A stretch of DNA of 64,000 bases from Bacteroidota bacterium (GTDB lineage: Bacteria; Bacteroidota; Bacteroidia; B-17B0; Aurantibacillaceae): positions 1 through 64,000 of the forward strand of contig JAIUNM010000011.1 of NCBI GenBank assembly GCA_020162035.1, read 5' to 3'. Under the pieces are notes generated by a model. The model did not search any database, was not told the DNA's origin, and worked only from the letters and a program-made list of their open reading frames with translations. Each line of letters opens with the position of its first letter. Position 1 is the stretch's first letter. This document shows, in pieces, positions 1 to 64,000 of the stretch. Made by a program: the position numbers and the translations under genes.

Positions 1-639
1 AACAGCGGTTTAAACTTTTGGAAACCCTATGGCAGCACCAATGCCAATAACAACATATTATTTTTACACGATAATAATAAAGTGGGTATTGGAACCGATA
101 ACCCAAGTGCACGCTTAACCATTGATGCGTGGGCAGATGATGCTTTACAAATAAATATTGATAATGGAAAAACAGGCATAGAAGTTAAAAATAAAACATA
201 TAATAAAACTGTGTTTAAAACAGTTTCAAATGGACGAACTGAAATTAATATGCATGGTGCTACTCCGAGTGCAGCAGTTGAAGCATTGATAATAAGAGAC
301 TTAGCAACAAATAAAATTAATTTTAAAGTAAAAAGTGATGGATATGTTTATTCACGTGAAATAAATGTAATGCCTACAAACATTACTTTTCCAGATTATG
401 TATTTGATAAAAAATACAATTTAATGAGTATTGAAAATTTGAATAATTACATAAATAAAAACAAACACTTACCCAATATACCAAGTGCCAAACAAGTTGA
501 GAAGGATGGAATAAATATAGCCGAAATGCAAATAAAACAAATGGAAAAAATTGAAGAAGCATTTTTGTATATCATTCAACTTAAAAAAGAAAATGAAGAA
601 TTGAAAGAAAGACTGATTAAACTGGAAAATAAAAATTAA
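1..639 (+). CDS. Tail-fibre/S74-like surface protein, C-terminal part (5' end outside window)
   Basis: The reading frame is open from base 1, so this is the end of a longer protein; the first in-window ATG (base 82) lies inside the characteristic repeat and is not the true start. The visible part begins with a KVGIGT-D-NP motif, typical of Bacteroidota surface proteins related to phage tail fibres and endosialidase chaperone (peptidase S74) proteins. It ends with a segment rich in asparagine and lysine, the phrase HLPNIPSA, and a coiled coil of about 45 residues (EIEELKERL type). HLPNIPS followed by a coiled coil is a common ending in this family. It is 20 bases ahead of the next secreted protein, on the same strand. 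Family membership is fairly sure; role at the cell surface is inferred. Confidence 0.7.
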   Translation, partial: NSGLNFWKPYGSTNANNNILFLHDNNKVGIGTDNPSARLTIDAWADDALQINIDNGKTGIEVKNKTYNKTVFKTVSNGRTEINMHGATPSAAVEALIIRDLATNKINFKVKSDGYVYSREINVMPTNITFPDYVFDKKYNLMSIENLNNYINKNKHLPNIPSAKQVEKDGINIAEMQIKQMEKIEEAFLYIIQLKKENEELKERLIKLENKN

Positions 640-659
640 TATTTTAAAATTAAATAATA

Positions 660-3600
660 ATGAAAAAAAACTGTTTAATTTTCATATTTGCATTTCATTT
701 TTTATTAGTTAAAGCACAAACAAGCAGTTATGCGCCGGTTACCGACACAATAAATTTTGCTACTTGGGAACAAGCTATGCAACATACTTTTGGTTTATTA
801 AATAAGTCACATTTTCCGAGTGGGTATTTATTTAATAAGGCACACCCAATTGACAAATTAGCATTTGCTGATGGTACTTTAAATGACAGTACGTTTAATG
901 TGTTTGAGTTTTATTTTTTACAAAACTTTGTAAGAATGAGTTATGATAAACCAGATAGTATAATCGGTTACTTAAAACTAGATAGTTTAAAAAACAAATA
1001 TATTGAACAATACGATGTACTTCCGCTTGGCTTTATTGATATAAAAGGTCATATGCTAAATCCTAACGCAATTTCTAATGGTGCAATTTCCATTATTAAT
1101 AAACAGTTGGTCGAAAACTCTACAAACATAAGTTCAATGTATCAAAACAAAAGATTTTTTTGTGTAGCGCCTTTAAATGAAGAAGTAAACACGCTAAATC
1201 CTCAGTTTATTATCAGAAGTAATGAAGTTTTTTCAAATAACACAAATATTGTAAGCTCTTTAATGATAGATGTAGATGATGGGCTTGGTTACAAGCAAAT
1301 AAATTTTAATATCCCTTTTCAAGCAAATTATTTAACTGATGGTTACAAAATTTTTACTACAATGCTCGTTTATTCTAACGGAGATACTCTTTATAGTAGA
1401 AGTGAGTTAAAAGTAAATAACAGTAATATTTTAAGTTTATTAAGTACACAGTTTAAACCTTTTAATTTTTCTTCTGTGGTTTACGGAAATGGTAGCTCTT
1501 ACACTAATTTATTAGGCGATTACCCAAGCGAATTTACTGGTGTTAGTTATGATAACGAACAAAACCAGGTGTATGCAGAATTAGGCATTTGGAATGGCTG
1601 TGGAAATGATATACCAGGAAGAATTAGAAAGCCATATGTAATTTTTGGTGGATACAATCCTAAAGATGGTAAATCATTATTGGCTGTTAATAATTACACT
1701 GGTTGGTTTGCCCAAATTGCCGGACCAATGGGGTTTTGGGACGGTTGGCGAGGACCTTTATATGAAACCTATAATGGCTTTTTTACAGATTTCTCTAAAA
1801 ACGCCAGTGGAGGGCAAAATTTTGGAGATAACGGCGCTAAATTACTTGATAAATTAACACAAGAGGGTTATGATGTTATTATTGTTAGATTTCATAATGG
1901 AGTGGGCTATATACAAACAAACGCATACTTATCCAGCTTGGTTATAAAACTTGTAAACTCATATATACTTAACGATGCAAATAATGTAATAGATGCTGGC
2001 GCAGCGCTTGACCCTGAAGCACCAGGATACCCCAACTCTACAAAAATTAAGCGCGCTAAACACGAGTTAGTGGTAGGCGGCTACAGTGCTGGCGCATTAT
2101 GCGGAAGATTAGCACTAACACTAATGGAGTACGAACACGATCCCTCTAAAAGAGATTTATGTGGGCCAAATGCCTATAAATTTCCGCACCACCGTACAAA
2201 AATATGGGTAGGTGTTGATCATGAGTGCCAGGGTAGTAATACACCGCTTGGTATACAAATGTTTTGGGATTTTCAAAAAAGCTTATACGCTTTACCAGTT
2301 AATTTACCAGATTTAATTAATTCTATTATTTGCAAATCTGCACTGGATATTTTACAAACAAGAGGGGTAGCAACTCAAAATACGTTGTACCATATTGATG
2401 AAACCCATGATATTGGTAATAGTACTTGGTCTAGCAAACCGCATACCGATTTTGATAAGTACTTTGCAGATTTAACAAATGTTACCTTGCCTACTACACC
2501 GGCAAATTTAAAAGGCTACCCTATTTTTCCTTATCGCATATCTATTAGCCAAGGTAATGCTAACGGACTACCGCAAAACATAAGTACTGAAACAAATATG
2601 CTTTTTAATCAATCTCCAAGCGCTATATGTATTACACCTTTAGGAACTAATTATGGCGCAGGAAATTGGCTTTTAAAAATCACCCCTTTTAGAGAGGCGA
2701 CTGCTAGAGTGCTTGGCGGCGGAAATAATGAAGCTTTTAATTGTAAAGCAGGAATGAGTTTTAAATCCTTATTTTACAGTTGGCACATTAATTATGGCCA
2801 CTGGAAATATTACACTAATAACCACGTAAACGATTGGTGGCTTGGCGGACCGGCAAAAAATTACGATGAAGCCACTGCAAGCTCTTTACCAAGTAACATT
2901 TTATTTGCAGAGGCATTAAAATTAAGTTATGATTATCCGCTTGCCTCAGTTACATTTTGTAATTTAAAACAATTTCCTAAAAAGCAAGCCGGCTTTGCCC
3001 CAACTGTTAGCGGTTTAGATTTGCATTTACCCGGCAACAACAACCTGCCGCGGTTTCCTAACCTAAGCATTGTACCAGGCAATACTAGTGGTGGCTTGCA
3101 TTTAATGCAACGTAATAAGTATAATAATTCGTTTGATCCATCACCAAACGGTGATTTTGGTTATCCTCATTTAACTTTCCCTACCAGCCATTATGATTAT
3201 ACACCTTATGATGCCATTTGGGCGAATACAACTAACGATGTTAATTACGACGATAACATTATGCATGTAGAAGACCCTAACCCACTTATTGGTGTATTTT
3301 TAACTGAAGAATTAGCGCCTAAAACCTTGTATTTAAGTAACCGTTTAATACAAGACCAAATAATTCATTGTGGTGCTAATGATGGAAGTTACAGCGTTAA
3401 GCAAAAATACTACGCCGATTTTGAAGCACGTAATTCTATTTTAGCTGGCAATCAAAGTATTTATCAAAACGAAGCAGACCCTTACAATCCCAATCCAGCT
3501 TTATGGTACAAAAACCAAAGAACTGCGCAAGGAGATTTTGTTGTAGGTGATGGCGCTGTGGTTACCTTTCATGCCAATAATTTTGATAATCAAAGCAAAA

Positions 3601-4034
3601 TTACATTGGGGGCTGGCTTTAGTAGTAAACACGGCAGTATTTTTAGAGCTTATCTATATACCGATCCTAATCTATGTTCGCCCTTTGGTGAAGGTGCGCG
3701 TACCATTGCAAATACATCACCAATAGTAGCCAAAAAACAGGCTAGGCCCATACATGCTAAACGTGCTACCAGTGTAAAAACAACTACCAATGCACAACAA
3801 AAAATTAACATTTTACTTTACCCTAACCCAACCAATGGCGAGTTAATTTACGTATTAAACACTACAGAAACTTACAATTACACAATTACCAACACCTTAG
3901 GGCAAGCAGTACAAACTGGTGTTTTAAGTACTAATATTAATAAAATAGATTTAGCGCAATTGCCTAAGGGGGTATATTTAATAAGTATTTTTAATAAAGA
4001 TTACAAACAAACCGATAGAATAATTTTACAATGA
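660..4034 (+). CDS. T9SS-exported protein with alpha/beta-hydrolase-like nucleophile elbow
   Basis: This is a secreted protein of 1124 residues. It has a signal peptide (about 1-20, ending KAQ), a long unassigned N-terminal region, and a segment at about 325-490 resembling an alpha/beta hydrolase: a beta strand ending IFGGYNP, a strand DVIIVRFHNG, then GYSAG at 474-478, a G-x-S-x-G nucleophile elbow with Ser476 as candidate nucleophile. The acid and histidine of a triad cannot be placed by eye. Residues about 960-1035 resemble the beta-stack (3-coathanger) repeats found before sorting signals (ITLGAGFSSKHGSIFRA). The last 75 residues form a T9SS type A sorting domain (YPNPTNGEL, then LPKGVYLISI). 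Its stop overlaps the start of the next lipoprotein gene (ATGA), suggesting translational coupling. Export by T9SS is well supported; esterase or lipase activity is only suggested. Confidence 0.75.
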   Translation: MKKNCLIFIFAFHFLLVKAQTSSYAPVTDTINFATWEQAMQHTFGLLNKSHFPSGYLFNKAHPIDKLAFADGTLNDSTFNVFEFYFLQNFVRMSYDKPDSIIGYLKLDSLKNKYIEQYDVLPLGFIDIKGHMLNPNAISNGAISIINKQLVENSTNISSMYQNKRFFCVAPLNEEVNTLNPQFIIRSNEVFSNNTNIVSSLMIDVDDGLGYKQINFNIPFQANYLTDGYKIFTTMLVYSNGDTLYSRSELKVNNSNILSLLSTQFKPFNFSSVVYGNGSSYTNLLGDYPSEFTGVSYDNEQNQVYAELGIWNGCGNDIPGRIRKPYVIFGGYNPKDGKSLLAVNNYTGWFAQIAGPMGFWDGWRGPLYETYNGFFTDFSKNASGGQNFGDNGAKLLDKLTQEGYDVIIVRFHNGVGYIQTNAYLSSLVIKLVNSYILNDANNVIDAGAALDPEAPGYPNSTKIKRAKHELVVGGYSAGALCGRLALTLMEYEHDPSKRDLCGPNAYKFPHHRTKIWVGVDHECQGSNTPLGIQMFWDFQKSLYALPVNLPDLINSIICKSALDILQTRGVATQNTLYHIDETHDIGNSTWSSKPHTDFDKYFADLTNVTLPTTPANLKGYPIFPYRISISQGNANGLPQNISTETNMLFNQSPSAICITPLGTNYGAGNWLLKITPFREATARVLGGGNNEAFNCKAGMSFKSLFYSWHINYGHWKYYTNNHVNDWWLGGPAKNYDEATASSLPSNILFAEALKLSYDYPLASVTFCNLKQFPKKQAGFAPTVSGLDLHLPGNNNLPRFPNLSIVPGNTSGGLHLMQRNKYNNSFDPSPNGDFGYPHLTFPTSHYDYTPYDAIWANTTNDVNYDDNIMHVEDPNPLIGVFLTEELAPKTLYLSNRLIQDQIIHCGANDGSYSVKQKYYADFEARNSILAGNQSIYQNEADPYNPNPALWYKNQRTAQGDFVVGDGAVVTFHANNFDNQSKITLGAGFSSKHGSIFRAYLYTDPNLCSPFGEGARTIANTSPIVAKKQARPIHAKRATSVKTTTNAQQKINILLYPNPTNGELIYVLNTTETYNYTITNTLGQAVQTGVLSTNINKIDLAQLPKGVYLISIFNKDYKQTDRIILQ

Positions 4035-4726
4035 GAAATATTTTAATAATTTTTATTTTAATTGTATTTACCACTTGCCGTAAAAAGAGTGATATTACAA
4101 TTACTGCTTGGAACTATGCCATGGCTGAGCCTATTACTAATGCTGAGGTAGCCATTTTTGAAGTAAAATACAAAGGAGGCTTGTTTAGCGCTGGCACTGA
4201 GTGTAAAGAAATAGCCCATGCAACAACTGATGCCAATGGGCAATGTTTTTTTAGTAATTTAAAACTTAATAAAAATAATGGTTTACAATACGCTGCTAAA
4301 GTAAAATACAGTTATGGTAAAGCCGATTTTTACAATTGTAATGTAACAGAAAACAGTGAGGTCAAAGTATTAAATAAGAATGATCTAACACTAAATAGCA
4401 GTGATTATGACGCTTTTATAAAATTTCAGTTTAATAACATATTAAACCCATCAATATCTGGCGATAGCATTTGGTTTAGCTCTAAAACACGAGCATATAA
4501 TCTACCAGAGAAACCGTATCCATATGGGGGGGGGGGGCTACTGAATACTTTTTATAAATATAATGGTAATAACTACCCATCAGTAATTACAACTAATATA
4601 CTGAAAACATATGCAGGTAAAATTCCAATATACATCTACAAAAAAAAAATGGGCATAGTTAGCCAAACTATTGATACCATTAAAATATACCCTTATGAAA
4701 CAAAAACTATTGAGATAAATTGGTAA
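4031..4726 (+). CDS. Lipoprotein with in-frame 12-G tract (paralogue 1)
   Basis: This 231-residue lipoprotein has a short hydrophobic leader followed by TTCRKKSD, with Cys16 the likely lipidated residue. Residues about 20-100 read like a small beta-sandwich of the carboxypeptidase-regulatory/Cna-B kind (A-NAEVAIFEV, then TTDANGQCFFSNLKL). No known function. Residues 166-169 are four glycines encoded by an uninterrupted run of 12 G (4526-4537). With 12 G the frame continues to a C-terminal segment of about 62 residues ending IEINW. With 11 or 13 G a stop follows within a few codons (read directly). The next gene is a close paralogue with an identical-length tract, out of frame. The start overlaps the preceding stop, so expression is probably coupled to the T9SS cargo gene. 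Confidence 0.75.
   Translation: MRNILIIFILIVFTTCRKKSDITITAWNYAMAEPITNAEVAIFEVKYKGGLFSAGTECKEIAHATTDANGQCFFSNLKLNKNNGLQYAAKVKYSYGKADFYNCNVTENSEVKVLNKNDLTLNSSDYDAFIKFQFNNILNPSISGDSIWFSSKTRAYNLPEKPYPYGGGGLLNTFYKYNGNNYPSVITTNILKTYAGKIPIYIYKKKMGIVSQTIDTIKIYPYETKTIEINW
4526..4537 (+). repeat. Poly-G tract (12 G), in frame
   Basis: Twelve consecutive G residues form four GGG glycine codons in the first lipoprotein gene. GGG is otherwise scarce in this AT-rich coding sequence, and glycine could be written without a homopolymer. Gain or loss of one G puts the gene into frames with an early stop. This is the classic form of a slipped-strand mispairing site. Confidence 0.85.
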
Positions 4727-4743
4727 TTTAACTTGTGAATATT

Positions 4744-4779
4744 GAATTAAAAAATTGTGTATTCTTTAATTCGTTTTTT
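4744..4779 (+). terminator. Possible terminator between the two lipoprotein genes
   Basis: An 8-base inverted repeat (GAATTAAA at 4744-4751, TTTAATTC at 4765-4772) is followed by a run of six T. The stem is AT-only apart from one GC pair, so it would be weak. It may end the upstream transcript just before the second lipoprotein gene or be chance in an AT-rich spacer. Confidence 0.35.
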
Positions 4780-4784
4780 ATGCA

Positions 4785-5426
4785 ATGAAAAAACAAATTT
4801 TAATACTTACAGCAATATTACTAGTTTTTACCACCTGCCGTAAAAAAAGTGATATTAGCATTACTGCGTGGAACTATGCTTTGGGCGAACCTATTGCCAA
4901 TGCAGAAATAGCAATAATGGAGGTAAAATACAAAGGTGGTTTATTTAGCGCTGGCACTGAGTGTAGAGAAATAGCCCATGCAACAACCGATGCCAATGGG
5001 CAATGTTTTTTTAGTAATTTAAAATTAAAAAAGGAACAAAATGTGCAATATGCTGCTAAAATTAAGTACAGTTATGCCAAAAACACTTTCTATAACTGTA
5101 ATGTAACAGAAAACAGCGAAATTAAATTAGAAAACAGTAATAATAAAATTTTAAATAGTAGCACTTACGATTGTTTTTTCAAAGTTAACTACCTAAATGC
5201 ACTAAATCCTTCCATCTCAGGAGACAGTCTTGTAGTAGCAATAAATGGCCCTAAGTACGAAGTTCCTGGTCAGCCTTATCCATTTGGGGGGGGGGGGTCT
5301 TTGGTAATAGAAATTATTATGCAGATAACAATTATCCTTATCCACCTGTATTTTCGAGCAATAATATTATATCTAACGCTGGCAAACACATACTTAAAAT
5401 TTACAAAAAGAAAATGGGTGTGGTAA
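4785..5426 (+). CDS. Lipoprotein paralogue 2, frameshifted at a 12-G tract (probable phase-OFF)
   Basis: This is a paralogue of the preceding gene: leader, TTCRKKSD lipobox with Cys18, and the same beta-sandwich-like region, near identical at VKYKGGLFSAGTEC and ATTDANGQCFFS. As written it gives 213 residues, but after the 12-G run (5286-5297) the protein no longer resembles its partner and becomes a hydrophobic, unrelated tail. Reading two bases later (from 5300) restores homology: an N/Y-rich segment, then KKKMGVV and a C-terminus ending IEINW at the stop 5489-5491. That needs 10 or 13 G. The restored product would be about 235 residues, close to the 231 of the partner. This is either a phase-variable gene caught OFF, a decaying copy, or a homopolymer sequencing error; the paired identical-length tracts favour the first or the last. 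Confidence 0.7.
   Translation: MKKQILILTAILLVFTTCRKKSDISITAWNYALGEPIANAEIAIMEVKYKGGLFSAGTECREIAHATTDANGQCFFSNLKLKKEQNVQYAAKIKYSYAKNTFYNCNVTENSEIKLENSNNKILNSSTYDCFFKVNYLNALNPSISGDSLVVAINGPKYEVPGQPYPFGGGGSLVIEIIMQITIILIHLYFRAIILYLTLANTYLKFTKRKWVW
5286..5297 (+). repeat. Poly-G tract (12 G), out of frame
   Basis: Twelve consecutive G sit at the same protein position (after PYPF) as the tract of the upstream paralogue. With 12 G the original downstream frame is lost. With 13 (or 10) G the homologous C-terminus is restored, while with 11 G a stop follows in three codons. Confidence 0.85.
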
Positions 5427-5541
5427 CGCAAACTATTGATACCATTAAAATATATCCTTATGAAACTAAGTTAATTGAAATAAATTGGTAAATTAAACAA
5501 TGCAGTTAAAAGCGTGAATTAACAATTTATATTAAAAGAAA

Positions 5542-5583
5542 AAGCTGTTAACAGAAAATCTCCCAAAAATCTATTAACAGCTT
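5542..5583. terminator. Inverted repeat after lipoprotein 2, possible terminator
   Basis: A 10-base perfect inverted repeat (AAGCTGTTAA at 5542-5551 and TTAACAGCTT at 5574-5583) has a 22-base loop and lies between two converging transcription units. The following T-run is short (AATTTG), so termination is uncertain. The remaining bases between 5584 and the end of the alanine dehydrogenase-like gene at 5700 show nothing else recognisable. Confidence 0.4.
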
Positions 5584-5699
5584 AATTTGTTATAACTAAA
5601 CAAAAACCCTGATAAAGAACGTATTGTAAAGTTAAAGTATAAAATTGCTTTTAAATTGTGGTTATATATAAGTGGTTAACTTTTTTAAATAAGTGGTTA

Positions 5700-6917
5700 T
5701 TATAAAGCAGCCATTAATAAATTAATGTCTTTAAATGGTAAATTAAATGCTTCGCCCAAATATTGATTAGTTAAAATACCATTGTAAATATAAACGCCAT
5801 TTCTTAGTCCTGAATCTTTTCTAATAATACTATCAATACCTCCTTCATCGCCCATGTTTAAAATAATTTGCGAAAAAATATTACTAAAAGCATAACTTGC
5901 TGTGCGTGCTACTCTGCTTGGTATGTTTGGTACACAATAATGTATAACGCCATGTTTTCTAAATACAGGTTTAGTGTGGTTAGTTACTTTACTTGTTTCA
6001 AAAACACCACCTTGATCAATACTTACATCAACAATAACACTTCCGGTTTTCATTTCGCTAACCATTGTATCGGTTACTATGCAAGGTGTTCGGCCTTTTG
6101 TGGCTCTAAGTGCACCAATTGCAACATCTGCAGTTTTTAAATGTTTTTCTAAAACTTTTGGAACAATAACAGAAGTAAAAACTCTTGAGCCAAGTTGGTT
6201 TTGTAAACGTCTTAGCCTTGAAGTAGAACTATCAAAAACTTTAACAGTGGCTCCTAAACCAATAGCTGCACGTGCTGCAAATTCGCCAACGGTACCAGCT
6301 CCAATAATTACAACTTCGGTTGGCGATATACCACTAATTCCTCCTAATATTGCCCCTACTCCATTATTTGCGTTGCTTAATAATTCGGCGGCTATTAAAA
6401 TACTTGCGCCACCAGCAATTTCGCCCATGGCTCTAATAACAGGGAAAATGCCCGCTTCATCTATAATTAACTCGTATGCTATGCAGTTTAGTTTTTTTGT
6501 TATTAATTTTTTTAAAAAATCTTGCGGTTGTACAGTTAATTGTAATGCGCTAAACAATGTTTGTTTTGGTTGCATTAATTCAACTTCTTCTAAAGTTGGT
6601 GGAGCAATTTTAAATATTACATCAGCCTTATAAACATCATTTGGAGAATATACAATTTCTGCGCCCGCTTCGCTGTAATCATTATCTTCAAAACTTGCTG
6701 CTTTACCTGCACCGGCTTCAATAATAATTTTATGTCCGTTGTTTACTAATAAAGCAACTGCATCAGGCACCAATGCTACTCTGTTTTCTTGATACGCAAT
6801 TTCTTTAGGGATACCAATAAATAATTTTCCTTTTTTACGAGCTACTTCAAGCATTTCTTCTTGAGGAGCAAAAGCACCTTTGGTTAAAGAAAATAAAACA
6901 TCTTTTGTCATTACCAT
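5700..6917 (-). CDS. ald: Alanine dehydrogenase-like protein
   Basis: This 405-residue protein belongs to the alanine dehydrogenase/transhydrogenase-alpha family, in which alanine dehydrogenases interconvert L-alanine and pyruvate with NAD. Residues 35-50 (IGIPKE...NRVAL) are the N-terminal substrate-side motif. GAGTVG at 206-211 is the Rossmann dinucleotide loop, and the C-terminal region has the expected NIPSRVARTAS phrase. Oddity: the segment corresponding to the catalytic-histidine strand (YLHLA in characterised enzymes) reads SALQL here, with Gln126 where His is expected, so true alanine dehydrogenase activity is not certain. Two ATGs (codons 1 and 3) could start it. It follows the outer-membrane protein gene by 11 bases and is probably in the fabD operon. 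Confidence 0.75.
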   Translation of the reverse strand: MVMTKDVLFSLTKGAFAPQEEMLEVARKKGKLFIGIPKEIAYQENRVALVPDAVALLVNNGHKIIIEAGAGKAASFEDNDYSEAGAEIVYSPNDVYKADVIFKIAPPTLEEVELMQPKQTLFSALQLTVQPQDFLKKLITKKLNCIAYELIIDEAGIFPVIRAMGEIAGGASILIAAELLSNANNGVGAILGGISGISPTEVVIIGAGTVGEFAARAAIGLGATVKVFDSSTSRLRRLQNQLGSRVFTSVIVPKVLEKHLKTADVAIGALRATKGRTPCIVTDTMVSEMKTGSVIVDVSIDQGGVFETSKVTNHTKPVFRKHGVIHYCVPNIPSRVARTASYAFSNIFSQIILNMGDEGGIDSIIRKDSGLRNGVYIYNGILTNQYLGEAFNLPFKDINLLMAAL

Positions 6918-6928
6918 AATTTTAATTT

Positions 6929-7654
6929 TTAATATGCAGGTCCTTTATATCTTGGTGTATTGCAATCATCTATTGCTCTGCGTTTTGGACGCCAAATAAT
7001 TCCAAATCTTGTTTCAAAGGTTCTGTTTCTAATTTTTACATTATCTTTTACTTTTAAGTTATACACATCGGGGTTCCAATGTTCTTCAACTATACCATAA
7101 AAATTTTTAAATAATGGAAACTCATAACCAATACCTAAATTACCACTAAACCAAATTTTTCTTAATTGACTACTGTAAGCAGAAAAAACTGAAGTACTTT
7201 GATTTAATTTATATTCTAATCGAATGCCAGGCATTAAGTAAATATTGCGTCTTAAACCAAATGGACCAAAAAATTTTAAGTAATTATTCCATTGTATATA
7301 GGTGTATTTATTTTTACCAAAAGAATTAGAGCGCGTGCCCATGTATTGGTCAATAATTTCTTTTTCGTTAGCTCCTTTTTTTGTATAGGATAATTCTGTT
7401 TGCCAACGAACACCATCGTTTCTTAAAAATTCAGCAAAAACACCTGCACCCCAGCTAAAATATTCTCTCGAAATATGGTTTTGTGGATAATAATATTGCG
7501 GAACAAAAACAGTATCTACCTTTTTAGGCGCATCAAAATTTTTATAACTATGCATAGATTCGGTTAATGCACCATAAATACCAATACCTCTAAAAAATTG
7601 AGCTTTTGAATAAAAAGCAGATAAAAGTAATATAGAAAATAATTTAATTTTCAT
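6929..7654 (-). CDS. Outer-membrane beta-barrel protein, unknown function
   Basis: This 241-residue protein has a signal peptide (about 1-18, ending SKAQ) and then alternating aromatic and polar stretches, typical of a small outer-membrane beta-barrel (for example the segments around EFLRNDGVRWQTELSYTKKG and GNLGIGYEFPLFKNF). The C-terminus is arginine-rich (WRPKRRA) followed by a short tail, unlike classical porins ending in Phe. It resembles the PorT-like/outer-membrane-barrel families of Bacteroidota, but no specific family is recognised. It starts three bases after fabD stops, so the two are co-transcribed; that may reflect operon convenience rather than a shared pathway. Confidence 0.55.
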   Translation of the reverse strand: MKIKLFSILLLSAFYSKAQFFRGIGIYGALTESMHSYKNFDAPKKVDTVFVPQYYYPQNHISREYFSWGAGVFAEFLRNDGVRWQTELSYTKKGANEKEIIDQYMGTRSNSFGKNKYTYIQWNNYLKFFGPFGLRRNIYLMPGIRLEYKLNQSTSVFSAYSSQLRKIWFSGNLGIGYEFPLFKNFYGIVEEHWNPDVYNLKVKDNVKIRNRTFETRFGIIWRPKRRAIDDCNTPRYKGPAY

Positions 7655-7657
7655 GTT

Positions 7658-8542
7658 TTATGCTCCGCTAACTTCAACATTAGGGCTTATTTTTTTAACC
7701 AAGCCTTGTAAAACTTTTCCTGGACCAACTTCTGTAAAATGAGAAGCACCATCGTTTGTCATTTGAATAACGCTTTGTGTCCATTTAACAGGAGCAGTTA
7801 ATTGAGCAATTAAATTTTGTTGAATTTCAATTGGGTTAATTACTGCATTAGCAGTAACATTTTGATAAACCGGACAAATAGGTTGATTAAAAGTTGTGTT
7901 TTTAATTGCGTTTTCTAGCTCTTCTTTAGCTGGTTGCATTAAAGGCGAATGAAAAGCACCACCAACTGGTAAAACTAATGCACGTTTAGCGCCAGCAACT
8001 TTTAATTTTTCGCAAGCAGTATTGATTCCATTTATTGAACCTGAAATTACTAACTGGCCAGGGCAATTGTAATTAGCTGCAACCACAACTTCACCAGATT
8101 GTGTAATTTCTGCACAAATATCTTCTACAATTTTATCGTCTAAATTTAAAACTGCAGCCATAGTACTTGGATTAATTTCGCAAGCTTTTTGCATAGCTAA
8201 AGCACGTTGGTAAACTAATTTTAAAGCAGCTTCAAAGCTTAAAGTTTTATTGGCAACAAGTGCAGAAAATTCGCCTAAGGAATGTCCTGCTACCATATCA
8301 GGATTGAAATCAGATAAAGTAGATGCTAAAATAACAGAATGTAAAAATATTGCAGGTTGAGTTATTTTTGTTTGTTTAAGTTCTTCATCTGTTCCCGAAA
8401 ACATAGTGTCGGTTATTTTAAAACCCAAAATATCATTTGCTTGATTAAATAAATTTTTTGCGTTTAAATTGTTTTCGTATAAATCTTTCCCCATTCCACT
8501 AAATTGCGAACCTTGACCGGGGAAAACATATGCTTTCTTCAT
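7658..8542 (-). CDS. fabD: Malonyl-CoA:ACP transacylase FabD
   Basis: FabD moves the malonyl group from CoA to acyl carrier protein in fatty-acid synthesis, in the cytoplasm. The 294-residue protein has the usual family length. It shows the N-terminal FPGQGSQ motif (7-13), the nucleophile motif GHSLGE (86-91, Ser88), the catalytic histidine in GAFHSPLM (His198), and the C-terminal EVGPGKVLQGLVKKI region. It lies between a MerR-type regulator upstream and an outer-membrane protein gene three bases downstream. The start chosen is the ATG that yields MKKAYVFPGQG, as expected for the family. Confidence 0.95.
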   Translation of the reverse strand: MKKAYVFPGQGSQFSGMGKDLYENNLNAKNLFNQANDILGFKITDTMFSGTDEELKQTKITQPAIFLHSVILASTLSDFNPDMVAGHSLGEFSALVANKTLSFEAALKLVYQRALAMQKACEINPSTMAAVLNLDDKIVEDICAEITQSGEVVVAANYNCPGQLVISGSINGINTACEKLKVAGAKRALVLPVGGAFHSPLMQPAKEELENAIKNTTFNQPICPVYQNVTANAVINPIEIQQNLIAQLTAPVKWTQSVIQMTNDGASHFTEVGPGKVLQGLVKKISPNVEVSGA

Positions 8543-8650
8543 TTATTAATTGTTTTAATTAAAAATTATAATTATAAAAAATAAATTTAACTACTTTAAT
8601 TGTTGCTAATTTAATTAAAGACTAAACTAATTAACGATGTGTTGTTAAGA

Positions 8651-9007
8651 TTAATCTATCTTATCTCTTAACTCAATTAATTTAGATTTAATTTCTTGAA
8701 GTTTTGCAATAACTTCGGCTTGATTGTTAGATTTTTGAAAAGTAATACTTTCTGATTTAGATTTAAGAGCCTCTTTTGCTCCTTGAATGGTATAACCTTT
8801 TATTTTAATAAGCTCAACTAAAATGCGGATATTTTCTATATCCTTAATTGTAAAAATTCTATTTCCTTTTTTGTTTTTACTTGGGCTTAAAGTGTTAAAT
8901 TCTTTTTCCCAATATCGAATTGTGCTAGCATTAATATCAAACATTTCACTAATTTCACTTATAGTGTAATAAAGTTTTTGTGTTTCTTCTTTTTCAAATA
9001 AAGCCAT
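8651..9007 (-). CDS. MerR-family transcriptional regulator
   Basis: This small DNA-binding protein has 118 residues. The winged helix-turn-helix of the MerR family is clear: YTISEISEMFDINASTIRYWEKEF (about 14-37), then a basic wing with GNRIFTIKDIENIRILVELIKIKGYTIQGAKEAL. The C-terminal 35 residues form a dimerisation coil (AEVIAKLQEIKSKLIELRDKI). No effector domain or metal-binding cysteines are present, so the inducer is unknown. Small MerR proteins of this kind are near universal in Bacteroidota. It sits upstream of fabD with a 108-base gap that could hold its own operator; no clear operator was identified. Confidence 0.85.
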   Translation of the reverse strand: MALFEKEETQKLYYTISEISEMFDINASTIRYWEKEFNTLSPSKNKKGNRIFTIKDIENIRILVELIKIKGYTIQGAKEALKSKSESITFQKSNNQAEVIAKLQEIKSKLIELRDKID

Positions 9008-9073
9008 ATTAATTCAATTAATCTAAATTAATGATTAATAACACTATACGTTAAGTTAGTTGTTAACATTTAA

Positions 9074-9976
9074 TTAAAAATATAAAGGGTAAAACCTAAT
9101 TCCAGATTTTGCAAATTGCAAAGTAGGAAAAGGAATTTTAACACAATTAAAGGCAGAAAATAGTGTTTTTAGAACTTTATGTTTAGTTTTAATTTTGGTT
9201 AAATCTATATCTAAACTTAAGTAAAAACGCCTTTCGCGGTTAAGTTTTAAAACATTGCCGTTATTATTTTGTATTAAAAATTGATTGTAATTACCACCAA
9301 TCATTCCGTATGCACTATAACCTAAAGAGAGGTTTAACATATTTAAAATTTGATTTTTAGGTTTATTAGTTTTAAACGATAAGGGATTAAAACTTAACCA
9401 ATAAGTTTGTCCGTTATAATCTTTTAAAATTTCTAGAGGTAAACTATTACCAAGCAAATTAGGATTATATTGCGCTAAACCCGATTGTGAAAATGAAAAT
9501 TTAAACCAAATTTTTTGTTCATTAAAAAAATGTTGTTGCCCTATACATAAATATGTACCTGCAGTATTACTTATCATATCTCCCCAACTAAACCCCCAAC
9601 CATCGCTATAACCATCCATTATTTCAATACAAGTCATATAAGCTAAACCAATATTGCCACCAATTAATAAAGATTGTTTTTTATTAAACCCTGCCCATTC
9701 AAAACTTTGCATCATATATTTTGATAGTTGATAGTTTGTGTAAACATGCCCTACTTTATCCATTTGTAACCAAGCCTTGTTATCATTAAAAAAATGAAAC
9801 TTACCCGTATTATAATTTTGGTACCATGCCTTATTAAGGTAAAATAAAGAACCAGTAGTTACTAATGCACTACTTGTACTTAATATAATTTTTCGCGACT
9901 TGAAATTTATACTATCGTGTTGGGAGTTTGACAAAAATACATTTAAACAAAATAAATATGTCAGTATTTTCTTCAA
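9074..9976 (-). CDS. DUF2279-family secreted/outer-membrane protein
   Basis: The protein has about 300 residues, with a signal peptide of roughly 18 residues (KKILTYLFCLNVFL, then SNSQ). The DUF2279 signature is visible: DKVGHVYTNYQLSKYM, then a hydrophobic segment and DGYSDGWGFSWGDMISNTAGTYL, followed by barrel-like strands and an aromatic C-terminus (RFYPLYF). Function unknown. No ATG precedes the signal peptide. A start at 9997 would lie in the T-run of the upstream terminator and before a -7-type promoter box (9982-9989), so I prefer the TTG at 9976, or the GTG one codon earlier. Either would give a leaderless or nearly leaderless message. Confidence 0.65.
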   Translation of the reverse strand: MKKILTYLFCLNVFLSNSQHDSINFKSRKIILSTSSALVTTGSLFYLNKAWYQNYNTGKFHFFNDNKAWLQMDKVGHVYTNYQLSKYMMQSFEWAGFNKKQSLLIGGNIGLAYMTCIEIMDGYSDGWGFSWGDMISNTAGTYLCIGQQHFFNEQKIWFKFSFSQSGLAQYNPNLLGNSLPLEILKDYNGQTYWLSFNPLSFKTNKPKNQILNMLNLSLGYSAYGMIGGNYNQFLIQNNNGNVLKLNRERRFYLSLDIDLTKIKTKHKVLKTLFSAFNCVKIPFPTLQFAKSGIRFYPLYF

Positions 9977-9981
9977 CACTA

Positions 9982-9989
9982 CAAATATA
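9982..9989 (-). promoter_or_regulatory. Bacteroidota -7 box (TATATTTG)
   Basis: TATATTTG on the minus strand matches the TAnnTTTG -7 consensus of Bacteroidota primary sigma factor promoters. It lies just downstream of the terminator of the subtilase gene and only about six bases before the likely start of the DUF2279 gene. No convincing -33 TTG lies 19-21 bases upstream, so this is a partial match. Confidence 0.4.
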
Positions 9990-9997
9990 CTAAACAA

Positions 9998-10026
9998 AAA
10001 AGGCGAATCTTTTAAATTCGCCTTTT
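9998..10026 (-). terminator. Rho-independent terminator of the subtilase gene
   Basis: An 11-base perfect stem (AAAAGGCGAAT at 9998-10008, ATTCGCCTTTT at 10016-10026) has a 7-base loop and a T-rich tail on the minus strand. It lies 19 bases after the subtilase stop codon. Confidence 0.8.
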
Positions 10027-10044
10027 AAGATTTATTTTGAAAAT

Positions 10045-13000
10045 TTACTCTATAATTAATTTTTTATATGTTGATTGTTTATCTTTTATTAATTGTATGG
10101 TGTAAACTCCTTTTGCATAATCGCTTACATTAACATTAATAATTGAATTTGCTTGTTTATTTAAAATTAATTGCCCTAGTTGATTAAATAGTATTATGTC
10201 AAATTCACCATCAAGTTCTACTGTTACATAATTGTTAGCAGGATTAGGATAAATTAAAACAGATTGGTTTATGTTTAATTTAGTTATTGAAGAAGCAAAA
10301 CTAACACATGTAGTTGCATTGTTTACGCAGCCATTACCATCAGTAATTGTAACTGTATAACATTGAGGTGCTAAATTACTTGCAACAGAAGCTGTACCTC
10401 CAGATGGTATCCAATTATAAGTATAAGGCATTGTACCTCCTAAAACTGTAACTGTAGCCGAACCATTATTACATGTTCCACAACTAGCTATTGAATTTGT
10501 AATCGTATTACTAATTGCAGATGGTTGACTGATTGAACCAGAATAATTAGTTTTACAACCTTTACTATCTGTTACCACACAAGAGTATGAACCTACACCT
10601 AATGAATTAATAATGTTTGTTGTTTGTCCGCCTGGGCTCCATAAATAACTATAACTAGGTGTACCGCCAGATGGGTTAACTTGTAATAAACCATTGGTTA
10701 AACCATTACAAGTAATATTTGTTGATGCTCCAGTTGAAGTAGGATTTGCATTTACCCCAACAGAAAAAGCATTTGTACCATTGCAACCTGCATTTGTACC
10801 ACTTACCGTATAGTTTGTAACAACTGTAGGATTTACAACAATACTAGAAGTGTTTGAACCTGTATTCCATGTGTATGTACTTGCACCACTTGCAGTAATA
10901 GTTAATGAATTACCAATACATAATTGCGGATTTGATGGAGATAAATTAATAGAAATAGATGAACCAATATTTACCGATACTGTTTTAGTGTTACTGCATG
11001 TTCCATTAAAACCAGTTACAGTGTAATTTGTATTTGATGCTGGACTAACAATTAATGGGTTTGATGTTGATCCTGTATTCCAAGAGTATGTAGATGCCCC
11101 ACCCGCATTTAATGTTGCAGTTCCTCCAGCACAAATGGTTTGATTTGAAATTGCCACTGTTGGTGTAGTAGTAACATTTAAATTATAGGTAGAATATGTT
11201 GAACAAGCACCCGTAGTTCCTTTAATTGAATATGTTGTAGAAGTTAAAGGACTTACATTAATTATTGAACTTGTAGCTCCTGTACTCCAACTATAAGATG
11301 TTGCACCACTTGCAGTTAATGTTGCTGTTGTTCCTGAGCAAATATTTGATGCTCCTGTTACAGATAAAGGAGGGCCGCTTGTAATGTTTATTGTTTTTAT
11401 ACTAACAGAAGTATTTGCTCCATTTATTGAAGTTAATGTAATGGTTTGAACTCCTGTTGTACTAAATGTAAAAGTTGGATTAGTTGCTGTTGAAGTTCCT
11501 CCACCACCACTTGCGCTCCAACTATAAGATACGGCACCTGAACTTGTATTAGTCATTGTAACTGCACCACCACTACAAGCTGAAGCAGGGTTGTTAAAAG
11601 ATGAACTGTTGGTTCTGATATTAATATTATCTAAATACAAAGCCTGACCATAATGCCCACGATCAATAAATGCTAACATTACATTACTTTGCCCTGCAGC
11701 AAGTGCTGTTATATTTACAGAATCTGTACGCCATTGACCTGATGCAGGTGTAAATTGACTACCTGTTAAAGTACCAGCTACTGATGAAAGTGTACTGCCT
11801 CCTTTCATATAGATACTTGTCCATGTTGCGCCACAATCTGAAGATAATTTAACTTCAAGCGTATCTGAATATTGGTTGTCGTATTGTCTATAAGCCACAT
11901 CAAACCTTAAAGTAGCTTGAGTTACAGATGAAAATACATATTTAGGAGTTCTCATTTCATCTCTTTCGCCCGAAATATCTTCGTTGTAATTATCAAACCA
12001 TGCACAAGCTGTACTTGTTCCATATGCACCTAATCCTGTTCTTCTTTTCCAATAATAATTATCATTACTCATGTTTACACTTGTCCAGTTTGCAGGTACA
12101 AAAGTTGTAGTTTGAAAACCTTCGGTTAATGGTAACAATTGAGGTCCTGCAACAGTAATGTATGATATTTTTGTTTTAACATTTCCACCATTAGCATTTG
12201 TTGCTTGTAATGCAATTGAATACGTACCTGGGCTTGCCCACGATACAGCAGGATTTGATGATGTAGATGTTGGAGGTGTACCTGCTTGAAATGTCCAGCT
12301 CCAAGCTGTAGGTAAATACAACGAACTATCAGTAATTGAAATTGGAGTTCCAGGGCAGGTTTTATTAATTAATGAATAGAAATTTGAAACTACAGGTTGA
12401 GCACTAAACCCAGCAGCACATAACATAGCTTGGTACGCATCTATTCTTCCCGCACCTAATTGACCCGCTAATGTTCCTGAATTTACAGGATAAATATTTA
12501 CAGCAGTTGTACTAATACAATTTAAAACATCTGTTTGAGTCATATAAGGAGCTTTAGAAAGCATTAAAGCTGCTAATCCTGCAACACAAGGCGTAGCCAT
12601 TGATGTGCCATTCATATAAGTGTATGCATTTGCAGGAATTGTACTTCTAATATTTTCACCAGGCGCACAAATATCAGCCCAAGTACCATAATTACTAAAA
12701 CTAGATTTTACATCTGAGCTACTAATTGAAACTACAGAATAAACATTGTTGTATGCTGCAGGGTAATGTAGGGCATTTGTATTTGAATTTCCTGTTGCAC
12801 ATATAATAATACAACCTTTGCTCCATGCATAATTAATTACAGCTTGTTCAGACGCATTAGCAGTACCTGGCCCACCCCATGAGCAAGAAATAACACGAGC
12901 TTTAACTTTTGCTGCATATAAAATACCACCATAACCATTTGCTATACCTGTTGTACTTCCGCCATCGGTTTGGCATTTAACAGGAATTAATTTCACATTC

Positions 13001-13731
13001 CAGCTTATAGAAGCAACACCTGTTGAGTTATTCGTTCTACCGGCAGCTGTACCAGAACAATGTGTGCCATGACTCATTGCATTATTTGTAGGAATAGTAT
13101 TATTATCATCGTCAGCAACATCGTAGCCATTTACATCATCAATATAACCATTACCGTCGTTATCTAAGCCATCTCCCGCAATTTCACCTGGGTTGGTCCA
13201 TACGTTTCCAGATAAATCGGTGTGTGCTCTGTCAATTGCGTTATCAACAACAGCAACAGTTATATTTGAACTACCTGTTGAAACACCCCAAGCATTAGGG
13301 GCATTTATTTGATTTAAATAACTCATTGTTCCACCAGTATAATATGTGTCATTTGGTGTTAAATCAACAGTATTTAAATTAACTTTTTCGGCATAATCTA
13401 CACCTTCTAACCTTTGTAAATCATAAATTAATTGATCTACTTGTTTAATTTGCGAAAATTGAACTAATAAAATATTTGGTAAAATGGCATCATCATCTGC
13501 TTGATAAAATGGTTTTGAAACTTTAGTTGCACCATATTTAAAAAGTGTATTGCTTAAATTACCTAACTTACTTATAACAATATTTTTTGGATTATCTTTA
13601 AATACCGATTTTAATAAACCAGGTTGTACTTTTAAATATATTTGTCCATCAACTTGATTTTTATATACTGTTTGCGAAAACAAACCATAAGATATTAATC
13701 CAAATGCAATAGATAATAAAGTTTTTTTCAT
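10045..13731 (-). CDS. Subtilisin-like (S8) protease with PKD/SprB-type repeats and T9SS signal
   Basis: This 1228-residue exported serine protease has a signal peptide (1-20, ending FSQ) and a propeptide-like region to about 130. The S8 domain (about 135-440) has its triad visible: Asp163 in VAVVD, His221 in MSHGTHCSG, Ser377 in NGTSMATP, with Asn315 (ATGNS) as oxyanion residue. Asp-rich calcium-type loops (DGLDNDGNGYIDD) precede the histidine. Then come a PKD-like repeat (about 455-525), a jelly-roll-like region (about 530-705), several Ig/PKD-like repeats (CSGTATLTASGATSYSW type), SprB-type repeats near 1030-1150, and a C-terminal T9SS type A sorting domain (YPNPANNYV). It probably degrades extracellular protein. 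It has its own terminator and stands alone. Confidence 0.9.
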   Translation of the reverse strand: MKKTLLSIAFGLISYGLFSQTVYKNQVDGQIYLKVQPGLLKSVFKDNPKNIVISKLGNLSNTLFKYGATKVSKPFYQADDDAILPNILLVQFSQIKQVDQLIYDLQRLEGVDYAEKVNLNTVDLTPNDTYYTGGTMSYLNQINAPNAWGVSTGSSNITVAVVDNAIDRAHTDLSGNVWTNPGEIAGDGLDNDGNGYIDDVNGYDVADDDNNTIPTNNAMSHGTHCSGTAAGRTNNSTGVASISWNVKLIPVKCQTDGGSTTGIANGYGGILYAAKVKARVISCSWGGPGTANASEQAVINYAWSKGCIIICATGNSNTNALHYPAAYNNVYSVVSISSSDVKSSFSNYGTWADICAPGENIRSTIPANAYTYMNGTSMATPCVAGLAALMLSKAPYMTQTDVLNCISTTAVNIYPVNSGTLAGQLGAGRIDAYQAMLCAAGFSAQPVVSNFYSLINKTCPGTPISITDSSLYLPTAWSWTFQAGTPPTSTSSNPAVSWASPGTYSIALQATNANGGNVKTKISYITVAGPQLLPLTEGFQTTTFVPANWTSVNMSNDNYYWKRRTGLGAYGTSTACAWFDNYNEDISGERDEMRTPKYVFSSVTQATLRFDVAYRQYDNQYSDTLEVKLSSDCGATWTSIYMKGGSTLSSVAGTLTGSQFTPASGQWRTDSVNITALAAGQSNVMLAFIDRGHYGQALYLDNINIRTNSSSFNNPASACSGGAVTMTNTSSGAVSYSWSASGGGGTSTATNPTFTFSTTGVQTITLTSINGANTSVSIKTINITSGPPLSVTGASNICSGTTATLTASGATSYSWSTGATSSIINVSPLTSTTYSIKGTTGACSTYSTYNLNVTTTPTVAISNQTICAGGTATLNAGGASTYSWNTGSTSNPLIVSPASNTNYTVTGFNGTCSNTKTVSVNIGSSISINLSPSNPQLCIGNSLTITASGASTYTWNTGSNTSSIVVNPTVVTNYTVSGTNAGCNGTNAFSVGVNANPTSTGASTNITCNGLTNGLLQVNPSGGTPSYSYLWSPGGQTTNIINSLGVGSYSCVVTDSKGCKTNYSGSISQPSAISNTITNSIASCGTCNNGSATVTVLGGTMPYTYNWIPSGGTASVASNLAPQCYTVTITDGNGCVNNATTCVSFASSITKLNINQSVLIYPNPANNYVTVELDGEFDIILFNQLGQLILNKQANSIINVNVSDYAKGVYTIQLIKDKQSTYKKLIIE

Positions 13732-13833
13732 TTTAATATAATTTAATATTTAAAAATAATTTATGAATTTGTTAAAAGCAATTATTTTGCCAATAATTTA
13801 TTAGATTTAGACAAAAATAGTTTTAATGGTTAA

Positions 13834-14766
13834 ATGAAAAGATTAGCGGTAATAGATTGTGGAACTAATACGTTTAACTTATTAATTGTAGAAACAGAAA
13901 ATAATAGGTACAAAAAGGTATTTAAAACTAGAATTCCTGTAAAACTGGGTGAAGACACTATAAATTTAGGTTACATAAATAGTTTTGCATTTGAACGCGG
14001 TATATTAGCCATTAATAATTTTAAAACCATATGTAACAATTATAATGTTAATGAGATATATGCATTTGCAACATCTGCAATTAGAGATGCATCTAACGGA
14101 ATTACATTTACTAAAGATGTAAAAAATAAATTTAATATTGATATAAGAATTATTGATGGAAATGAAGAGGCTGAATTAATTTACCACGGAAATAAACAAG
14201 CGGTGCCTTTAAATGATAAAATAAGTTTGATAATGGATATTGGTGGTGGTAGTAACGAATTTATTTTATGTAATAAAGATACTATTTTTTGGAAACAAAG
14301 TTTTAAGTTAGGTGCTGCTCGATTAATAGAAAAATTTAAACCAGAAGATAAAATAAGCTTAAAAACAATTGATGCTTTAAATAACTATTTAAATGTTGAA
14401 TTAAAAGATTTGCACAATGCGTGTGATAAGTACTGTCCTATTGAACTTGTTGGTTCTTCGGGTGCATTTGATTCTATTATTGAAATGATACATGGGGAAT
14501 TTAATGGTGAAATGTTAGAAGACTTTAAACATTGTTACGAAGTAGATTTAAATAAATTTAATTTAATTTCAGAAAAAATTATTAATTCAAATTATAAACA
14601 ACGAACAGAAATTAAAGGATTAGTTGAAATGCGAATAGATATGATTGTAATTTCATGTATATTAATTAAAAACATATTGGATAAACTTAACCTACAAAAC
14701 ATGAGGGTTTCAACCTATTCGTTAAAAGAAGGTGCTTTATATAAAATACTTAATAAAATTAAATAA
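13834..14766 (+). CDS. Ppx/GppA-family phosphatase (exopolyphosphatase-like)
   Basis: This 310-residue member of the Ppx/GppA ASKHA family hydrolyses polyphosphate and/or the 5' phosphate of pppGpp. The phosphate-1 loop (VIDCGTNTFNLLI, 6-18), the ATSAIRDASNG region, the phosphate-2 loop DIGGGSNEF, and the SLKEGAL ending are all visible. It is a one-domain short form without the C-terminal HD-like extension of longer Ppx proteins, which is common in Bacteroidota. Its stop overlaps the start of the NtrC-like regulator gene by one base (TAATG), so the two are translationally coupled. That suggests a link between phosphate or stringent signalling and the regulator, but this is inference. Confidence 0.85.
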   Translation: MKRLAVIDCGTNTFNLLIVETENNRYKKVFKTRIPVKLGEDTINLGYINSFAFERGILAINNFKTICNNYNVNEIYAFATSAIRDASNGITFTKDVKNKFNIDIRIIDGNEEAELIYHGNKQAVPLNDKISLIMDIGGGSNEFILCNKDTIFWKQSFKLGAARLIEKFKPEDKISLKTIDALNNYLNVELKDLHNACDKYCPIELVGSSGAFDSIIEMIHGEFNGEMLEDFKHCYEVDLNKFNLISEKIINSNYKQRTEIKGLVEMRIDMIVISCILIKNILDKLNLQNMRVSTYSLKEGALYKILNKIK

Positions 14767-15917
14767 TGGCAAAAATATTAGTTATTGATGATGAAAAGGC
14801 TATTAGAAGGTCGATTACAGAAATTTTAGAATTTGAAAATCATCAAATAGACGAAGCAGAAGATGGATTAATTGGTTTTGATAAAGCAATTAAAAACAAT
14901 TATGATGTTATATTGTGTGATATAAAAATGCCAAAACTTGATGGCGAAGAACTGTTATTAAAACTTTTAAAAGAAAATATAAACAGTTCAATAATAATGA
15001 TGAGCGGTCATGGAACCATTGATACGGCTGTTAGTGCTGTGAAAAAAGGAGCCTATGATTATTTAGCAAAACCAATTGATTTAAATAGACTTTTAGTAAG
15101 TATTAAAAACGCTTTAGATAAAACAGAATTGGTAACTGAAACAAAATTACTTAAGAAAAAAATTAACAAGTCAGTAGAAATAATTGGCGAATCTTTTGCA
15201 ATTAAAAAGGTAAAAGATTTAATAGAAAAAGTTGGCCCTACCGATGCTCGCGTATTAATTACTGGCAGTAATGGTAGTGGAAAAGAATTAGTTGCTAAAC
15301 TTTTACACGAAAAAAGTTCTCGTTCAAACAATCCATTAATTGAAGTAAATTGTGCGGCTATACCTTCAGAATTAATAGAAAGCGAATTATTTGGGCATGA
15401 AAAAGGTTCTTTTACAAGTGCAGTTGCACAACGAAAAGGTAAATTTGAATTAGCCGAAGGCGGAACAATTTTTTTAGATGAAATTGGCGATATGAGTTTA
15501 AGCGCTCAAGCAAAAGTATTAAGAGCATTACAAGAAAATAAAATTGCAAGGGTTGGTGGCGATAAAGAAATTAAAATTAACGTAAGAGTAATTGCAGCAA
15601 CAAACAAAAATTTACAAAAAGAAATTGAAGTAGGAAATTTTAGAGAAGATTTATTTCATCGTTTATCTGTAATCCCAATACATGTACCAAGTTTAGAGGA
15701 AAGAATAGAAGACATTCCAATTTTAACATTGCACTTTATTGAATTAATAACTCAAGAAATGGGAATTGCTAAAAAAGAAATTGAGCCAAATGCTGTAAAA
15801 GAATTGCAACAAAAACCTTGGCCAGGAAATATAAGACAGTTTAGAAATGTAATTGAACGCTTAATTATTTTAAGCGCCCAATCAATTACATTAAACGATG
15901 TTAAACAATTTGCTTAA
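14766..15917 (+). CDS. NtrC-like response regulator with AAA+ domain, no HTH
   Basis: This 383-residue regulator has a receiver domain (1-120; phospho-acceptor Asp52 in ILCDIKMPKLDG; acidic pocket DDE at 8-10) and a sigma54-activator-type AAA+ domain (about 138-370) with Walker A GSNGSGKE (167-174) and Walker B GGTIFLDEIGDM (232-243). The sensor/arginine-finger segment FREDLFHRLSVIPI and the WPGNIRQFRNVIERL helix are present. The sigma54-contact loop, GAFTGA in classical activators, reads GSFTSA (214-219). The protein ends after the lid helices with no Fis-type helix-turn-helix. It may act without specific DNA binding or have a non-sigma54 role. It is coupled to the Ppx/GppA gene upstream and ends over the stop of the carbonic anhydrase gene on the other strand. 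Confidence 0.85.
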   Translation: MAKILVIDDEKAIRRSITEILEFENHQIDEAEDGLIGFDKAIKNNYDVILCDIKMPKLDGEELLLKLLKENINSSIIMMSGHGTIDTAVSAVKKGAYDYLAKPIDLNRLLVSIKNALDKTELVTETKLLKKKINKSVEIIGESFAIKKVKDLIEKVGPTDARVLITGSNGSGKELVAKLLHEKSSRSNNPLIEVNCAAIPSELIESELFGHEKGSFTSAVAQRKGKFELAEGGTIFLDEIGDMSLSAQAKVLRALQENKIARVGGDKEIKINVRVIAATNKNLQKEIEVGNFREDLFHRLSVIPIHVPSLEERIEDIPILTLHFIELITQEMGIAKKEIEPNAVKELQQKPWPGNIRQFRNVIERLIILSAQSITLNDVKQFA

Positions 15918-16549
15918 AATTTGTATCTGTATATTTCTGGAACATCTTTAATATCATTACAAATAGTGTTTAATTCTTTTATTAAACCGTTATTTAAGCC
16001 ATATACCCAACCGTGTATTTCTAAATTTCTGCCTTGATGCCAAGCTTTTTGCACAATTTTTGTTTCGGCTAATTTTAAAACTTGTTCCATAACGTTTAGT
16101 TCGGTTAATCTATCTTCTCTACTGTCTTGATCAGTAATTTTTTCTAATTCAGTTTGATTTTTATGATAAACATCTTTAATATTTCGTAACCATTTATCTA
16201 CAACACCAAACGTGTTATTAGTCATTGCAGCCCTTACTCCTCCGCATCCATAATGTCCACATACAATAATATCTTTTACTTCTAAAACATTTACAGCGTA
16301 TTCTAATACACTTATTAAATTTAAATCGGTATGTATAACCAAGTTTGCAATATTTCGGTGTACAAATATTTCTCCACTTTTTGTATTTGTTATTTCATTA
16401 GCTGGTACTCTGCTATCACTGCAACCTATCCATAAATGTTCAGGCTTTTGACCTAAAGATAATTTTTTAAAATATTCGGGGTCGTTAAAAGTACGTGATT
16501 CTGAAAAAATTTTGTTTCCTTTTATTAGTTTATGATAAGATTCATTCAT
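15914..16549 (-). CDS. can: Beta-class carbonic anhydrase
   Basis: This 211-residue enzyme hydrates CO2 to bicarbonate in the cytoplasm. The zinc ligands of beta-class enzymes are clear: Cys43 and Asp45 in WIGCSDSRVPA, His99 and Cys102 in CGHYGCGGV, with Arg47 pairing to Asp45. The length and the NIANLV and LEIHGWVYGLNNG phrases fit the family. It lies 59 bases downstream of a SulP transporter gene on the same strand; that pairing recurs in bacteria and suggests bicarbonate uptake and interconversion. Its stop overlaps the stop of the NtrC-like gene by four bases on the opposite strand. Confidence 0.93.
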   Translation of the reverse strand: MNESYHKLIKGNKIFSESRTFNDPEYFKKLSLGQKPEHLWIGCSDSRVPANEITNTKSGEIFVHRNIANLVIHTDLNLISVLEYAVNVLEVKDIIVCGHYGCGGVRAAMTNNTFGVVDKWLRNIKDVYHKNQTELEKITDQDSREDRLTELNVMEQVLKLAETKIVQKAWHQGRNLEIHGWVYGLNNGLIKELNTICNDIKDVPEIYRYKF

Positions 16550-16608
16550 AGTTAAATGTATTTATTATTTTTTAATTTTTAATTTTTTTTATTGTTAAGT
16601 TTTAGTAA

Positions 16609-18231
16609 TTATTTAGATGATTTAACAAATTCTAAATTTTGAATTTCATAAATCTCTTTAAAACCAATTAAGCCTAAGTTAATTTTTTTAAGAGGAGCTT
16701 TTATATCTCTAAATTCTTTAATTATATGAAGCACATCAAAATCTATATATTTAGTATTAGAAGCGTCTATTATTACTTCTGCTTTTTCGGGTAAATGATC
16801 GAGTGTTTTTTTAATTGAAGCTTTATTTAAAAATGAAACTTCTTCCGATAAATGAATTGTAATAGTGTCACCTTCATTGTGTTTATCTTCATGAAAATAA
16901 TACGAATTTTTTAAATTACCATGTAATATTGATACAATTGATGTAATAATACCAGCTAATACTCCAATAATTAAACCTTTTCCATTTAAAGGAGGAATAA
17001 CATTAAACAAATCAACCGAAATTATTACAATTACTGTTACAATAAAAGGAATAAATTGGTATTTTCCTGCGCTCCAAAAGCTTTTAAACACAGCAGGTTT
17101 AGCAAGTTTCCATCCTGTTAAAATTAAAACAGAAGCTAGTACTCCTTTTGGAATCATGCATAAAACCCCTGGAATTAATATAACACAAACTAAAAGTAAA
17201 AACGCATGAAAAATTGCTGCTAATTTAGTTTTACCACCTGCATTAACGTTTGCACTACTCCTTACAATAACACTTGTAATTGGTAAGCCACCAATTAACC
17301 CTGAAACTGTATTTCCAATTCCCTGCGCTATTAATTCTCTGTTTGTATTTGTAGTTCTTCTTTGAGGGTCAATGTTATCAATGGCTTCTATACTTAACAA
17401 AGTTTCTAATGATGCAATTAATGCAATTATTACTCCATAAATTAATACGTTAACATTAAAAAATCCATTAAAATTAGGTAGAGTAAAAAAACTAAAAAAC
17501 TCATTTGCATTACTTGCAATAGGTAAACTTATTAAATGAGATTTTTCAACAATTTCTAAATTACTTTTACTTGCTATCCAAACTTGATTAATAACAACTG
17601 CAATTATTACAGCTATTAAAGCACTTGGTAAATAAGGCAATTTCTTTTTTAAAAATGATGCGTCCCAAAGTATCATAATTACTAATGCTAGTAAAGAAAT
17701 AATTGTAACTCCAACTTCAATTTTTTGAATTGGAATTAATAATTCGTGCCAATCTCCACCAGTAAAAGGTAATAAATCTATAAGATGGCCTTTGTCATCT
17801 GCATCTTTTCCAAAAAAATGTGGAATTTGTTTAGCAATAATTAATATTCCTATGCTAGTTAACATTCCTTTTACTACACTTGATGGTATGTAGTTTGTAA
17901 TGCCACCAAGTTTTAAAGTTCCTAATAAAATTTGAATGCAACCTGCAACTACTAATGCACATAAAAATAACCCAAAATTATTTAAACCTCCTAAAGCAAT
18001 TATTGACCCCGAAACTAAAGTAGCTAAACCAGCAGCAGGCCCGCTTACACTTAATTGAGAATTACTTATACTCCCTACAACAATTCCTCCTACAATTCCT
18101 GCAATAATTCCACTAAATGGTGTTGCGCCACTTGCAACTGCAATAGCAATACATAATGGTAATGCAACTAAAAATACAACTAAACCAGCAGGAATGTCTT
18201 TCCCTGCATTTAAGAACAATTTTTTAAACAT
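16609..18231 (-). CDS. SulP-family anion transporter with STAS domain (candidate bicarbonate transporter)
   Basis: This 540-residue inner-membrane transporter has 10-14 hydrophobic segments from about residue 12 to 425. It carries SulP landmarks (PLCIAIAVASGATPFSGIIAGIVGG, SGPAAGLATLV, GGLPITSVIVRSSANVNAGGKTK) and a short C-terminal STAS domain (about 450-535) containing the VIIDASNTKYIDFDVL motif. The family carries sulfate, bicarbonate or other anions; the carbonic anhydrase gene immediately downstream makes bicarbonate the best guess. A 16-base near-palindrome (18269-18284) lies 38 bases upstream and could be an operator. Substrate is inferred from context only. Confidence 0.88.
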   Translation of the reverse strand: MFKKLFLNAGKDIPAGLVVFLVALPLCIAIAVASGATPFSGIIAGIVGGIVVGSISNSQLSVSGPAAGLATLVSGSIIALGGLNNFGLFLCALVVAGCIQILLGTLKLGGITNYIPSSVVKGMLTSIGILIIAKQIPHFFGKDADDKGHLIDLLPFTGGDWHELLIPIQKIEVGVTIISLLALVIMILWDASFLKKKLPYLPSALIAVIIAVVINQVWIASKSNLEIVEKSHLISLPIASNANEFFSFFTLPNFNGFFNVNVLIYGVIIALIASLETLLSIEAIDNIDPQRRTTNTNRELIAQGIGNTVSGLIGGLPITSVIVRSSANVNAGGKTKLAAIFHAFLLLVCVILIPGVLCMIPKGVLASVLILTGWKLAKPAVFKSFWSAGKYQFIPFIVTVIVIISVDLFNVIPPLNGKGLIIGVLAGIITSIVSILHGNLKNSYYFHEDKHNEGDTITIHLSEEVSFLNKASIKKTLDHLPEKAEVIIDASNTKYIDFDVLHIIKEFRDIKAPLKKINLGLIGFKEIYEIQNLEFVKSSK

Positions 18232-18268
18232 TTATTTATTTAATTAAGAATTTACAATTGATTTAAAT

Positions 18269-18284
18269 CTACTTTAAAAAGTAG
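18269..18284. promoter_or_regulatory. Short inverted repeat upstream of the SulP gene
   Basis: CTACTTT and AAAGTAG (7-base arms, two-base centre) lie between the SulP start and the small upstream gene, within a stretch that includes TAGATTTA on the minus strand, a near match to the -7 box. It could be a repressor or activator site for the transporter/carbonic anhydrase operon. Nothing else in the 71-base gap supports this. Confidence 0.3.
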
Positions 18285-18302
18285 AAGAGTTTGACAAATC
18301 AA

Positions 18303-18662
18303 TTAACATTCGGGAGGAGGCACAATAATATTCTTAATTAGCTGAGAATAATTTAAAATTTTATTAGATTGAATAGATTGAATACTTAAATTTAAAGAAC
18401 TTTGAATTATTTGTGTGCTTGAAATGAATTCATCTTCGTTTACATCATCGTGTCTTTCTTCTTCTGAAGTGTTGTTTTCTTCAGAAAAATTAGTATTTAA
18501 TTTAATTGTTTTAGTGGTTTTATAACCTCCTTTAAGTTGTACAACTGTTTGTTGAACAGCAAATAAACTAAAACAGACAATTAAAAATAAATATGATATA
18601 ACTTTTAAAATAACGATACAATTATTAAGCCTGCAATTTATATATTTTAAATTAAACTGCAA
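18303..18662 (-). CDS. Small hypothetical secreted or membrane-anchored protein
   Basis: This is a 119-residue reading frame with one hydrophobic segment (about 17-39), then a Glu/Asp/Asn/Ser-rich middle (SEENNTSEEERHDDVNEDEF) and the C-terminal phrase NIIVPPPEC. No family recognised. There is no ATG before the hydrophobic segment; the frame opens at a TTG, so the start is uncertain and the true protein may be shorter at the N-terminus. It precedes the SulP/carbonic anhydrase pair on the same strand, so co-expression is possible. The coding character (acidic, low-complexity exterior after a leader) suggests a secreted small protein. Confidence 0.45.
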   Translation of the reverse strand: MQFNLKYINCRLNNCIVILKVISYLFLIVCFSLFAVQQTVVQLKGGYKTTKTIKLNTNFSEENNTSEEERHDDVNEDEFISSTQIIQSSLNLSIQSIQSNKILNYSQLIKNIIVPPPEC

Positions 18663-18685
18663 TTTTAATTAAGAAAAATTAGCAT

Positions 18686-19447
18686 TTAATTAATATTTGA
18701 GTTACTCATTTGTTTAAAGACATTAAGAGTTTTTTTTGTACTTAAAAAACTACTAAAAGAAATTAAAAAAGCAATACCAAAAAATATTTCTCCTATTATT
18801 AAAGCAACATTAAAATTTTTCATTACAGTTGTTTTATTTGTAAATATTAGATAAAACATTATTGCGTTAAATGCTAATAATAAAAATATTGCAATTAAAT
18901 AATCTTTACGTGGCTTCCCATATAATTTGTTATTGGTTTTATCTTCAATAACAAATGCTGTATCATTACTTAAAAGTGCAACAATTTCTGTATTTGGTTT
19001 TATATGTTTACCATAATCTTCGTGCACTCTAAACGTTTTATCTTTTAATACTATAGTGTAAGTAGTAACATTTTTATTGGTTGAGATTGCCGAACTATTA
19101 CCTGTAGTGCCTTTGCTTATACTAAAATTTTCTTTTCTTTTTTCAATAACATTTCCGCTTACTAAACTAAATTTATCTGAATCTAGAATTTCATTTTTTA
19201 AATTTTTTGTATTTCCCCAATGCAAATCTTGTAAAGGAACTATTCCAGCTACAGCATTATTGTTTTTATCAACTTCTATTACAACAAAGGTTTTATTGGT
19301 TAAATAAATATTTTTATTATAGGGTAATGTTATAAAGTATTTAATGTTGTTGATTATTATCCAATAAAAATAAAATTTAATACCATCATCGTCATATTTT
19401 TCAATACGCTCATAATCTGATATTTCTCCTCTTATAGTTTTATTCAT
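18686..19447 (-). CDS. Hypothetical membrane protein
   Basis: I do not recognise this 253-residue protein. It has a soluble N-terminal part of about 180 residues with beta-rich phrases (YFYWIIINNIKYFITLPYNK; FVVIEVDKNNNAVAGIVPL; YTIVLKDKTFRVHEDYGKHIKP). Two transmembrane helices follow at the end (about 183-202, ending near YLIFTNK, and 213-235), then a short lysine-rich tail. The soluble part appears internally duplicated: both halves pair a strand-rich segment with a VIEVDKN- or VIEDKTN-type loop. It overlaps the start of the MazG-like gene by eight bases on the same strand, so it is in that operon. The soluble domain is predicted on one face of the inner membrane. Confidence 0.55.
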   Translation of the reverse strand: MNKTIRGEISDYERIEKYDDDGIKFYFYWIIINNIKYFITLPYNKNIYLTNKTFVVIEVDKNNNAVAGIVPLQDLHWGNTKNLKNEILDSDKFSLVSGNVIEKRKENFSISKGTTGNSSAISTNKNVTTYTIVLKDKTFRVHEDYGKHIKPNTEIVALLSNDTAFVIEDKTNNKLYGKPRKDYLIAIFLLLAFNAIMFYLIFTNKTTVMKNFNVALIIGEIFFGIAFLISFSSFLSTKKTLNVFKQMSNSNIN

Positions 19448-19775
19448 TATTATTTAATTTATTATTATTTAAATGTCTATTTCCATCTCTATTAGTCTTC
19501 TTTTCAATGTTTTTTTTGAGGGCAGTTTCTAAATTAATATTTGTTTGATTGGCAATACAAATTAATACAAATAGAACATCAGCAAGTTCATCTGCTAAGT
19601 CTTTTGTTTTATCGCTTTCTTTTTCACTTTGTTCGCCATACCTACGCGCCATTATACGCGCAACCTCCCCTACTTCTTCCATTAAAATTGCTGTATTGGT
19701 TAATTCATTAAAATACCTTACACCATATTTTTTAATCCATTCATCAACAATTTGTTGAGCATCTGTTATTTTCAT
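19440..19775 (-). CDS. MazG-like nucleotide pyrophosphohydrolase
   Basis: This 111-residue single-domain protein belongs to the all-alpha NTP pyrophosphatase superfamily, which hydrolyses (d)NTPs, often damaged ones, to monophosphate and pyrophosphate. The metal-binding pattern ExxE...ExxD is present: LMEEVGEVAR in the first helix pair and LADELADVLFVLI in the second. It begins 11 bases after the MscS gene stops and overlaps the following membrane-protein gene. The short form suggests a house-cleaning enzyme, not the two-domain MazG. Preferred nucleotide is not readable from sequence. Confidence 0.82.
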   Translation of the reverse strand: MKITDAQQIVDEWIKKYGVRYFNELTNTAILMEEVGEVARIMARRYGEQSEKESDKTKDLADELADVLFVLICIANQTNINLETALKKNIEKKTNRDGNRHLNNNKLNNNE

Positions 19776-19786
19776 TTTAAATAATT

Positions 19787-20659
19787 TTACAAATTATCAG
19801 ATACCAAATGTCTTTTAGGTAAGGGTGATTCTATTCCATTAGTATCAAATGCTTTTTTTAATTCATGATACAGTTCACTTGTTAAAGTTGAACCATCTCC
19901 GGGTTTACAAAACGGTTTTACATTTATAGTAATTGCTCCATCAGCTACTTTTCCAATTGCAATATTTACATTATTAGGTTCAAGTACTAATTTGTTTTGT
20001 TTAACAACATCTTTTATAATTTCAATTACTTTATCAATATTATTTTGTACACCAATAAGTAACATTACATCAACTCTAATACTTCCATACCTTGTAACAT
20101 TAACTATTGTGCCATTGCTTAATGGTCCGTTTGGAAGAATTACTGTTTTATGATCTCCAGTTAAAAGTAAGGTGTTAAATATTTGGATTTCTTTAACTTC
20201 ACCTGCTTGCCCTTGTGCTTCAATAGTATCTCCAACTTTAAATGGTTTAAAAATTAAAATTAAAACGCCACCAGCAAAATTAGAAAGTGAACCCTGTAAT
20301 GCTAAACCAACCGCTAAACCTGCTGCGCCTAATATGGTTACAAAACTGGTTGTGCCAATACCAATCATACCTGCAACAGTAACAATTAAAATAATTTTTA
20401 ATCCTATACTAATTAAACTTTTTAAAAACGTACGCAAACTTATATCAAGATCGCGGCGTACCATGGCTTTTTCAGAGAGCTTAGAAATTCTCTTAATTAG
20501 CCATAAACCTATAATTAGTAATAAAATGGCAACAATAATTTTTGGGGTATAATCTATAATATTTCCAATAAAACTATCTGTGTATTTAGCAAGTATTCCT
20601 TTTTCTTCATTAACAGAAGATTTTATGTTTTTAATATTTATAATACTATCTGATTTCAT
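19787..20659 (-). CDS. MscS-type small-conductance mechanosensitive channel
   Basis: This 290-residue inner-membrane channel opens under membrane tension to relieve osmotic shock. An N-terminal tail is followed by three hydrophobic helices (about 34-55, 75-100, 104-130). The pore-lining TM3 has the Gly/Ala-rich pattern typical of MscS (GAAGLAVGLALQGSLSNFAGGVLIL), then the beta domain (FKVGDTIEAQGQAGEVKEI, with the NG in VILPNGPLSNGTIVN) and the alpha/beta cage ending in PLPKRHLV. Length and order match the E. coli MscS core. It is first in a minus-strand run with the MazG-like gene, and divergent from the DUF4421 gene across a 42-base gap. Confidence 0.92.
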   Translation of the reverse strand: MKSDSIINIKNIKSSVNEEKGILAKYTDSFIGNIIDYTPKIIVAILLLIIGLWLIKRISKLSEKAMVRRDLDISLRTFLKSLISIGLKIILIVTVAGMIGIGTTSFVTILGAAGLAVGLALQGSLSNFAGGVLILIFKPFKVGDTIEAQGQAGEVKEIQIFNTLLLTGDHKTVILPNGPLSNGTIVNVTRYGSIRVDVMLLIGVQNNIDKVIEIIKDVVKQNKLVLEPNNVNIAIGKVADGAITINVKPFCKPGDGSTLTSELYHELKKAFDTNGIESPLPKRHLVSDNL

Positions 20660-20701
20660 TTAAAATATTTTAATTATTTTCACACAACTAAATTAATTTA
20701 T

Positions 20702-21829
20702 TTGAATTTATTATTAAAAATACTTTTCACTAGTTATAAAAAAAAGAATTTAAAAATTACATTATTAGTTATTTTTATTTATTCTAGTATTAATTGTAAA
20801 GCCCAAAATGATAGTATAAATGATGGTTTTTTTGGAACAAAAAACAAATGGGACACCTTAAAGTACGAAAAATTTAATTATGTTTTAATTGTTGGTTTTT
20901 TTCAGCAATATAGAAATTTTGAAAATAAAATTACACAAACAATAAATGTTGATTCTCTAAATTTGTCTTCTACTCCATTACTAGCAAAATCAAAATTAAT
21001 TTCAGGTTTAGTTTTTAATTATGATAAGTTTCAAATTCAATTTGGATTTGGTGGAAAAAAACAAAACGATACATTAAAAACTCCAGAAAGTAAAATGCTT
21101 AATTTAGGTTTTAGCTTTGGGGATAATAGATGGGTAATTGACACTTATTTTAGACGTTTTAAAACATTCTATAATAATAATAGTAGTTCAATTGATTCTG
21201 TTAACAGAAAACACAATACATATATAGTATCGCCAAATATGGTTTCCAATTTAATTTTAGTAAGAGCTAGTTATTTTACAAATTACAATAAGTATTCATA
21301 TAAAGCAGGATATGGTTGTAATTTTAGACAAAGAAAAAGTGCAGCATCGTGGATTTTAAATGGTGGTATTACAAATTATCAAATTAAAAATGATACAAGT
21401 TTTTTTGCCGGTCCTTCTCAAAAATATTATAACGAATATTCTAAACTCAACTATATAAATGCATTTAATGTAGGAGTTGGTGGAGGAGCAGCATTAAGTA
21501 TAGTTCTTTTTAAAGCTTGGTTTGTTAATGCATTAGGAACTCTAGGGCCTGATGTTCAATTTAGAAAATATAATTTAAACCCAGGCATTAGAAATATAAC
21601 TGCAATTTCATGGAGTGGATTATTTAGAGTTAGCTTTGGATTAAATTTAAAAAAATTATATATAATTAGCACTTATTCAAGCGACTTTATGTTAATTAAT
21701 AATTCTGTGTTAAAAAACAACTCTCAAGCAGTTACAGTTTCGTTTTTATTAGGCTGGCGATTTAATACTGGCGCTCCAAAACCATTTTACCAAAAATTTC
21801 AAAAATCTAAAATTTACAATATGTTTTAA
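20702..21829 (+). CDS. DUF4421-family outer-membrane protein
   Basis: This 375-residue protein has a signal peptide (about 15-35, ending NCKAQ) and repeated amphipathic strands of a large outer-membrane barrel. The DUF4421 hallmark is the order 'LNLGFSFGDNRWVIDTYF' followed by tyrosine/phenylalanine-rich strands, then RASYFTNYNKYSYKAGYG and a Gly-rich strand (GVGGGAALSIVLFKAW). Function unknown. There is no ATG ahead of the leader, so the TTG at 20702 is the best start. The UbiD gene follows after 28 bases on the same strand. Confidence 0.7.
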   Translation: MNLLLKILFTSYKKKNLKITLLVIFIYSSINCKAQNDSINDGFFGTKNKWDTLKYEKFNYVLIVGFFQQYRNFENKITQTINVDSLNLSSTPLLAKSKLISGLVFNYDKFQIQFGFGGKKQNDTLKTPESKMLNLGFSFGDNRWVIDTYFRRFKTFYNNNSSSIDSVNRKHNTYIVSPNMVSNLILVRASYFTNYNKYSYKAGYGCNFRQRKSAASWILNGGITNYQIKNDTSFFAGPSQKYYNEYSKLNYINAFNVGVGGGAALSIVLFKAWFVNALGTLGPDVQFRKYNLNPGIRNITAISWSGLFRVSFGLNLKKLYIISTYSSDFMLINNSVLKNNSQAVTVSFLLGWRFNTGAPKPFYQKFQKSKIYNMF

Positions 21830-21857
21830 TTTAAAAAATCTAAAAATTAATTTAATA

Positions 21858-23693
21858 ATGAACTACAATAATTTAAATGATTGCATAATTGATTTAGAAA
21901 ATAATGGACACTTAATTAGAATTAAAGAAGAAGTAGATCCAAATTTAGAAATGGCAGCCATTCATTTAAAATTATATAATAAGAATGGACCTGCTATTTT
22001 ATTTGAAAAAATTAAAGGTTGTAAATATAGTGCAGTAAGTAACTTATTTGGTAATATAGAGCGAAGTAAATTTATTTTTAGAAACAATTTAAAACCGTTA
22101 CAATCATTAGTTCAATTAAGAAATGAACCACTACTTGCTTTAAAAAAACCATTTAAATATTTATCAACAGGTTTATATGCTTTAAAAGCATTACCAAAAA
22201 AGAAAAGTTTAGCTAAAAATTTATTTGATCAAATAAAAATTGAAGACTTACCTTTAATTAAACATTGGCCAATAGATGGTGGTGCTTTTGTAACCTTACC
22301 ACAAGTTTATAGCGAAGATATTGAGCAACCGGGTGTAATGAAAAGTAATTTAGGTATGTACAGAATTCAACTAAATGGAAATGATTATATCTTAAATAAA
22401 GAAATTGGTTTACACTATCAACTTCATCGGGGGATTGGGATTCATCAATCTAAAACTAATAATAAAAATGTTCCATTAAAGGTTTCTGTTTTTATAGGCG
22501 GACCTCCTAGTCATACTCTTGCTGCTGTTATGCCTTTACCTGAAGGAATTAGCGAACTTACATTTGCAGGTGCATTAGCAGGAAAACGCTTTAATTATGC
22601 TTACGATGAAAACAATAACTGTATAAGTTTAGATGCTGATTTTGTAATAACTGGCGAAGTGCATCCAAACGAAAATAAACCCGAAGGTCCATTTGGAGAC
22701 CATTTAGGATATTATAGTTTAACACATGATTTCCCATTAATGCGTGTAAATAAAGTTTACGCTAAAAAAAATGCAATTTGGCCATTTACTGTTGTTGGTA
22801 GGCCACCACAAGAAGATACAGCTTTTGGCGCATTAATTCATGAGATTAGCGGAAGTGCTATACCTAAAGAAATACCAGGAGTTAAAGAAGTTCATGCTGT
22901 TGATGCTGCAGGTGTACATCCTTTATTATTGGCAGTTGGGAGCGAAAGATATACCCCTTATTTAAAAACTAAACAACCAGCCGAAATATTAACACAAGCA
23001 AATAGAATTTTAGGTACAGGACAATTAAGTTTAGCCAAATATTTATTTATTACAGCCGATGATGATAATAAAATTAATTGTCATAATATACAAAACTATT
23101 TAAAATTTGTTTTTGAAAGAATAGATTTTAAAAGAGATTTTCATTTTCAAACTAAAACAACAATTGATACTTTAGATTATAGTGGCGAAGGAATTAATAC
23201 TGGAAGTAAATTAATTATTGCAGCTTATGGCAATAAAATAAGAGAATTATCAAATACTATTCCTGAAATTATTTTAAAAAATAACTTATTTATTAAACCT
23301 AAAGTTTTATTGCCTGGTGTAATTGCATTTCAATTTTCTAAATTCACAAGTTATGAAAATGCAAAAATTGAAATAGAAAATTTAACAAATATTTTAGCTA
23401 AGGAAACTTCCCAATTAAAAGGTATTGTACAGTTAATCATTTACGATGATTTTGAATTTTCAGATTCAATAAATGATTATTTATGGATAACTTATACAAG
23501 AAGTAATCCTAGTCATGATATATATGGTGTTAACGAATTTATAAACCATAAACATTGGGGCTGCGACGGACCAATGCTTATTGATGCGAGAAAAAAACCA
23601 CACCACGCTCCTGAATTAAAATTATTGCCTGAAACAGAAAAATCAATTGAACGTTTTTTTGCTAAAGGAGCAATTCTAGAAAAATGGGCTTAA
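21858..23693 (+). CDS. UbiD-family decarboxylase
   Basis: This 611-residue protein belongs to the UbiD family, prenylated-FMN-dependent decarboxylases of aromatic or unsaturated acids; relatives act in ubiquinone or menaquinone synthesis. Landmarks are the N-terminal LIRIKEEVDPNLEMAAI, the HYQLHRGIGIHQ segment, VFIGGPPSHTLAAVMPLPEG, the EGPFGDHLGYYSLTHDFPLM signature at about 275-295 and VVGRPPQEDTAFG. Its length of about 600 residues is the long form common in Bacteroidota. The partner UbiX is not in the window. Menaquinone involvement is plausible but unproven, as the family is substrate-diverse. Confidence 0.88.
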   Translation: MNYNNLNDCIIDLENNGHLIRIKEEVDPNLEMAAIHLKLYNKNGPAILFEKIKGCKYSAVSNLFGNIERSKFIFRNNLKPLQSLVQLRNEPLLALKKPFKYLSTGLYALKALPKKKSLAKNLFDQIKIEDLPLIKHWPIDGGAFVTLPQVYSEDIEQPGVMKSNLGMYRIQLNGNDYILNKEIGLHYQLHRGIGIHQSKTNNKNVPLKVSVFIGGPPSHTLAAVMPLPEGISELTFAGALAGKRFNYAYDENNNCISLDADFVITGEVHPNENKPEGPFGDHLGYYSLTHDFPLMRVNKVYAKKNAIWPFTVVGRPPQEDTAFGALIHEISGSAIPKEIPGVKEVHAVDAAGVHPLLLAVGSERYTPYLKTKQPAEILTQANRILGTGQLSLAKYLFITADDDNKINCHNIQNYLKFVFERIDFKRDFHFQTKTTIDTLDYSGEGINTGSKLIIAAYGNKIRELSNTIPEIILKNNLFIKPKVLLPGVIAFQFSKFTSYENAKIEIENLTNILAKETSQLKGIVQLIIYDDFEFSDSINDYLWITYTRSNPSHDIYGVNEFINHKHWGCDGPMLIDARKKPHHAPELKLLPETEKSIERFFAKGAILEKWA

Positions 23694-23768
23694 TCATAAA
23701 CAATTTTCTGTTTAAAAGATAAAGTTAACAACCTATCTAAATTAATTATTTCAATTTATTTTTACTTT

Positions 23769-25136
23769 ATGAGTAAAAAAGTTCATTTAATTGCAATTGG
23801 AGGAAGCGCAATGCATAACATGGCATTAGCATTACACGAAAAAGGTTATTTAGTTACAGGAAGTGATGATGAAATTAACGAACCAAGCAAATCCAGATTA
23901 CAAAAAGTTGGTTTACTCCCAAAAGAAATTGGTTGGTTTCCTGAAAAATTAAATACAACTATTGATGCAGTTATTTTAGGAATGCACGCAAGAATTGATA
24001 ATCCTGAATTATTAAAAGCAAAAGAATTAGGTTTAAAAATATATTCTTATCCCGAATTTGTATATGAAGCTACTTCTGATAAAACACGTATTGTAATTGG
24101 TGGAAGTCATGGCAAAACAACCATTACAGCAATGATTTTACATGTAATGCACTTTCATAAAATTGAAACAGACTTTTTAGTTGGCGCACAGTTAGAAGGT
24201 TTTAATACAATGGTTAATTTTAGTAACACATCTAAATATGCTGTAATTGAAGGCGATGAATATTTAGCTTCTCCAATTGACAGAAGACCAAAATTTCACT
24301 TATACAAACCTAATATTGCAATTATTAGTGGTATTGCTTGGGATCACATTAATGTTTTTCCAACATTTGAAAACTATATTGAACAATTTGAGAAATTTAT
24401 TGAGTTAATTGAACCAAATGGGCATTTAATTTATTGTAGTAAAGATGAAAATTTAAATAAAATTGCAAATAAAACATATACTCAATTAAAAACCAAAGAA
24501 GGATACGAAGTTCCTAATCATACAATTGAAAATGGCGTTACTTATTTAAAAGTTGAAAATAAAAAAGTGCCATTACTAATTTTTGGTAATCATAATTTAA
24601 TGAACCTTAATGGCGCAAAAATAGTTTGCAATAAAATTGGAATAAACGATGAACAATTTTACGAAGCCATACAATCCTTTAAAGGTGCGGCAAAGCGTTT
24701 AGAATTGGTTTTTAAAAATGAAACATTTAATTTTTATAAAGATTTTGCTCATTCGCCTTCAAAATTAAAAGCAACAACCGAAGCTGTTAAATCACAATTT
24801 TCTAATAGGAAAATTATTGCATGTATGGAATTACATACTTTTAGTAGTTTAACCGAAGAATTTTTACTTCAATATAATGGGGCTATGAATATGGCAGATG
24901 AAGCAATTGTATATTTTAATCCACACACAATAGAACATAAAAAGCTTAAAGCCATTACAATTGAGCAAGTTAAAAAAGCATTTGCCAGAAATGATTTAAA
25001 TGTTTTTACACAAAGTGAATCGGTTACAAACTATTTAAAATCAAAAAAGTGGAATAATTCCGTTTTATTAATGATGAGTAGTGGAAACTTTGATGGTGTT
25101 GATTTTAATGTATTAGCAAAAGAATTAAACTATTAA
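23769..25136 (+). CDS. mpl: Mpl-type UDP-N-acetylmuramate:tripeptide ligase
   Basis: This 455-residue Mur-ligase attaches the recycled peptide L-Ala-gamma-D-Glu-meso-DAP to UDP-MurNAc in peptidoglycan recycling. The N-terminal Rossmann-like [15 protein letters not shown], the ATP-binding loop GGSHGKTT (111-118), [16 protein letters not shown], the [13 protein letters not shown] segment and the [12 protein letters not shown] segment are typical of Mpl as opposed to MurC. ATP, Mg and peptide are used. Its last 12 bases overlap the end of the ABC ATPase gene on the opposite strand. Confidence 0.85.
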
Positions 25137-25787
25137 ACCGTCTTTTAAACGAATTACTCGATCTGTTAAATTACTTATGTCATCTTCGTGTGTAACAATT
25201 ACAACAGTAATACCTTGTTTATTCGCATCTTTAAATAAGTTCATTATTTCATAACTTGTAGTTGAGTCTAATGCGCCAGTAGGTTCATCAGCAAAAATTA
25301 CTTTTGGTTTTGCAACTAAAGCTCTTGCAATTGCTACACGTTGTTTTTGTCCACCACTTAATTCGCTAGGTAAATGGTTTGCCCATTCTAATAACCCTAC
25401 TTTTTCTAAATATTCTTTTGCTTTAATTGTACGTTCTTTCCTTGAAACTTTTTGATAGTATAATGGTAAGGCTACATTATCAACTGCACTTTTAAACGAC
25501 AATAAATTAAATGATTGAAAACAAAAGCCTAAAAATTTATTTCGTAATTGAGCTGCTTTTTTTTGTGATAAACTTTTATCTATTAACATACCATTTAAGT
25601 GATACGTTCCTTCATCATAACCATCTAAAATTCCTAGAATGTTTAACAATGTTGATTTTCCTGAACCTGAAGAGCCCATAATTGATACAAATTCTCCAGA
25701 TTTTATTGTTAAATCTATCCCTTTTAAAACAGGAAAAGATGTTTTACCTAATTGATAGGCTTTTTTTATGTTTTTTAATTCAATCAA
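25125..25787 (-). CDS. ABC transporter ATP-binding subunit, MacB/LolD type
   Basis: This 220-residue ATPase has Walker [10 protein letters not shown] (38-46), Q-loop, signature [14 protein letters not shown] (about 143-156), Walker [13 protein letters not shown] and the H-loop VTHE. The TGALD phrase and size match the LolD/FtsE/MacB group. It is coded alone here. A matching permease (32820-34076) and HlyD-like adaptor (31739-32827) sit about 6 kb away on the same strand, and may form one export complex with it. The reading frame opens at TTG; no in-frame ATG precedes Walker A at a sensible distance. Confidence 0.85.
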
Positions 25788-25860
25788 CTTATGGTTGCAA
25801 TATTATAATTATTAATTGAATTATATGTAATTTAAATTTTAAAAATTATTAATTTTAAAT

Positions 25861-26316
25861 GTGAGAAAAATTTTATTTGTTTGTTTAGGAAATATTTGTC
25901 GTTCGCCTTTAGCCGAAGGAATTTGTTTACATTTAATAAAAGAAAATAATTTAAATAACATTTTAATAGATTCAGCTGGAACAGCCAGTTATCATGTAAA
26001 TGAAGCGCCTGATAAACGAACTATAGCAAATGCAAAAAAACATAATGTTAATTTAAGTCAATTAAAAGCAAGACAGTTTAATGCTTCGGATTTTACATTG
26101 TTTGATGAGATTTATGTTATGGATAATTCAAATTACAGAAATGTTATTAATTTAACCTCTAACACTACAGAAAAAGAAAAAGTTAAACTTTTGTTAAGTA
26201 TTGATAATTTTGAATATGAAGAAGTACCAGACCCTTATTATGGCAACGAAAATGATTTTGAAAAAGTTTTTCAATTAGTGTACAAAGCATCAACAGTTTT
26301 ATTAGGAATTAAATAA
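25861..26316 (+). CDS. Low-molecular-weight protein tyrosine phosphatase
   Basis: This 151-residue cytoplasmic phosphatase removes phosphate from tyrosine, or arginine in some relatives. The P-loop CLGNICRSP (8-16) holds the nucleophile Cys8 and Arg14, and the general acid Asp lies in VPDPYYG (about residue 123). Length is standard. The start is a GTG, forced by the position of the P-loop only eight residues in. It is divergent from the ABC ATPase gene, and one base separates its stop from the stop of the DUF5686 gene on the other strand. Confidence 0.93.
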   Translation: MRKILFVCLGNICRSPLAEGICLHLIKENNLNNILIDSAGTASYHVNEAPDKRTIANAKKHNVNLSQLKARQFNASDFTLFDEIYVMDNSNYRNVINLTSNTTEKEKVKLLLSIDNFEYEEVPDPYYGNENDFEKVFQLVYKASTVLLGIK

Positions 26317-26317
26317 A

Positions 26318-28738
26318 TTACAATTTAAAACTTAATGATAATTTATATGTAAAGTTTTTAGCACTGTTTTCAAAACTGTAATTACCATATCTGTAAAATA
26401 CACCTATTCCATATGCAGTATTATTCATTGTAATTAATCCATTTAACCTCATGCCTACTTCAGTATAACCTTTATCAATGCTTCTAATAGCAAGGTTTGT
26501 AATGTTATCTGGATTATCCATTTTACCTATTCCATAATTATGTAATAAATCAATATTTGGATTAAAATATTTATTTTTTCTAATAATTGGACCTGTATTG
26601 TAATTTATAAAAACCGCTGCAAACTTAGAACTTACAAACTCGTTTAAATACATAGTTTCAAAAGAGTTAGGAACGCTTAACCAATATTTATCTGTATTAC
26701 TTCCGTAATTATTGTATTGTAAACTATAAGGAACATTTCCTGTTACTAATCCAGCCAACAATTGATAGGTAATTGTGCCTTTAACTTTTAATTTTATGTT
26801 TTGTAAAATTTTAAAATTTATTTTAGTGTACTCAAAACTACTTTTATAATCAAGGATTTGAGTATTAATCCCTTTAGCTAGTGACATATAAAATTGTGGC
26901 CATTTACTTCCAATAGGCATTAAAAAATTTAAATTTTGAATAAATTTTTGTTTTGGCCAATATTTAATTTGCAAACCAACCTCATTAAAATTAAACGTGT
27001 TAATTGTATTATTTAATGTAAAATTATCATAATTTGCATATCCAAATTTACTGTTAACTTGTTTAGTTAAAAAGTAAACACTTGAGTTTATTGAGCCTTT
27101 ATTAAAGTTTAATGCTAAACGTCCCGTACCAATTTTATCCATTTCTTTTATTAATAAATTACGATTTGAGGATAAACTCTGTAATAAAGAAAATTCATTA
27201 ATTGTTGTAAAACCTGCTGTTTCTTCAACATCTTTAAAAAGTTCATACGAAAGGAAAGTAGTTTGAAATTTATTAAAGTAAATGTTTGTATAAACTCCAT
27301 ATTTAAATTGTTTATCGTTAAAGCCATAAGCTCCATATGCCCCAATTTTAAAAAACCTACTTAATTTATTTGATGTGCTAAATCCACTTCCAAGCCTAAA
27401 ACCTTCATATTGGTTAGCGCCTAGCAAATATTTTAAATCATAATCAAAATAACCTATGTTTATTTTACCTTGCATCAATACATTTAACCATTTTATTTTC
27501 TTATCTAATTTGGCTTCTTTGCCTAAACTATCTAAAACTTTATAGGTTGTAATTTCTTTTTTAGAAATAGAATCTACCCTTTTTTCATTCCAAAATTCTT
27601 CGTTTCTTTTTAATTCTAATTTATCATTATAAACACTTAACCATTTATCTTTAATTTTAAAAACTGTATCAACATTAGCTTTTGTAACATATTGTTTAGA
27701 AACTGCTTTTATAAATTTATCTTTTTCGCTAACGCTTATAGATTTAAAAATAATTTCAGTTTTAAGTTGATTTGGAAACCAATAATTACTATCAATTTTA
27801 GTGTACAATTGTTGAATTGTTACTTCATTTTCATTTTCAGAAATTTGACTTGGTTTTGCAATTACATTACTTAATACAAAATCGTTTTTATTAATATAAA
27901 GTAACCCTTCCATGGCTTTAACCGTAATATTTTTTTTAGGAGCAAATCTTATTATAATTGTGGTATCGCTATTTTGAACAACTGAATCTGTTATTGTAAA
28001 CCAATATCGTTGGTGTGTTCCTTTTAACAATGGGTTAACATATTCTATACCCAATACATTAATTTTATCGTTATAAAACGTAAAAGATTGCATTTGTGAA
28101 GCAAAATTTCCAAATGATTGTGTTTTTAACCCTGAAGTTCGAGAGGCAATTATTTTTTCTTGTGTGTTATTTTTATATTGATATTTTTTTTCGGTAACAG
28201 ATTCGATTAAAAACAAATATTGTTTGTTTAATATTGTATCTTTTACCTTAATTTCTTCACCATTTTTATTACTAACTGTAAAATACGTTTTAGAATATGT
28301 TTCGCAGATGTAATTTTTTAAATTATTAATATTGTGTTTTTCTTTTCTATTAATAACTTCATTAATTATTTTGTTTGCAGGATTTTCTGATGCTTTTACC
28401 TCTACTTCAAGTAAGTTAATATCTTTTGGTTTTAATTTTATAACAATTTTATTTGTGTTAACACCATTTGAAATTAAGATACTTTGTTTTTCGTATCCAA
28501 TTAAGCTTACTTCAATTTCATTTAATGTTGGTGTTAAATAAAAACTAAAATTCCCATCAATATCTGCAGTTACACCATTGTTAGTGCCTTTAAATTGTAT
28601 TGTAGAAAAAGGTAATGCTTCGTTAGTTTTTGCATCAACTACTTTGCCTTTAATTAAAATTTGAGAAAAAATAGTTGAATAACTTAGACAGAATACCCAA
28701 AATAAAATTTGTTTTAAATTGTGTTTAATTTTATACAT
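26318..28738 (-). CDS. DUF5686 outer-membrane protein with carboxypeptidase-regulatory-like N-domain
   Basis: The protein has about 806 residues from the chosen ATG: a signal peptide (about 1-26, ending FSQ), then a carboxypeptidase-D regulatory-like domain (about 28-110: ILIKGKVVDAKTNEALPFSTI, TADIDGNFSF) of the type that starts TonB-dependent and related outer-membrane proteins, then a DUF5686 region that continues into many beta-barrel strands with an aromatic end (YKLSLSFKL). Function unknown. An in-frame extension to 28789 would overlap the pccB gene by 44 bases and place 17 residues before the leader, so I reject it. The gene follows pccB by seven bases and is probably co-transcribed. 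Confidence 0.78.
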   Translation of the reverse strand: MYKIKHNLKQILFWVFCLSYSTIFSQILIKGKVVDAKTNEALPFSTIQFKGTNNGVTADIDGNFSFYLTPTLNEIEVSLIGYEKQSILISNGVNTNKIVIKLKPKDINLLEVEVKASENPANKIINEVINRKEKHNINNLKNYICETYSKTYFTVSNKNGEEIKVKDTILNKQYLFLIESVTEKKYQYKNNTQEKIIASRTSGLKTQSFGNFASQMQSFTFYNDKINVLGIEYVNPLLKGTHQRYWFTITDSVVQNSDTTIIIRFAPKKNITVKAMEGLLYINKNDFVLSNVIAKPSQISENENEVTIQQLYTKIDSNYWFPNQLKTEIIFKSISVSEKDKFIKAVSKQYVTKANVDTVFKIKDKWLSVYNDKLELKRNEEFWNEKRVDSISKKEITTYKVLDSLGKEAKLDKKIKWLNVLMQGKINIGYFDYDLKYLLGANQYEGFRLGSGFSTSNKLSRFFKIGAYGAYGFNDKQFKYGVYTNIYFNKFQTTFLSYELFKDVEETAGFTTINEFSLLQSLSSNRNLLIKEMDKIGTGRLALNFNKGSINSSVYFLTKQVNSKFGYANYDNFTLNNTINTFNFNEVGLQIKYWPKQKFIQNLNFLMPIGSKWPQFYMSLAKGINTQILDYKSSFEYTKINFKILQNIKLKVKGTITYQLLAGLVTGNVPYSLQYNNYGSNTDKYWLSVPNSFETMYLNEFVSSKFAAVFINYNTGPIIRKNKYFNPNIDLLHNYGIGKMDNPDNITNLAIRSIDKGYTEVGMRLNGLITMNNTAYGIGVFYRYGNYSFENSAKNFTYKLSLSFKL

Positions 28739-28745
28739 TAAAAAA

Positions 28746-30287
28746 TTACAACGGAATGTTTCCGTGTTTCTTTTTGGGTAATTTATCAACTTTGTTTTCG
28801 AGCATTTTAAAGGCTTTAATTAATTTTAATCTTGTTTCTTCAGGTTTAATAACTTCATCTATAAAACCTCTTTCGGCTGCTCTGTATGGGTTTGCAAACA
28901 TTTCTTGATATTCAGCTTCTTTCTCTTTCCATTTTTCTTCTTTATTTTTTGCTGCACCAATTTCATTTTTAAAAATAATTTCGGCTGCACCTTTTGCACC
29001 CATTACAGCAATTTCGGCACTAGGCCAAGCATAATTCATATCTGCACCAATATGTTTACTATTCATTACATCGTATGCTCCACCATAAGCTTTACGAGTA
29101 ATTACAGTAACGCGAGGAACTGTAGCTTCGCTAAAAGCATATAATAATTTTGCACCATTAGTTATAATCGCATTCCATTCTTGGTCTGTACCTGGTAAAA
29201 AGCCTGGCACATCTTCAAAAACTAATAAAGGAATATTAAAACTATCGCAAAAACGTACAAATCGCGCAGCTTTTGTACTTGAATGAATATCTAACACTCC
29301 AGCTAAAACCGCAGGTTGATTAGCAACTATGCCAATACTTTTACCTGCCAATCTTGCAAAACCAACAACAATATTTTCTGCAAAAAGTTTATGTACTTCT
29401 AAAAATGTATTTTCATCAATAACTTTTTCTATTACCTCTCTAATATCATAAGGTTGATTTGCATTTTCTGGGATTATAGTATTTAATTCGGTTCTTATTT
29501 CGTTACCTGTTTCGTAGGGAATTGAAGGTGCATCTTCTTCACAATTTTGAGGCATGTAACTTAATAAACTTTTAATATGGTTTATGGCTTCTATTTCGTT
29601 TGCGCAAGCAAAATGTGTTACCCCACTTTTACTGGCGTGCGTAATTGCTCCTCCTAATTCTTCACTTGTTACTTCTTCGTGAGTAACTGTTTTAACAACG
29701 TTTGGACCTGTAACAAACATGTAACTTGTGTTTTCTACCATTAAAATAAAATCTGTAATGGCAGGGCTATACACTGCTCCACCCGCACAAGGCCCCATAA
29801 TTGCACTTAATTGAGGAATTACTCCACTACTTCGTACATTTCTATAAAAAATATCTGCGTAACCACCTAAACTAACTACACCTTCTTGTATGCGTGCACC
29901 TCCACTATCGTTTAATCCAATAACAGGAGCTCCATTTTTCATTGCTAAATCCATTATTTTACAAATTTTTTCGGCATGAGTTTCTGATAAAGAACCACCA
30001 AATACTGTAAAATCTTGAGAAAAAACATAAACCAATCTTCCACTTATTGTGCCATATCCTGTTACAACACCATCTCCTAAATATTTTTCATTTCCTAATC
30101 CAAAATCATTACTACGATGCTGAACTAACATACCAATTTCTTCAAAACTATTTTCGTCTAATAAAAAATGAATACGTTCACGGGCAGTTAATTTTCCTTT
30201 TTTATGTTGAGCTTCAATACGTTTTTGTCCTCCTCCTAAAAGTGCTTCAGCTTTTTTTTGGTCTAATAGATTTAATTTGTTTGTCAT
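28746..30287 (-). CDS. pccB: Acyl-CoA (propionyl-CoA) carboxylase carboxyltransferase subunit
   Basis: This 513-residue carboxyltransferase of biotin-dependent acyl-CoA carboxylases transfers carboxybiotin CO2 to propionyl- or acetyl-CoA. Crotonase-fold landmarks are visible: [46 protein letters not shown], the second-half [14 protein letters not shown] and [10 protein letters not shown]. The start at 30287 (MTNKLN) is preferred over a TTG four codons upstream, because the promoter -7 box lies at 30305-30312. Substrate preference between acetyl- and propionyl-CoA cannot be decided by eye; the biotin carboxylase partner is not in the window. Confidence 0.9.
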
Positions 30288-30304
30288 AATTTCAATCAAT
30301 TTTA

Positions 30305-30334
30305 CAAATATAGCAGTAAATTAAAGGAATACAA
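30305..30334 (-). promoter_or_regulatory. Promoter of the acyl-CoA carboxylase gene
   Basis: TATATTTG (30305-30312) is preceded by TTG (30332-30334) with a 19-base spacer on the minus strand, an excellent match to the Bacteroidota TTG-N19-TAnnTTTG promoter. It lies about 18 bases ahead of the pccB start. The rest of the spacer up to the next gene at 30540 is very AT-rich and shows no other clear signal. Confidence 0.7.
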
Positions 30335-30539
30335 GGTAAATTTTAAACAGTATTTATTTCTATTTTAATTAAAATTAATTTAGAAAGAACTTAAAAATTA
30401 ATTTATTTAATTGCGCTTAAATAATTGAATTTAAACAGGTTGAAAAAAATAAATTTAATTCATCTAAAATTAAATTATTTAAAAAATAAATACATTATTT
30501 TTAACCAAAATTATTTTAAACCATTTTAAAACAATAACA

Positions 30540-31127
30540 ATGAAAAAAATTATAGCATTATTATCTATTACGTTATTTATTACATCTTGCTCAAATAAAT
30601 TTAGTTTACAAAAACGCAAGTACAACAAAGGTTTTTACTTTGCAACTTCAAATTCTAAAAATAACGAAACAAACACTGGTAAAATTAAAGCATCTAAACT
30701 TGTAACAAAAACTCACGATTTAGGAAATGTAGTTTCAAAATCTCCAGAAATTACAGAAAACATTAATGAAGTAAGTACAAATAACTTTACAACTTCTAAT
30801 GCAGCTAAAAAAATTAAAGAAGCAAAAACAAACATACCTACACAAAATTTACTTGTAGCAGCTAATACAAACAACCTTGTTTTTGGACAAAATACAGTTA
30901 AAAATTTAGATTACAATAAAACAAAAAGCGCTAGAGCTTCAGATACTAATCTTATTGTTTTAATAATATTAAGTATATTTCCAATTTTGTGTTTAATTGC
31001 AGTATTTTTAAAAGATGGTAAAAATATAACATTAAATTTTTGGATTGACTTGTTACTGCATTTAACGGCAATTGGCGAAATTATTTTTGCGTTATTAGTA
31101 GTTTTAGATGTTGTTAATTTAGCTTAA
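30540..31127 (+). CDS. YqaE/Pmp3-type lipoprotein
   Basis: This 195-residue protein has a lipoprotein leader (FITSCSNKF, Cys17) and the Bacteroidota-typical QKRKYNKGFYF phrase, a low-complexity N/T/K-rich middle, and two C-terminal hydrophobic helices (about 133-156 and 163-192) separated by FLKDGKN. The latter resemble the Pmp3/YqaE small hydrophobic-protein fold (LSIFPILCLIAVFLKDG, FWIDLLLHLTAIGEIIFALLVV), with looser conservation. Such proteins are associated with membrane potential and stress in other organisms. A strong terminator follows. It is an isolated gene ahead of a converging DUF4256 gene. Confidence 0.6.
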   Translation: MKKIIALLSITLFITSCSNKFSLQKRKYNKGFYFATSNSKNNETNTGKIKASKLVTKTHDLGNVVSKSPEITENINEVSTNNFTTSNAAKKIKEAKTNIPTQNLLVAANTNNLVFGQNTVKNLDYNKTKSARASDTNLIVLIILSIFPILCLIAVFLKDGKNITLNFWIDLLLHLTAIGEIIFALLVVLDVVNLA

Positions 31128-31148
31128 TATATTTTTATAATTAAAAGA

Positions 31149-31176
31149 AAAGGTAGAAGAAATTCTACCTTTTTTA
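31149..31176. terminator. Bidirectional terminator between converging genes
   Basis: An 11-base perfect stem (AAAAGGTAGAA at 31149-31159, TTCTACCTTTT at 31164-31174) with a GAAA loop (GNRA type) and T-run on the plus strand. The stop of the DUF4256 gene (31174) lies inside it, so it serves both directions. Confidence 0.85.
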
Positions 31177-31719
31177 TTTTATTTCAATTTTGCCTCTAAA
31201 TCCACGCGCTGCATAGTACGATTGAGCTCCATTGTGGTAAATAAATGTTCTTCCAAATTTAAAATCACCAAATATTGCACCACCAAGTTTTCTAACTTCA
31301 ACAGGAGTTAAAATCCAACTTGAAGTTTTTAAATCAAATGGACCAAATTTTTGTAACATAAAATAATCTGATTCGGTTAATAAATCAACACCTATTTTAT
31401 TTGCTAATTCAATTGCGCTTCCGGATGGTTTGTTTTCTTTTCTTTCAATTAAAGCTTGTTTATCGTAACACAAACTTCTTCTATTAGTTGGAGATTCTAT
31501 GCTACAATCAACATAAAAAAGTGTTTTGTTGTTTTCAAAAATTATTACATCTGGTTCGCCACCAGAAATTTCCATTTGGTGCACAATATCAAGTAATTTT
31601 TTATTTTTAATTAAACAACTTTCAACATATTCCCATTTTATAGTTGAATGTCTTTTTTTGTTTTTTTCAAATCTTGTTTTTAAAGATTCAACAAATACTT
31701 TAGTTTCTTTTGGATTCAT
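31174..31719 (-). CDS. DUF4256-family protein
   Basis: This 181-residue soluble protein is recognisable as DUF4256 by the order SLKTRFEKNKKRHSTIKWEYVE, MEISGGEPDVIIF, VDCSIESPTNRRSLCYDKQAL and GPFDLKTSSWILTPVEVRKLGGAIFGD. Function unknown. Conserved acid and aromatic residues (Glu, Asp, Trp in these phrases) hint at an enzyme, but no known active-site pattern can be named. It follows the adaptor gene downstream on the minus strand by 19 bases and shares a terminator with the converging lipoprotein gene. Confidence 0.75.
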   Translation of the reverse strand: MNPKETKVFVESLKTRFEKNKKRHSTIKWEYVESCLIKNKKLLDIVHQMEISGGEPDVIIFENNKTLFYVDCSIESPTNRRSLCYDKQALIERKENKPSGSAIELANKIGVDLLTESDYFMLQKFGPFDLKTSSWILTPVEVRKLGGAIFGDFKFGRTFIYHNGAQSYYAARGFRGKIEIK

Positions 31720-31738
31720 AATAAATTTAAGTTATAAT

Positions 31739-32827
31739 TTATTCATCTTCAGCTTTAGTTAATTCGGGTACTTTAATTTTATCTCCCTTTTTTAAACCTT
31801 CAACTATTTCAGTAATTATAGCATCACTTAAGCCAGTTTTAACATAGCGTTTTTCAAATTTATTTTCACCTACAACAACTTCAACAAAAGTTTTATCACC
31901 TTCAAATTGCAAAACGCTTTCTGATACGGCTAACACTTTATCTTTTTTAGCTAAAATAATATCAGCATTTGCACTATATCCGGCTCTTAAAAAATTAGAA
32001 CCTGCTGCTTTTGTATCAATTTTAGCTTTAATAATAAATTGCATAGCACCAGCTTCATTTATCCCTTTAGGCGAAATGTATTCTAATTGGGCATTAAATT
32101 TTAATTTATCAATTGCGCCAATAGTTAATTCTATTGTGTTTCCGTTTGATATTTTGCCCACTTCACTTTCATCTAACTTACCTTCAAAAATCATTTCGTT
32201 CATGTTTGCAACCGAACAAATTGTTGTTCCTTCATTAAAAGTATTACTTTCTATTACTTGCCCTCCTTCTTTTATTGGTACATCTAATATCATTCCACTA
32301 ATAGTTGATTTTACCATTGTATTACTTGCGTGCTGAGAGCTTTTAGCAACACCATCTTTAATTATTTGTAATTGATTTTTAGCGGCATCTAACTCTTCGG
32401 TTGTGCTTTTTAATCTTAAATCATACTGTTGAAACTCTTGTTTAGAAATTACACCTTGATCTAATAAACTTTTATTTCTATCGTAATCAATTTTTGCATT
32501 ATCATTATTAATTTGAGCTGCATTTATTCTGTTTTCTGCATTAGCTAAGTTAAGCATATTGGGTATAATTTTAATTTTAGCCACAACATCGCCTTCCTTT
32601 ATTTGCATACCTGCTACAACAAATAATTTTTCTACAATTCCACTAACTTGTGATTTAATATTTACTTCTTTTCTAGGCACAATTGAGCCCGTAGCAACTG
32701 TTTTTTTAATAATTGATGTATCAACAACAGTTTCTGTTTTATACGCAATTTTTTCTTCGCTTGAACAACTTGTTATAAAAGTGAAAATAAAACATATTAA
32801 AATAAATTTGATTATTGTGTTATTCAT
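31739..32827 (-). CDS. HlyD/MacA-type periplasmic adaptor lipoprotein
   Basis: This 362-residue membrane-fusion adaptor has a leader ending TSCSSEEK (Cys21 lipobox), a lipoyl-type beta-hairpin domain (VNIKSQVSGIVEKLFVVAGMQIKEGDVVAKI), a central coiled-coil hairpin (about 80-165), the returning lipoyl half (MVKSTISGMILDVPIKEGGQV) and a C-terminal beta-barrel region. It overlaps the permease gene by eight bases. The two, together with the ABC ATPase at 25125-25787, likely form a MacAB- or LolCDE-like tripartite exporter reaching across the periplasm. Confidence 0.85.
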   Translation of the reverse strand: MNNTIIKFILICFIFTFITSCSSEEKIAYKTETVVDTSIIKKTVATGSIVPRKEVNIKSQVSGIVEKLFVVAGMQIKEGDVVAKIKIIPNMLNLANAENRINAAQINNDNAKIDYDRNKSLLDQGVISKQEFQQYDLRLKSTTEELDAAKNQLQIIKDGVAKSSQHASNTMVKSTISGMILDVPIKEGGQVIESNTFNEGTTICSVANMNEMIFEGKLDESEVGKISNGNTIELTIGAIDKLKFNAQLEYISPKGINEAGAMQFIIKAKIDTKAAGSNFLRAGYSANADIILAKKDKVLAVSESVLQFEGDKTFVEVVVGENKFEKRYVKTGLSDAIITEIVEGLKKGDKIKVPELTKAEDE

Positions 32828-34076
32828 ATCTTAAAGCTTCTACTGGATTTATACTTACTGCTTTTTTAGCTGGAATTAGTCCAGCAAAAGTACCACTAAT
32901 AATTAAAATAATTAATGAGCCTACAACAACATTAAAATCAACAGTTGGGTTATAAAACATACTATCGTTAGATTCGGGTATGCTTTTATTTAAATAATTA
33001 ATTATTAAAGACCCTAAGCCTAAACCAAAAACTCCTGCAATAGAAGTAATAGTTAAAGACTCTAAAAGAATTTGTAATATAACTGAAATTGGTGTTGCTC
33101 CAATTGCTCGTTTTACGCCAATTTCTTTAGTTCTTTCTTTTACAACAATTAGCATAATGTTACTAACACCAATTACACCGGCAATAAGCGTTCCAGTTCC
33201 AACAAACCAAATTAGCCAATCAATTCCATTAAACAAACCACTCATTTTTTTAAATTGTACACCTGTATTCCAATGTCCAACAGCTTGTTTATCATTGGGC
33301 GAAATTTTGTGCCTATCTTTTATAACTGCAATTGCTTTTTCTTCGGCAACAGAAGCTTCTATTCCTTTTTTAACGGTTAACGAAAACCAAGTAATTTTAT
33401 CGCCAACATTAAATGCGTTTTGAAAAGTTGTAAAGGGAATTCTAATTTTTCTAGCAACTTCTAAATACCTTTGCCCACTGCCTTGAGGTATTGTTACACC
33501 TACAATTTTAAAATTAACACCATTAATTTTTATAAATGAACCAATTGGGTTTTCTGTTTTTAAAAATAATGTTTCCACAACTCTAGGTCCTACAACACAA
33601 ACTTTTCTTTTTTCTTTAATATCATTTTCGTTAATAAATCGACCACTTTTAATTTTAATGTTTTCTATAGCCGTAATGTTTGGATACTCACCAAGTACTT
33701 CAAAATTACCAACTTTTAAACCACGCAAAACATTATTTGAATTACCATAATCTCCTAATTGATTTTCTGGTGAAACAACTTCTAACTCATCAACCTTTTT
33801 TAAAGCTAAAGCATCGCCATTTTTAAAAGAATAATACCTACCACTTTTCATTCCTTTAAATGGTTTGCTTGTGGTTTGTGCCCAAATAAAAAAGCTATTT
33901 TTACTTTCGCCGGCAAATCCTTTTAAAATACCATGTCTTAAGCCAGAACCAGCACCAAGCATAATAACCAACATAAAAATGCCCCAAAATACACCAAACA
34001 TGGTTAAAACCGTTCGGAGTTTATTTTTTTTAATGGTAGCAAGTATTTCCTGCCAATTATCTTTTTCAAAAATCAC
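32820..34076 (-). CDS. MacB-type ABC transporter permease
   Basis: This 418-residue permease has one N-terminal membrane helix (about 20-42: VLTMFGVFWGIFMLVIML), a large periplasmic MacB-core domain (about 45-285) and three C-terminal helices forming the FtsX domain (about 288-312, 330-360 and 385-405), ending with PAKKAVSINPVEALRYE. The family's ERTKEIGVKRAIGATP coupling-helix motif is present. Its ATPase is not fused and not adjacent; the candidate ATPase is at 25125-25787. The substrate is unknown. Confidence 0.87.
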   Translation of the reverse strand: MIFEKDNWQEILATIKKNKLRTVLTMFGVFWGIFMLVIMLGAGSGLRHGILKGFAGESKNSFFIWAQTTSKPFKGMKSGRYYSFKNGDALALKKVDELEVVSPENQLGDYGNSNNVLRGLKVGNFEVLGEYPNITAIENIKIKSGRFINENDIKEKRKVCVVGPRVVETLFLKTENPIGSFIKINGVNFKIVGVTIPQGSGQRYLEVARKIRIPFTTFQNAFNVGDKITWFSLTVKKGIEASVAEEKAIAVIKDRHKISPNDKQAVGHWNTGVQFKKMSGLFNGIDWLIWFVGTGTLIAGVIGVSNIMLIVVKERTKEIGVKRAIGATPISVILQILLESLTITSIAGVFGLGLGSLIINYLNKSIPESNDSMFYNPTVDFNVVVGSLIILIISGTFAGLIPAKKAVSINPVEALRYE

Positions 34077-34148
34077 TTAAAAACATGTTAGAAACTGAAT
34101 ACTAAATAGATTTAATATTTTCTTAAATTTACATACTTTTTTAATTAG

Positions 34149-35282
34149 ATGAAAATATATTTAGATAATGCGGCAACAACTAAACTTGATGATGAAGTTT
34201 TAAATGCTATGTTACCAATAATGAAAGAAGAATTTGGGAATCCATCTTCTATCCATTCTTTTGGTCGTAAGGTACGTTCGGCTGTTGAAAATGCCAGAAA
34301 AACAGTTGCTAAATTATTAAATGTAACCCCTGCTGAAATATTTTTTACAAGTGGCGGAACAGAAGCAGATAATATGGCAATTTGCCAAAGTGTAGATACG
34401 TTTGGAATTAAACATATAATAAGTTCAAAAATAGAACACCATGCGGTTGAACATACAATTTGCGTATTAGAAAAACAAGGTAAAGTAAAAGTAAGTTGGG
34501 TAAATTTAGATAAATTAGGAAATGTTGATTTGGTTCACTTAGAGCAATTATTAAAGGAAAATGACAAAACTTTAGTTAGTTTAATGCATGCCAATAATGA
34601 AATTGGTACATTGCTTCCGTTAGATCAAGTGGGCGAATTATGTGAAAAATATGGTGCACTTTTTCATAGCGATACTGTTCAAACCATGGGGCATTATGCA
34701 ATGAATTTAAAAAACACAAAAGTGCATTTTGTTACATGTGCTGCTCATAAATTTCATGGTCCTAAAGGCGTTGGCTTTTTATACATAAATCACAATTTTA
34801 AAATATCTCCTTTTATTCATGGTGGTTCGCAAGAAAGGAATATGAGAGGTGGAACAGAAAATGTTTATGGAATAGTTGGATTAGCAAAAGCTTTAGAAAT
34901 ATGTTATGCTGATATGGATGCTCATCAAAAACATATTTTTGAAATTAAATCATACTTAAAACAACGATTAACAGAAACAATTCCGGGTATTGAGTTTAAT
35001 GGCGAAACATCTTTTGAAAAATCATTATACACTGTATTAAATTGCAAATTTCCTGCACACCCCGATGCTGAAATGCTTTTGTTTAATTTAGATATAGCAG
35101 GTATTGCCGCAAGTGGTGGTAGTGCTTGTAGTAGCGGAAGCAACCAAGGTAGCCATGTTTTAAGAGGTATTGGAGCAGATATGTCTCGTGCGTCAGTAAG
35201 ATTTAGTTTTTGTAAATACAATACTAAAGCTGAAATTGATACAGTTGTAGAAAAATTAAATAAATTAGTAAATAATAAATAA
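34149..35282 (+). CDS. Cysteine desulfurase (NifS/IscS family)
   Basis: This 377-residue PLP enzyme takes sulfur from cysteine for Fe-S cluster and tRNA thiolation. The PLP lysine is in CAAHKFHGPKG. The catalytic cysteine is in GGSACSSGSNQGSHVL (extended loop, IscS-like), and residues such as HHAVEH and VSLMHANNEIGT are typical. No SUF or ISC scaffold gene is adjacent; the next gene, frr, follows after eight bases and is probably in the same transcript. Symbol left empty because NifS and IscS cannot be separated here by eye. Confidence 0.93.
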   Translation: MKIYLDNAATTKLDDEVLNAMLPIMKEEFGNPSSIHSFGRKVRSAVENARKTVAKLLNVTPAEIFFTSGGTEADNMAICQSVDTFGIKHIISSKIEHHAVEHTICVLEKQGKVKVSWVNLDKLGNVDLVHLEQLLKENDKTLVSLMHANNEIGTLLPLDQVGELCEKYGALFHSDTVQTMGHYAMNLKNTKVHFVTCAAHKFHGPKGVGFLYINHNFKISPFIHGGSQERNMRGGTENVYGIVGLAKALEICYADMDAHQKHIFEIKSYLKQRLTETIPGIEFNGETSFEKSLYTVLNCKFPAHPDAEMLLFNLDIAGIAASGGSACSSGSNQGSHVLRGIGADMSRASVRFSFCKYNTKAEIDTVVEKLNKLVNNK

Positions 35283-35290
35283 ATATAAAT

Positions 35291-35851
35291 ATGAGCGATA
35301 TAAAGTCTGTATTAGATAATGCAAAAACCTTAATGGATAAAGCCGTAAGCCATTTAGAAAGTGAATTACAAAAAGTAAGAGCGGGTAAAGCAAATCCTGT
35401 TATGCTTGAAAATGTACAAGTAGATTATTATGGAAGTAGAGTACCATTAAGTAATACAGCAAGTATTAATACACAAGATGCTAGAACTTTAATAATTCAA
35501 CCATGGGAAAAAAGTATGCTTACTCCTATTGAAAAAGCAATACAAGCTGCTAACTTAGGTTTTAACCCTCAAAACGATGGAGTTATTATTCGCATTATTG
35601 TTCCCCCATTAACCGAAGAAAGACGTAAAGATTTAACAAAAACTGCCAAAAGTTTAGGCGAAGATGCAAAAATTGCATCTAGAAATATAAGGAAAGATGC
35701 TATGGAACAAATAAAAAAATTACAAAAAGATGGTACACCCGAAGATATGGCTAAAGATGCTGAAACTAAAGTTCAAAATTTAACCGATGGTACTGTTTCT
35801 AAAATAGATAAACACGTTGAACAAAAAGAAAAAGAAATAATGACGGTTTAA
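35291..35851 (+). CDS. frr: Ribosome recycling factor
   Basis: This 186-residue protein releases ribosomes from mRNA after termination, with EF-G. The three-helix bundle begins MSDIKSVLDNAKTLMDKAVSHLESEL and includes VDYYGSRVPLSNTASI, TLIIQPWEKSMLTPIEKAI and VPPLTEERRKDLTKTAKSLGEDAK. Length is exactly standard. It sits eight bases after the cysteine desulfurase gene on the same strand. Confidence 0.95.
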   Translation: MSDIKSVLDNAKTLMDKAVSHLESELQKVRAGKANPVMLENVQVDYYGSRVPLSNTASINTQDARTLIIQPWEKSMLTPIEKAIQAANLGFNPQNDGVIIRIIVPPLTEERRKDLTKTAKSLGEDAKIASRNIRKDAMEQIKKLQKDGTPEDMAKDAETKVQNLTDGTVSKIDKHVEQKEKEIMTV

Positions 35852-35856
35852 CTTTG
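35849..35856 (+). promoter_or_regulatory. Possible -7 box (TAACTTTG)
   Basis: TAACTTTG matches TAnnTTTG, about 23 bases before the TPR gene start, overlapping the frr stop. No TTG lies at the standard 19-21-base distance upstream, so only the -7 half supports it. Confidence 0.3.
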
Positions 35857-35878
35857 TACTTGTAAAAATGATTACCTA

Positions 35879-37579
35879 ATGCCTAACAATAAACATAAAA
35901 AAACAATAACAGTAATTTACTGTGTTTTATTTTTATGTTTAACATCCACTAAACTATTTGCTCAAAAAAATTTAGATTCTACATTAAAATCTATTGAGTT
36001 TATAAAAATAGATTCTGTTAAAGTAGATAAATACTATTTATTAATTAATAGATTAATTTCAGAAAAAAATTATTCCTTAGCTATTGATGTATCAAATAAA
36101 ATATTAATAATTGCTAATAAAACTAATAATGATATTTTTAGAGGTAAACATCTTTATTGCGATTATAAAATTTTAAGTGATCAAGATAAAGATTTTCAAG
36201 CTTTAAAAAAAATAAATGAAGCAGTTAAACTATTTGAAAATAAACCAAATAATCAATTTAAAAGTGTATTATATCACAGTTTAGGGATAACTTATCATAA
36301 TTTAAATAAGTACGATGACGCAATTATTGCTTGTAAAATTGCAATTAAAATAAAAGAACCAATTAACGATTATAAAGGTTTAGGATTTACCTATAATGAA
36401 TTAGGGAACTGTTACAATAAACTTAATTTATTTCAAGATGCTATTGAAAGTTTTAATAAAGCTATTGAAAATAAAATTAAAGCAAACGACAATTATGCAT
36501 TATCATCATCCTACAATAATGTAGGAACAGTTTATATGTTTATGAAAAGGTATGATAAAGCAATTGAGTCTATACAAAAATCTGTAGAGTTAAAAATTAA
36601 AAACAAAGATTTTAAAAGGCTTGGGTCGAGTTATAATAATTTAGGAGAATTGTATGTTATACAAAATAATTTAACTGAAGCAAAAAAGAATTATTTGTTA
36701 AGCCAAAAAATAGATAAAGAATATAATTTACTTTATCGTTCAATTGCTGCATCAACAGGTTTAGTAAGTATATATTTAAAAGAAAATAAAATTGACTCTT
36801 CAATTCTTCAACTTCAATTAGCAAAAGAAATTAGTGAAAAAATAAATAATTACGCAGCAAAAAAATCTTACTATGAATCTAAATATAAAATTGATTCTGC
36901 AAAATCAGAATATAAAGAAGCCTTAATTTCACTTAACCTTCATAAGTATTTTTTAGAAAAACATATTGAAGAAACTAACAATTCTAATATAAGTGAATTT
37001 AAAGCAAATTTAGATTTTGAGAAAAAAGAAAATGAAATAGAATTATTAAATAAAAATAAAAAATTACAAGATGCTGAAATTGTAAATCAAAAATTAGCAC
37101 TTGATAAACGAAGTAGCGAATTAATTTTATTAAATAAAGAAAACGAATTAAAAGCCTTACTTCTTAAACAAAACGAATTTGAAATTGAAAAAAATAAATC
37201 TATTGCCGAGAGTCAAAGTCAAAGCATTACTTATTTAGAAAAAGAAAAAAAATTAAAAGATGAAGAAGCCAAACAAAAAGAAGAAATTTTAAAACAACAA
37301 AAAAACATTATTTATTTGTTTGCTGTAATTGGGTTATTATTAATAGGAATATTAGTTTATGCTTATAAATCTAATCTTCAAAAGAAAAAAGCAAATAAAA
37401 TTATTCTAAATCAAAAACTAGAAGTAGAGAAACAAAGAAATTTAATTGAGGAAAAAGCAAAAGAATTAGTAGAAAGACAAAAAGAAATTATTCAAAGTAT
37501 AGAGTACAGTAAAAGAATACAAGATAGTTTATTACCCACTAATGCATACATTAAGCGTAATATTAATAAATATAGTTAA
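35879..37579 (+). CDS. TPR/coiled-coil membrane protein lacking its phosphatase domain
   Basis: This 566-residue protein has a signal peptide (to about 28, FAQ), TPR-type helices (about 70-330; repeats such as YNELGNCYNKLNLFQDAIESFNKAIE), a long coiled coil (about 360-475), a transmembrane helix (about 480-500) and a second coil (505-555). It ends YSKRIQDSLLPTNAYIKRN, the linker that precedes the SpoIIE phosphatase domain in the three paralogues at 46-53 kb. The stop comes exactly where the catalytic domain would begin, and no remnant of that domain follows on this strand. It is either a truncated sensor or a natural non-catalytic version that could compete with or scaffold its full-length relatives. 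Confidence 0.75.
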   Translation: MPNNKHKKTITVIYCVLFLCLTSTKLFAQKNLDSTLKSIEFIKIDSVKVDKYYLLINRLISEKNYSLAIDVSNKILIIANKTNNDIFRGKHLYCDYKILSDQDKDFQALKKINEAVKLFENKPNNQFKSVLYHSLGITYHNLNKYDDAIIACKIAIKIKEPINDYKGLGFTYNELGNCYNKLNLFQDAIESFNKAIENKIKANDNYALSSSYNNVGTVYMFMKRYDKAIESIQKSVELKIKNKDFKRLGSSYNNLGELYVIQNNLTEAKKNYLLSQKIDKEYNLLYRSIAASTGLVSIYLKENKIDSSILQLQLAKEISEKINNYAAKKSYYESKYKIDSAKSEYKEALISLNLHKYFLEKHIEETNNSNISEFKANLDFEKKENEIELLNKNKKLQDAEIVNQKLALDKRSSELILLNKENELKALLLKQNEFEIEKNKSIAESQSQSITYLEKEKKLKDEEAKQKEEILKQQKNIIYLFAVIGLLLIGILVYAYKSNLQKKKANKIILNQKLEVEKQRNLIEEKAKELVERQKEIIQSIEYSKRIQDSLLPTNAYIKRNINKYS

Positions 37580-37589
37580 GCTCTGTTGT

Positions 37590-37748
37590 TTAACTATAAA
37601 TCACACCATAAATTACCAGCCACGTTATAATAAAAAATAAAAAAACTCCAACTCCTTGAATATTTTGTTTTAAATCTTTTTTATAAAGTCTATAAATTAT
37701 CCAACCTAAAAAAGCAATTATAATAGCTATACCAGCAAAAATTCTCAT
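37590..37748 (-). CDS. Small membrane protein of 52 residues
   Basis: This short gene between the TPR gene and trxB encodes 52 residues. It has two hydrophobic helices (about 2-18 and 34-50) joined by a lysine-rich loop (YRLYKKDLKQNIQ). It starts with ATG and ends TAA. The alternation of hydrophobic segments and a basic loop is typical of real small membrane proteins. It ends 11 bases past the converging TPR gene and starts 36 bases downstream of the trxB stop, on the same strand as trxB. Function unknown; such proteins are easily missed by annotation pipelines. Confidence 0.6.
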   Translation of the reverse strand: MRIFAGIAIIIAFLGWIIYRLYKKDLKQNIQGVGVFLFFIITWLVIYGVIYS

Positions 37749-37783
37749 AGTTTAAAGATAATATAAATTAAACAATTAAAAAA

Positions 37784-38731
37784 TTAATGACCTACACTTG
37801 CTAAATACCTTTCAGCATCTAAAGCTCCCATACAACCACTTCCTGCAGCAGTTACAGCTTGCCTGTAATTTTTATCAGCACAATCGCCAACAGCAAACAC
37901 ACCTGCAATATTTGTTTTAGTTGTTCCTGGTACAACTTGTATGTAACCCATATCGTCCATATCAATTTGCCCTTTAAAAATATCTGTGTTAGGTTTATGA
38001 CCAATAGCAACAAAAAATCCGGTAACATTTAATGTTCTTAATTCATTAGTTTGTACATTTTTCACTACAACGCCATCAACAGTTTCTTTTCCAAGTATAT
38101 CATGCGTTTCGCTATGCCATAATATTTCAATGTTAGGTGTATTTTGAACTCTATTTTGCATGGCTTTACTTGCTCTCATTTCCCCTCTTCTTACAATCAT
38201 ATATACTTTTTTACATAGTTTTGCTAAATATGTTGCTTCTTCTGCTGCAGTATCCCCTGCTCCAACTATTGCAACATCTTGCCCTTTATAAAAAAAGCCA
38301 TCGCATACTGCACATGCACTAACTCCACCAGCATTCATACGTAATCTAGATTCATTTTCTAATCCTAACCATTTTGCACTTGCACCAGTGCTTATAATTA
38401 CAGTATCTGCTGTTATCATTTTTGTATCATCAATCCAAATTTGTTTTGGGGTTACATTTAAATCTGCTTTTGTTGCCATTCCAAATCTCACTTCAGTTCC
38501 AAAACGTTCTGCCTGGTTTTTTAAGTCTTCCATTAATTCAGGGCCTGTAATGCCTTTAGGATAGCCAGGAAAGTTATCTACTTCGGTAGTTTCTGTTAGT
38601 TGCCCACCTGGTGTTAAACCAGTATATAAAACAGGCTTTAAATCTGCGCGTGATGCATAAATTGCAGCTGTATATCCTGCAGGACCCGAACCAATTATTA
38701 AACAATGAATATGTTCTTGAGAAGTTGTCAT
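37784..38731 (-). CDS. trxB: Thioredoxin reductase
   Basis: This 315-residue flavoenzyme reduces thioredoxin with NADPH. The FAD-binding GSGPAGYTAAIYASRA, the redox pair CAVC (about 140-143) and the NADPH loop GAGDTAAEEATYL are visible, as is the GVFAVGDCADKNYRQAVTAAGSG C-terminal motif. I start it at the ATG 38731. A TTG seven codons upstream would sit inside the -7 box of its promoter (38750-38757), so the longer form is rejected. It stands alone on the minus strand, with a small membrane-protein gene downstream. Confidence 0.95.
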   Translation of the reverse strand: MTTSQEHIHCLIIGSGPAGYTAAIYASRADLKPVLYTGLTPGGQLTETTEVDNFPGYPKGITGPELMEDLKNQAERFGTEVRFGMATKADLNVTPKQIWIDDTKMITADTVIISTGASAKWLGLENESRLRMNAGGVSACAVCDGFFYKGQDVAIVGAGDTAAEEATYLAKLCKKVYMIVRRGEMRASKAMQNRVQNTPNIEILWHSETHDILGKETVDGVVVKNVQTNELRTLNVTGFFVAIGHKPNTDIFKGQIDMDDMGYIQVVPGTTKTNIAGVFAVGDCADKNYRQAVTAAGSGCMGALDAERYLASVGH

Positions 38732-38749
38732 AAAGTATAATTTTAATTG

Positions 38750-38780
38750 CAAATTTACTTTAACTAAAATGCAAAGTCAA
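38750..38780 (-). promoter_or_regulatory. trxB promoter
   Basis: TAAATTTG (38750-38757) is preceded by TTG (38778-38780) with a 20-base spacer on the minus strand, a full match to the Bacteroidota promoter pattern. It supports the start codon at 38731. Confidence 0.65.
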
Positions 38781-38844
38781 TATTTAGGCTTGTATTTTTG
38801 CACAATTTATCAATTGTACAAGTATTTACTTTATGTTGCCATAT

Positions 38845-38875
38845 TTTGATATTAACATGTGTTTTTGTAAATTTA
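38845..38875 (+). promoter_or_regulatory. Promoter candidate of the M23 peptidase gene
   Basis: TTTG (38845-38848), 19-base spacer, TAAATTTA (38868-38875); one base differs from the -7 consensus. It is 22 bases ahead of the TTG start. Confidence 0.45.
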
Positions 38876-38897
38876 AGGGCTATTTAAAAAACTGTTT

Positions 38898-39872
38898 TTG
38901 AGCAAAGCAAAGTATAGATTCAATACCAAATCGTTAACCTACGAAAAAGTTAGAGTTACTACCAAAGAAGTAATTTGGAAGACAATTTCTTACTTAGCAA
39001 CAGGTATTGTTTTTGCTACAATAACAATTGCATTAGCTCGTCAGTTTTTACCATCTCCTACCGAAAAGAAAAAAAACCGCGAAATAGAAGCCTTGCAATT
39101 ACAATACAATTTATTAAACGGTAAAATGAGCCAAATGGAGGCTGCTTTAAAAGATATTGAAGACAGAGACGATAATATTTATAGAACAATTTTTGAAGCA
39201 GAGCCTTTACCCAACACAATAAGACATGGAGGATATGGTGGAAGTAATAAATACAGCGATTTAGAAGGTTTTGATAATAGCGATTTATTATTAACTACAA
39301 CTGAGAGATTAGACAGATTAACTAAACAATTATACATACAGAGTAAAAGTTTTGATGAAGTTGTAAAACTTGCAAAAAGTAAAGAACAATTAATCGCTTC
39401 TATACCAGCAATAATGCCTATAAATAAAAAAGATTTGGCGCATGCAGTTACAAGTGGATTTGGTTGGAGAACTCATCCAATTTATAAAACACAAGAGTTT
39501 CATCCTGGTATGGATTTTAGTGCTGTACAAGGTACTCCAATTTACGCAACAGGCGATGGAGTTGTTGAAAGAGCTGATGCAATGGCTCAGGGTTATGGAA
39601 ATCATGTAGTTATTAATCATGGTTTTGGTTATCAAACATTATATGGCCATATGAGTAAAATTGTTGCAATTCTAGGTAAAAAAGTAAAACGCGGTGAGTT
39701 AATTGGATATGTAGGAAGTACAGGTTTAAGTACAGCTCCACATGTGCATTACGAAGTAATTAAAAATAACGAAAAAATTAACCCTATAAACTTTTATTAT
39801 AACGATTTAACGCCTCAACAATATCAAGAATTAGTTGAGCTATCAAAACAATCAACCCAATCTTTTGATTAA
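38898..39872 (+). CDS. M23-family metallopeptidase (peptidoglycan endopeptidase)
   Basis: This 324-residue cell-wall hydrolase has a short cytoplasmic N-tail, one membrane helix (about 28-50), a periplasmic coiled coil (about 58-90) and a C-terminal M23 domain (about 180-300). The zinc ligands are visible: His and Asp in EFHPGMDFSA and His in PHVHYEV. It starts with TTG, the only start near the promoter. The next gene, an APC permease, begins at its stop codon (a one-base overlap), so the two share a transcript; the functional link is not obvious. Confidence 0.88.
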   Translation: MSKAKYRFNTKSLTYEKVRVTTKEVIWKTISYLATGIVFATITIALARQFLPSPTEKKKNREIEALQLQYNLLNGKMSQMEAALKDIEDRDDNIYRTIFEAEPLPNTIRHGGYGGSNKYSDLEGFDNSDLLLTTTERLDRLTKQLYIQSKSFDEVVKLAKSKEQLIASIPAIMPINKKDLAHAVTSGFGWRTHPIYKTQEFHPGMDFSAVQGTPIYATGDGVVERADAMAQGYGNHVVINHGFGYQTLYGHMSKIVAILGKKVKRGELIGYVGSTGLSTAPHVHYEVIKNNEKINPINFYYNDLTPQQYQELVELSKQSTQSFD

Positions 39873-41176
39873 TGGCAACTCATAAGATTGAATTTAATAC
39901 TGCTGTTTCTATTGTAATTGCAAATATGATAGGTACAGGTGTGTTTACTAGTTTGGGGTTTCAAGTTATGGGAATTCAAAATCCGGCTGCTATAATTGCT
40001 CTTTGGCTTATTGGAGGTATTTTAGCTTTGTGTGGCGCATTAACTTATGGCGAAATAGGATCTGCTTTTCCAGAAAGCGGTGGAGAGTACAATTATCTTT
40101 CTAAACTTTACCATCCTGCAGTTGGTTTTTTAAGTGGTTGGGTAAGTATAACTGTTGGTTTTGCTGCTCCAATTGCTGCTGCATCAGTAGCCCTAGGTTC
40201 TTATATTAGTAAAATTTACACCCAAGTAAACCCGTTGTATTTGGCTATAGCTATAATTATTTTAATAACAATAATACATTCATATACTCTTAAAGCAGGG
40301 GCTGCATTTCAAAGAGTTTTTACTTTAGTTAAAATTATTTGTATAGTAATGTTTGTTGGTTTTGGTTGTTTCCATGTGCCAAATCACGAAATTTCTTTTA
40401 GTGTTAATCAAAATACACTATCAAGTATTTTTTCTGTTTCTTTTGCTTCATCATTAATTTATGTAACTTATGCATACAGCGGTTGGAATGCAGCAGCTTA
40501 TATAAGCGGAGAAATGATAGAACCTAAAAAAAATTTACCACGCGCACTATTAGTAGGAACATTAGTTGTAATGATTGTTTATACAGCATTAAATGCAATT
40601 TTTTTATACTCAGTTCCAATAGATGAACTAAAAGGAGTTTTAGAGGTTGGTTATTTAAGTGCAAATAAAATTTTTGGTAACCATTTAGGGCAATTTATGA
40701 GTTTAGTAATTGCAATTTTATTAATTAGTACAATTAGTGCAATGATATTAACTGGTCCACGTGTAATGCAAAGTATGGGTAAAAACATTAATGGTTTAAA
40801 TTTTTTTGCCAAAACCAACAAAAATAATGTGCCATTTATTGCAATTATTTTTCAAAGTGCCATTGCATTAATATTGGTTTGTACAAGCAGTTTTGAATCC
40901 CTTATAAACTATGTAGGTTTTACTTTAAATATATTTACATTATTAACTGTTTTTGGTGTTTTTATACTAAGGAAAAGGTTTAAAACACAAAATAATGGCT
41001 ATAAAACTTTTTTATACCCAATTACTCCTCTTTTATTTATTGGCATTTTGTTATGGGTTTTAATAAATACATTTATTTCTAAAACAACCGAATCCATTGC
41101 AGGACTAGGAACAGTAATGGCTGGGTTAGGTATTTATTACTTAACAAACCGAAAAAAAGTAACAAGTAAACTATAA
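39872..41176 (+). CDS. APC-superfamily amino-acid permease
   Basis: This 434-residue inner-membrane transporter has about 12 helices. The first helix region has the GTGVFTSLGF consensus loop of amino acid/polyamine permeases, followed by LWLIGGILALCGALTYGEIGSAFPESGGEYNYLSK, typical of the LAT-like subgroup (helices 1-3), and an SAYSGWNAAAYISGEM-like helix 6 (read as AYSGWNAAAYISGEM). The substrate is probably an amino acid, which one is unknown. Coupled to the M23 gene through a one-base overlap; followed by the atp promoter. Confidence 0.9.
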   Translation: MATHKIEFNTAVSIVIANMIGTGVFTSLGFQVMGIQNPAAIIALWLIGGILALCGALTYGEIGSAFPESGGEYNYLSKLYHPAVGFLSGWVSITVGFAAPIAAASVALGSYISKIYTQVNPLYLAIAIIILITIIHSYTLKAGAAFQRVFTLVKIICIVMFVGFGCFHVPNHEISFSVNQNTLSSIFSVSFASSLIYVTYAYSGWNAAAYISGEMIEPKKNLPRALLVGTLVVMIVYTALNAIFLYSVPIDELKGVLEVGYLSANKIFGNHLGQFMSLVIAILLISTISAMILTGPRVMQSMGKNINGLNFFAKTNKNNVPFIAIIFQSAIALILVCTSSFESLINYVGFTLNIFTLLTVFGVFILRKRFKTQNNGYKTFLYPITPLLFIGILLWVLINTFISKTTESIAGLGTVMAGLGIYYLTNRKKVTSKL

Positions 41177-41223
41177 TGTTAATAAATACGTTAAAACCTC
41201 TTTTATTTAATAAAATTAAAACA

Positions 41224-41253
41224 TTGTTTTTAAATAAAAAAGCCCTACCTTTG
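41224..41253 (+). promoter_or_regulatory. Promoter of the ATP synthase operon
   Basis: TTG (41224-41226), 19-base spacer, TACCTTTG (41246-41253): a perfect Bacteroidota -33/-7 pair. The likely transcript start is about 30 bases before atpB, which fits a short leader. Confidence 0.75.
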
Positions 41254-41287
41254 CGCTCGAAAATTTTAAACAGATTTAGTTTTTCTC

Positions 41288-42656
<1,369 letters not shown>

Positions 42657-42662
42657 TTAATT

Positions 42663-42689
42663 AAGCCTGTAACGGTTGGTTACAGGCTT
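42663..42689 (+). terminator. Hairpin between atpE and atpF (attenuator or RNA-stability element)
   Basis: An 11-base perfect stem (AAGCCTGTAAC at 42663-42673, GTTACAGGCTT at 42679-42689) with a 5-base loop, then a weak AU tail (ATTTTAAAA). It lies in the 67-base gap inside the operon. A position right after the gene needed in 8-15 copies suggests partial termination or a 3'-end protecting the atpE message; this is inference. Confidence 0.6.
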
Positions 42690-42723
42690 ATTTTAAAATT
42701 TAAAAAAATTATAAATTAATATA

Positions 42724-43227
42724 ATGATATTAGGAAGTTTAATAGAACCAGGTTTAGGTTTAATAGTTTGGACAACTATTACTTTTGTTCTTTTGTTAGT
42801 AATTCTTGCAAAATTTGCTTGGAAACCCATTTTAAATGCAGTTAAAGAACGCGAAACAAGTATTGAAAACGCATTACAAGCTGCAGAAAAAGCAAAATTA
42901 GAAATGGCAGAATTAAAAGCTGGAAACGAAAAAATTTTAAATGAAGCACGTGCAGAAAGAGATGCCTTATTAAAAGAAGCTAGAGACTTAAAAGAAGGAA
43001 TTATTAATGAGGCTAAAACAAAAGCTACTAAAGAAGCTGAACGCATTTTACAAGGTGCACGTGAGCAAATTGTAAATGAAAAAAATGCTGCAATAACCGA
43101 TTTAAAAAATCAAGTTGCTACTTTAAGTATTGATATTGCTGAAAAAATACTAAAAACAGAATTATCTAATGATGATAAACAAAAAGCATTAGTAGGTAAT
43201 TTAATGAAAGACGTAAACCTAAATTAA
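42724..43227 (+). CDS. atpF: ATP synthase F0 subunit b
   Basis: This 167-residue stator subunit has one N-terminal helix (about 9-28, LGLIVWTTITFVLLLVILAKF) followed by a long charged coiled coil, as expected of the b subunit dimer linking F0 to F1. Ala/Glu/Lys-rich heptads (ERETSIENALQAAEKAKLEM) are clear. It starts in the usual place, 11 bases upstream of atpH on the same strand. Confidence 0.93.
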   Translation: MILGSLIEPGLGLIVWTTITFVLLLVILAKFAWKPILNAVKERETSIENALQAAEKAKLEMAELKAGNEKILNEARAERDALLKEARDLKEGIINEAKTKATKEAERILQGAREQIVNEKNAAITDLKNQVATLSIDIAEKILKTELSNDDKQKALVGNLMKDVNLN

Positions 43228-43237
43228 TTAAAATAAA

Positions 43238-43789
43238 ATGAGTGTTGCATCAAGATACGCCAAATCTTTAATTGACTTAGCAATTGAAACTAAACAGTTA
43301 GAAGCTGTTAGAAAAGATATGCAATTAATTAAAAATGTTTGTACTAGTAATGGTGATTTTGTAAATCTTTTAGAAAGCCCAATTGTTAAAACAGATAAAA
43401 AAATGGCAATTTTTAAAACCATTTTTGATGGTAAAATATCTGTAACAACTCAAGCTTTTTTAAATATAATTGCAATTAAAAAACGCGAAGGCTATATTGA
43501 TGATATAGCCTTCGCGTTTGATGATTTATACAAACTTCATTTAAATATTACAACAGTTAAAGTAGAAACTGCAACTAAACTTGACGAGACTACAAAAAAA
43601 CAAATTTTACAAGTAGTAAAATCAAAAGTTACAGGCGAAATTGAACTAGTTGAAAAAACTAATCCCGAATTAATTGGTGGATTTATTTTGAAAATAAACG
43701 ATACGCAAATAGATCAAAGCGTTCGTAGAAAATTAAATGACTTACGTAAAGATTTCTCGGGTAACTTATATGTACCAAATATAAATTAG
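43238..43789 (+). CDS. atpH: ATP synthase F1 subunit delta
   Basis: This 183-residue stator subunit has the N-terminal six-helix domain starting MSVASRYAKSLIDLAIE and the C-terminal LVEKTNPELIGGFILKINDTQIDQSVRRKL motif of the OSCP/delta family. A perfect 17-base inverted repeat with a 5-base loop (43481-43519) lies within the coding sequence at residues 82-94, written with unusually GC-rich codons for this gene. It is followed by atpA after 20 bases. Confidence 0.93.
   Translation: MSVASRYAKSLIDLAIETKQLEAVRKDMQLIKNVCTSNGDFVNLLESPIVKTDKKMAIFKTIFDGKISVTTQAFLNIIAIKKREGYIDDIAFAFDDLYKLHLNITTVKVETATKLDETTKKQILQVVKSKVTGEIELVEKTNPELIGGFILKINDTQIDQSVRRKLNDLRKDFSGNLYVPNIN
43481..43519 (+). repeat. Perfect 17-bp hairpin inside atpH
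   Basis: AAACGCGAAGGCTATAT (43481-43497) and its exact complement ATATAGCCTTCGCGTTT (43503-43519) have a 5-base loop, TGATG. It spans 13 codons (K82 to F94). The right arm uses GCC, TTC and GCG, which are infrequent here, where GCT/GCA and TTT dominate. Confidence 0.85.
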
Positions 43790-43809
43790 AATATTGAAAA
43801 AATAACACA

Positions 43810-45384
43810 ATGGCAGAAATAAAACCAGCAGAAGTATCTGCAATTTTAAGACAACAATTAAGCGGCTTTAAAAGTGAAGCTGATTTAGAAGAAGTAGGAA
43901 CAGTATTACAAGTAGGTGATGGTATTGCTCGTATTTACGGTTTATCAAAAGTACAATCTGGCGAATTAATTGAATTTGAAACAGGTTTACAAGGTATAGT
44001 TTTAAATTTAGAAGAAGATAACGTTGGAGCTGTATTATTAGGTCCAAGTGAAGGTATTGCCGAAGGTAGCACATGTAAACGTACCAATCGCATTGCTTCA
44101 TTAAAAGTTGGGGAAGGTATGTTAGGTCGTGTTGTTGATACTTTAGGTAATCCAATTGATGGTAAAGGCCCTATTGCAGGAACAACTTATGAAATGCCTT
44201 TAGAGCGTAAAGCTCCTGGTGTAATTTATCGTCAACCTGTTACTGAACCTTTACAAACAGGAATTAAAGCTATTGATGCTATGATTCCAATTGGTCGTGG
44301 TCAACGTGAATTAGTAATTGGTGATCGTCAAACTGGTAAAACAGCAGTTTGTATTGATACAATTATAAATCAAAAAGAATTTTATGATGCTGGTAAACCA
44401 GTGTTTTGTATATATGTAGCAATTGGTCAAAAAGGATCTACTGTTGCAAACGTTGTTCGTGTGTTAGAAGAAAACGGAGCTATGGCTTATACCGTAGTTG
44501 TAGCTGCAAATGCATCAGACCCTGCTCCAATGCAATTTTACGCTCCATTTGCTGGTGCTGCTATTGGAGAATTTTTCCGCGATACTGGTCGTCCTGCTTT
44601 AATTGTATTTGATGATTTATCAAAACAAGCAGTTGCCTACCGCGAAGTTTCTTTATTATTACGTCGCCCTCCAGGACGTGAAGCATACCCAGGTGATGTG
44701 TTTTATTTACATAGCCGTTTATTAGAACGTGCTGCTAAAATTAATGCAAACGATTCTATTGCTAAAGGTATGAATGATTTACCTGAATCTATTAAAGGTT
44801 TAGTTAAAGGTGGTGGTTCATTAACAGCTTTACCAATTATCGAAACTCAAGCGGGTGACGTTTCTGCATATATTCCAACAAATGTAATTTCTATTACAGA
44901 TGGTCAAATATTTTTAGAAGGTAATTTATTTAACTCTGGTGTTCGCCCTGCTATTAACGTAGGTATATCTGTATCACGTGTAGGTGGAAACGCTCAAATT
45001 AAATCAATGAAAAAAGTTGCAGGAACTTTAAAATTAGATCAAGCACAATATCGCGAATTAGAAGCATTTGCAAAATTTGGTTCAGATTTAGATGCAGCCA
45101 CAAAATCAGTTTTAGATAAAGGTTCTCGTAACGTAGAAATTTTAAAACAAGGTCAATTTTCGCCTTTACGTGTTGAACAACAAGTAGCTATAATTTATTT
45201 AGGTACAAAAAATTTAATGCGTAATGTACCAGTTAATAAAGTAAAAGAATTTGAAAAAGAATTTTTAGATATGTTAGAACGTAAACATAAATCTTTATTA
45301 GATGATTTAAAAGCAGGGAAATACACTGATGAAATAACTAACACTTTAGAATCGGTTGCAAAAGAATTAACTTCAAAGTACTAA
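43810..45384 (+). CDS. atpA: ATP synthase F1 subunit alpha
   Basis: This 524-residue alpha subunit has Walker A GDRQTGKT (171-178) and the alpha-type signature [14 protein letters not shown] in the C-terminal half; the N-terminal ILRQQLSGF segment binds delta. Length is standard. It is positioned after atpH and before atpG. The partner beta and epsilon subunits are not in the window, a split arrangement known in Bacteroidota. Confidence 0.97.
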
Positions 45385-45407
45385 ATTAAATTTTTTAATT
45401 AAAACGC

Positions 45408-46289
45408 ATGCCAAGTTTAAAAGAAGTAAGAAATAGGATAGTATCAATAGGAAGTACAATGCAAATTACCAGTGCAATGAAAATGGTAAGTGCAGCAAAA
45501 TTAAAACGTGCTCAAGATGCTATTACTCAAATGCGCCCTTATGCTAATAAATTAAAAGAAATTTTAGAAAATGTTAGTGCAAGTGTTGATGCAAGTGAAA
45601 ATGTTTTTGCAAGAAATTCGAACGGTAAAAATGTTTTAATTATTGCAATATCTTCTAATCGTGGATTAGCTGGTGCCTTTAATGGTAATATTATTAAAAA
45701 AACAAATCAGTTAATTAAAGAAAAATATACAGGGTATAATATTACTGTACTTCCAATAGGAAAAAAAGTGCAAGATGCATTTAAACGCACACAATTTATT
45801 ATTTCTGGGCAAGATTTACCTACACACACAAATGAAGTTTTTGATGGTTTAAATTACGAAAAATCAAGCCCAATTGCTGAAAAAGTAATGGTTTCATTTA
45901 CTAATAAGCAATTTGATAAAGTCGTGTTAGTTTATAATCAATTTAAAAATGCTGCGGTACAAATTACTACTGAAGAACAATTTTTACCAATAGTATCATC
46001 TAACGAAAACAAAAATTCAAAAGTAACAACTGATTATATTTTTGAACCAAATCAAGAATTTATTGTAAACGAATTAATACCACGTAGCTTAAAAACACAA
46101 TTTTATAAAGCTTTATTAGACAGTGTTGCAAGTGAACACGGAGCACGTATGACTGCAATGCACAAAGCAACAGATAACGCAAAATCAATGCAAAAAGATT
46201 TAAAAATTATGTATAATAAAGCCCGCCAAGCATCAATTACAAAAGAAATTTTAGAAATTGTTGGTGGTGCAGAAGCCTTAAATAATTAA
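45408..46289 (+). CDS. atpG: ATP synthase F1 subunit gamma
   Basis: This 293-residue rotor subunit has the N-terminal coiled coil LKEVRNRIVSIGSTMQITSAM (2-22) and the C-terminal coil EHGARMTAMHKATDNA, both family hallmarks. The middle Rossmann-like domain contains IAISSNRGLAGAFN. A bidirectional terminator follows its stop, closing the operon. Confidence 0.96.
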   Translation: MPSLKEVRNRIVSIGSTMQITSAMKMVSAAKLKRAQDAITQMRPYANKLKEILENVSASVDASENVFARNSNGKNVLIIAISSNRGLAGAFNGNIIKKTNQLIKEKYTGYNITVLPIGKKVQDAFKRTQFIISGQDLPTHTNEVFDGLNYEKSSPIAEKVMVSFTNKQFDKVVLVYNQFKNAAVQITTEEQFLPIVSSNENKNSKVTTDYIFEPNQEFIVNELIPRSLKTQFYKALLDSVASEHGARMTAMHKATDNAKSMQKDLKIMYNKARQASITKEILEIVGGAEALNN

Positions 46290-46310
46290 TAAATAATTCT
46301 TTAATAAAAA

Positions 46311-46340
46311 AGTCCTCAAAATAATTTGAGGACTTTTTTT
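46311..46340. terminator. Bidirectional terminator after atpG
   Basis: A 10-base perfect stem (AGTCCTCAAA at 46311-46320, TTTGAGGACT at 46325-46334), ATAA loop, seven-T tail and an A-run on the other side. It ends the atp operon and the converging phosphatase gene. Confidence 0.9.
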
Positions 46341-46344
46341 ATGT

Positions 46345-48498
46345 TTAAATTTTTATCCCAACAACCGTAACATCATCAACTTGTTCGTTTGTACCTTTCC
46401 AATTATTAAATGTTTGTTCTAATATTTGTTTTTGTTCGTGCATTGGTAAATGTGCGATTGATATAATTAATTCGCGCAGATTTTTTATCATGTATTTTTT
46501 ACCTTTTTCGCCACCAAACTGGTCGGGGAAACCATCGGTTAAGGTGTAAACCAAATCGCCTTTTTGTATATCTATTTCGTGTAAGGTAAACGGCACATCT
46601 TGTTTATCGTGTTTGCCTACTGGCATTTTATCGGGTTTTACTTCGTAAATACTAAATGTTGAATTAAAATTTTTAAAAGTGTTATCGTTGGCTTCGAGAG
46701 CCCCAGCCACCGAAGAACGAACAATCCACACCGGGTTATTAGCTGCAGCAATTTGTAGTTTTAGGTTTTTAAAATCGAATACTAACAAACTGCAATCCAT
46801 ACCGTCTTTACCACCTTCTGGACTACCATCTTTCTTTAAGCGTTCAATAATTGTTTTACGTGTTAAGTTTAATATTTTATCTGGTGTTGTTTCAGTTTCA
46901 ATTGCTTTTTCTAAACTGGTAATGTTGAGTAAACTCATAATTGCGCCTGGTACTCCGTGGCCTGTACTATCGGCGGTTGCCAATGCGTACAATTCATTAT
47001 TTAACGTTGCGCTCCAATAAAAATCGCCACTTACAACATCTTTTGGTTTAAATAAAATGAAAAATTCTTTTAAATTTTGATTTAATTGTTCTGTTGTAGC
47101 TAAAAAACTTTTTTGAATACGTTCCGCATAATTAATACTATCTGTAATTTCTTTGTGTTTTTCTTCAATAATGTGTTTTTGTGCTAATGTTTCTTTTTCT
47201 TTTAATTCGATAATATGTTTTTGTTTTTGTGTTACTCTAAAACGGTTAAACATAAATACTCCAAATAAACCTACTAATACTAATCCACCATACAAGGCAA
47301 AGCGTTGCGTTTTTTCTTGTTTAAGTTGTGCAAACACTACCTTTTTTTCTTCAGCAACTTTTACACTATCAGCAATTGTTTTTTTATCAAACTCATATTG
47401 CATTTGTTGTTGTACAATTTTTTTTGTGTTTTCTTGATTAAAAATACTATCTCGGTATTCAATATATTTAAAATGATTAAAATACGCTCCTTTATAATTT
47501 CCTCTCAAACTATCCAAACTAGTTAATGCTTCGTAACTTAATTTAATGTGTTCAACACTACCTGTTTTAGATGCAAAGTGTAATGCTTTATTTAAAAACT
47601 TATCAGATTCAGCGATTTTTGCTTGATATAAATAAACAATTCCAATATGGTTATAGATTCCAGCAAGTCCTACTTCATCGCCAATTTTCTCAAAAAGATT
47701 TAATGATAAAAAATAATACTTTAATGCTAACTCAAAGTTTTTAATTTGTTTATATACACTTCCCAAATTATCGTAGGTTATGGCAATACCTCTAAAATTT
47801 TTCAACTCTTCTTTTAACGAAAGTGATTTTTGATAATTAACTAAAGCGTCGTTATATTTATTCATCATTAAAAAAACATTTCCTATGTTGTTATAAGATT
47901 GACTAAGTCCTTCTTTGTCTTTTAATTTAAAGTATAACTCATTAGCCCTAAGATGAGTTTCTAAAGACTTTTTAAAATCTTCTTGAGTAAAATAAACTAA
48001 AGCAATGTTATTTAATGTATTTGCACAACTATTTTTATCTCCATTGTTTTCATAATAATTAAGGGCTATAAAGTAATTTTCTAATGCTTTTGAAAAATTA
48101 CCTTGAAAATCATACACCATACCTAAGTTCATTATAGAAGCAATGACATCAGATTTATTATTTATCTTTTTCCTAATTTGGATTGCCAGTTCAAAATTTC
48201 CTCTTGCTCCTTCAAAATCTCCAATTTCACATAAAACTAATCCCAAAAAATTGTAAGATTTAGCAAGCCCTCTTTTATAAGAAATATTTGTTGAAAGTAA
48301 AATCGCATTATTGATGTAATTTTTTGATGTATCATATGATCCCCACATTGCATAAGTTTTACCTAATTCTAAAAAAGTATTTACTTTACTGGTATCATCT
48401 TTAGCTGTTTTTAATTCATTGATTAATGAATCTATATTTTGTCCAGAAATATTATGTCCCGTTAGTAATAATAATATGTAAATAATTTTTTTTAACAT
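46345..48498 (-). CDS. TPR sensor / SpoIIE-type PP2C phosphatase, paralogue A
   Basis: This protein of about 717 residues has a signal peptide (to about 20) and TPR helices (about 40-330; GLAKSYNFLGLVLCEIGDFEGARGNFELAIQI type). A coiled coil and a transmembrane helix (about 398-415) lead into a cytoplasmic SpoIIE-type metal-dependent Ser/Thr phosphatase domain (about 470-715). Metal-binding positions are visible: PKDVVSGDFYW, ATADSTGHGVPGA, GKDGMDCSLL and the final EQVDDVTVVGI. Periplasmic TPRs probably sense a ligand or protein and control phosphatase output. The domain shares a 139-base identical tract with paralogue C. I start at 48498, four bases after the upstream gene's stop; an ATG 18 codons earlier overlaps that gene. 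Confidence 0.82.
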   Translation of the reverse strand: MLKKIIYILLLLTGHNISGQNIDSLINELKTAKDDTSKVNTFLELGKTYAMWGSYDTSKNYINNAILLSTNISYKRGLAKSYNFLGLVLCEIGDFEGARGNFELAIQIRKKINNKSDVIASIMNLGMVYDFQGNFSKALENYFIALNYYENNGDKNSCANTLNNIALVYFTQEDFKKSLETHLRANELYFKLKDKEGLSQSYNNIGNVFLMMNKYNDALVNYQKSLSLKEELKNFRGIAITYDNLGSVYKQIKNFELALKYYFLSLNLFEKIGDEVGLAGIYNHIGIVYLYQAKIAESDKFLNKALHFASKTGSVEHIKLSYEALTSLDSLRGNYKGAYFNHFKYIEYRDSIFNQENTKKIVQQQMQYEFDKKTIADSVKVAEEKKVVFAQLKQEKTQRFALYGGLVLVGLFGVFMFNRFRVTQKQKHIIELKEKETLAQKHIIEEKHKEITDSINYAERIQKSFLATTEQLNQNLKEFFILFKPKDVVSGDFYWSATLNNELYALATADSTGHGVPGAIMSLLNITSLEKAIETETTPDKILNLTRKTIIERLKKDGSPEGGKDGMDCSLLVFDFKNLKLQIAAANNPVWIVRSSVAGALEANDNTFKNFNSTFSIYEVKPDKMPVGKHDKQDVPFTLHEIDIQKGDLVYTLTDGFPDQFGGEKGKKYMIKNLRELIISIAHLPMHEQKQILEQTFNNWKGTNEQVDDVTVVGIKI

Positions 48499-48502
48499 TG
48501 TT

Positions 48503-50443
48503 TTATATGCATTTAAAACCAACAATACAAACATCGTCAATTTGTTCAACATTACTTTTCCATTTAGTAAAAGTTTTTTCGAGTGCTAATTTTTGTTCAT
48601 CAAAACCTTTGGTTGATATATCTTCTAATAAACCTAATAATTGTTTTGTTTTAAATTTTTTCTTTTTTGGACCTCCAAATTGGTCGCAATATCCATCAGT
48701 AAACATATATAACGTATCAGCTGAATCTAAAGTTATTTTATGTGTTGTAAATAACGAGAAACTCTCTATGAATCCAACAGGTTGTTTGTCGACCATTAAT
48801 TTAATTAATTTTCCATTAGTTAACTTATATAATGCATTGTTAGCGCCAGCGTATTCAATTGTAACGTTTGCATTTGTTTTTTTCTTATCAAATCTAATAA
48901 TGGTAATATCCATACCATCTTTTATTGAACTGCTGTTAGAAGAAAAGCGTTTTATAATAATTTCTCTAGCTTTATCTAATATTTCACCTGGTTGAATTAA
49001 ATTAAACTCACCAATTGCTCTATTTAATGCATTACAACATACCACTGAAACTAAAGCGCCAGGAACTCCATGACCAGTGCAGTCAGCAACAGCAAACCAA
49101 ACATTATCTTTAGTTTCTTCCATCCAATAAAAATCACCAGCAATTATATCTTTTGGCTGATAAAAAATAAAATAATCTTTAAAATTCCTATTTAACTTTT
49201 CTGGAGAGGGTAAAAATGAGTTTTGAATATACTTAGCATAGTTAATAGAATCTGTAATTTCTGTATTTTTTGTATTTAACTGTGATAATAATTTTTTTCT
49301 TTCTTTTGATTTTAAAAACAATACAATTATAAATATAACTACAAACAAAATTCCGCCAATTACAAAATTCCGAACCAATTTAATTCTAGCCTTTTCTTTT
49401 TCATCTATTAAAGCCTTTTGTTTCAAGTTTATAATTTCTGCTTCTTTTTGATTGACATTAAATTCTGTATTTAAAAAAGCAACTTGTAACGTTTTTAATT
49501 TATTATTTGCAGAGTCTTTTAATATTGATATTTTTTCGAAGTATTCAAGGGCTAACTTATTATTGCCTTTTTCTTTATATAATTTATAAAAAGAATTGTT
49601 CAATTTAATAACAAGACTTTCTTCGCCTACTACTTTAAATAATTTATTCGCCATTAATAAATTATGTTCAGCATTATGGTAATCTTTTTTTGTTAAATAT
49701 ATACCACCAAGAATTAAATAATAATTTGCTAATTCAAATGTGTCAATTGCAATCTCTTTATGTTTATTAATATAATAAAATGCCGAATCAAACTTATTTA
49801 GTCTTGTATTCAATATGCTTAAACTAGCATAAAAAGCTAATTTTGAACTTCTTTTTAACCTAGTGTAATGAAAGCCTTTAAAATAATATTTTTTTGCACT
49901 TAAAAAATCACCTGATTCAAGTGATATATTACCAAGGTTTAAATATGTTGTAGAAACGCGTGAAGAATCTTTTATTTGAATTCTTAAATTTAGTGATTTT
50001 TGCATATTTAATGCAGCATTGGCAAAATCGTTTGATGCCAAATATGTATTTCCTATGTTGTTGTATGAAGTAGCTAATCTACTTGAATCATTTATTAGTG
50101 TATAAAGTTTAATTGCTTTTATTAAATCGTTTAATGATTTAGGGAAATCAGCAACCATTTGATAAATTGTTCCTTTTGAAACTAATGCATTAGCAATTAA
50201 CAAGGTGTCTTTAAATAAAACTCCTTTTTCATAATGTGCTTTTGCAAATACCATAGCTCCAGTAGGATCGGTATTAATTATTTTCCATGTTTTTTTTATT
50301 AAATAATCATTAACGCTTTTAGGTCTCATAGTATCAATTTTTAATTTTATACTATCTGGAAGCGAGGTAATTTGAGAATTAACTTTAAAAAAAATTAAAC
50401 AGAAAAGCAACGTATTAGTTATTATGAGTTTAATTTTCATCAT
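48503..50443 (-). CDS. TPR sensor / SpoIIE-type PP2C phosphatase, paralogue B
   Basis: This 646-residue protein has a signal peptide (to about 24, VNSQ), TPR helices (about 45-310), a transmembrane helix (about 355-376) and a SpoIIE-type phosphatase domain (about 410-645) with PKDIIAGDFYW, VAVADCTGHGVPGALVS, IKDGMDITII and EQIDDVCIVGF. It is clearly more diverged from paralogues A and C than those two are from each other, in both halves, although it lies between them. It likely signals in parallel with its neighbours; input and target proteins are unknown. Confidence 0.82.
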   Translation of the reverse strand: MMKIKLIITNTLLFCLIFFKVNSQITSLPDSIKLKIDTMRPKSVNDYLIKKTWKIINTDPTGAMVFAKAHYEKGVLFKDTLLIANALVSKGTIYQMVADFPKSLNDLIKAIKLYTLINDSSRLATSYNNIGNTYLASNDFANAALNMQKSLNLRIQIKDSSRVSTTYLNLGNISLESGDFLSAKKYYFKGFHYTRLKRSSKLAFYASLSILNTRLNKFDSAFYYINKHKEIAIDTFELANYYLILGGIYLTKKDYHNAEHNLLMANKLFKVVGEESLVIKLNNSFYKLYKEKGNNKLALEYFEKISILKDSANNKLKTLQVAFLNTEFNVNQKEAEIINLKQKALIDEKEKARIKLVRNFVIGGILFVVIFIIVLFLKSKERKKLLSQLNTKNTEITDSINYAKYIQNSFLPSPEKLNRNFKDYFIFYQPKDIIAGDFYWMEETKDNVWFAVADCTGHGVPGALVSVVCCNALNRAIGEFNLIQPGEILDKAREIIIKRFSSNSSSIKDGMDITIIRFDKKKTNANVTIEYAGANNALYKLTNGKLIKLMVDKQPVGFIESFSLFTTHKITLDSADTLYMFTDGYCDQFGGPKKKKFKTKQLLGLLEDISTKGFDEQKLALEKTFTKWKSNVEQIDDVCIVGFKCI

Positions 50444-50540
50444 AGTAAATATAATAAATAGTTCCTAAAAATTGTGAATTAAAAATCTTATTCCAATTAC
50501 CGTTATAACGCTAAAACTGGGTTCAATTATCTAGCTTTAG

Positions 50541-50567
50541 CTAAACATGAATACCGATAACACTCAC
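50541..50567 (-). repeat. Duplicated 3' end of a phosphatase gene (remnant)
   Basis: Bases 50541-50567 match 50601-50627, the last 27 bases of paralogue C including its TAG stop, with four mismatches, at a spacing of exactly 60 bases. Read on the minus strand the copy encodes VSVIGIHV then stop, parallel to VSVIGIRV in paralogue C. It looks like the leftover end of a further paralogue lost by deletion, or a local tandem duplication. The remaining bases from 50444 to 50600 show nothing else definite. Confidence 0.6.
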
Positions 50568-50600
50568 CATGCAGAGCGTAAAGGCTTTCTCTGACTTTCG

Positions 50601-52907
50601 CTATACGCGAATGCCGATAACACTCACATCATCAACCTGTTCTGAGTTTCCTTTCCAATTATAAAATGTGTTTTCTAATATTTGTTTTTGTTCGTGCATT
50701 GGTAAATGAGCATTTGACACAATTAATTCGCGCAGGTTTTTTATCATATATTTTTTACCTTTTTCGCCACCAAACTGGTCGGGGAAACCATCGGTTAAGG
50801 TATATATTAAATCTCCTTTTTGTAAATTAATTTCGTGTAAGGTAAACGGCACATCTTGTTTATCGTGTTTGCCTACTGGCATTTTATCGGGTTTTACTTC
50901 GTAAATACTAAATGTTGAATTAAAATTTTTAAAAGTGTTATCGTTGGCTTCGAGAGCCCCAGCCACCGTAGGGCGAACAATCCACACTGGGTTATTGGCT
51001 GCAGCAATTTGTAATTTTAAGTTTTTAAAATCGAAAGGTAATAAACTGCAATCCATACCGTCTTTACCACCTTCTTCGCTTCCATCTTTTTTTAAGCGAT
51101 CAATAATTATTTTTCGAGTTGTGTTTAATATTTTATCTGGTGTTGTTTCTGTTTCAATGGCTTTTTCTAAACTGGTAATGTTGAGTAAGCTCATAATAGC
51201 TCCTGGTACTCCGTGGCCTGTACTATCGGCGGTTGCAATTACAAAGTTCTCGACTCCGCCTGTCTGCCGACTAGGCAGGCTCGAACTGACGGTATTCGCG
51301 CTCCAATAAAAATCGCCGCTTACAACATCTTTTGGTTTAAATAAAATGAAATAATTATCGAATGTCGCGTCGAGCGAAGTCGAGACGGACACTGTTTCAG
51401 TTCTCGACTTCGCTCGAACTGACAATAAATTCAAATTTTCGTCTAAATGTTTTTTTGTTGCCAAAAAACTACGTTGTATGCGTTCGGCATAATTGAAACT
51501 GTCGGTTATTTCTTTGTGTTTTTCTTCAATGATATGTTTTTGTTTGTTAATTTCGTTGTTTTTTAATAATAAACCTTGATTGAATTTTTTTTTGATAATT
51601 AAATTTCTTATTACAAATGCTACAACAACACTTAATAATGCTATACCTAAAAATAAAAAATTCCTAATAGTCTTTTGTAGTTTAAATTCTGAGGCTGTCT
51701 TTAATTCTTTACTTTCTTGAATTTTCGCTTCTTTTTCTTTTTCGAATTTAAATTGTATTTCTAAATCTTCTTTTTGCGATGCTTTTTTTATTTCCTCTGT
51801 ATTAATAATTTGTTTTGATAGCATGTAATTTTGAAAATGAAAAAGTGCATTTTTATAGTCGCCCATAGCTGAATCAATTTGGTAACATAGCCTTTCACCT
51901 GCCATAATTTGCTCTTGACTAGCAATTTTTTTAACAATCAATAAAGATTTATTTGAGTAAGCTTTAGCTTTGTTATAATCTTTTATCTTAACATAGCTTT
52001 TTGCTAATTCTAAGTTTGAAACAGCTATTCCTCCTGGGAAACCAATTTTTGACGCTCTTGTATTTATAATCTCAAAGTATTTAATAGCTTCATTATATTT
52101 TTTAAATTGATACTCTAATCTGCCAATTTCCATTAAAACTTCTAATTCTAAAACTTCGTTACTGTCTAATTGTGCTATTCGTAAAGCTTTGTTATAATTT
52201 AGTAATGCAGAACTATTATCATTCAAACCTCTATAAGTGTTACCTAAACCTAAATAAACAAGGCTTTTTTGTACTGTGTCCATGTTGGTTTTGTATTCTG
52301 CTAAGGAAGCGTAATAAAAGTTAATTGCTTTTTTATAGTTTTTAAGTTTAAAATATAAATCTGCGCCCAGTTGATATCCTTTTGCTAATCTTTTAGGGTC
52401 GTTAATTTGTTTTTCAAGCTCAATACCATTATTTGCATATTGTATGGCTTTTATGGTATCGCCAACTCTTGCGTAAAAGTTGGCAATACGGTAATTATAC
52501 CTTGCAGTAAAAATGTTATTATTGGCTAGTTTACCAAACGCTAAAGCATTTTTATAATTTTGTAATTGATTATAAGTGTTACCTGTTTTAAGATATACTG
52601 ATTCTAGAGAGGAGTAAACTGTATTAATTTCTTCCCATGAATTAAGTCGCTTATAAATGTTTAAAGATTTATTAAAATAAAAAACAGCTTTGTTAGGATT
52701 ATAATTTACGTTTGAATTATAGTAATTATCAGCGCTATAGTACACACCAATGTAACCATAGGATGAGGCTTCTAGTTGAAACAGCTTTCTTTTAGTAACT
52801 GAATCAGGAGTAGTAATTTTTAATTTATTTATTAAGTCTAAGGTTTGGTTTGCATATTTTAAATTATCACTTATTTCACAGTAATAACAGAGTTGGTTTA
52901 GTAACAA
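50601..52907 (-). CDS. TPR sensor / SpoIIE-type phosphatase, paralogue C, with 5' frameshift
   Basis: The main frame gives 768 residues: TPR helices (about 50-350), coiled coil, transmembrane helix (about 415-440) and SpoIIE-type phosphatase domain (about 515-768) with PKDVVSGDFYW, ATADSTGHGVPGA and EQVDDVSVIGI. It opens at a TTG without signal peptide. The true start is probably the ATG at 53029, which begins a leader and about 40 fitting residues (ending EKDDLK), but that frame stops at once; adding one A to the A6 run at 52911-52916 joins the two frames. Two GC-rich palindromic insertions (residues about 490-514 and 540-555) lengthen the protein compared with paralogue A without breaking the frame. 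The gene may be inactive, slippage-controlled, or affected by a sequencing error. Confidence 0.75.
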   Translation of the reverse strand: MLLNQLCYYCEISDNLKYANQTLDLINKLKITTPDSVTKRKLFQLEASSYGYIGVYYSADNYYNSNVNYNPNKAVFYFNKSLNIYKRLNSWEEINTVYSSLESVYLKTGNTYNQLQNYKNALAFGKLANNNIFTARYNYRIANFYARVGDTIKAIQYANNGIELEKQINDPKRLAKGYQLGADLYFKLKNYKKAINFYYASLAEYKTNMDTVQKSLVYLGLGNTYRGLNDNSSALLNYNKALRIAQLDSNEVLELEVLMEIGRLEYQFKKYNEAIKYFEIINTRASKIGFPGGIAVSNLELAKSYVKIKDYNKAKAYSNKSLLIVKKIASQEQIMAGERLCYQIDSAMGDYKNALFHFQNYMLSKQIINTEEIKKASQKEDLEIQFKFEKEKEAKIQESKELKTASEFKLQKTIRNFLFLGIALLSVVVAFVIRNLIIKKKFNQGLLLKNNEINKQKHIIEEKHKEITDSFNYAERIQRSFLATKKHLDENLNLLSVRAKSRTETVSVSTSLDATFDNYFILFKPKDVVSGDFYWSANTVSSSLPSRQTGGVENFVIATADSTGHGVPGAIMSLLNITSLEKAIETETTPDKILNTTRKIIIDRLKKDGSEEGGKDGMDCSLLPFDFKNLKLQIAAANNPVWIVRPTVAGALEANDNTFKNFNSTFSIYEVKPDKMPVGKHDKQDVPFTLHEINLQKGDLIYTLTDGFPDQFGGEKGKKYMIKNLRELIVSNAHLPMHEQKQILENTFYNWKGNSEQVDDVSVIGIRV
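51246..51290. repeat. GC-rich palindromic element 2 within paralogue C
   Basis: Begins GTTCTCGACT (51246-51255) and ends GCTCGAACTGAC (51279-51290), the same borders as element 1, but with 23 different GC-rich bases between them that fold back on themselves in part (GCCTGTCTGCC against GGCAGGC). It adds about 12 residues in frame compared with paralogue A. Confidence 0.7.
51370..51423. repeat. GC-rich palindromic element 1 within paralogue C
   Basis: A 16-base perfect inverted repeat (TCGAGCGAAGTCGAGA at 51370-51385, TCTCGACTTCGCTCGA at 51402-51417) with a 16-base loop, ending in GCTCGAACTGAC. It adds about 24 residues in frame just before the phosphatase domain. GC content is far above the surroundings. 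Confidence 0.8.
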
Positions 52908-53049
52908 CAGTTTTTTAGATCGTCTTTTTCAGCAGCAACTAAAGCGTTTAATGAGTCTGTTTTTTTTTGTTGACAATTAACAACTTTTATATATAGTAAA
53001 AATATTATGGCTAAAAATATATTTTTCATTAATTTGTTTTTTACAAGAC

Positions 53050-53160
53050 TTATTTTATAATAAAAGAATTGAATTTCAAAGAATCAATTGTTTTGTCTTG
53101 CGCATAGAACAAATGTAGCGTCCCTAAAAATAAAACAACTATTAAAATATACTCTTTCAA
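53050..53160 (-). pseudogene. Orphan signal-peptide fragment upstream of paralogue C
   Basis: A 36-residue reading frame opening at TTG has a leader-like hydrophobic stretch ending LFYAQ, followed by DKTIDSLKFN and a stop. It has the look of the first 35 residues of a TPR/phosphatase-type secreted protein (compare QKKTDSLNAL in paralogue C), so it could be a remnant of a deleted copy. It could also be a chance short frame, as there is no ATG. Confidence 0.3.
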
Positions 53161-53183
53161 AATGTATTTTAAAGATACATTTT
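53159..53183 (-). terminator. Possible terminator after pntB
   Basis: A 9-base inverted repeat (AAAATGTAT at 53159-53167, ATACATTTT at 53175-53183) lies 50 bases past the pntB stop. The stem is AT-rich and the U-tract short, so termination is only plausible. Confidence 0.4.
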
Positions 53184-53232
53184 AAATTTAAAGAGAAATA
53201 AAAATCAAATAATAAATTTAATGTAAAAAAAC

Positions 53233-54633
53233 CTACTTCAAAAAGCTTAACAGTTTCTCCACACTTGCTTTAGCGTCGCCGTAAAGCATTTCGCTATTTG
53301 GTTTGTAAAACAAAGGATTATCTTCGCCCGAATAGCCTGCACTCATTGAGCGTTTCATTATAATTACTTTTTCGGCTTTCCAAGCTTCAATTACCGGCAT
53401 ACCGTAAATAGAACTTGCTGGATCATCTTGCGCACTTGGGTTTACTACATCGTTAGCTCCAATAACCATTACCACATCGGTATCAGGCATATCGTCGTTA
53501 ATTTCGTCCATTTCTAAAACAATATCGTAAGGTACATTTGCTTCGGCTAATAACACATTCATGTGCCCTGGCAAACGTCCTGCCACAGGGTGAATAGCAA
53601 AACGTACATTTTTGCCTGCTTTGCGTAAGGTTTGTACCATTTCGTAAATTGGGTATTGTGCTTTGGCAACTGCCATACCATAACCCGGTACAATTACAAC
53701 CGATTTTGCTTCTTTTAATAAACCTGCAACTTCTTCGTGGTTTAATGCTGTAACTTCGCCTTCAATGGCTTTTTTCTCTCCGCCTTGGCTAGAGCCACTT
53801 CCGCCACTTGCAAATATTACAGAGAAGAATGAACGGTTCATAGCGTGGCACATGTGCATAGATAAAATTGCCCCCGAACTACCAACTAATGCACCTGTAA
53901 CAATTAACAAATCATTACCTAACATAAAACCAGCTGCTGATGCTGCCCAACCAGAATATGAATTTAACATGGATACAACCACAGGCATATCGCCACCGCC
54001 AATTGCCATAACTAAAACAACACCAATAAATGATGCAATGGCTGTCATAATTAATAAATACAACATTCCGCTTGTGCCGTGAGCGTTACAAAAGAAAACA
54101 CCTAATACAACACAAGCTAATAATAAAACTAAATTCATAGTTTGTAAGCCTTTAAAACTCCATGGTTTACTAGGAACTTTACCATCTAATTTTCCCCAAG
54201 CAATAATAGAACCTGTAAATGTAATAGCACCAATAAAAATACCAACAAACACTTCTACTAAATGTATCATGTGTTCAGCACCAGTTAATGTTTGTGTTGC
54301 AGGATCTAAGTATGAACCAAAGCCAACTAACACCGCAGCTAAACCAACAAAACTATGAAGTATTGCAACTAACTGTGGCATGGCAGTCATTTCTACTTTA
54401 CGAGCCAACATTACACCAATACCCGATGCTATTAAAATTGCACCAATTATATAAACGTGCCCTTCTACACCTTGTCCTAAAACGGTTGCAACAATGGCTA
54501 CTATCATCCCAACAATACCGTATAAAACGCCACGTTTGGCAGATTCTTGCGAGGATAAACCACTTAAACTTAATATAAACAGAATACTTGCAAATAAATA
54601 CGCTGCTGTTTGAATTTCTTTTACTATGAACAT
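53233..54633 (-). CDS. pntB: NAD(P) transhydrogenase subunit beta
   Basis: This 466-residue subunit has eight or nine helices (to about 265), a linker, and the NADP-binding domain III (about 290-466) with [12 protein letters not shown] (nucleotide loop), [26 protein letters not shown], and [22 protein letters not shown]. It couples proton flow to hydride transfer between NADH and NADP. It follows pntA after 58 bases, a gap that carries a short GC-rich hairpin. Confidence 0.95.
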
Positions 54634-54656
54634 AATTTTTATTTTTTTAAATCATT

Positions 54657-54682
54657 GTACCCTGAGCGAAGCTGAAGGGTAC
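54657..54682. repeat. Short GC-rich hairpin between pntA and pntB
   Basis: GTACCCT (54657-54663) and AGGGTAC (54676-54682) flank GAGCGAAGCTGA. The core resembles the GAGCGAAG core of the palindromic elements in the phosphatase gene, so it may be a third member of a dispersed repeat family. It could also fold in the pntAB transcript. Confidence 0.55.
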
Positions 54683-54691
54683 GGAGAAAGA

Positions 54692-56239
54692 TTATTTTTT
54701 AAACATTTTCAACATACGGTGAGTTACCACAAAACCACCTACAATATTAATACTTGCAATTAAAATGGCTATAGATGCTATGATTGTCATAATGTTACCA
54801 GCATCATTTTTAGTTTGCAACAATCCGCCAACCACAATAATTCCGCTAATTGCATTGGTTACAGCCATTAAAGGAGTGTGTAATGAATGTGAAACGTTAG
54901 ATATAACTTGCCATCCAACAAACACTGCTAAAACAAACACTGTAAAATGTTGAATAAATGCAGGAGGAGCAAATGCACCAACTAATAATAATAATCCACC
55001 AACAACTGCTAAACTTATTAAAGTATTAACTGCTGCTTTTTTAGATTTTGCTTCATCGGCTTGTTTTAATTCTTCAGGAGTTGGAGCTACTACCTTTTTA
55101 GCACCGCCACCAGCTGTTGGGCTAACTTGTAAAGGTGCAGGAGGCCAATTTATTTTCCCGTTATAAGTTACCATTGCACGCGACACAACGGCATCTTCCA
55201 TATCAATTTTCCATTTTTCGGCTTTGCCCATGTCATCTAATAAATGACATAAATTATTTCCATATAGCTGAGATGCTTGAGTTGGTAATTGATTTAATTT
55301 ACCAACAATTGTAACACCGTTTGGAGAAACACAAACTTCGCCATTTTTTGTTCCAACACAATTTCCTCCTGTGCTTGCAGCTAAATCTACAATTACAGAA
55401 CCCGGTTTCATGGCTGCAATATGATAATCTAACCAAAGTTTTGGTGCGGGTTTACCAGGAATTTGTGCTGTAGTAATAACAATATCAACTTCTTTAGCTT
55501 GTTCTAAAAACAATTTCATTTCAGCTTCAATAAACTCTTTACTCATTTCTTTTGAGTAACCAGAAGCTGTTGCACCATCTTCTTCAATTTCTACCGTTAA
55601 AAATGTAGCACCCATTGATTGAATTTGCTCTGCTACTTCTTTACGCGTATCAAAAGCTCTAACAATTGCTCCTAATGAGTTTGCAGCACCTAATGCCGCT
55701 AAGCCAGCAACACCAGCACCAATAACTAAAACTTTTGCTGGTTCTACTTTTCCGGCAGCGGTTATTTGTCCGTTTAAAAAACGCCCGAAATGATAAGAAC
55801 CTTCAATAACAGCTCTGTATCCTGCAATATTAGCCATAGACGAAAGCACATCCATTTTTTGTGCACGCGAAATACGTGGAATAGCGTCCATTGCAATGGC
55901 ATTAACTTTTTTATCGGCTAATTTTTGTAATAACTCTTGGTTTTGCGCGGGCCATAAATAACTAAGCATTACTAAACCTTCGCGCATTAAAGCAATCTCT
56001 TCAGTTGTAGGTTCTTTAACTTTTAAAACTATATCCGATTGGCTATATATTTCTTTTGCAGTATCTACAAGCTTTGCGCCTGCCTCTTCAAAATCTTTAT
56101 CAGAAAAATTAGCTTTTAAACCTGCTCCTTTTTGTATGTATACTTCAAAACCTTGTTTTTGTAAACGCTTAATAGTTTTGGGTGTTGCAGCTACCCTAAG
56201 TTCGTTAGGGAAAATTTCTGCTGGTACTCCTACTTTCAT
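54692..56239 (-). CDS. pntA: NAD(P) transhydrogenase subunit alpha (single chain)
   Basis: This 515-residue chain fuses the NAD-binding domain I (about 1-385) with a three- to four-helix membrane segment (about 400-510), equal to a joined PntAA-PntAB. Landmarks are the N-terminal [18 protein letters not shown], the [18 protein letters not shown] dinucleotide loop (about 175-192) and [17 protein letters not shown] Lys/Glu-rich linker ([13 protein letters not shown]) precedes the helices. It belongs to the same superfamily as the alanine dehydrogenase-like protein at 5.7-6.9 kb. It is transcribed before pntB. Confidence 0.95.
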
Positions 56240-56432
56240 TTATTATGTAATTTTAGAATTTTAATAAAGAAACAAATAACGCAAAAATCCTTGTTAAACC
56301 CAAAAAAAAGCATATAAAATATAAAACCAAATTCATAAAGAATTTAATTTGCACAACAGTTCAATAACTAAAATATTATTTTTTCAAACTATTGACTTTC
56401 AGTACAATAAGGTAATTTAAATAAAATGAAAT

Positions 56433-56870
56433 TTAACCTACAATGAGGTGGTTATTTTTGTTGTTTTGGCTTGATTTTTCATAATTTTCTAAGAAAGACA
56501 TTGCGTCAACATAATTACTAAAGTTTTTTGTAGGAATAATTGGCTTATAAAACTTTATATAAAAATTACTTAATAATCTAGGAACAAGAGATTTTACAAC
56601 TACAGCTCGTACAGTTACAGGTGCAAAACATTCCATTTCTCTCATTTTTTTTCTACCATCTTCAGTAATAGAAATTAAGTTATCCGAATCAACAAGTAAT
56701 AATGATTTAGAATTATTTGTAAACTTAATTAAAGCAGCTTGATTTTCTACATGTGCATCAGCATCAATTTCTACATTTGGCAAAAAAGTATAATGAATAA
56801 TACCATTTTTCAGTAATCTTAATCTTACTGTTTTTGTAAAAACTTCTTTAGTAAATTCAAAATTTAACAT
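56433..56870 (-). CDS. Small hypothetical protein (STAS/SEC14-like fold suspected)
   Basis: This protein has 145 residues from the ATG 56870; the frame is open 16 codons further upstream, but those residues are hydrophobic and unlike the family. The pattern (KNGIIHYTFLPNVEIDADAHVENQAALIKF, then a strand LLLVD, MREMECFAPVTVRAVVVKSLVPRLLSNFYIKFYKPIIPTKNF) is common in Bacteroidota small proteins (DUF7793-like). A KSLLLVDSDN loop followed by alternating helices and strands suggests a STAS-type alpha/beta fold. Function unknown. The 193-base gap upstream of it toward pntA holds no clear promoter or RNA. Confidence 0.5.
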   Translation of the reverse strand: MLNFEFTKEVFTKTVRLRLLKNGIIHYTFLPNVEIDADAHVENQAALIKFTNNSKSLLLVDSDNLISITEDGRKKMREMECFAPVTVRAVVVKSLVPRLLSNFYIKFYKPIIPTKNFSNYVDAMSFLENYEKSSQNNKNNHLIVG

Positions 56871-56930
56871 TGCTAAGTGAAGATAATAAAAATAATTAAG
56901 AAAAGCAACAATTAACAATTAAATGAGTTA

Positions 56931-58166
56931 TTAAAGCATAATATCTTTTGGATAACACAAATAATATTTAATTACTTTTTTACTTAAACTTTGAATATTT
57001 AAATGATCGCTTGCTTTGGCAACATCTAACAAAGTACCATTACTATATAGTACATTAATATTAAATTTAGATGCATTGTAAGCGCTATTGTTTACAGAGC
57101 TTTTAAACACAAAATATTCTGCTTCGGATTTTGAAATTTTATATTTTTTACAAGCTTTATTTAAAAATGATTGAAAAGTATTAGAATTAATTTTAGAATT
57201 TTGTAATTCTACTTTATATAATTTTCTATCTAATATATTTTTACATAAAGTACTTAAAACAAAATCAGAATGTGATGCCCAAACTTTTACAGATGCTATA
57301 ATATCGTTATCATCTAAGGCAGCAAAATTTTCTAAAAGCACAGAGTTTTTTTCGAAATCAGACTTTGTAAAATTATTTTTTAAAAATAAATTTAAAGTAG
57401 GAGTTGCAAATAATTCAACATTTTTAGCGCTTAGTTCTTTAGCACGTTTTAAAATATTAACCAACATTGTTTCGGCCGAAAGTACAGTTTTATGTAAATA
57501 AACTTGCCAATACATTAACCTACGGGCAATTAAAAATTTTTCGACACTATAAATTGCTTTATGTTCAACAACCAATTGGTTATTAACCACATTAATCATT
57601 TTTATAATTCTATCACTACTAACAACCCCTTCGCTTACACCTGTAAAAAAACTATCTCTTTTTAAATAATCCAATCTATCCATATCTAATTGAGAGCTTA
57701 CCAATTGATGAAGAAATTGTTTTTTGTATTGATTATTAAATATTTTTAATGCTAAGTTTAATTTTCCTTTAAACTCATTGTTTAATTTTTGCATTATTAA
57801 ACTACTTATTGTTTCGTGGTTTACACCTTTAACAATACTGTGTTCTAAAGCATGGCTAAAAGGTCCATGCCCAATATCATGTAATAAAATTGCAATTAAT
57901 ACTGCATCTTCTTCATTTTTTGAAATGTTTATTCCTTTTTGTTTTAAGGTTAATAATGCTTCTTGCATTAAATGCATAGCTCCAATTGCATGATGAAAAC
58001 GTGTATGTAATGCACCAGGATATACTAAATTAGTTAATCCAAGTTGTTTAATTCGTCGTAACCTTTGAAAATAAGGGTGGTTAATTAAATCGTATATTAA
58101 ATTATTTGGTAGAGTAACAAAGCCATAAATGGGATCGTTTATTATTTTACGTTTATTATTTGTCAT
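56931..58166 (-). CDS. HD-domain phosphohydrolase
   Basis: This 411-residue protein has the HD superfamily metal-ligand pattern H-HD-D: HTRFHHAIGAMHL (about 54-66), LLHDIGHGPFSHALEHS (about 95-111) and the later SQLDMDRLDYLKRD (about 175-190). The order matches dNTPase/YdhJ-like hydrolases, and the long alpha-helical C-terminus supports that. The expected product is a nucleoside from a dNTP, though the substrate is not proven. It is divergent from porX with a 75-base gap and ends 12 bases before the small STAS-like frame. Confidence 0.83.
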   Translation of the reverse strand: MTNNKRKIINDPIYGFVTLPNNLIYDLINHPYFQRLRRIKQLGLTNLVYPGALHTRFHHAIGAMHLMQEALLTLKQKGINISKNEEDAVLIAILLHDIGHGPFSHALEHSIVKGVNHETISSLIMQKLNNEFKGKLNLALKIFNNQYKKQFLHQLVSSQLDMDRLDYLKRDSFFTGVSEGVVSSDRIIKMINVVNNQLVVEHKAIYSVEKFLIARRLMYWQVYLHKTVLSAETMLVNILKRAKELSAKNVELFATPTLNLFLKNNFTKSDFEKNSVLLENFAALDDNDIIASVKVWASHSDFVLSTLCKNILDRKLYKVELQNSKINSNTFQSFLNKACKKYKISKSEAEYFVFKSSVNNSAYNASKFNINVLYSNGTLLDVAKASDHLNIQSLSKKVIKYYLCYPKDIML

Positions 58167-58241
58167 CTTTATAAAATTTTGTTAAACCAAGTAATAGTTG
58201 TAAAATTAATACGTTATTTGTTAATAGCAATACTTTAAAAC

Positions 58242-59801
58242 ATGGATAAAATAAAAATACTTTGGGCAGATGATGAAGTTGAACTTTTAAAACCCCATAT
58301 TTTGTTTTTAAACAACAAAGGATATGAAGTTGTAACCGCATTAAGTGGCGATGAAGCTTTTGATATTGTTAAAGAAGATAAAAACATAAATGCTGTTTTA
58401 TTAGATGAAAATATGCCAGGCATAACTGGATTAGAAACCCTTTTAAAAATAAAACAAATTAATAATGAGCTTCCTGTAATAATGATAACTAAAAGTGAAG
58501 AAGAACATATTATGGAAGATGCTATTGGTGGAAAAATTGCTGATTACTTAATAAAACCCGTTAATCCGAACCAAATTTTACTTTCTTTAAAAAAAGCTTT
58601 AGATAATAAACGTTTGGTAAGCGAAAAAACAAACACTGAATACCGAAAAGATTTTAGCAATATAAGTATGCAGCTTAACGATAATTTAAGTTGGCAAGAA
58701 TGGATTGAGGTTTTTAAAAAAATGACGTATTGGGAACTTTCAATAGACCAATTGCAAGATAAAAGTATGGTTGATGTGTTAAAAATGCAAAAAAGCGATG
58801 CAAACACACAGTTTTTTAAATTTATTGAAAAAAATTATATAGCCTGGTTAAACGGAAAAAACCCTAATCCACCAACCATGAGCCATACTTTATTAAAAAA
58901 TAAATTTGTAGCTGAATTAAATAAACCTGAACCAATTTTTTTAATAGTAATTGATAATTTAAGGTTTGATCAATGGAAAATTATACAACCAACTCTACAA
59001 AATTATTACAAATTAGTTTCAGAAGATATCTATTTAAGTATTTTACCAACTGCTACTCAATACGCTCGAAATGCAATATTTAGTGGGTTGTTGCCTAGCG
59101 AGATGGAAAAAAGATTTCCTGAGCAATGGTTAAATGACGAAGATGAAGGTGGTAAAAATTTACATGAAGAGTTTTTTTTACAACAACAGTTAAAACGTTT
59201 AGGTAAAGATGTAAAAATGAGTTATAATAAAATAACCAATTTTAATGCAGGTAAAAAACTTTCAGAAAATTTACATCAATTACTTCAAAACAAATTAAAT
59301 GTAATTGTATATAACTTTGTTGATATGCTTAGCCATGCGCGTACAGAGATGGAAGTTATTAGAGAATTAGCCGAAAACGAACCTGCTTATAGAAGCATTA
59401 CATACAGTTGGTTTGAACATTCGCCTTTGTTAGATATAATTAAACAATTGGCTTCTAAAAAAATAAAAATTGTAATTACAACTGATCATGGAACTGTTCA
59501 TGTACAAGACCCTACAAAAATTATTGGAGATAAAAATGTAAATACAAATTTAAGGTATAAACAAGGAAAAGCATTAGATTATAACGCAAAAGAAGTTTTT
59601 GAAATTAAAAACCCTTTAGATGCCTTTTTGCCTCGCCTCCACCCTAGTAGCAGATTTGTATTTGCTAAAGAAAATAGATTTTTTGCTTACCCAAACAATT
59701 ATAACCATTATGTAAATTATTACAAAAATACATTTCAGCATGGAGGCGTAAGTTTAGAAGAAATGCTAATTCCTTATATTGTTTTAGAACCTAAAGTTTA
59801 A
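58242..59801 (+). CDS. porX: PorX: response regulator with PglZ domain, T9SS regulator
   Basis: This 519-residue protein has a receiver domain (1-120; acceptor Asp55 in VLLDENMPG, acidic pocket DDE 10-12) and an alkaline-phosphatase-like PglZ domain (about 205-515; PIFLIVIDNLRFDQWK, ATQYARNAIFSGLLPSEM, IVITTDHGTVHVQDP). The middle of about 85 residues is a helical linker. In Porphyromonas, PorX with its partner kinase controls T9SS genes; the partner and the SigP gene are not in the window. The next gene, converging on it, encodes a T9SS cargo protein, consistent with the region's theme. Confidence 0.9.
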   Translation: MDKIKILWADDEVELLKPHILFLNNKGYEVVTALSGDEAFDIVKEDKNINAVLLDENMPGITGLETLLKIKQINNELPVIMITKSEEEHIMEDAIGGKIADYLIKPVNPNQILLSLKKALDNKRLVSEKTNTEYRKDFSNISMQLNDNLSWQEWIEVFKKMTYWELSIDQLQDKSMVDVLKMQKSDANTQFFKFIEKNYIAWLNGKNPNPPTMSHTLLKNKFVAELNKPEPIFLIVIDNLRFDQWKIIQPTLQNYYKLVSEDIYLSILPTATQYARNAIFSGLLPSEMEKRFPEQWLNDEDEGGKNLHEEFFLQQQLKRLGKDVKMSYNKITNFNAGKKLSENLHQLLQNKLNVIVYNFVDMLSHARTEMEVIRELAENEPAYRSITYSWFEHSPLLDIIKQLASKKIKIVITTDHGTVHVQDPTKIIGDKNVNTNLRYKQGKALDYNAKEVFEIKNPLDAFLPRLHPSSRFVFAKENRFFAYPNNYNHYVNYYKNTFQHGGVSLEEMLIPYIVLEPKV

Positions 59802-59807
59802 AATTAC

Positions 59808-60818
59808 CTAATTAATAATTAATTTTTTCTTATAATTACCTAGGTTTGTTTTTACTTGTAACAAATACAATCCTGGTTTTAACTGATTAAGATTAATTGA
59901 ATTTTGAAATTGGCTTTGATACACAACTTTACCAGTTAAGCTTATTATAGAAATTTCTTTTGGTTCTATGCCTATTGTATTTACATTAAAATTTAAAACT
60001 TCATTAGTAGGATTAGGGTAAACATTAAAACTATTTTCATTTAAAATATTTTCTGAAATTCCTACAACTGTTACAGCTTTATTACTCCTTACAGTTCCAG
60101 TTACAGTAGGAGAACCAACTCCTAAAACTATAGAATTATATGAAATTGTAAATACAGGAAATAAATCTGAAACATGATAATAATCGTAATTTGTTATTTT
60201 TAAAGTTACAGGCAATGGTAAAGGTAAAATTCCATTTATAGTTGTTGTTTGTTTAGTTTTTACACGCGTTACATTATTAAAAACTTGGCCTGTTGGTAAA
60301 ACAAGTGTTCCATTTCCATCGGCAGTAACGGTTACCGAGCCAGAAAAAGTTCCATTACTTGTAAATGTTACTGTACCACTAAAATTATCGGTAAATGTAT
60401 TATTTAAAGCAAAAGGAAATTGAAGAACTTTTGCAGTATTGGTAAAACTTAAACTTGCCCCCATCATTGATGCGCCAACTAATTCAACTTGAGCAGGGCC
60501 AGTTGAATTTTTAAAAAAACTAGTTGTGCCTTGTACAATATTACACCCAGGGTAACTTGTGGCAGATGCAACACTAATTGTAGAGTTATAAGGTGTTGTA
60601 ACTACAGTATTGTTAACTGTAACTCCAGTAAAATTCCAAGAAATATTAGAACCCGTAGCACTTAATATACTGCTTAAATTTACAGCTCCTGTATCGCAAG
60701 AATAAAATCTTGAAGTATCGCCTGCTGCAATCATATGATTTGCTTCGGTAACAGTATAAGTTTGTGCATTAATAAAATTAATTAATGTTACAAATACAAT
60801 TAAGTAAATTTTTTTCAT
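59808..60818 (-). CDS. Secreted protein with T9SS type A sorting domain
   Basis: This 336-residue protein has a signal peptide (to about 18, NAQ) and an N-terminal beta-rich domain of about 240 residues. That domain has glycine/serine/threonine repeats (TVTFTSNGTFSGSVTVTADGNGTLVLPTGQVF) but no known family. A type A sorting domain follows (FNVYPNPTNEVLNF, then LKPGLYLLQV). Export by T9SS is likely. The -7 box TATATTTG at 60838-60845, 20 bases upstream, may be its own promoter. Function unknown. Confidence 0.7.
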   Translation of the reverse strand: MKKIYLIVFVTLINFINAQTYTVTEANHMIAAGDTSRFYSCDTGAVNLSSILSATGSNISWNFTGVTVNNTVVTTPYNSTISVASATSYPGCNIVQGTTSFFKNSTGPAQVELVGASMMGASLSFTNTAKVLQFPFALNNTFTDNFSGTVTFTSNGTFSGSVTVTADGNGTLVLPTGQVFNNVTRVKTKQTTTINGILPLPLPVTLKITNYDYYHVSDLFPVFTISYNSIVLGVGSPTVTGTVRSNKAVTVVGISENILNENSFNVYPNPTNEVLNFNVNTIGIEPKEISIISLTGKVVYQSQFQNSINLNQLKPGLYLLQVKTNLGNYKKKLIIN

Positions 60819-60837
60819 GAGTTAAATTTTATTTAGT

Positions 60838-60845
60838 CAAATATA
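60838..60845 (-). promoter_or_regulatory. -7 box (TATATTTG) ahead of the T9SS cargo gene
   Basis: TATATTTG on the minus strand fits TAnnTTTG, between the bshC stop and the cargo start. No TTG was found at the standard 19-21-base distance, so this is a half match. Confidence 0.35.
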
Positions 60846-60847
60846 TA

Positions 60848-62449
60848 TTATTTATTTTCATTTTCTTCTATAATTAACATTTCATTATAAAATGGGTCTA
60901 ATTTTTCGAATAGATTCTTAAAAAAATCTTCACCATAATTTAGGTAAAACGACGAAAAATTCTCATAACGTTCTTGGGGTGATTGATTTGGAAATAGTTT
61001 ATTTTTAATATTTTTTATTTGATTAATTTCAGTTTCAAATTTTTGTTTTATTGCTTTATTTGCCTTGCTTTCAATTACATTTAACCCATTAATTGCTTTT
61101 TGCAATTCGGCCTGTGCGTTATTTAATAATGTTTTATCTATTGTATTAATTTTATCAAAAATAATTGTATAATTTTTTTCAATTAATTCTTTTTCGTTTT
61201 TAAGTGAAAAGAGTTGAGATTTTTTTTCTTGTAAATTTTGAATAAGTTCGTTTTCAGTTTTAAAAATTTCTTCTGCCTCAATTTCTAGTTTTGTAAGTTT
61301 ACTTTTAGTTGCACTATCAATAATTGTTACAAAATTACGAAGCATTAAAACCGGAAAATTAACCTTTAAATCTAAAAACATTTGTTTGTATTGTAGCCAA
61401 TATGCTATTTCTCCTGGTCCGCCAATGTAAATTAAATTTGGTAAAATTGTTTGTTGATAAACTGGTCTCAAAACAACATTAGGGCTAAGACATTCTGGTT
61501 TATTTTCAATAATATTTTTAATTTCTGATTCAGAAAAAATTAAATCGGTTCCAACAACAGAATATCCTTTTTCTGTTTTTTCTATTCTAGCTCGTAAATT
61601 ATTTGTTTTATAAAAACAATTTATTTGTCTAGGATTAACTTGAGCACTATAACCTAACAATTCTAACTTTTTAATTGTTGATGAAACAGAATAAAAAGGT
61701 TTATTTTCAACTATATCATTATTAAAAATTGATTTAAAGTTTTGTTTAAGAGTAATATTGTCCCCATCAATTGTAATTAAGCCATGTTTGCCAAATAATT
61801 CATTTACTAAATATCGTGTGGCATTACTTAAGTTTGAATGATTTAAATAACTATTTTTAAACAATTCCTTTAAATATTCAGCATTTGTATTTTCGCCTAA
61901 TATTAAACTATACTCGTTTAAAATTTCTTCTAAACCGTTAGTTTCAAAATTTCCTACTGCACCAGCTTGATTTGAATTCCAAATTAATTTTTTTGAAAAA
62001 AGATTAAAATGATTTATTTCTTCAAAATCATGGTCTTCACTTGCCATCCAATACACAGGAACAAAATTGTAATTGGGGAACTTTGTATTTAATATTTTAC
62101 AACAATTTATTACACTTATTATTTTATAAATAAAATACAATGGCCCTGTGTTTATGCACAGTTGATGACCAGTAGTTATTGAAAAAGTGTTTTTATTTTT
62201 TAATAATTCAATATTAGTTAAAGAAACATTATGTGTATTTGAAACAAGTTGAGATTGATTAAAAAGTTCTTGGCTTAACTCATTTCTGTTTACATTAAAA
62301 ACTGTTTCATTAATTTGTTTTTCAATACCTGAAATATTAAAATAATTTGAATAAAAATCTTGTAATTTATTTGGATGTGTAATAAAATCTAAAATTAGTT
62401 TGTTTAACAAACCAGTATTTTGAATTGGAATTTTTTTTGTATTAAACAT
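60848..62449 (-). CDS. bshC: BshC, cysteine-adding enzyme of bacillithiol synthesis
   Basis: This 533-residue protein adds cysteine to glucosaminyl-malate in the last step of bacillithiol synthesis. Landmarks are FSITTGHQLCINTGPLYFIYKIISVINC (nucleotide-binding fold start, about 88-116), PVYWMASEDHDFEEINHF, LIYIGGPGEIAYWLQYK and the C-terminal helical coil, with SPQERYENFSSFYLNYGEDF near the end. It overlaps the upp gene by one base, so translation is coupled. BshA and BshB are not in the window. Confidence 0.88.
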   Translation of the reverse strand: MFNTKKIPIQNTGLLNKLILDFITHPNKLQDFYSNYFNISGIEKQINETVFNVNRNELSQELFNQSQLVSNTHNVSLTNIELLKNKNTFSITTGHQLCINTGPLYFIYKIISVINCCKILNTKFPNYNFVPVYWMASEDHDFEEINHFNLFSKKLIWNSNQAGAVGNFETNGLEEILNEYSLILGENTNAEYLKELFKNSYLNHSNLSNATRYLVNELFGKHGLITIDGDNITLKQNFKSIFNNDIVENKPFYSVSSTIKKLELLGYSAQVNPRQINCFYKTNNLRARIEKTEKGYSVVGTDLIFSESEIKNIIENKPECLSPNVVLRPVYQQTILPNLIYIGGPGEIAYWLQYKQMFLDLKVNFPVLMLRNFVTIIDSATKSKLTKLEIEAEEIFKTENELIQNLQEKKSQLFSLKNEKELIEKNYTIIFDKINTIDKTLLNNAQAELQKAINGLNVIESKANKAIKQKFETEINQIKNIKNKLFPNQSPQERYENFSSFYLNYGEDFFKNLFEKLDPFYNEMLIIEENENK

Positions 62450-63102
62450 TATAATTTACTTCCAAAAGCTAAATCTCCTGCATCTCCCAACCCTGGAACT
62501 ATGTATGCATGCGCTGTTAACTCTTCATCAATAGCACCACACCAAAGTGTTATATCGTTATTTGGCAAAAGTGCTTTTACGTGGTTAACTCCTTGAATAC
62601 TTGCAATTGCTGTTACTATATGTGTGTGTTTAGGTTTACCTCTTTCTAATAAAGCATTATACGTTAATACCATACTAGAACCTGTAGCTAACATAGGATC
62701 ACATAAAATTAAAGTTTTATCTGTTAAATCTGGACATGCCACATACTCTAAAGCTATTTCAAAACTATTGTCTTTATGATGCCTGCGATAAGCACTAACA
62801 AAAGCATTTTGGGCTTTATCAAAATAATTTAATAATCCAATATGTAAAGGTAAACCTGCTCTTAAAATAGTTGCAATTACAGGTTGGTCTTTAATTAAAT
62901 TACAATTTGCTTCGCCCAAAGGAGTTTGAATTTTAGAATCATTAAAAACTAAAGTTTTGCTTATTTCGTATGCAAAAACTTCGCCCATACGTTCTAAATT
63001 ACGTCTAAAACGCATACTATCGTTTTGCACATTTACATCTCTAAGTTCTGCAACAAATTGGTTAAAAATTGTGTTATTGTTTGATAAATTATGAATCATC
63101 AT
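62449..63102 (-). CDS. upp: Uracil phosphoribosyltransferase
   Basis: This 217-residue salvage enzyme makes UMP from uracil and PRPP. The PRPP loop is in DKTLILCDPMLATGSSMV (about 127-144), the uracil-binding C-terminus in YIVPGLGDAGDLAFG (about 200-215), and the ATILRAGLPLHIG segment is typical. Length is standard. It stops one base into the start of bshC and begins two bases after the PD40 protein gene. Confidence 0.92.
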   Translation of the reverse strand: MMIHNLSNNNTIFNQFVAELRDVNVQNDSMRFRRNLERMGEVFAYEISKTLVFNDSKIQTPLGEANCNLIKDQPVIATILRAGLPLHIGLLNYFDKAQNAFVSAYRRHHKDNSFEIALEYVACPDLTDKTLILCDPMLATGSSMVLTYNALLERGKPKHTHIVTAIASIQGVNHVKALLPNNDITLWCGAIDEELTAHAYIVPGLGDAGDLAFGSKL

Positions 63103-63103
63103 T

Positions 63104-64000
63104 TTATTTCTTTGTTTTAAGTTTTATTTCAGCACTAATTTCTGATTGGTACGAAACTTTATCAAAAATTTCAACTACTTTATTATAATCTTCAAAACCT
63201 GGAGACTCTACAAGTATATTATATTTTCCTGGAGGTAAAATAACTATAAAACGTCCTGTAACAGGGTTTGGTAAATAATTCCCGACAATTTCGTTTGTTA
63301 TAACATCGTTAACAGATATGTTAGTTGAAGGGTAATCAACTTTTTTAGTTGTATCAGTTGCATTCATGTTACCAATAATAACTGTATAATCTAATTCTAC
63401 TTCATTAAAAGACACTCTATAAATATCATAATCTCCCATCGAACCGCCTCTAACTGCACTTACATAACCATATCTTCCACTTTTACTAATTCTAAAATTG
63501 TAGTCATCGTAACTTGTATTTAAAGGATATCCTAAATTTTTGCAAGTTTCAAATGCGTTTTTTTCATTATTAAAACTTGTTTTAAAAATATCATATCCAC
63601 CCATACTGCTATGACCTTTACTGCTAAAATAAAGTGTGTTTCCATCTGGACTAAGGTTTGGGAAATCTTCATCATAAACTGTGTTGATTTCGCTTCCTAA
63701 ATTTTTGGCTTCGCTCCATTTTCCATTTGGTAATTTATTTACCATATAAATATCTGTACCACCAAAACCACCTTTTCTATTGCTTGCAAAGTAAATAAAT
63801 GTACCATCGTTGTTAATACAAGCAGCAATAACATCTCCACTTCCGTTTATTGTATTTGGTAATTCTTCAGGTTTTAAATATTCGCCAGTTTGATTTTGTT
63901 TACTTAAATATAATTTTGTTTCGCCACGTAAATTTGCTTTACTAATTAAAATTACATTGCCTTTACTATTCATTCCAATAATTTCTTCTCCACTATTTCC
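63104..64000 (-). CDS. PD40 beta-propeller protein, C-terminal part (5' end outside window)
   Basis: The reading frame is open to the right edge (nine further codons beyond an internal ATG at 63973), so the N-terminus is missing. The visible 299 residues show WD40-like PD40 repeats: TFIYFASNRKGGFGGTDIYMVNK, LPNGKWSEAKNLGSEINT and PNLSPDGNTLYFSSKGHSSMGGYDIFKT. A C-terminal Ig-like/carboxypeptidase-regulatory beta region (FIVILPPGKYNILVESPGFEDY) follows. Many such proteins in Bacteroidota carry an OmpA domain, but none is visible before this stop, so it is probably a periplasmic or surface scaffold. It leads the upp-bshC run. Confidence 0.7.
   Translation of the reverse strand, partial: GNSGEEIIGMNSKGNVILISKANLRGETKLYLSKQNQTGEYLKPEELPNTINGSGDVIAACINNDGTFIYFASNRKGGFGGTDIYMVNKLPNGKWSEAKNLGSEINTVYDEDFPNLSPDGNTLYFSSKGHSSMGGYDIFKTSFNNEKNAFETCKNLGYPLNTSYDDYNFRISKSGRYGYVSAVRGGSMGDYDIYRVSFNEVELDYTVIIGNMNATDTTKKVDYPSTNISVNDVITNEIVGNYLPNPVTGRFIVILPPGKYNILVESPGFEDYNKVVEIFDKVSYQSEISAEIKLKTKK

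Follow-up and report, generated by a model that had tools for sequence, protein, structure and literature searches.

Phase variation through changes in homopolymer length is well known (PMC11868660, PMC2831843, PMC3711429), and the closest described counterparts of the locus presented here are the poly-G/C SSR systems of Campylobacter, Neisseria, Helicobacter, Bordetella and Treponema. The likeness lies in a long G or C homopolymer placed in coding sequence for envelope or secreted proteins, in the presence of several such loci per genome, and in copies that are in frame next to copies that are out of frame. Unlike those systems, the present tracts belong to an uncultured, apparently environmental member of the Bacteroidota, in which we infer switching from sequence; the tract lies on a conserved glycine motif, three quarters into the gene, and a second gene family carries poly-C ahead of its signal peptide. 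The Vlp, Vpma and P78 proteins of Mycoplasma are also sets of lipoproteins whose copies can potentially be turned on or off independently, and P78 is frameshifted at a homopolymer (poly-A), but the Mycoplasma systems depend on A runs, promoter tracts or recombinases and are found in another phylum with another envelope type. In the same phylum, the invertible promoters of Bacteroides capsule and Sus-like loci likewise generate envelope diversity (there by recombinase-driven DNA inversion, whereas here tract length alone would vary and no inversion is implied).

Poly-G/C runs were generally under-represented in 99 genomes (PMC2831843). A 2025 review treats as open the question of why genomes rich in phase-variable loci appear confined to pathogens, suspects database bias, and for the Bacteroidetes discusses inversion-based switching (PMC11868660). 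In the open-access full-text literature we found no paper that connects phase variation at homopolymers to type IX secretion or to Bacteroidota, which is not proof of absence. An earlier, sequence-only reading of this DNA had called the locus a credible undescribed system. This is too broad for the mechanism, which is known; it is the gene families and the uncultured, apparently environmental lineage that are new, and the multi-locus repertoire is the interesting part.

Two tandem lipoprotein genes and their G tracts

The stretch of DNA analyzed (the window) comprises the initial 64 kb of contig C11 in a genome (G000) of 3.17 Mb and 31 contigs; the GC content of the window is 29.5%. The first lipoprotein gene (4031..4726, + strand) encodes 231 amino acids with the lipobox ..FTTC16, and is full length as assembled according to the ORF list, the alignment and the structure model, reading through to IEINW as previously noted. 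Its G12 tract (4526..4537, +) encodes Gly166-169 in frame. The second gene as read (4785..5426, +) encodes 213 amino acids, but its homology to the family stops at a G12 tract (5286..5297, +) and is followed by 42 unrelated residues. The coordinates of both tracts were confirmed, and the two share alignment columns, placing them at the same protein position. The missing family C-terminus of gene 2 is found intact and conserved in the alternative frame (5298..5491, +), which stays open ('...NNYPYPPVFSSNN...IEINW') until the stop at 5489-5491.

Reading the frames for G9 to G15 bore out the predicted length dependence. Gene 1 is full length at G9, G12 and G15 only; at G10 or G13 a stop follows about 6 codons on, and at G11 or G14 within about 2 codons, in agreement with the stop described earlier for 11 or 13 G, which is near-immediate. 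Gene 2 is full length at G10 and G13 only, and G13 restores GGGGVFG, the family consensus; as assembled, its tract is one G below the in-frame G13 of a relative (G014). A change in tract length thus decides between a complete and a prematurely ended protein, and the sequence behind the tract is intact. No A run in the window is longer than the A10 (4640-4649) that gene 1 also contains, in frame, in its coding sequence.

These in-frame homopolymers are longer than expected by chance. Apart from the two G12 tracts, the longest G or C run in the 64-kb window is 5. G8 has 10 overlapping matches in the window where 0.11 are expected, and at least 10 were reached in 0 of 100 shuffles; a first-order Markov estimate predicts 1e-4 runs of at least 12 per window. 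Genome-wide, 9 G/C runs of at least 9 were seen against about 0.9 expected (Markov estimate), four of them in such lipoproteins and three at the 5' end of tail-fibre-like genes. A general instability of A/T homopolymers was considered and rejected: despite the AT-rich genome, A/T runs of at least 11 occur at only 4 places, and G/C runs of at least 11 at 5. The genome has MutS homologs and thus shows no sign of being slippage-prone in general.

The two genes form the end of a cassette. The contig starts with the C-terminal part of a tail-fibre-like secreted protein (82..639, +), of the same family as the poly-C genes of this genome described below, followed by a gene for a 1124-aa protein with a type IX secretion sorting domain (660..4034, +) that lies directly upstream of gene 1 and whose stop overlaps the gene 1 start. 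No sigma-70 or Bacteroidota-type promoter signal stood out between genes 1 and 2. Behind gene 2 lies an inverted repeat, AAGCTGTTAA...TTAACAGCTT (5542..5583, +), which possibly marks the end of the operon; the scan did not call it a terminator. The order of tail-fibre-like gene, type IX sorting-domain protein of about 1100 aa and lipoprotein is kept in three relatives (G014, G015 and G022), and a diverged second cassette in the same genome (C28:15627-19998, L053, - strand) comprises a tail-fibre-like gene, a type IX-secreted 1092-aa protein and a lipoprotein gene with G9 and a broken frame. Tandem lipoprotein pairs occur also in G014, G015, G036 and at L074. The sequence-only reading had proposed a pair of switchable genes; two tandem copies are indeed present, but the genome holds at least four such lipoprotein genes and, in addition, three poly-C tracts.

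The glycine motif and the encoded protein

The tract supplies the glycines of a motif conserved in the family, PYPFGGGGVF. Of 60 related genomes, 12 contain homologs, all of them in the same genus, and more distant matches exist elsewhere in the class; the named relatives are, with few exceptions, MAGs of uncultured Bacteroidetes (one from groundwater), and homopolymer length in MAGs is a consensus. At this motif, pure-G runs measure 12 and 12 in the window, 13 in G014, and 10 in a third copy of the genome, on contig C7, which has one glycine fewer, is in frame and is intact. Length thus differs at the same site among paralogs and orthologs, that is, between homologs, and such variation (10, 12, 12, 13) is what slippage predicts. 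Other copies have GGA followed by G10 (G015 copy 2), an interrupted run of 6 G, C and 7 G (G013), or mixed glycine codons: GGC GGG GGC GGA in G015 copy 1, GGG GGA GGA GGG in G018 and GGG GGA GGC GGT in G022. Outside the tract, the third bases of conserved glycine codons agree between copies in only 11 of 32 cases and GGG accounts for 2 of 31 glycine codons, so the pure GGG of the tract is not an inherited codon bias. In the larger ORFs of the window GGG makes up 104 of 1210 glycine codons (8.6%). The purity of the tract appears to be actively kept or regenerated.

The sequence behind the tract of gene 2 has retained its coding capacity. Amino acid identity to relatives is 0.58-0.78 in this part, the frame is open as far as the natural end, and pN/pS is 0.20-0.48 (against C7, G014, G015, G018 and gene 1), the same range as among intact copies. 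Because the frame behind the tract is open and under purifying selection, gene 2 is not a decayed pseudogene. An AlphaFold model built from 8 sequences (pLDDT 78.7) has two beta-rich regions, with the tract (166-169) just ahead of the last strands of the second; the last ~62 residues form about half of this second beta-sandwich in the model. Judging from the model, loss of these strands should wreck the second domain, and the truncated product, which would keep its signal peptide and first domain, would correspond to an "OFF" state.

By inspection of the alignment, the lipoproteins carry a lipobox signal peptide, with Cys16 invariant in the 10 aligned members and a hydrophobic segment ahead of it. 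Their proposed surface location is less secure. Surface lipoproteins of the Bacteroidetes carry an acidic export signal, K-(D/E)2 or SDDFE-like (PMC5080379); no LES export signal (K-(D/E)2, Q-A-(D/E)2, SDDFE/SDDDD-like) was found at the mature start, which is CRKKSD in both window genes and CRKK, CKKK or CKRK in relatives. Since CRKKSD is without an acidic export signal, the lipoprotein may face the periplasm. Of the earlier designation as a surface lipoprotein, the lipobox cysteine supports the lipoprotein part; no known export signal follows it that would support the surface part.

No Pfam, NCBIfam or PHROGs family passed its cut-off for the lipoprotein. SpaA-type or prealbumin-like pilin and adhesin beta-sandwich domains offer the nearest likeness, through a weak Pfam SpaA match of gene 2 (16.3 bits against a curated cut-off of 23.1, E 0.011) and Foldseek matches to SpaA pilins and Bacteroides cell-adhesion proteins; yet TM scores are at most 0.34 against PDB and no match reaches a curated cut-off, a likeness at the level of architecture only, and we did not retain the assignment. 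Also rejected were a weak profile match of the lipoprotein to bMG3 and a match of gene 2 to Tox-MPTase2 that is under cut-off and covers only 30 residues (E 0.0065). The best Foldseek hits (TM 0.34 in PDB, 0.46 among viral models) reflect generic beta-sandwich resemblance only.

Poly-C tracts in tail-fibre-like genes and other runs

In tail-fibre-like secreted genes of G000 and of at least three related species (G014, G015 and G023), a poly-C tract lies between the start codon and the signal peptide. G000 has three: 11 C at C20:831-841 (L052) and 11 C at C28:4211-4221 (L053), both out of frame, and 12 C at C16:88844-88855 (L050), in a gene cut by the contig end. Eight poly-C genes were read in relatives (four in G014, three in G015, one in G023), one in frame and seven out. 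With the two readable G000 genes, one of ten is in frame (12 C) and nine are out (10, 11 or 14 C), the in-frame lengths being 9 and 12, or 10 and 13 for one gene. A tail-fibre paralog of the C20 gene, on contig C7 (L049 2952-4493, - strand), has an in-frame stop after SKTGTN and is apparently nonsense-broken. In G015, three poly-C runs of 9-10 lie about 20 bp apart (L116 ~2100-2165). In four loci of other Bacteroidia (L175, L176, L189 and L196), a poly-C of 10-22 near the ORF start is followed by a signal-peptide-like segment. The poly-C-before-signal-peptide architecture may be widespread in the class Bacteroidia.

Long runs are found in other genes as well. In G036, an in-frame C12 directly follows the lipobox cysteine of an open frame of 521 aa (L126 2234-2245), and an orthologous gene carries G16 in G001, a single-contig genome (L136 2454-2469), and G12 in G011 (L123 1958-1969), at the same site and with both frames broken. 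Runs of at least 10 number 6 in G000, 7 in G014 and 8 in G015, against 0-2 in most other genomes of the genus. Three tracts of these families coincide with a contig boundary (G000 C16 end, G014 C44 end, G014 C12 start); such breaks could be expected if reads disagree at the tract, paralogous flanks being an alternative cause. The very long G runs of G025 and G034 (in G034 at the contig start) were disregarded as probable artefacts of two-colour sequencing; the two window tracts are flanked on both sides by unique coding sequence. Nor can all poly-G in Bacteroidia be treated as one phenomenon, as many genomes have 0-2 runs and several outgroup runs are without a clear gene.

Probable slippage at the tracts, competing readings and significance

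We consider it probable that both tracts are simple-sequence contingency loci subject to phase variation by homopolymer slippage. Slipped-strand mispairing at replication would add or remove G in either tract, and the G count (9, 12 or 15 in gene 1; 10 or 13 in gene 2) would decide whether ribosomes enter the last ~62 residues in frame. At out-of-frame lengths translation would stop within about 2-6 codons or, for gene 2 at G12, after the 42 unrelated residues, probably yielding a misfolded or inactive lipoprotein. The two tracts would belong to a larger set of genes with G/C tracts, composed of the cassette lipoproteins and the tail-fibre-like proteins with poly-C. Lengths would change within the population, both tracts would switch independently, for up to four expression states, and the benefit may be envelope diversity, for example against phage or competitors. 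Of the slippage-type switch first suggested, the contingency-locus architecture, the intact gene 1 beside a frame-broken gene 2, the retained coding capacity and the length variation among homologs all stand; the switching itself we infer.

Other explanations bear mostly on gene 2. Its broken frame could be a homopolymer assembly error, the true length being 13 and both genes intact in most cells. We regard this as rather unlikely, but with an appreciable chance: an in-frame 13 exactly matches the G014 copy, errors in long G runs are most often of the 12-versus-13 kind, and the named relatives are themselves MAGs. Against it, broken frames at G/C tracts are seen repeatedly, across many genes and genomes and at different lengths, including the G16 of the single-contig genome. 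The agreement of several independent assemblies makes isolated error unlikely to account for the breaks in general, though it may apply to gene 2 alone, and even then the anatomy of the tracts and the length variation between copies would remain. It is improbable that gene 2 is a duplicate decaying into a pseudogene, with the frameshift fixed and the G run left as a mutational relic; a broken paralog adjoining an intact copy fits that account, as does the nonsense-broken look of one C7 tail-fibre paralog, but gene 2 has no second lesion, pN/pS behind its tract is 0.20-0.48, and pure G is retained even though synonymous sites elsewhere approach saturation.

Programmed frameshifting or transcriptional slippage could in principle yield both products from one DNA length with no switching of the DNA, as RNA polymerase and ribosomes, too, can slip on long homopolymers (PMC3711429). 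Known slippage motifs are mostly A/T runs, some copies are already in frame in the DNA, and the shift needed varies, the tail-fibre genes standing at 10, 11 and 14 against in-frame lengths of 9 and 12 (10 and 13 for one gene); because the required shift differs between genes, we hold this explanation to be very improbable. Least of all would we credit the possibility that the G run merely serves a glycine-rich protein loop with neutral codon make-up. The motif is indeed conserved in the family whatever its codons, but GGG is scarce among the glycine codons of the window, pure G is found in several diverged copies, and another family uses poly-C, which encodes proline.

Returning to slippage at contingency loci, a wider picture can be offered more tentatively. 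The tracts may form a multi-locus "phasome" in an uncultured, apparently free-living member of the Bacteroidota, in which the repeated cassette would vary at two levels and each cell would present an individual mix of envelope and secreted proteins, as a probable defence against recognition by phage or competitors and not against host immunity. In annotation, tract-bearing genes of this kind are likely to be mistaken for truncated or hypothetical ones, and contigs of MAGs may break because of them. With several tract-bearing secreted genes whose on and off frames are readable, in an environmental lineage, the question of whether such repertoires are restricted to pathogens becomes testable from existing metagenome reads.
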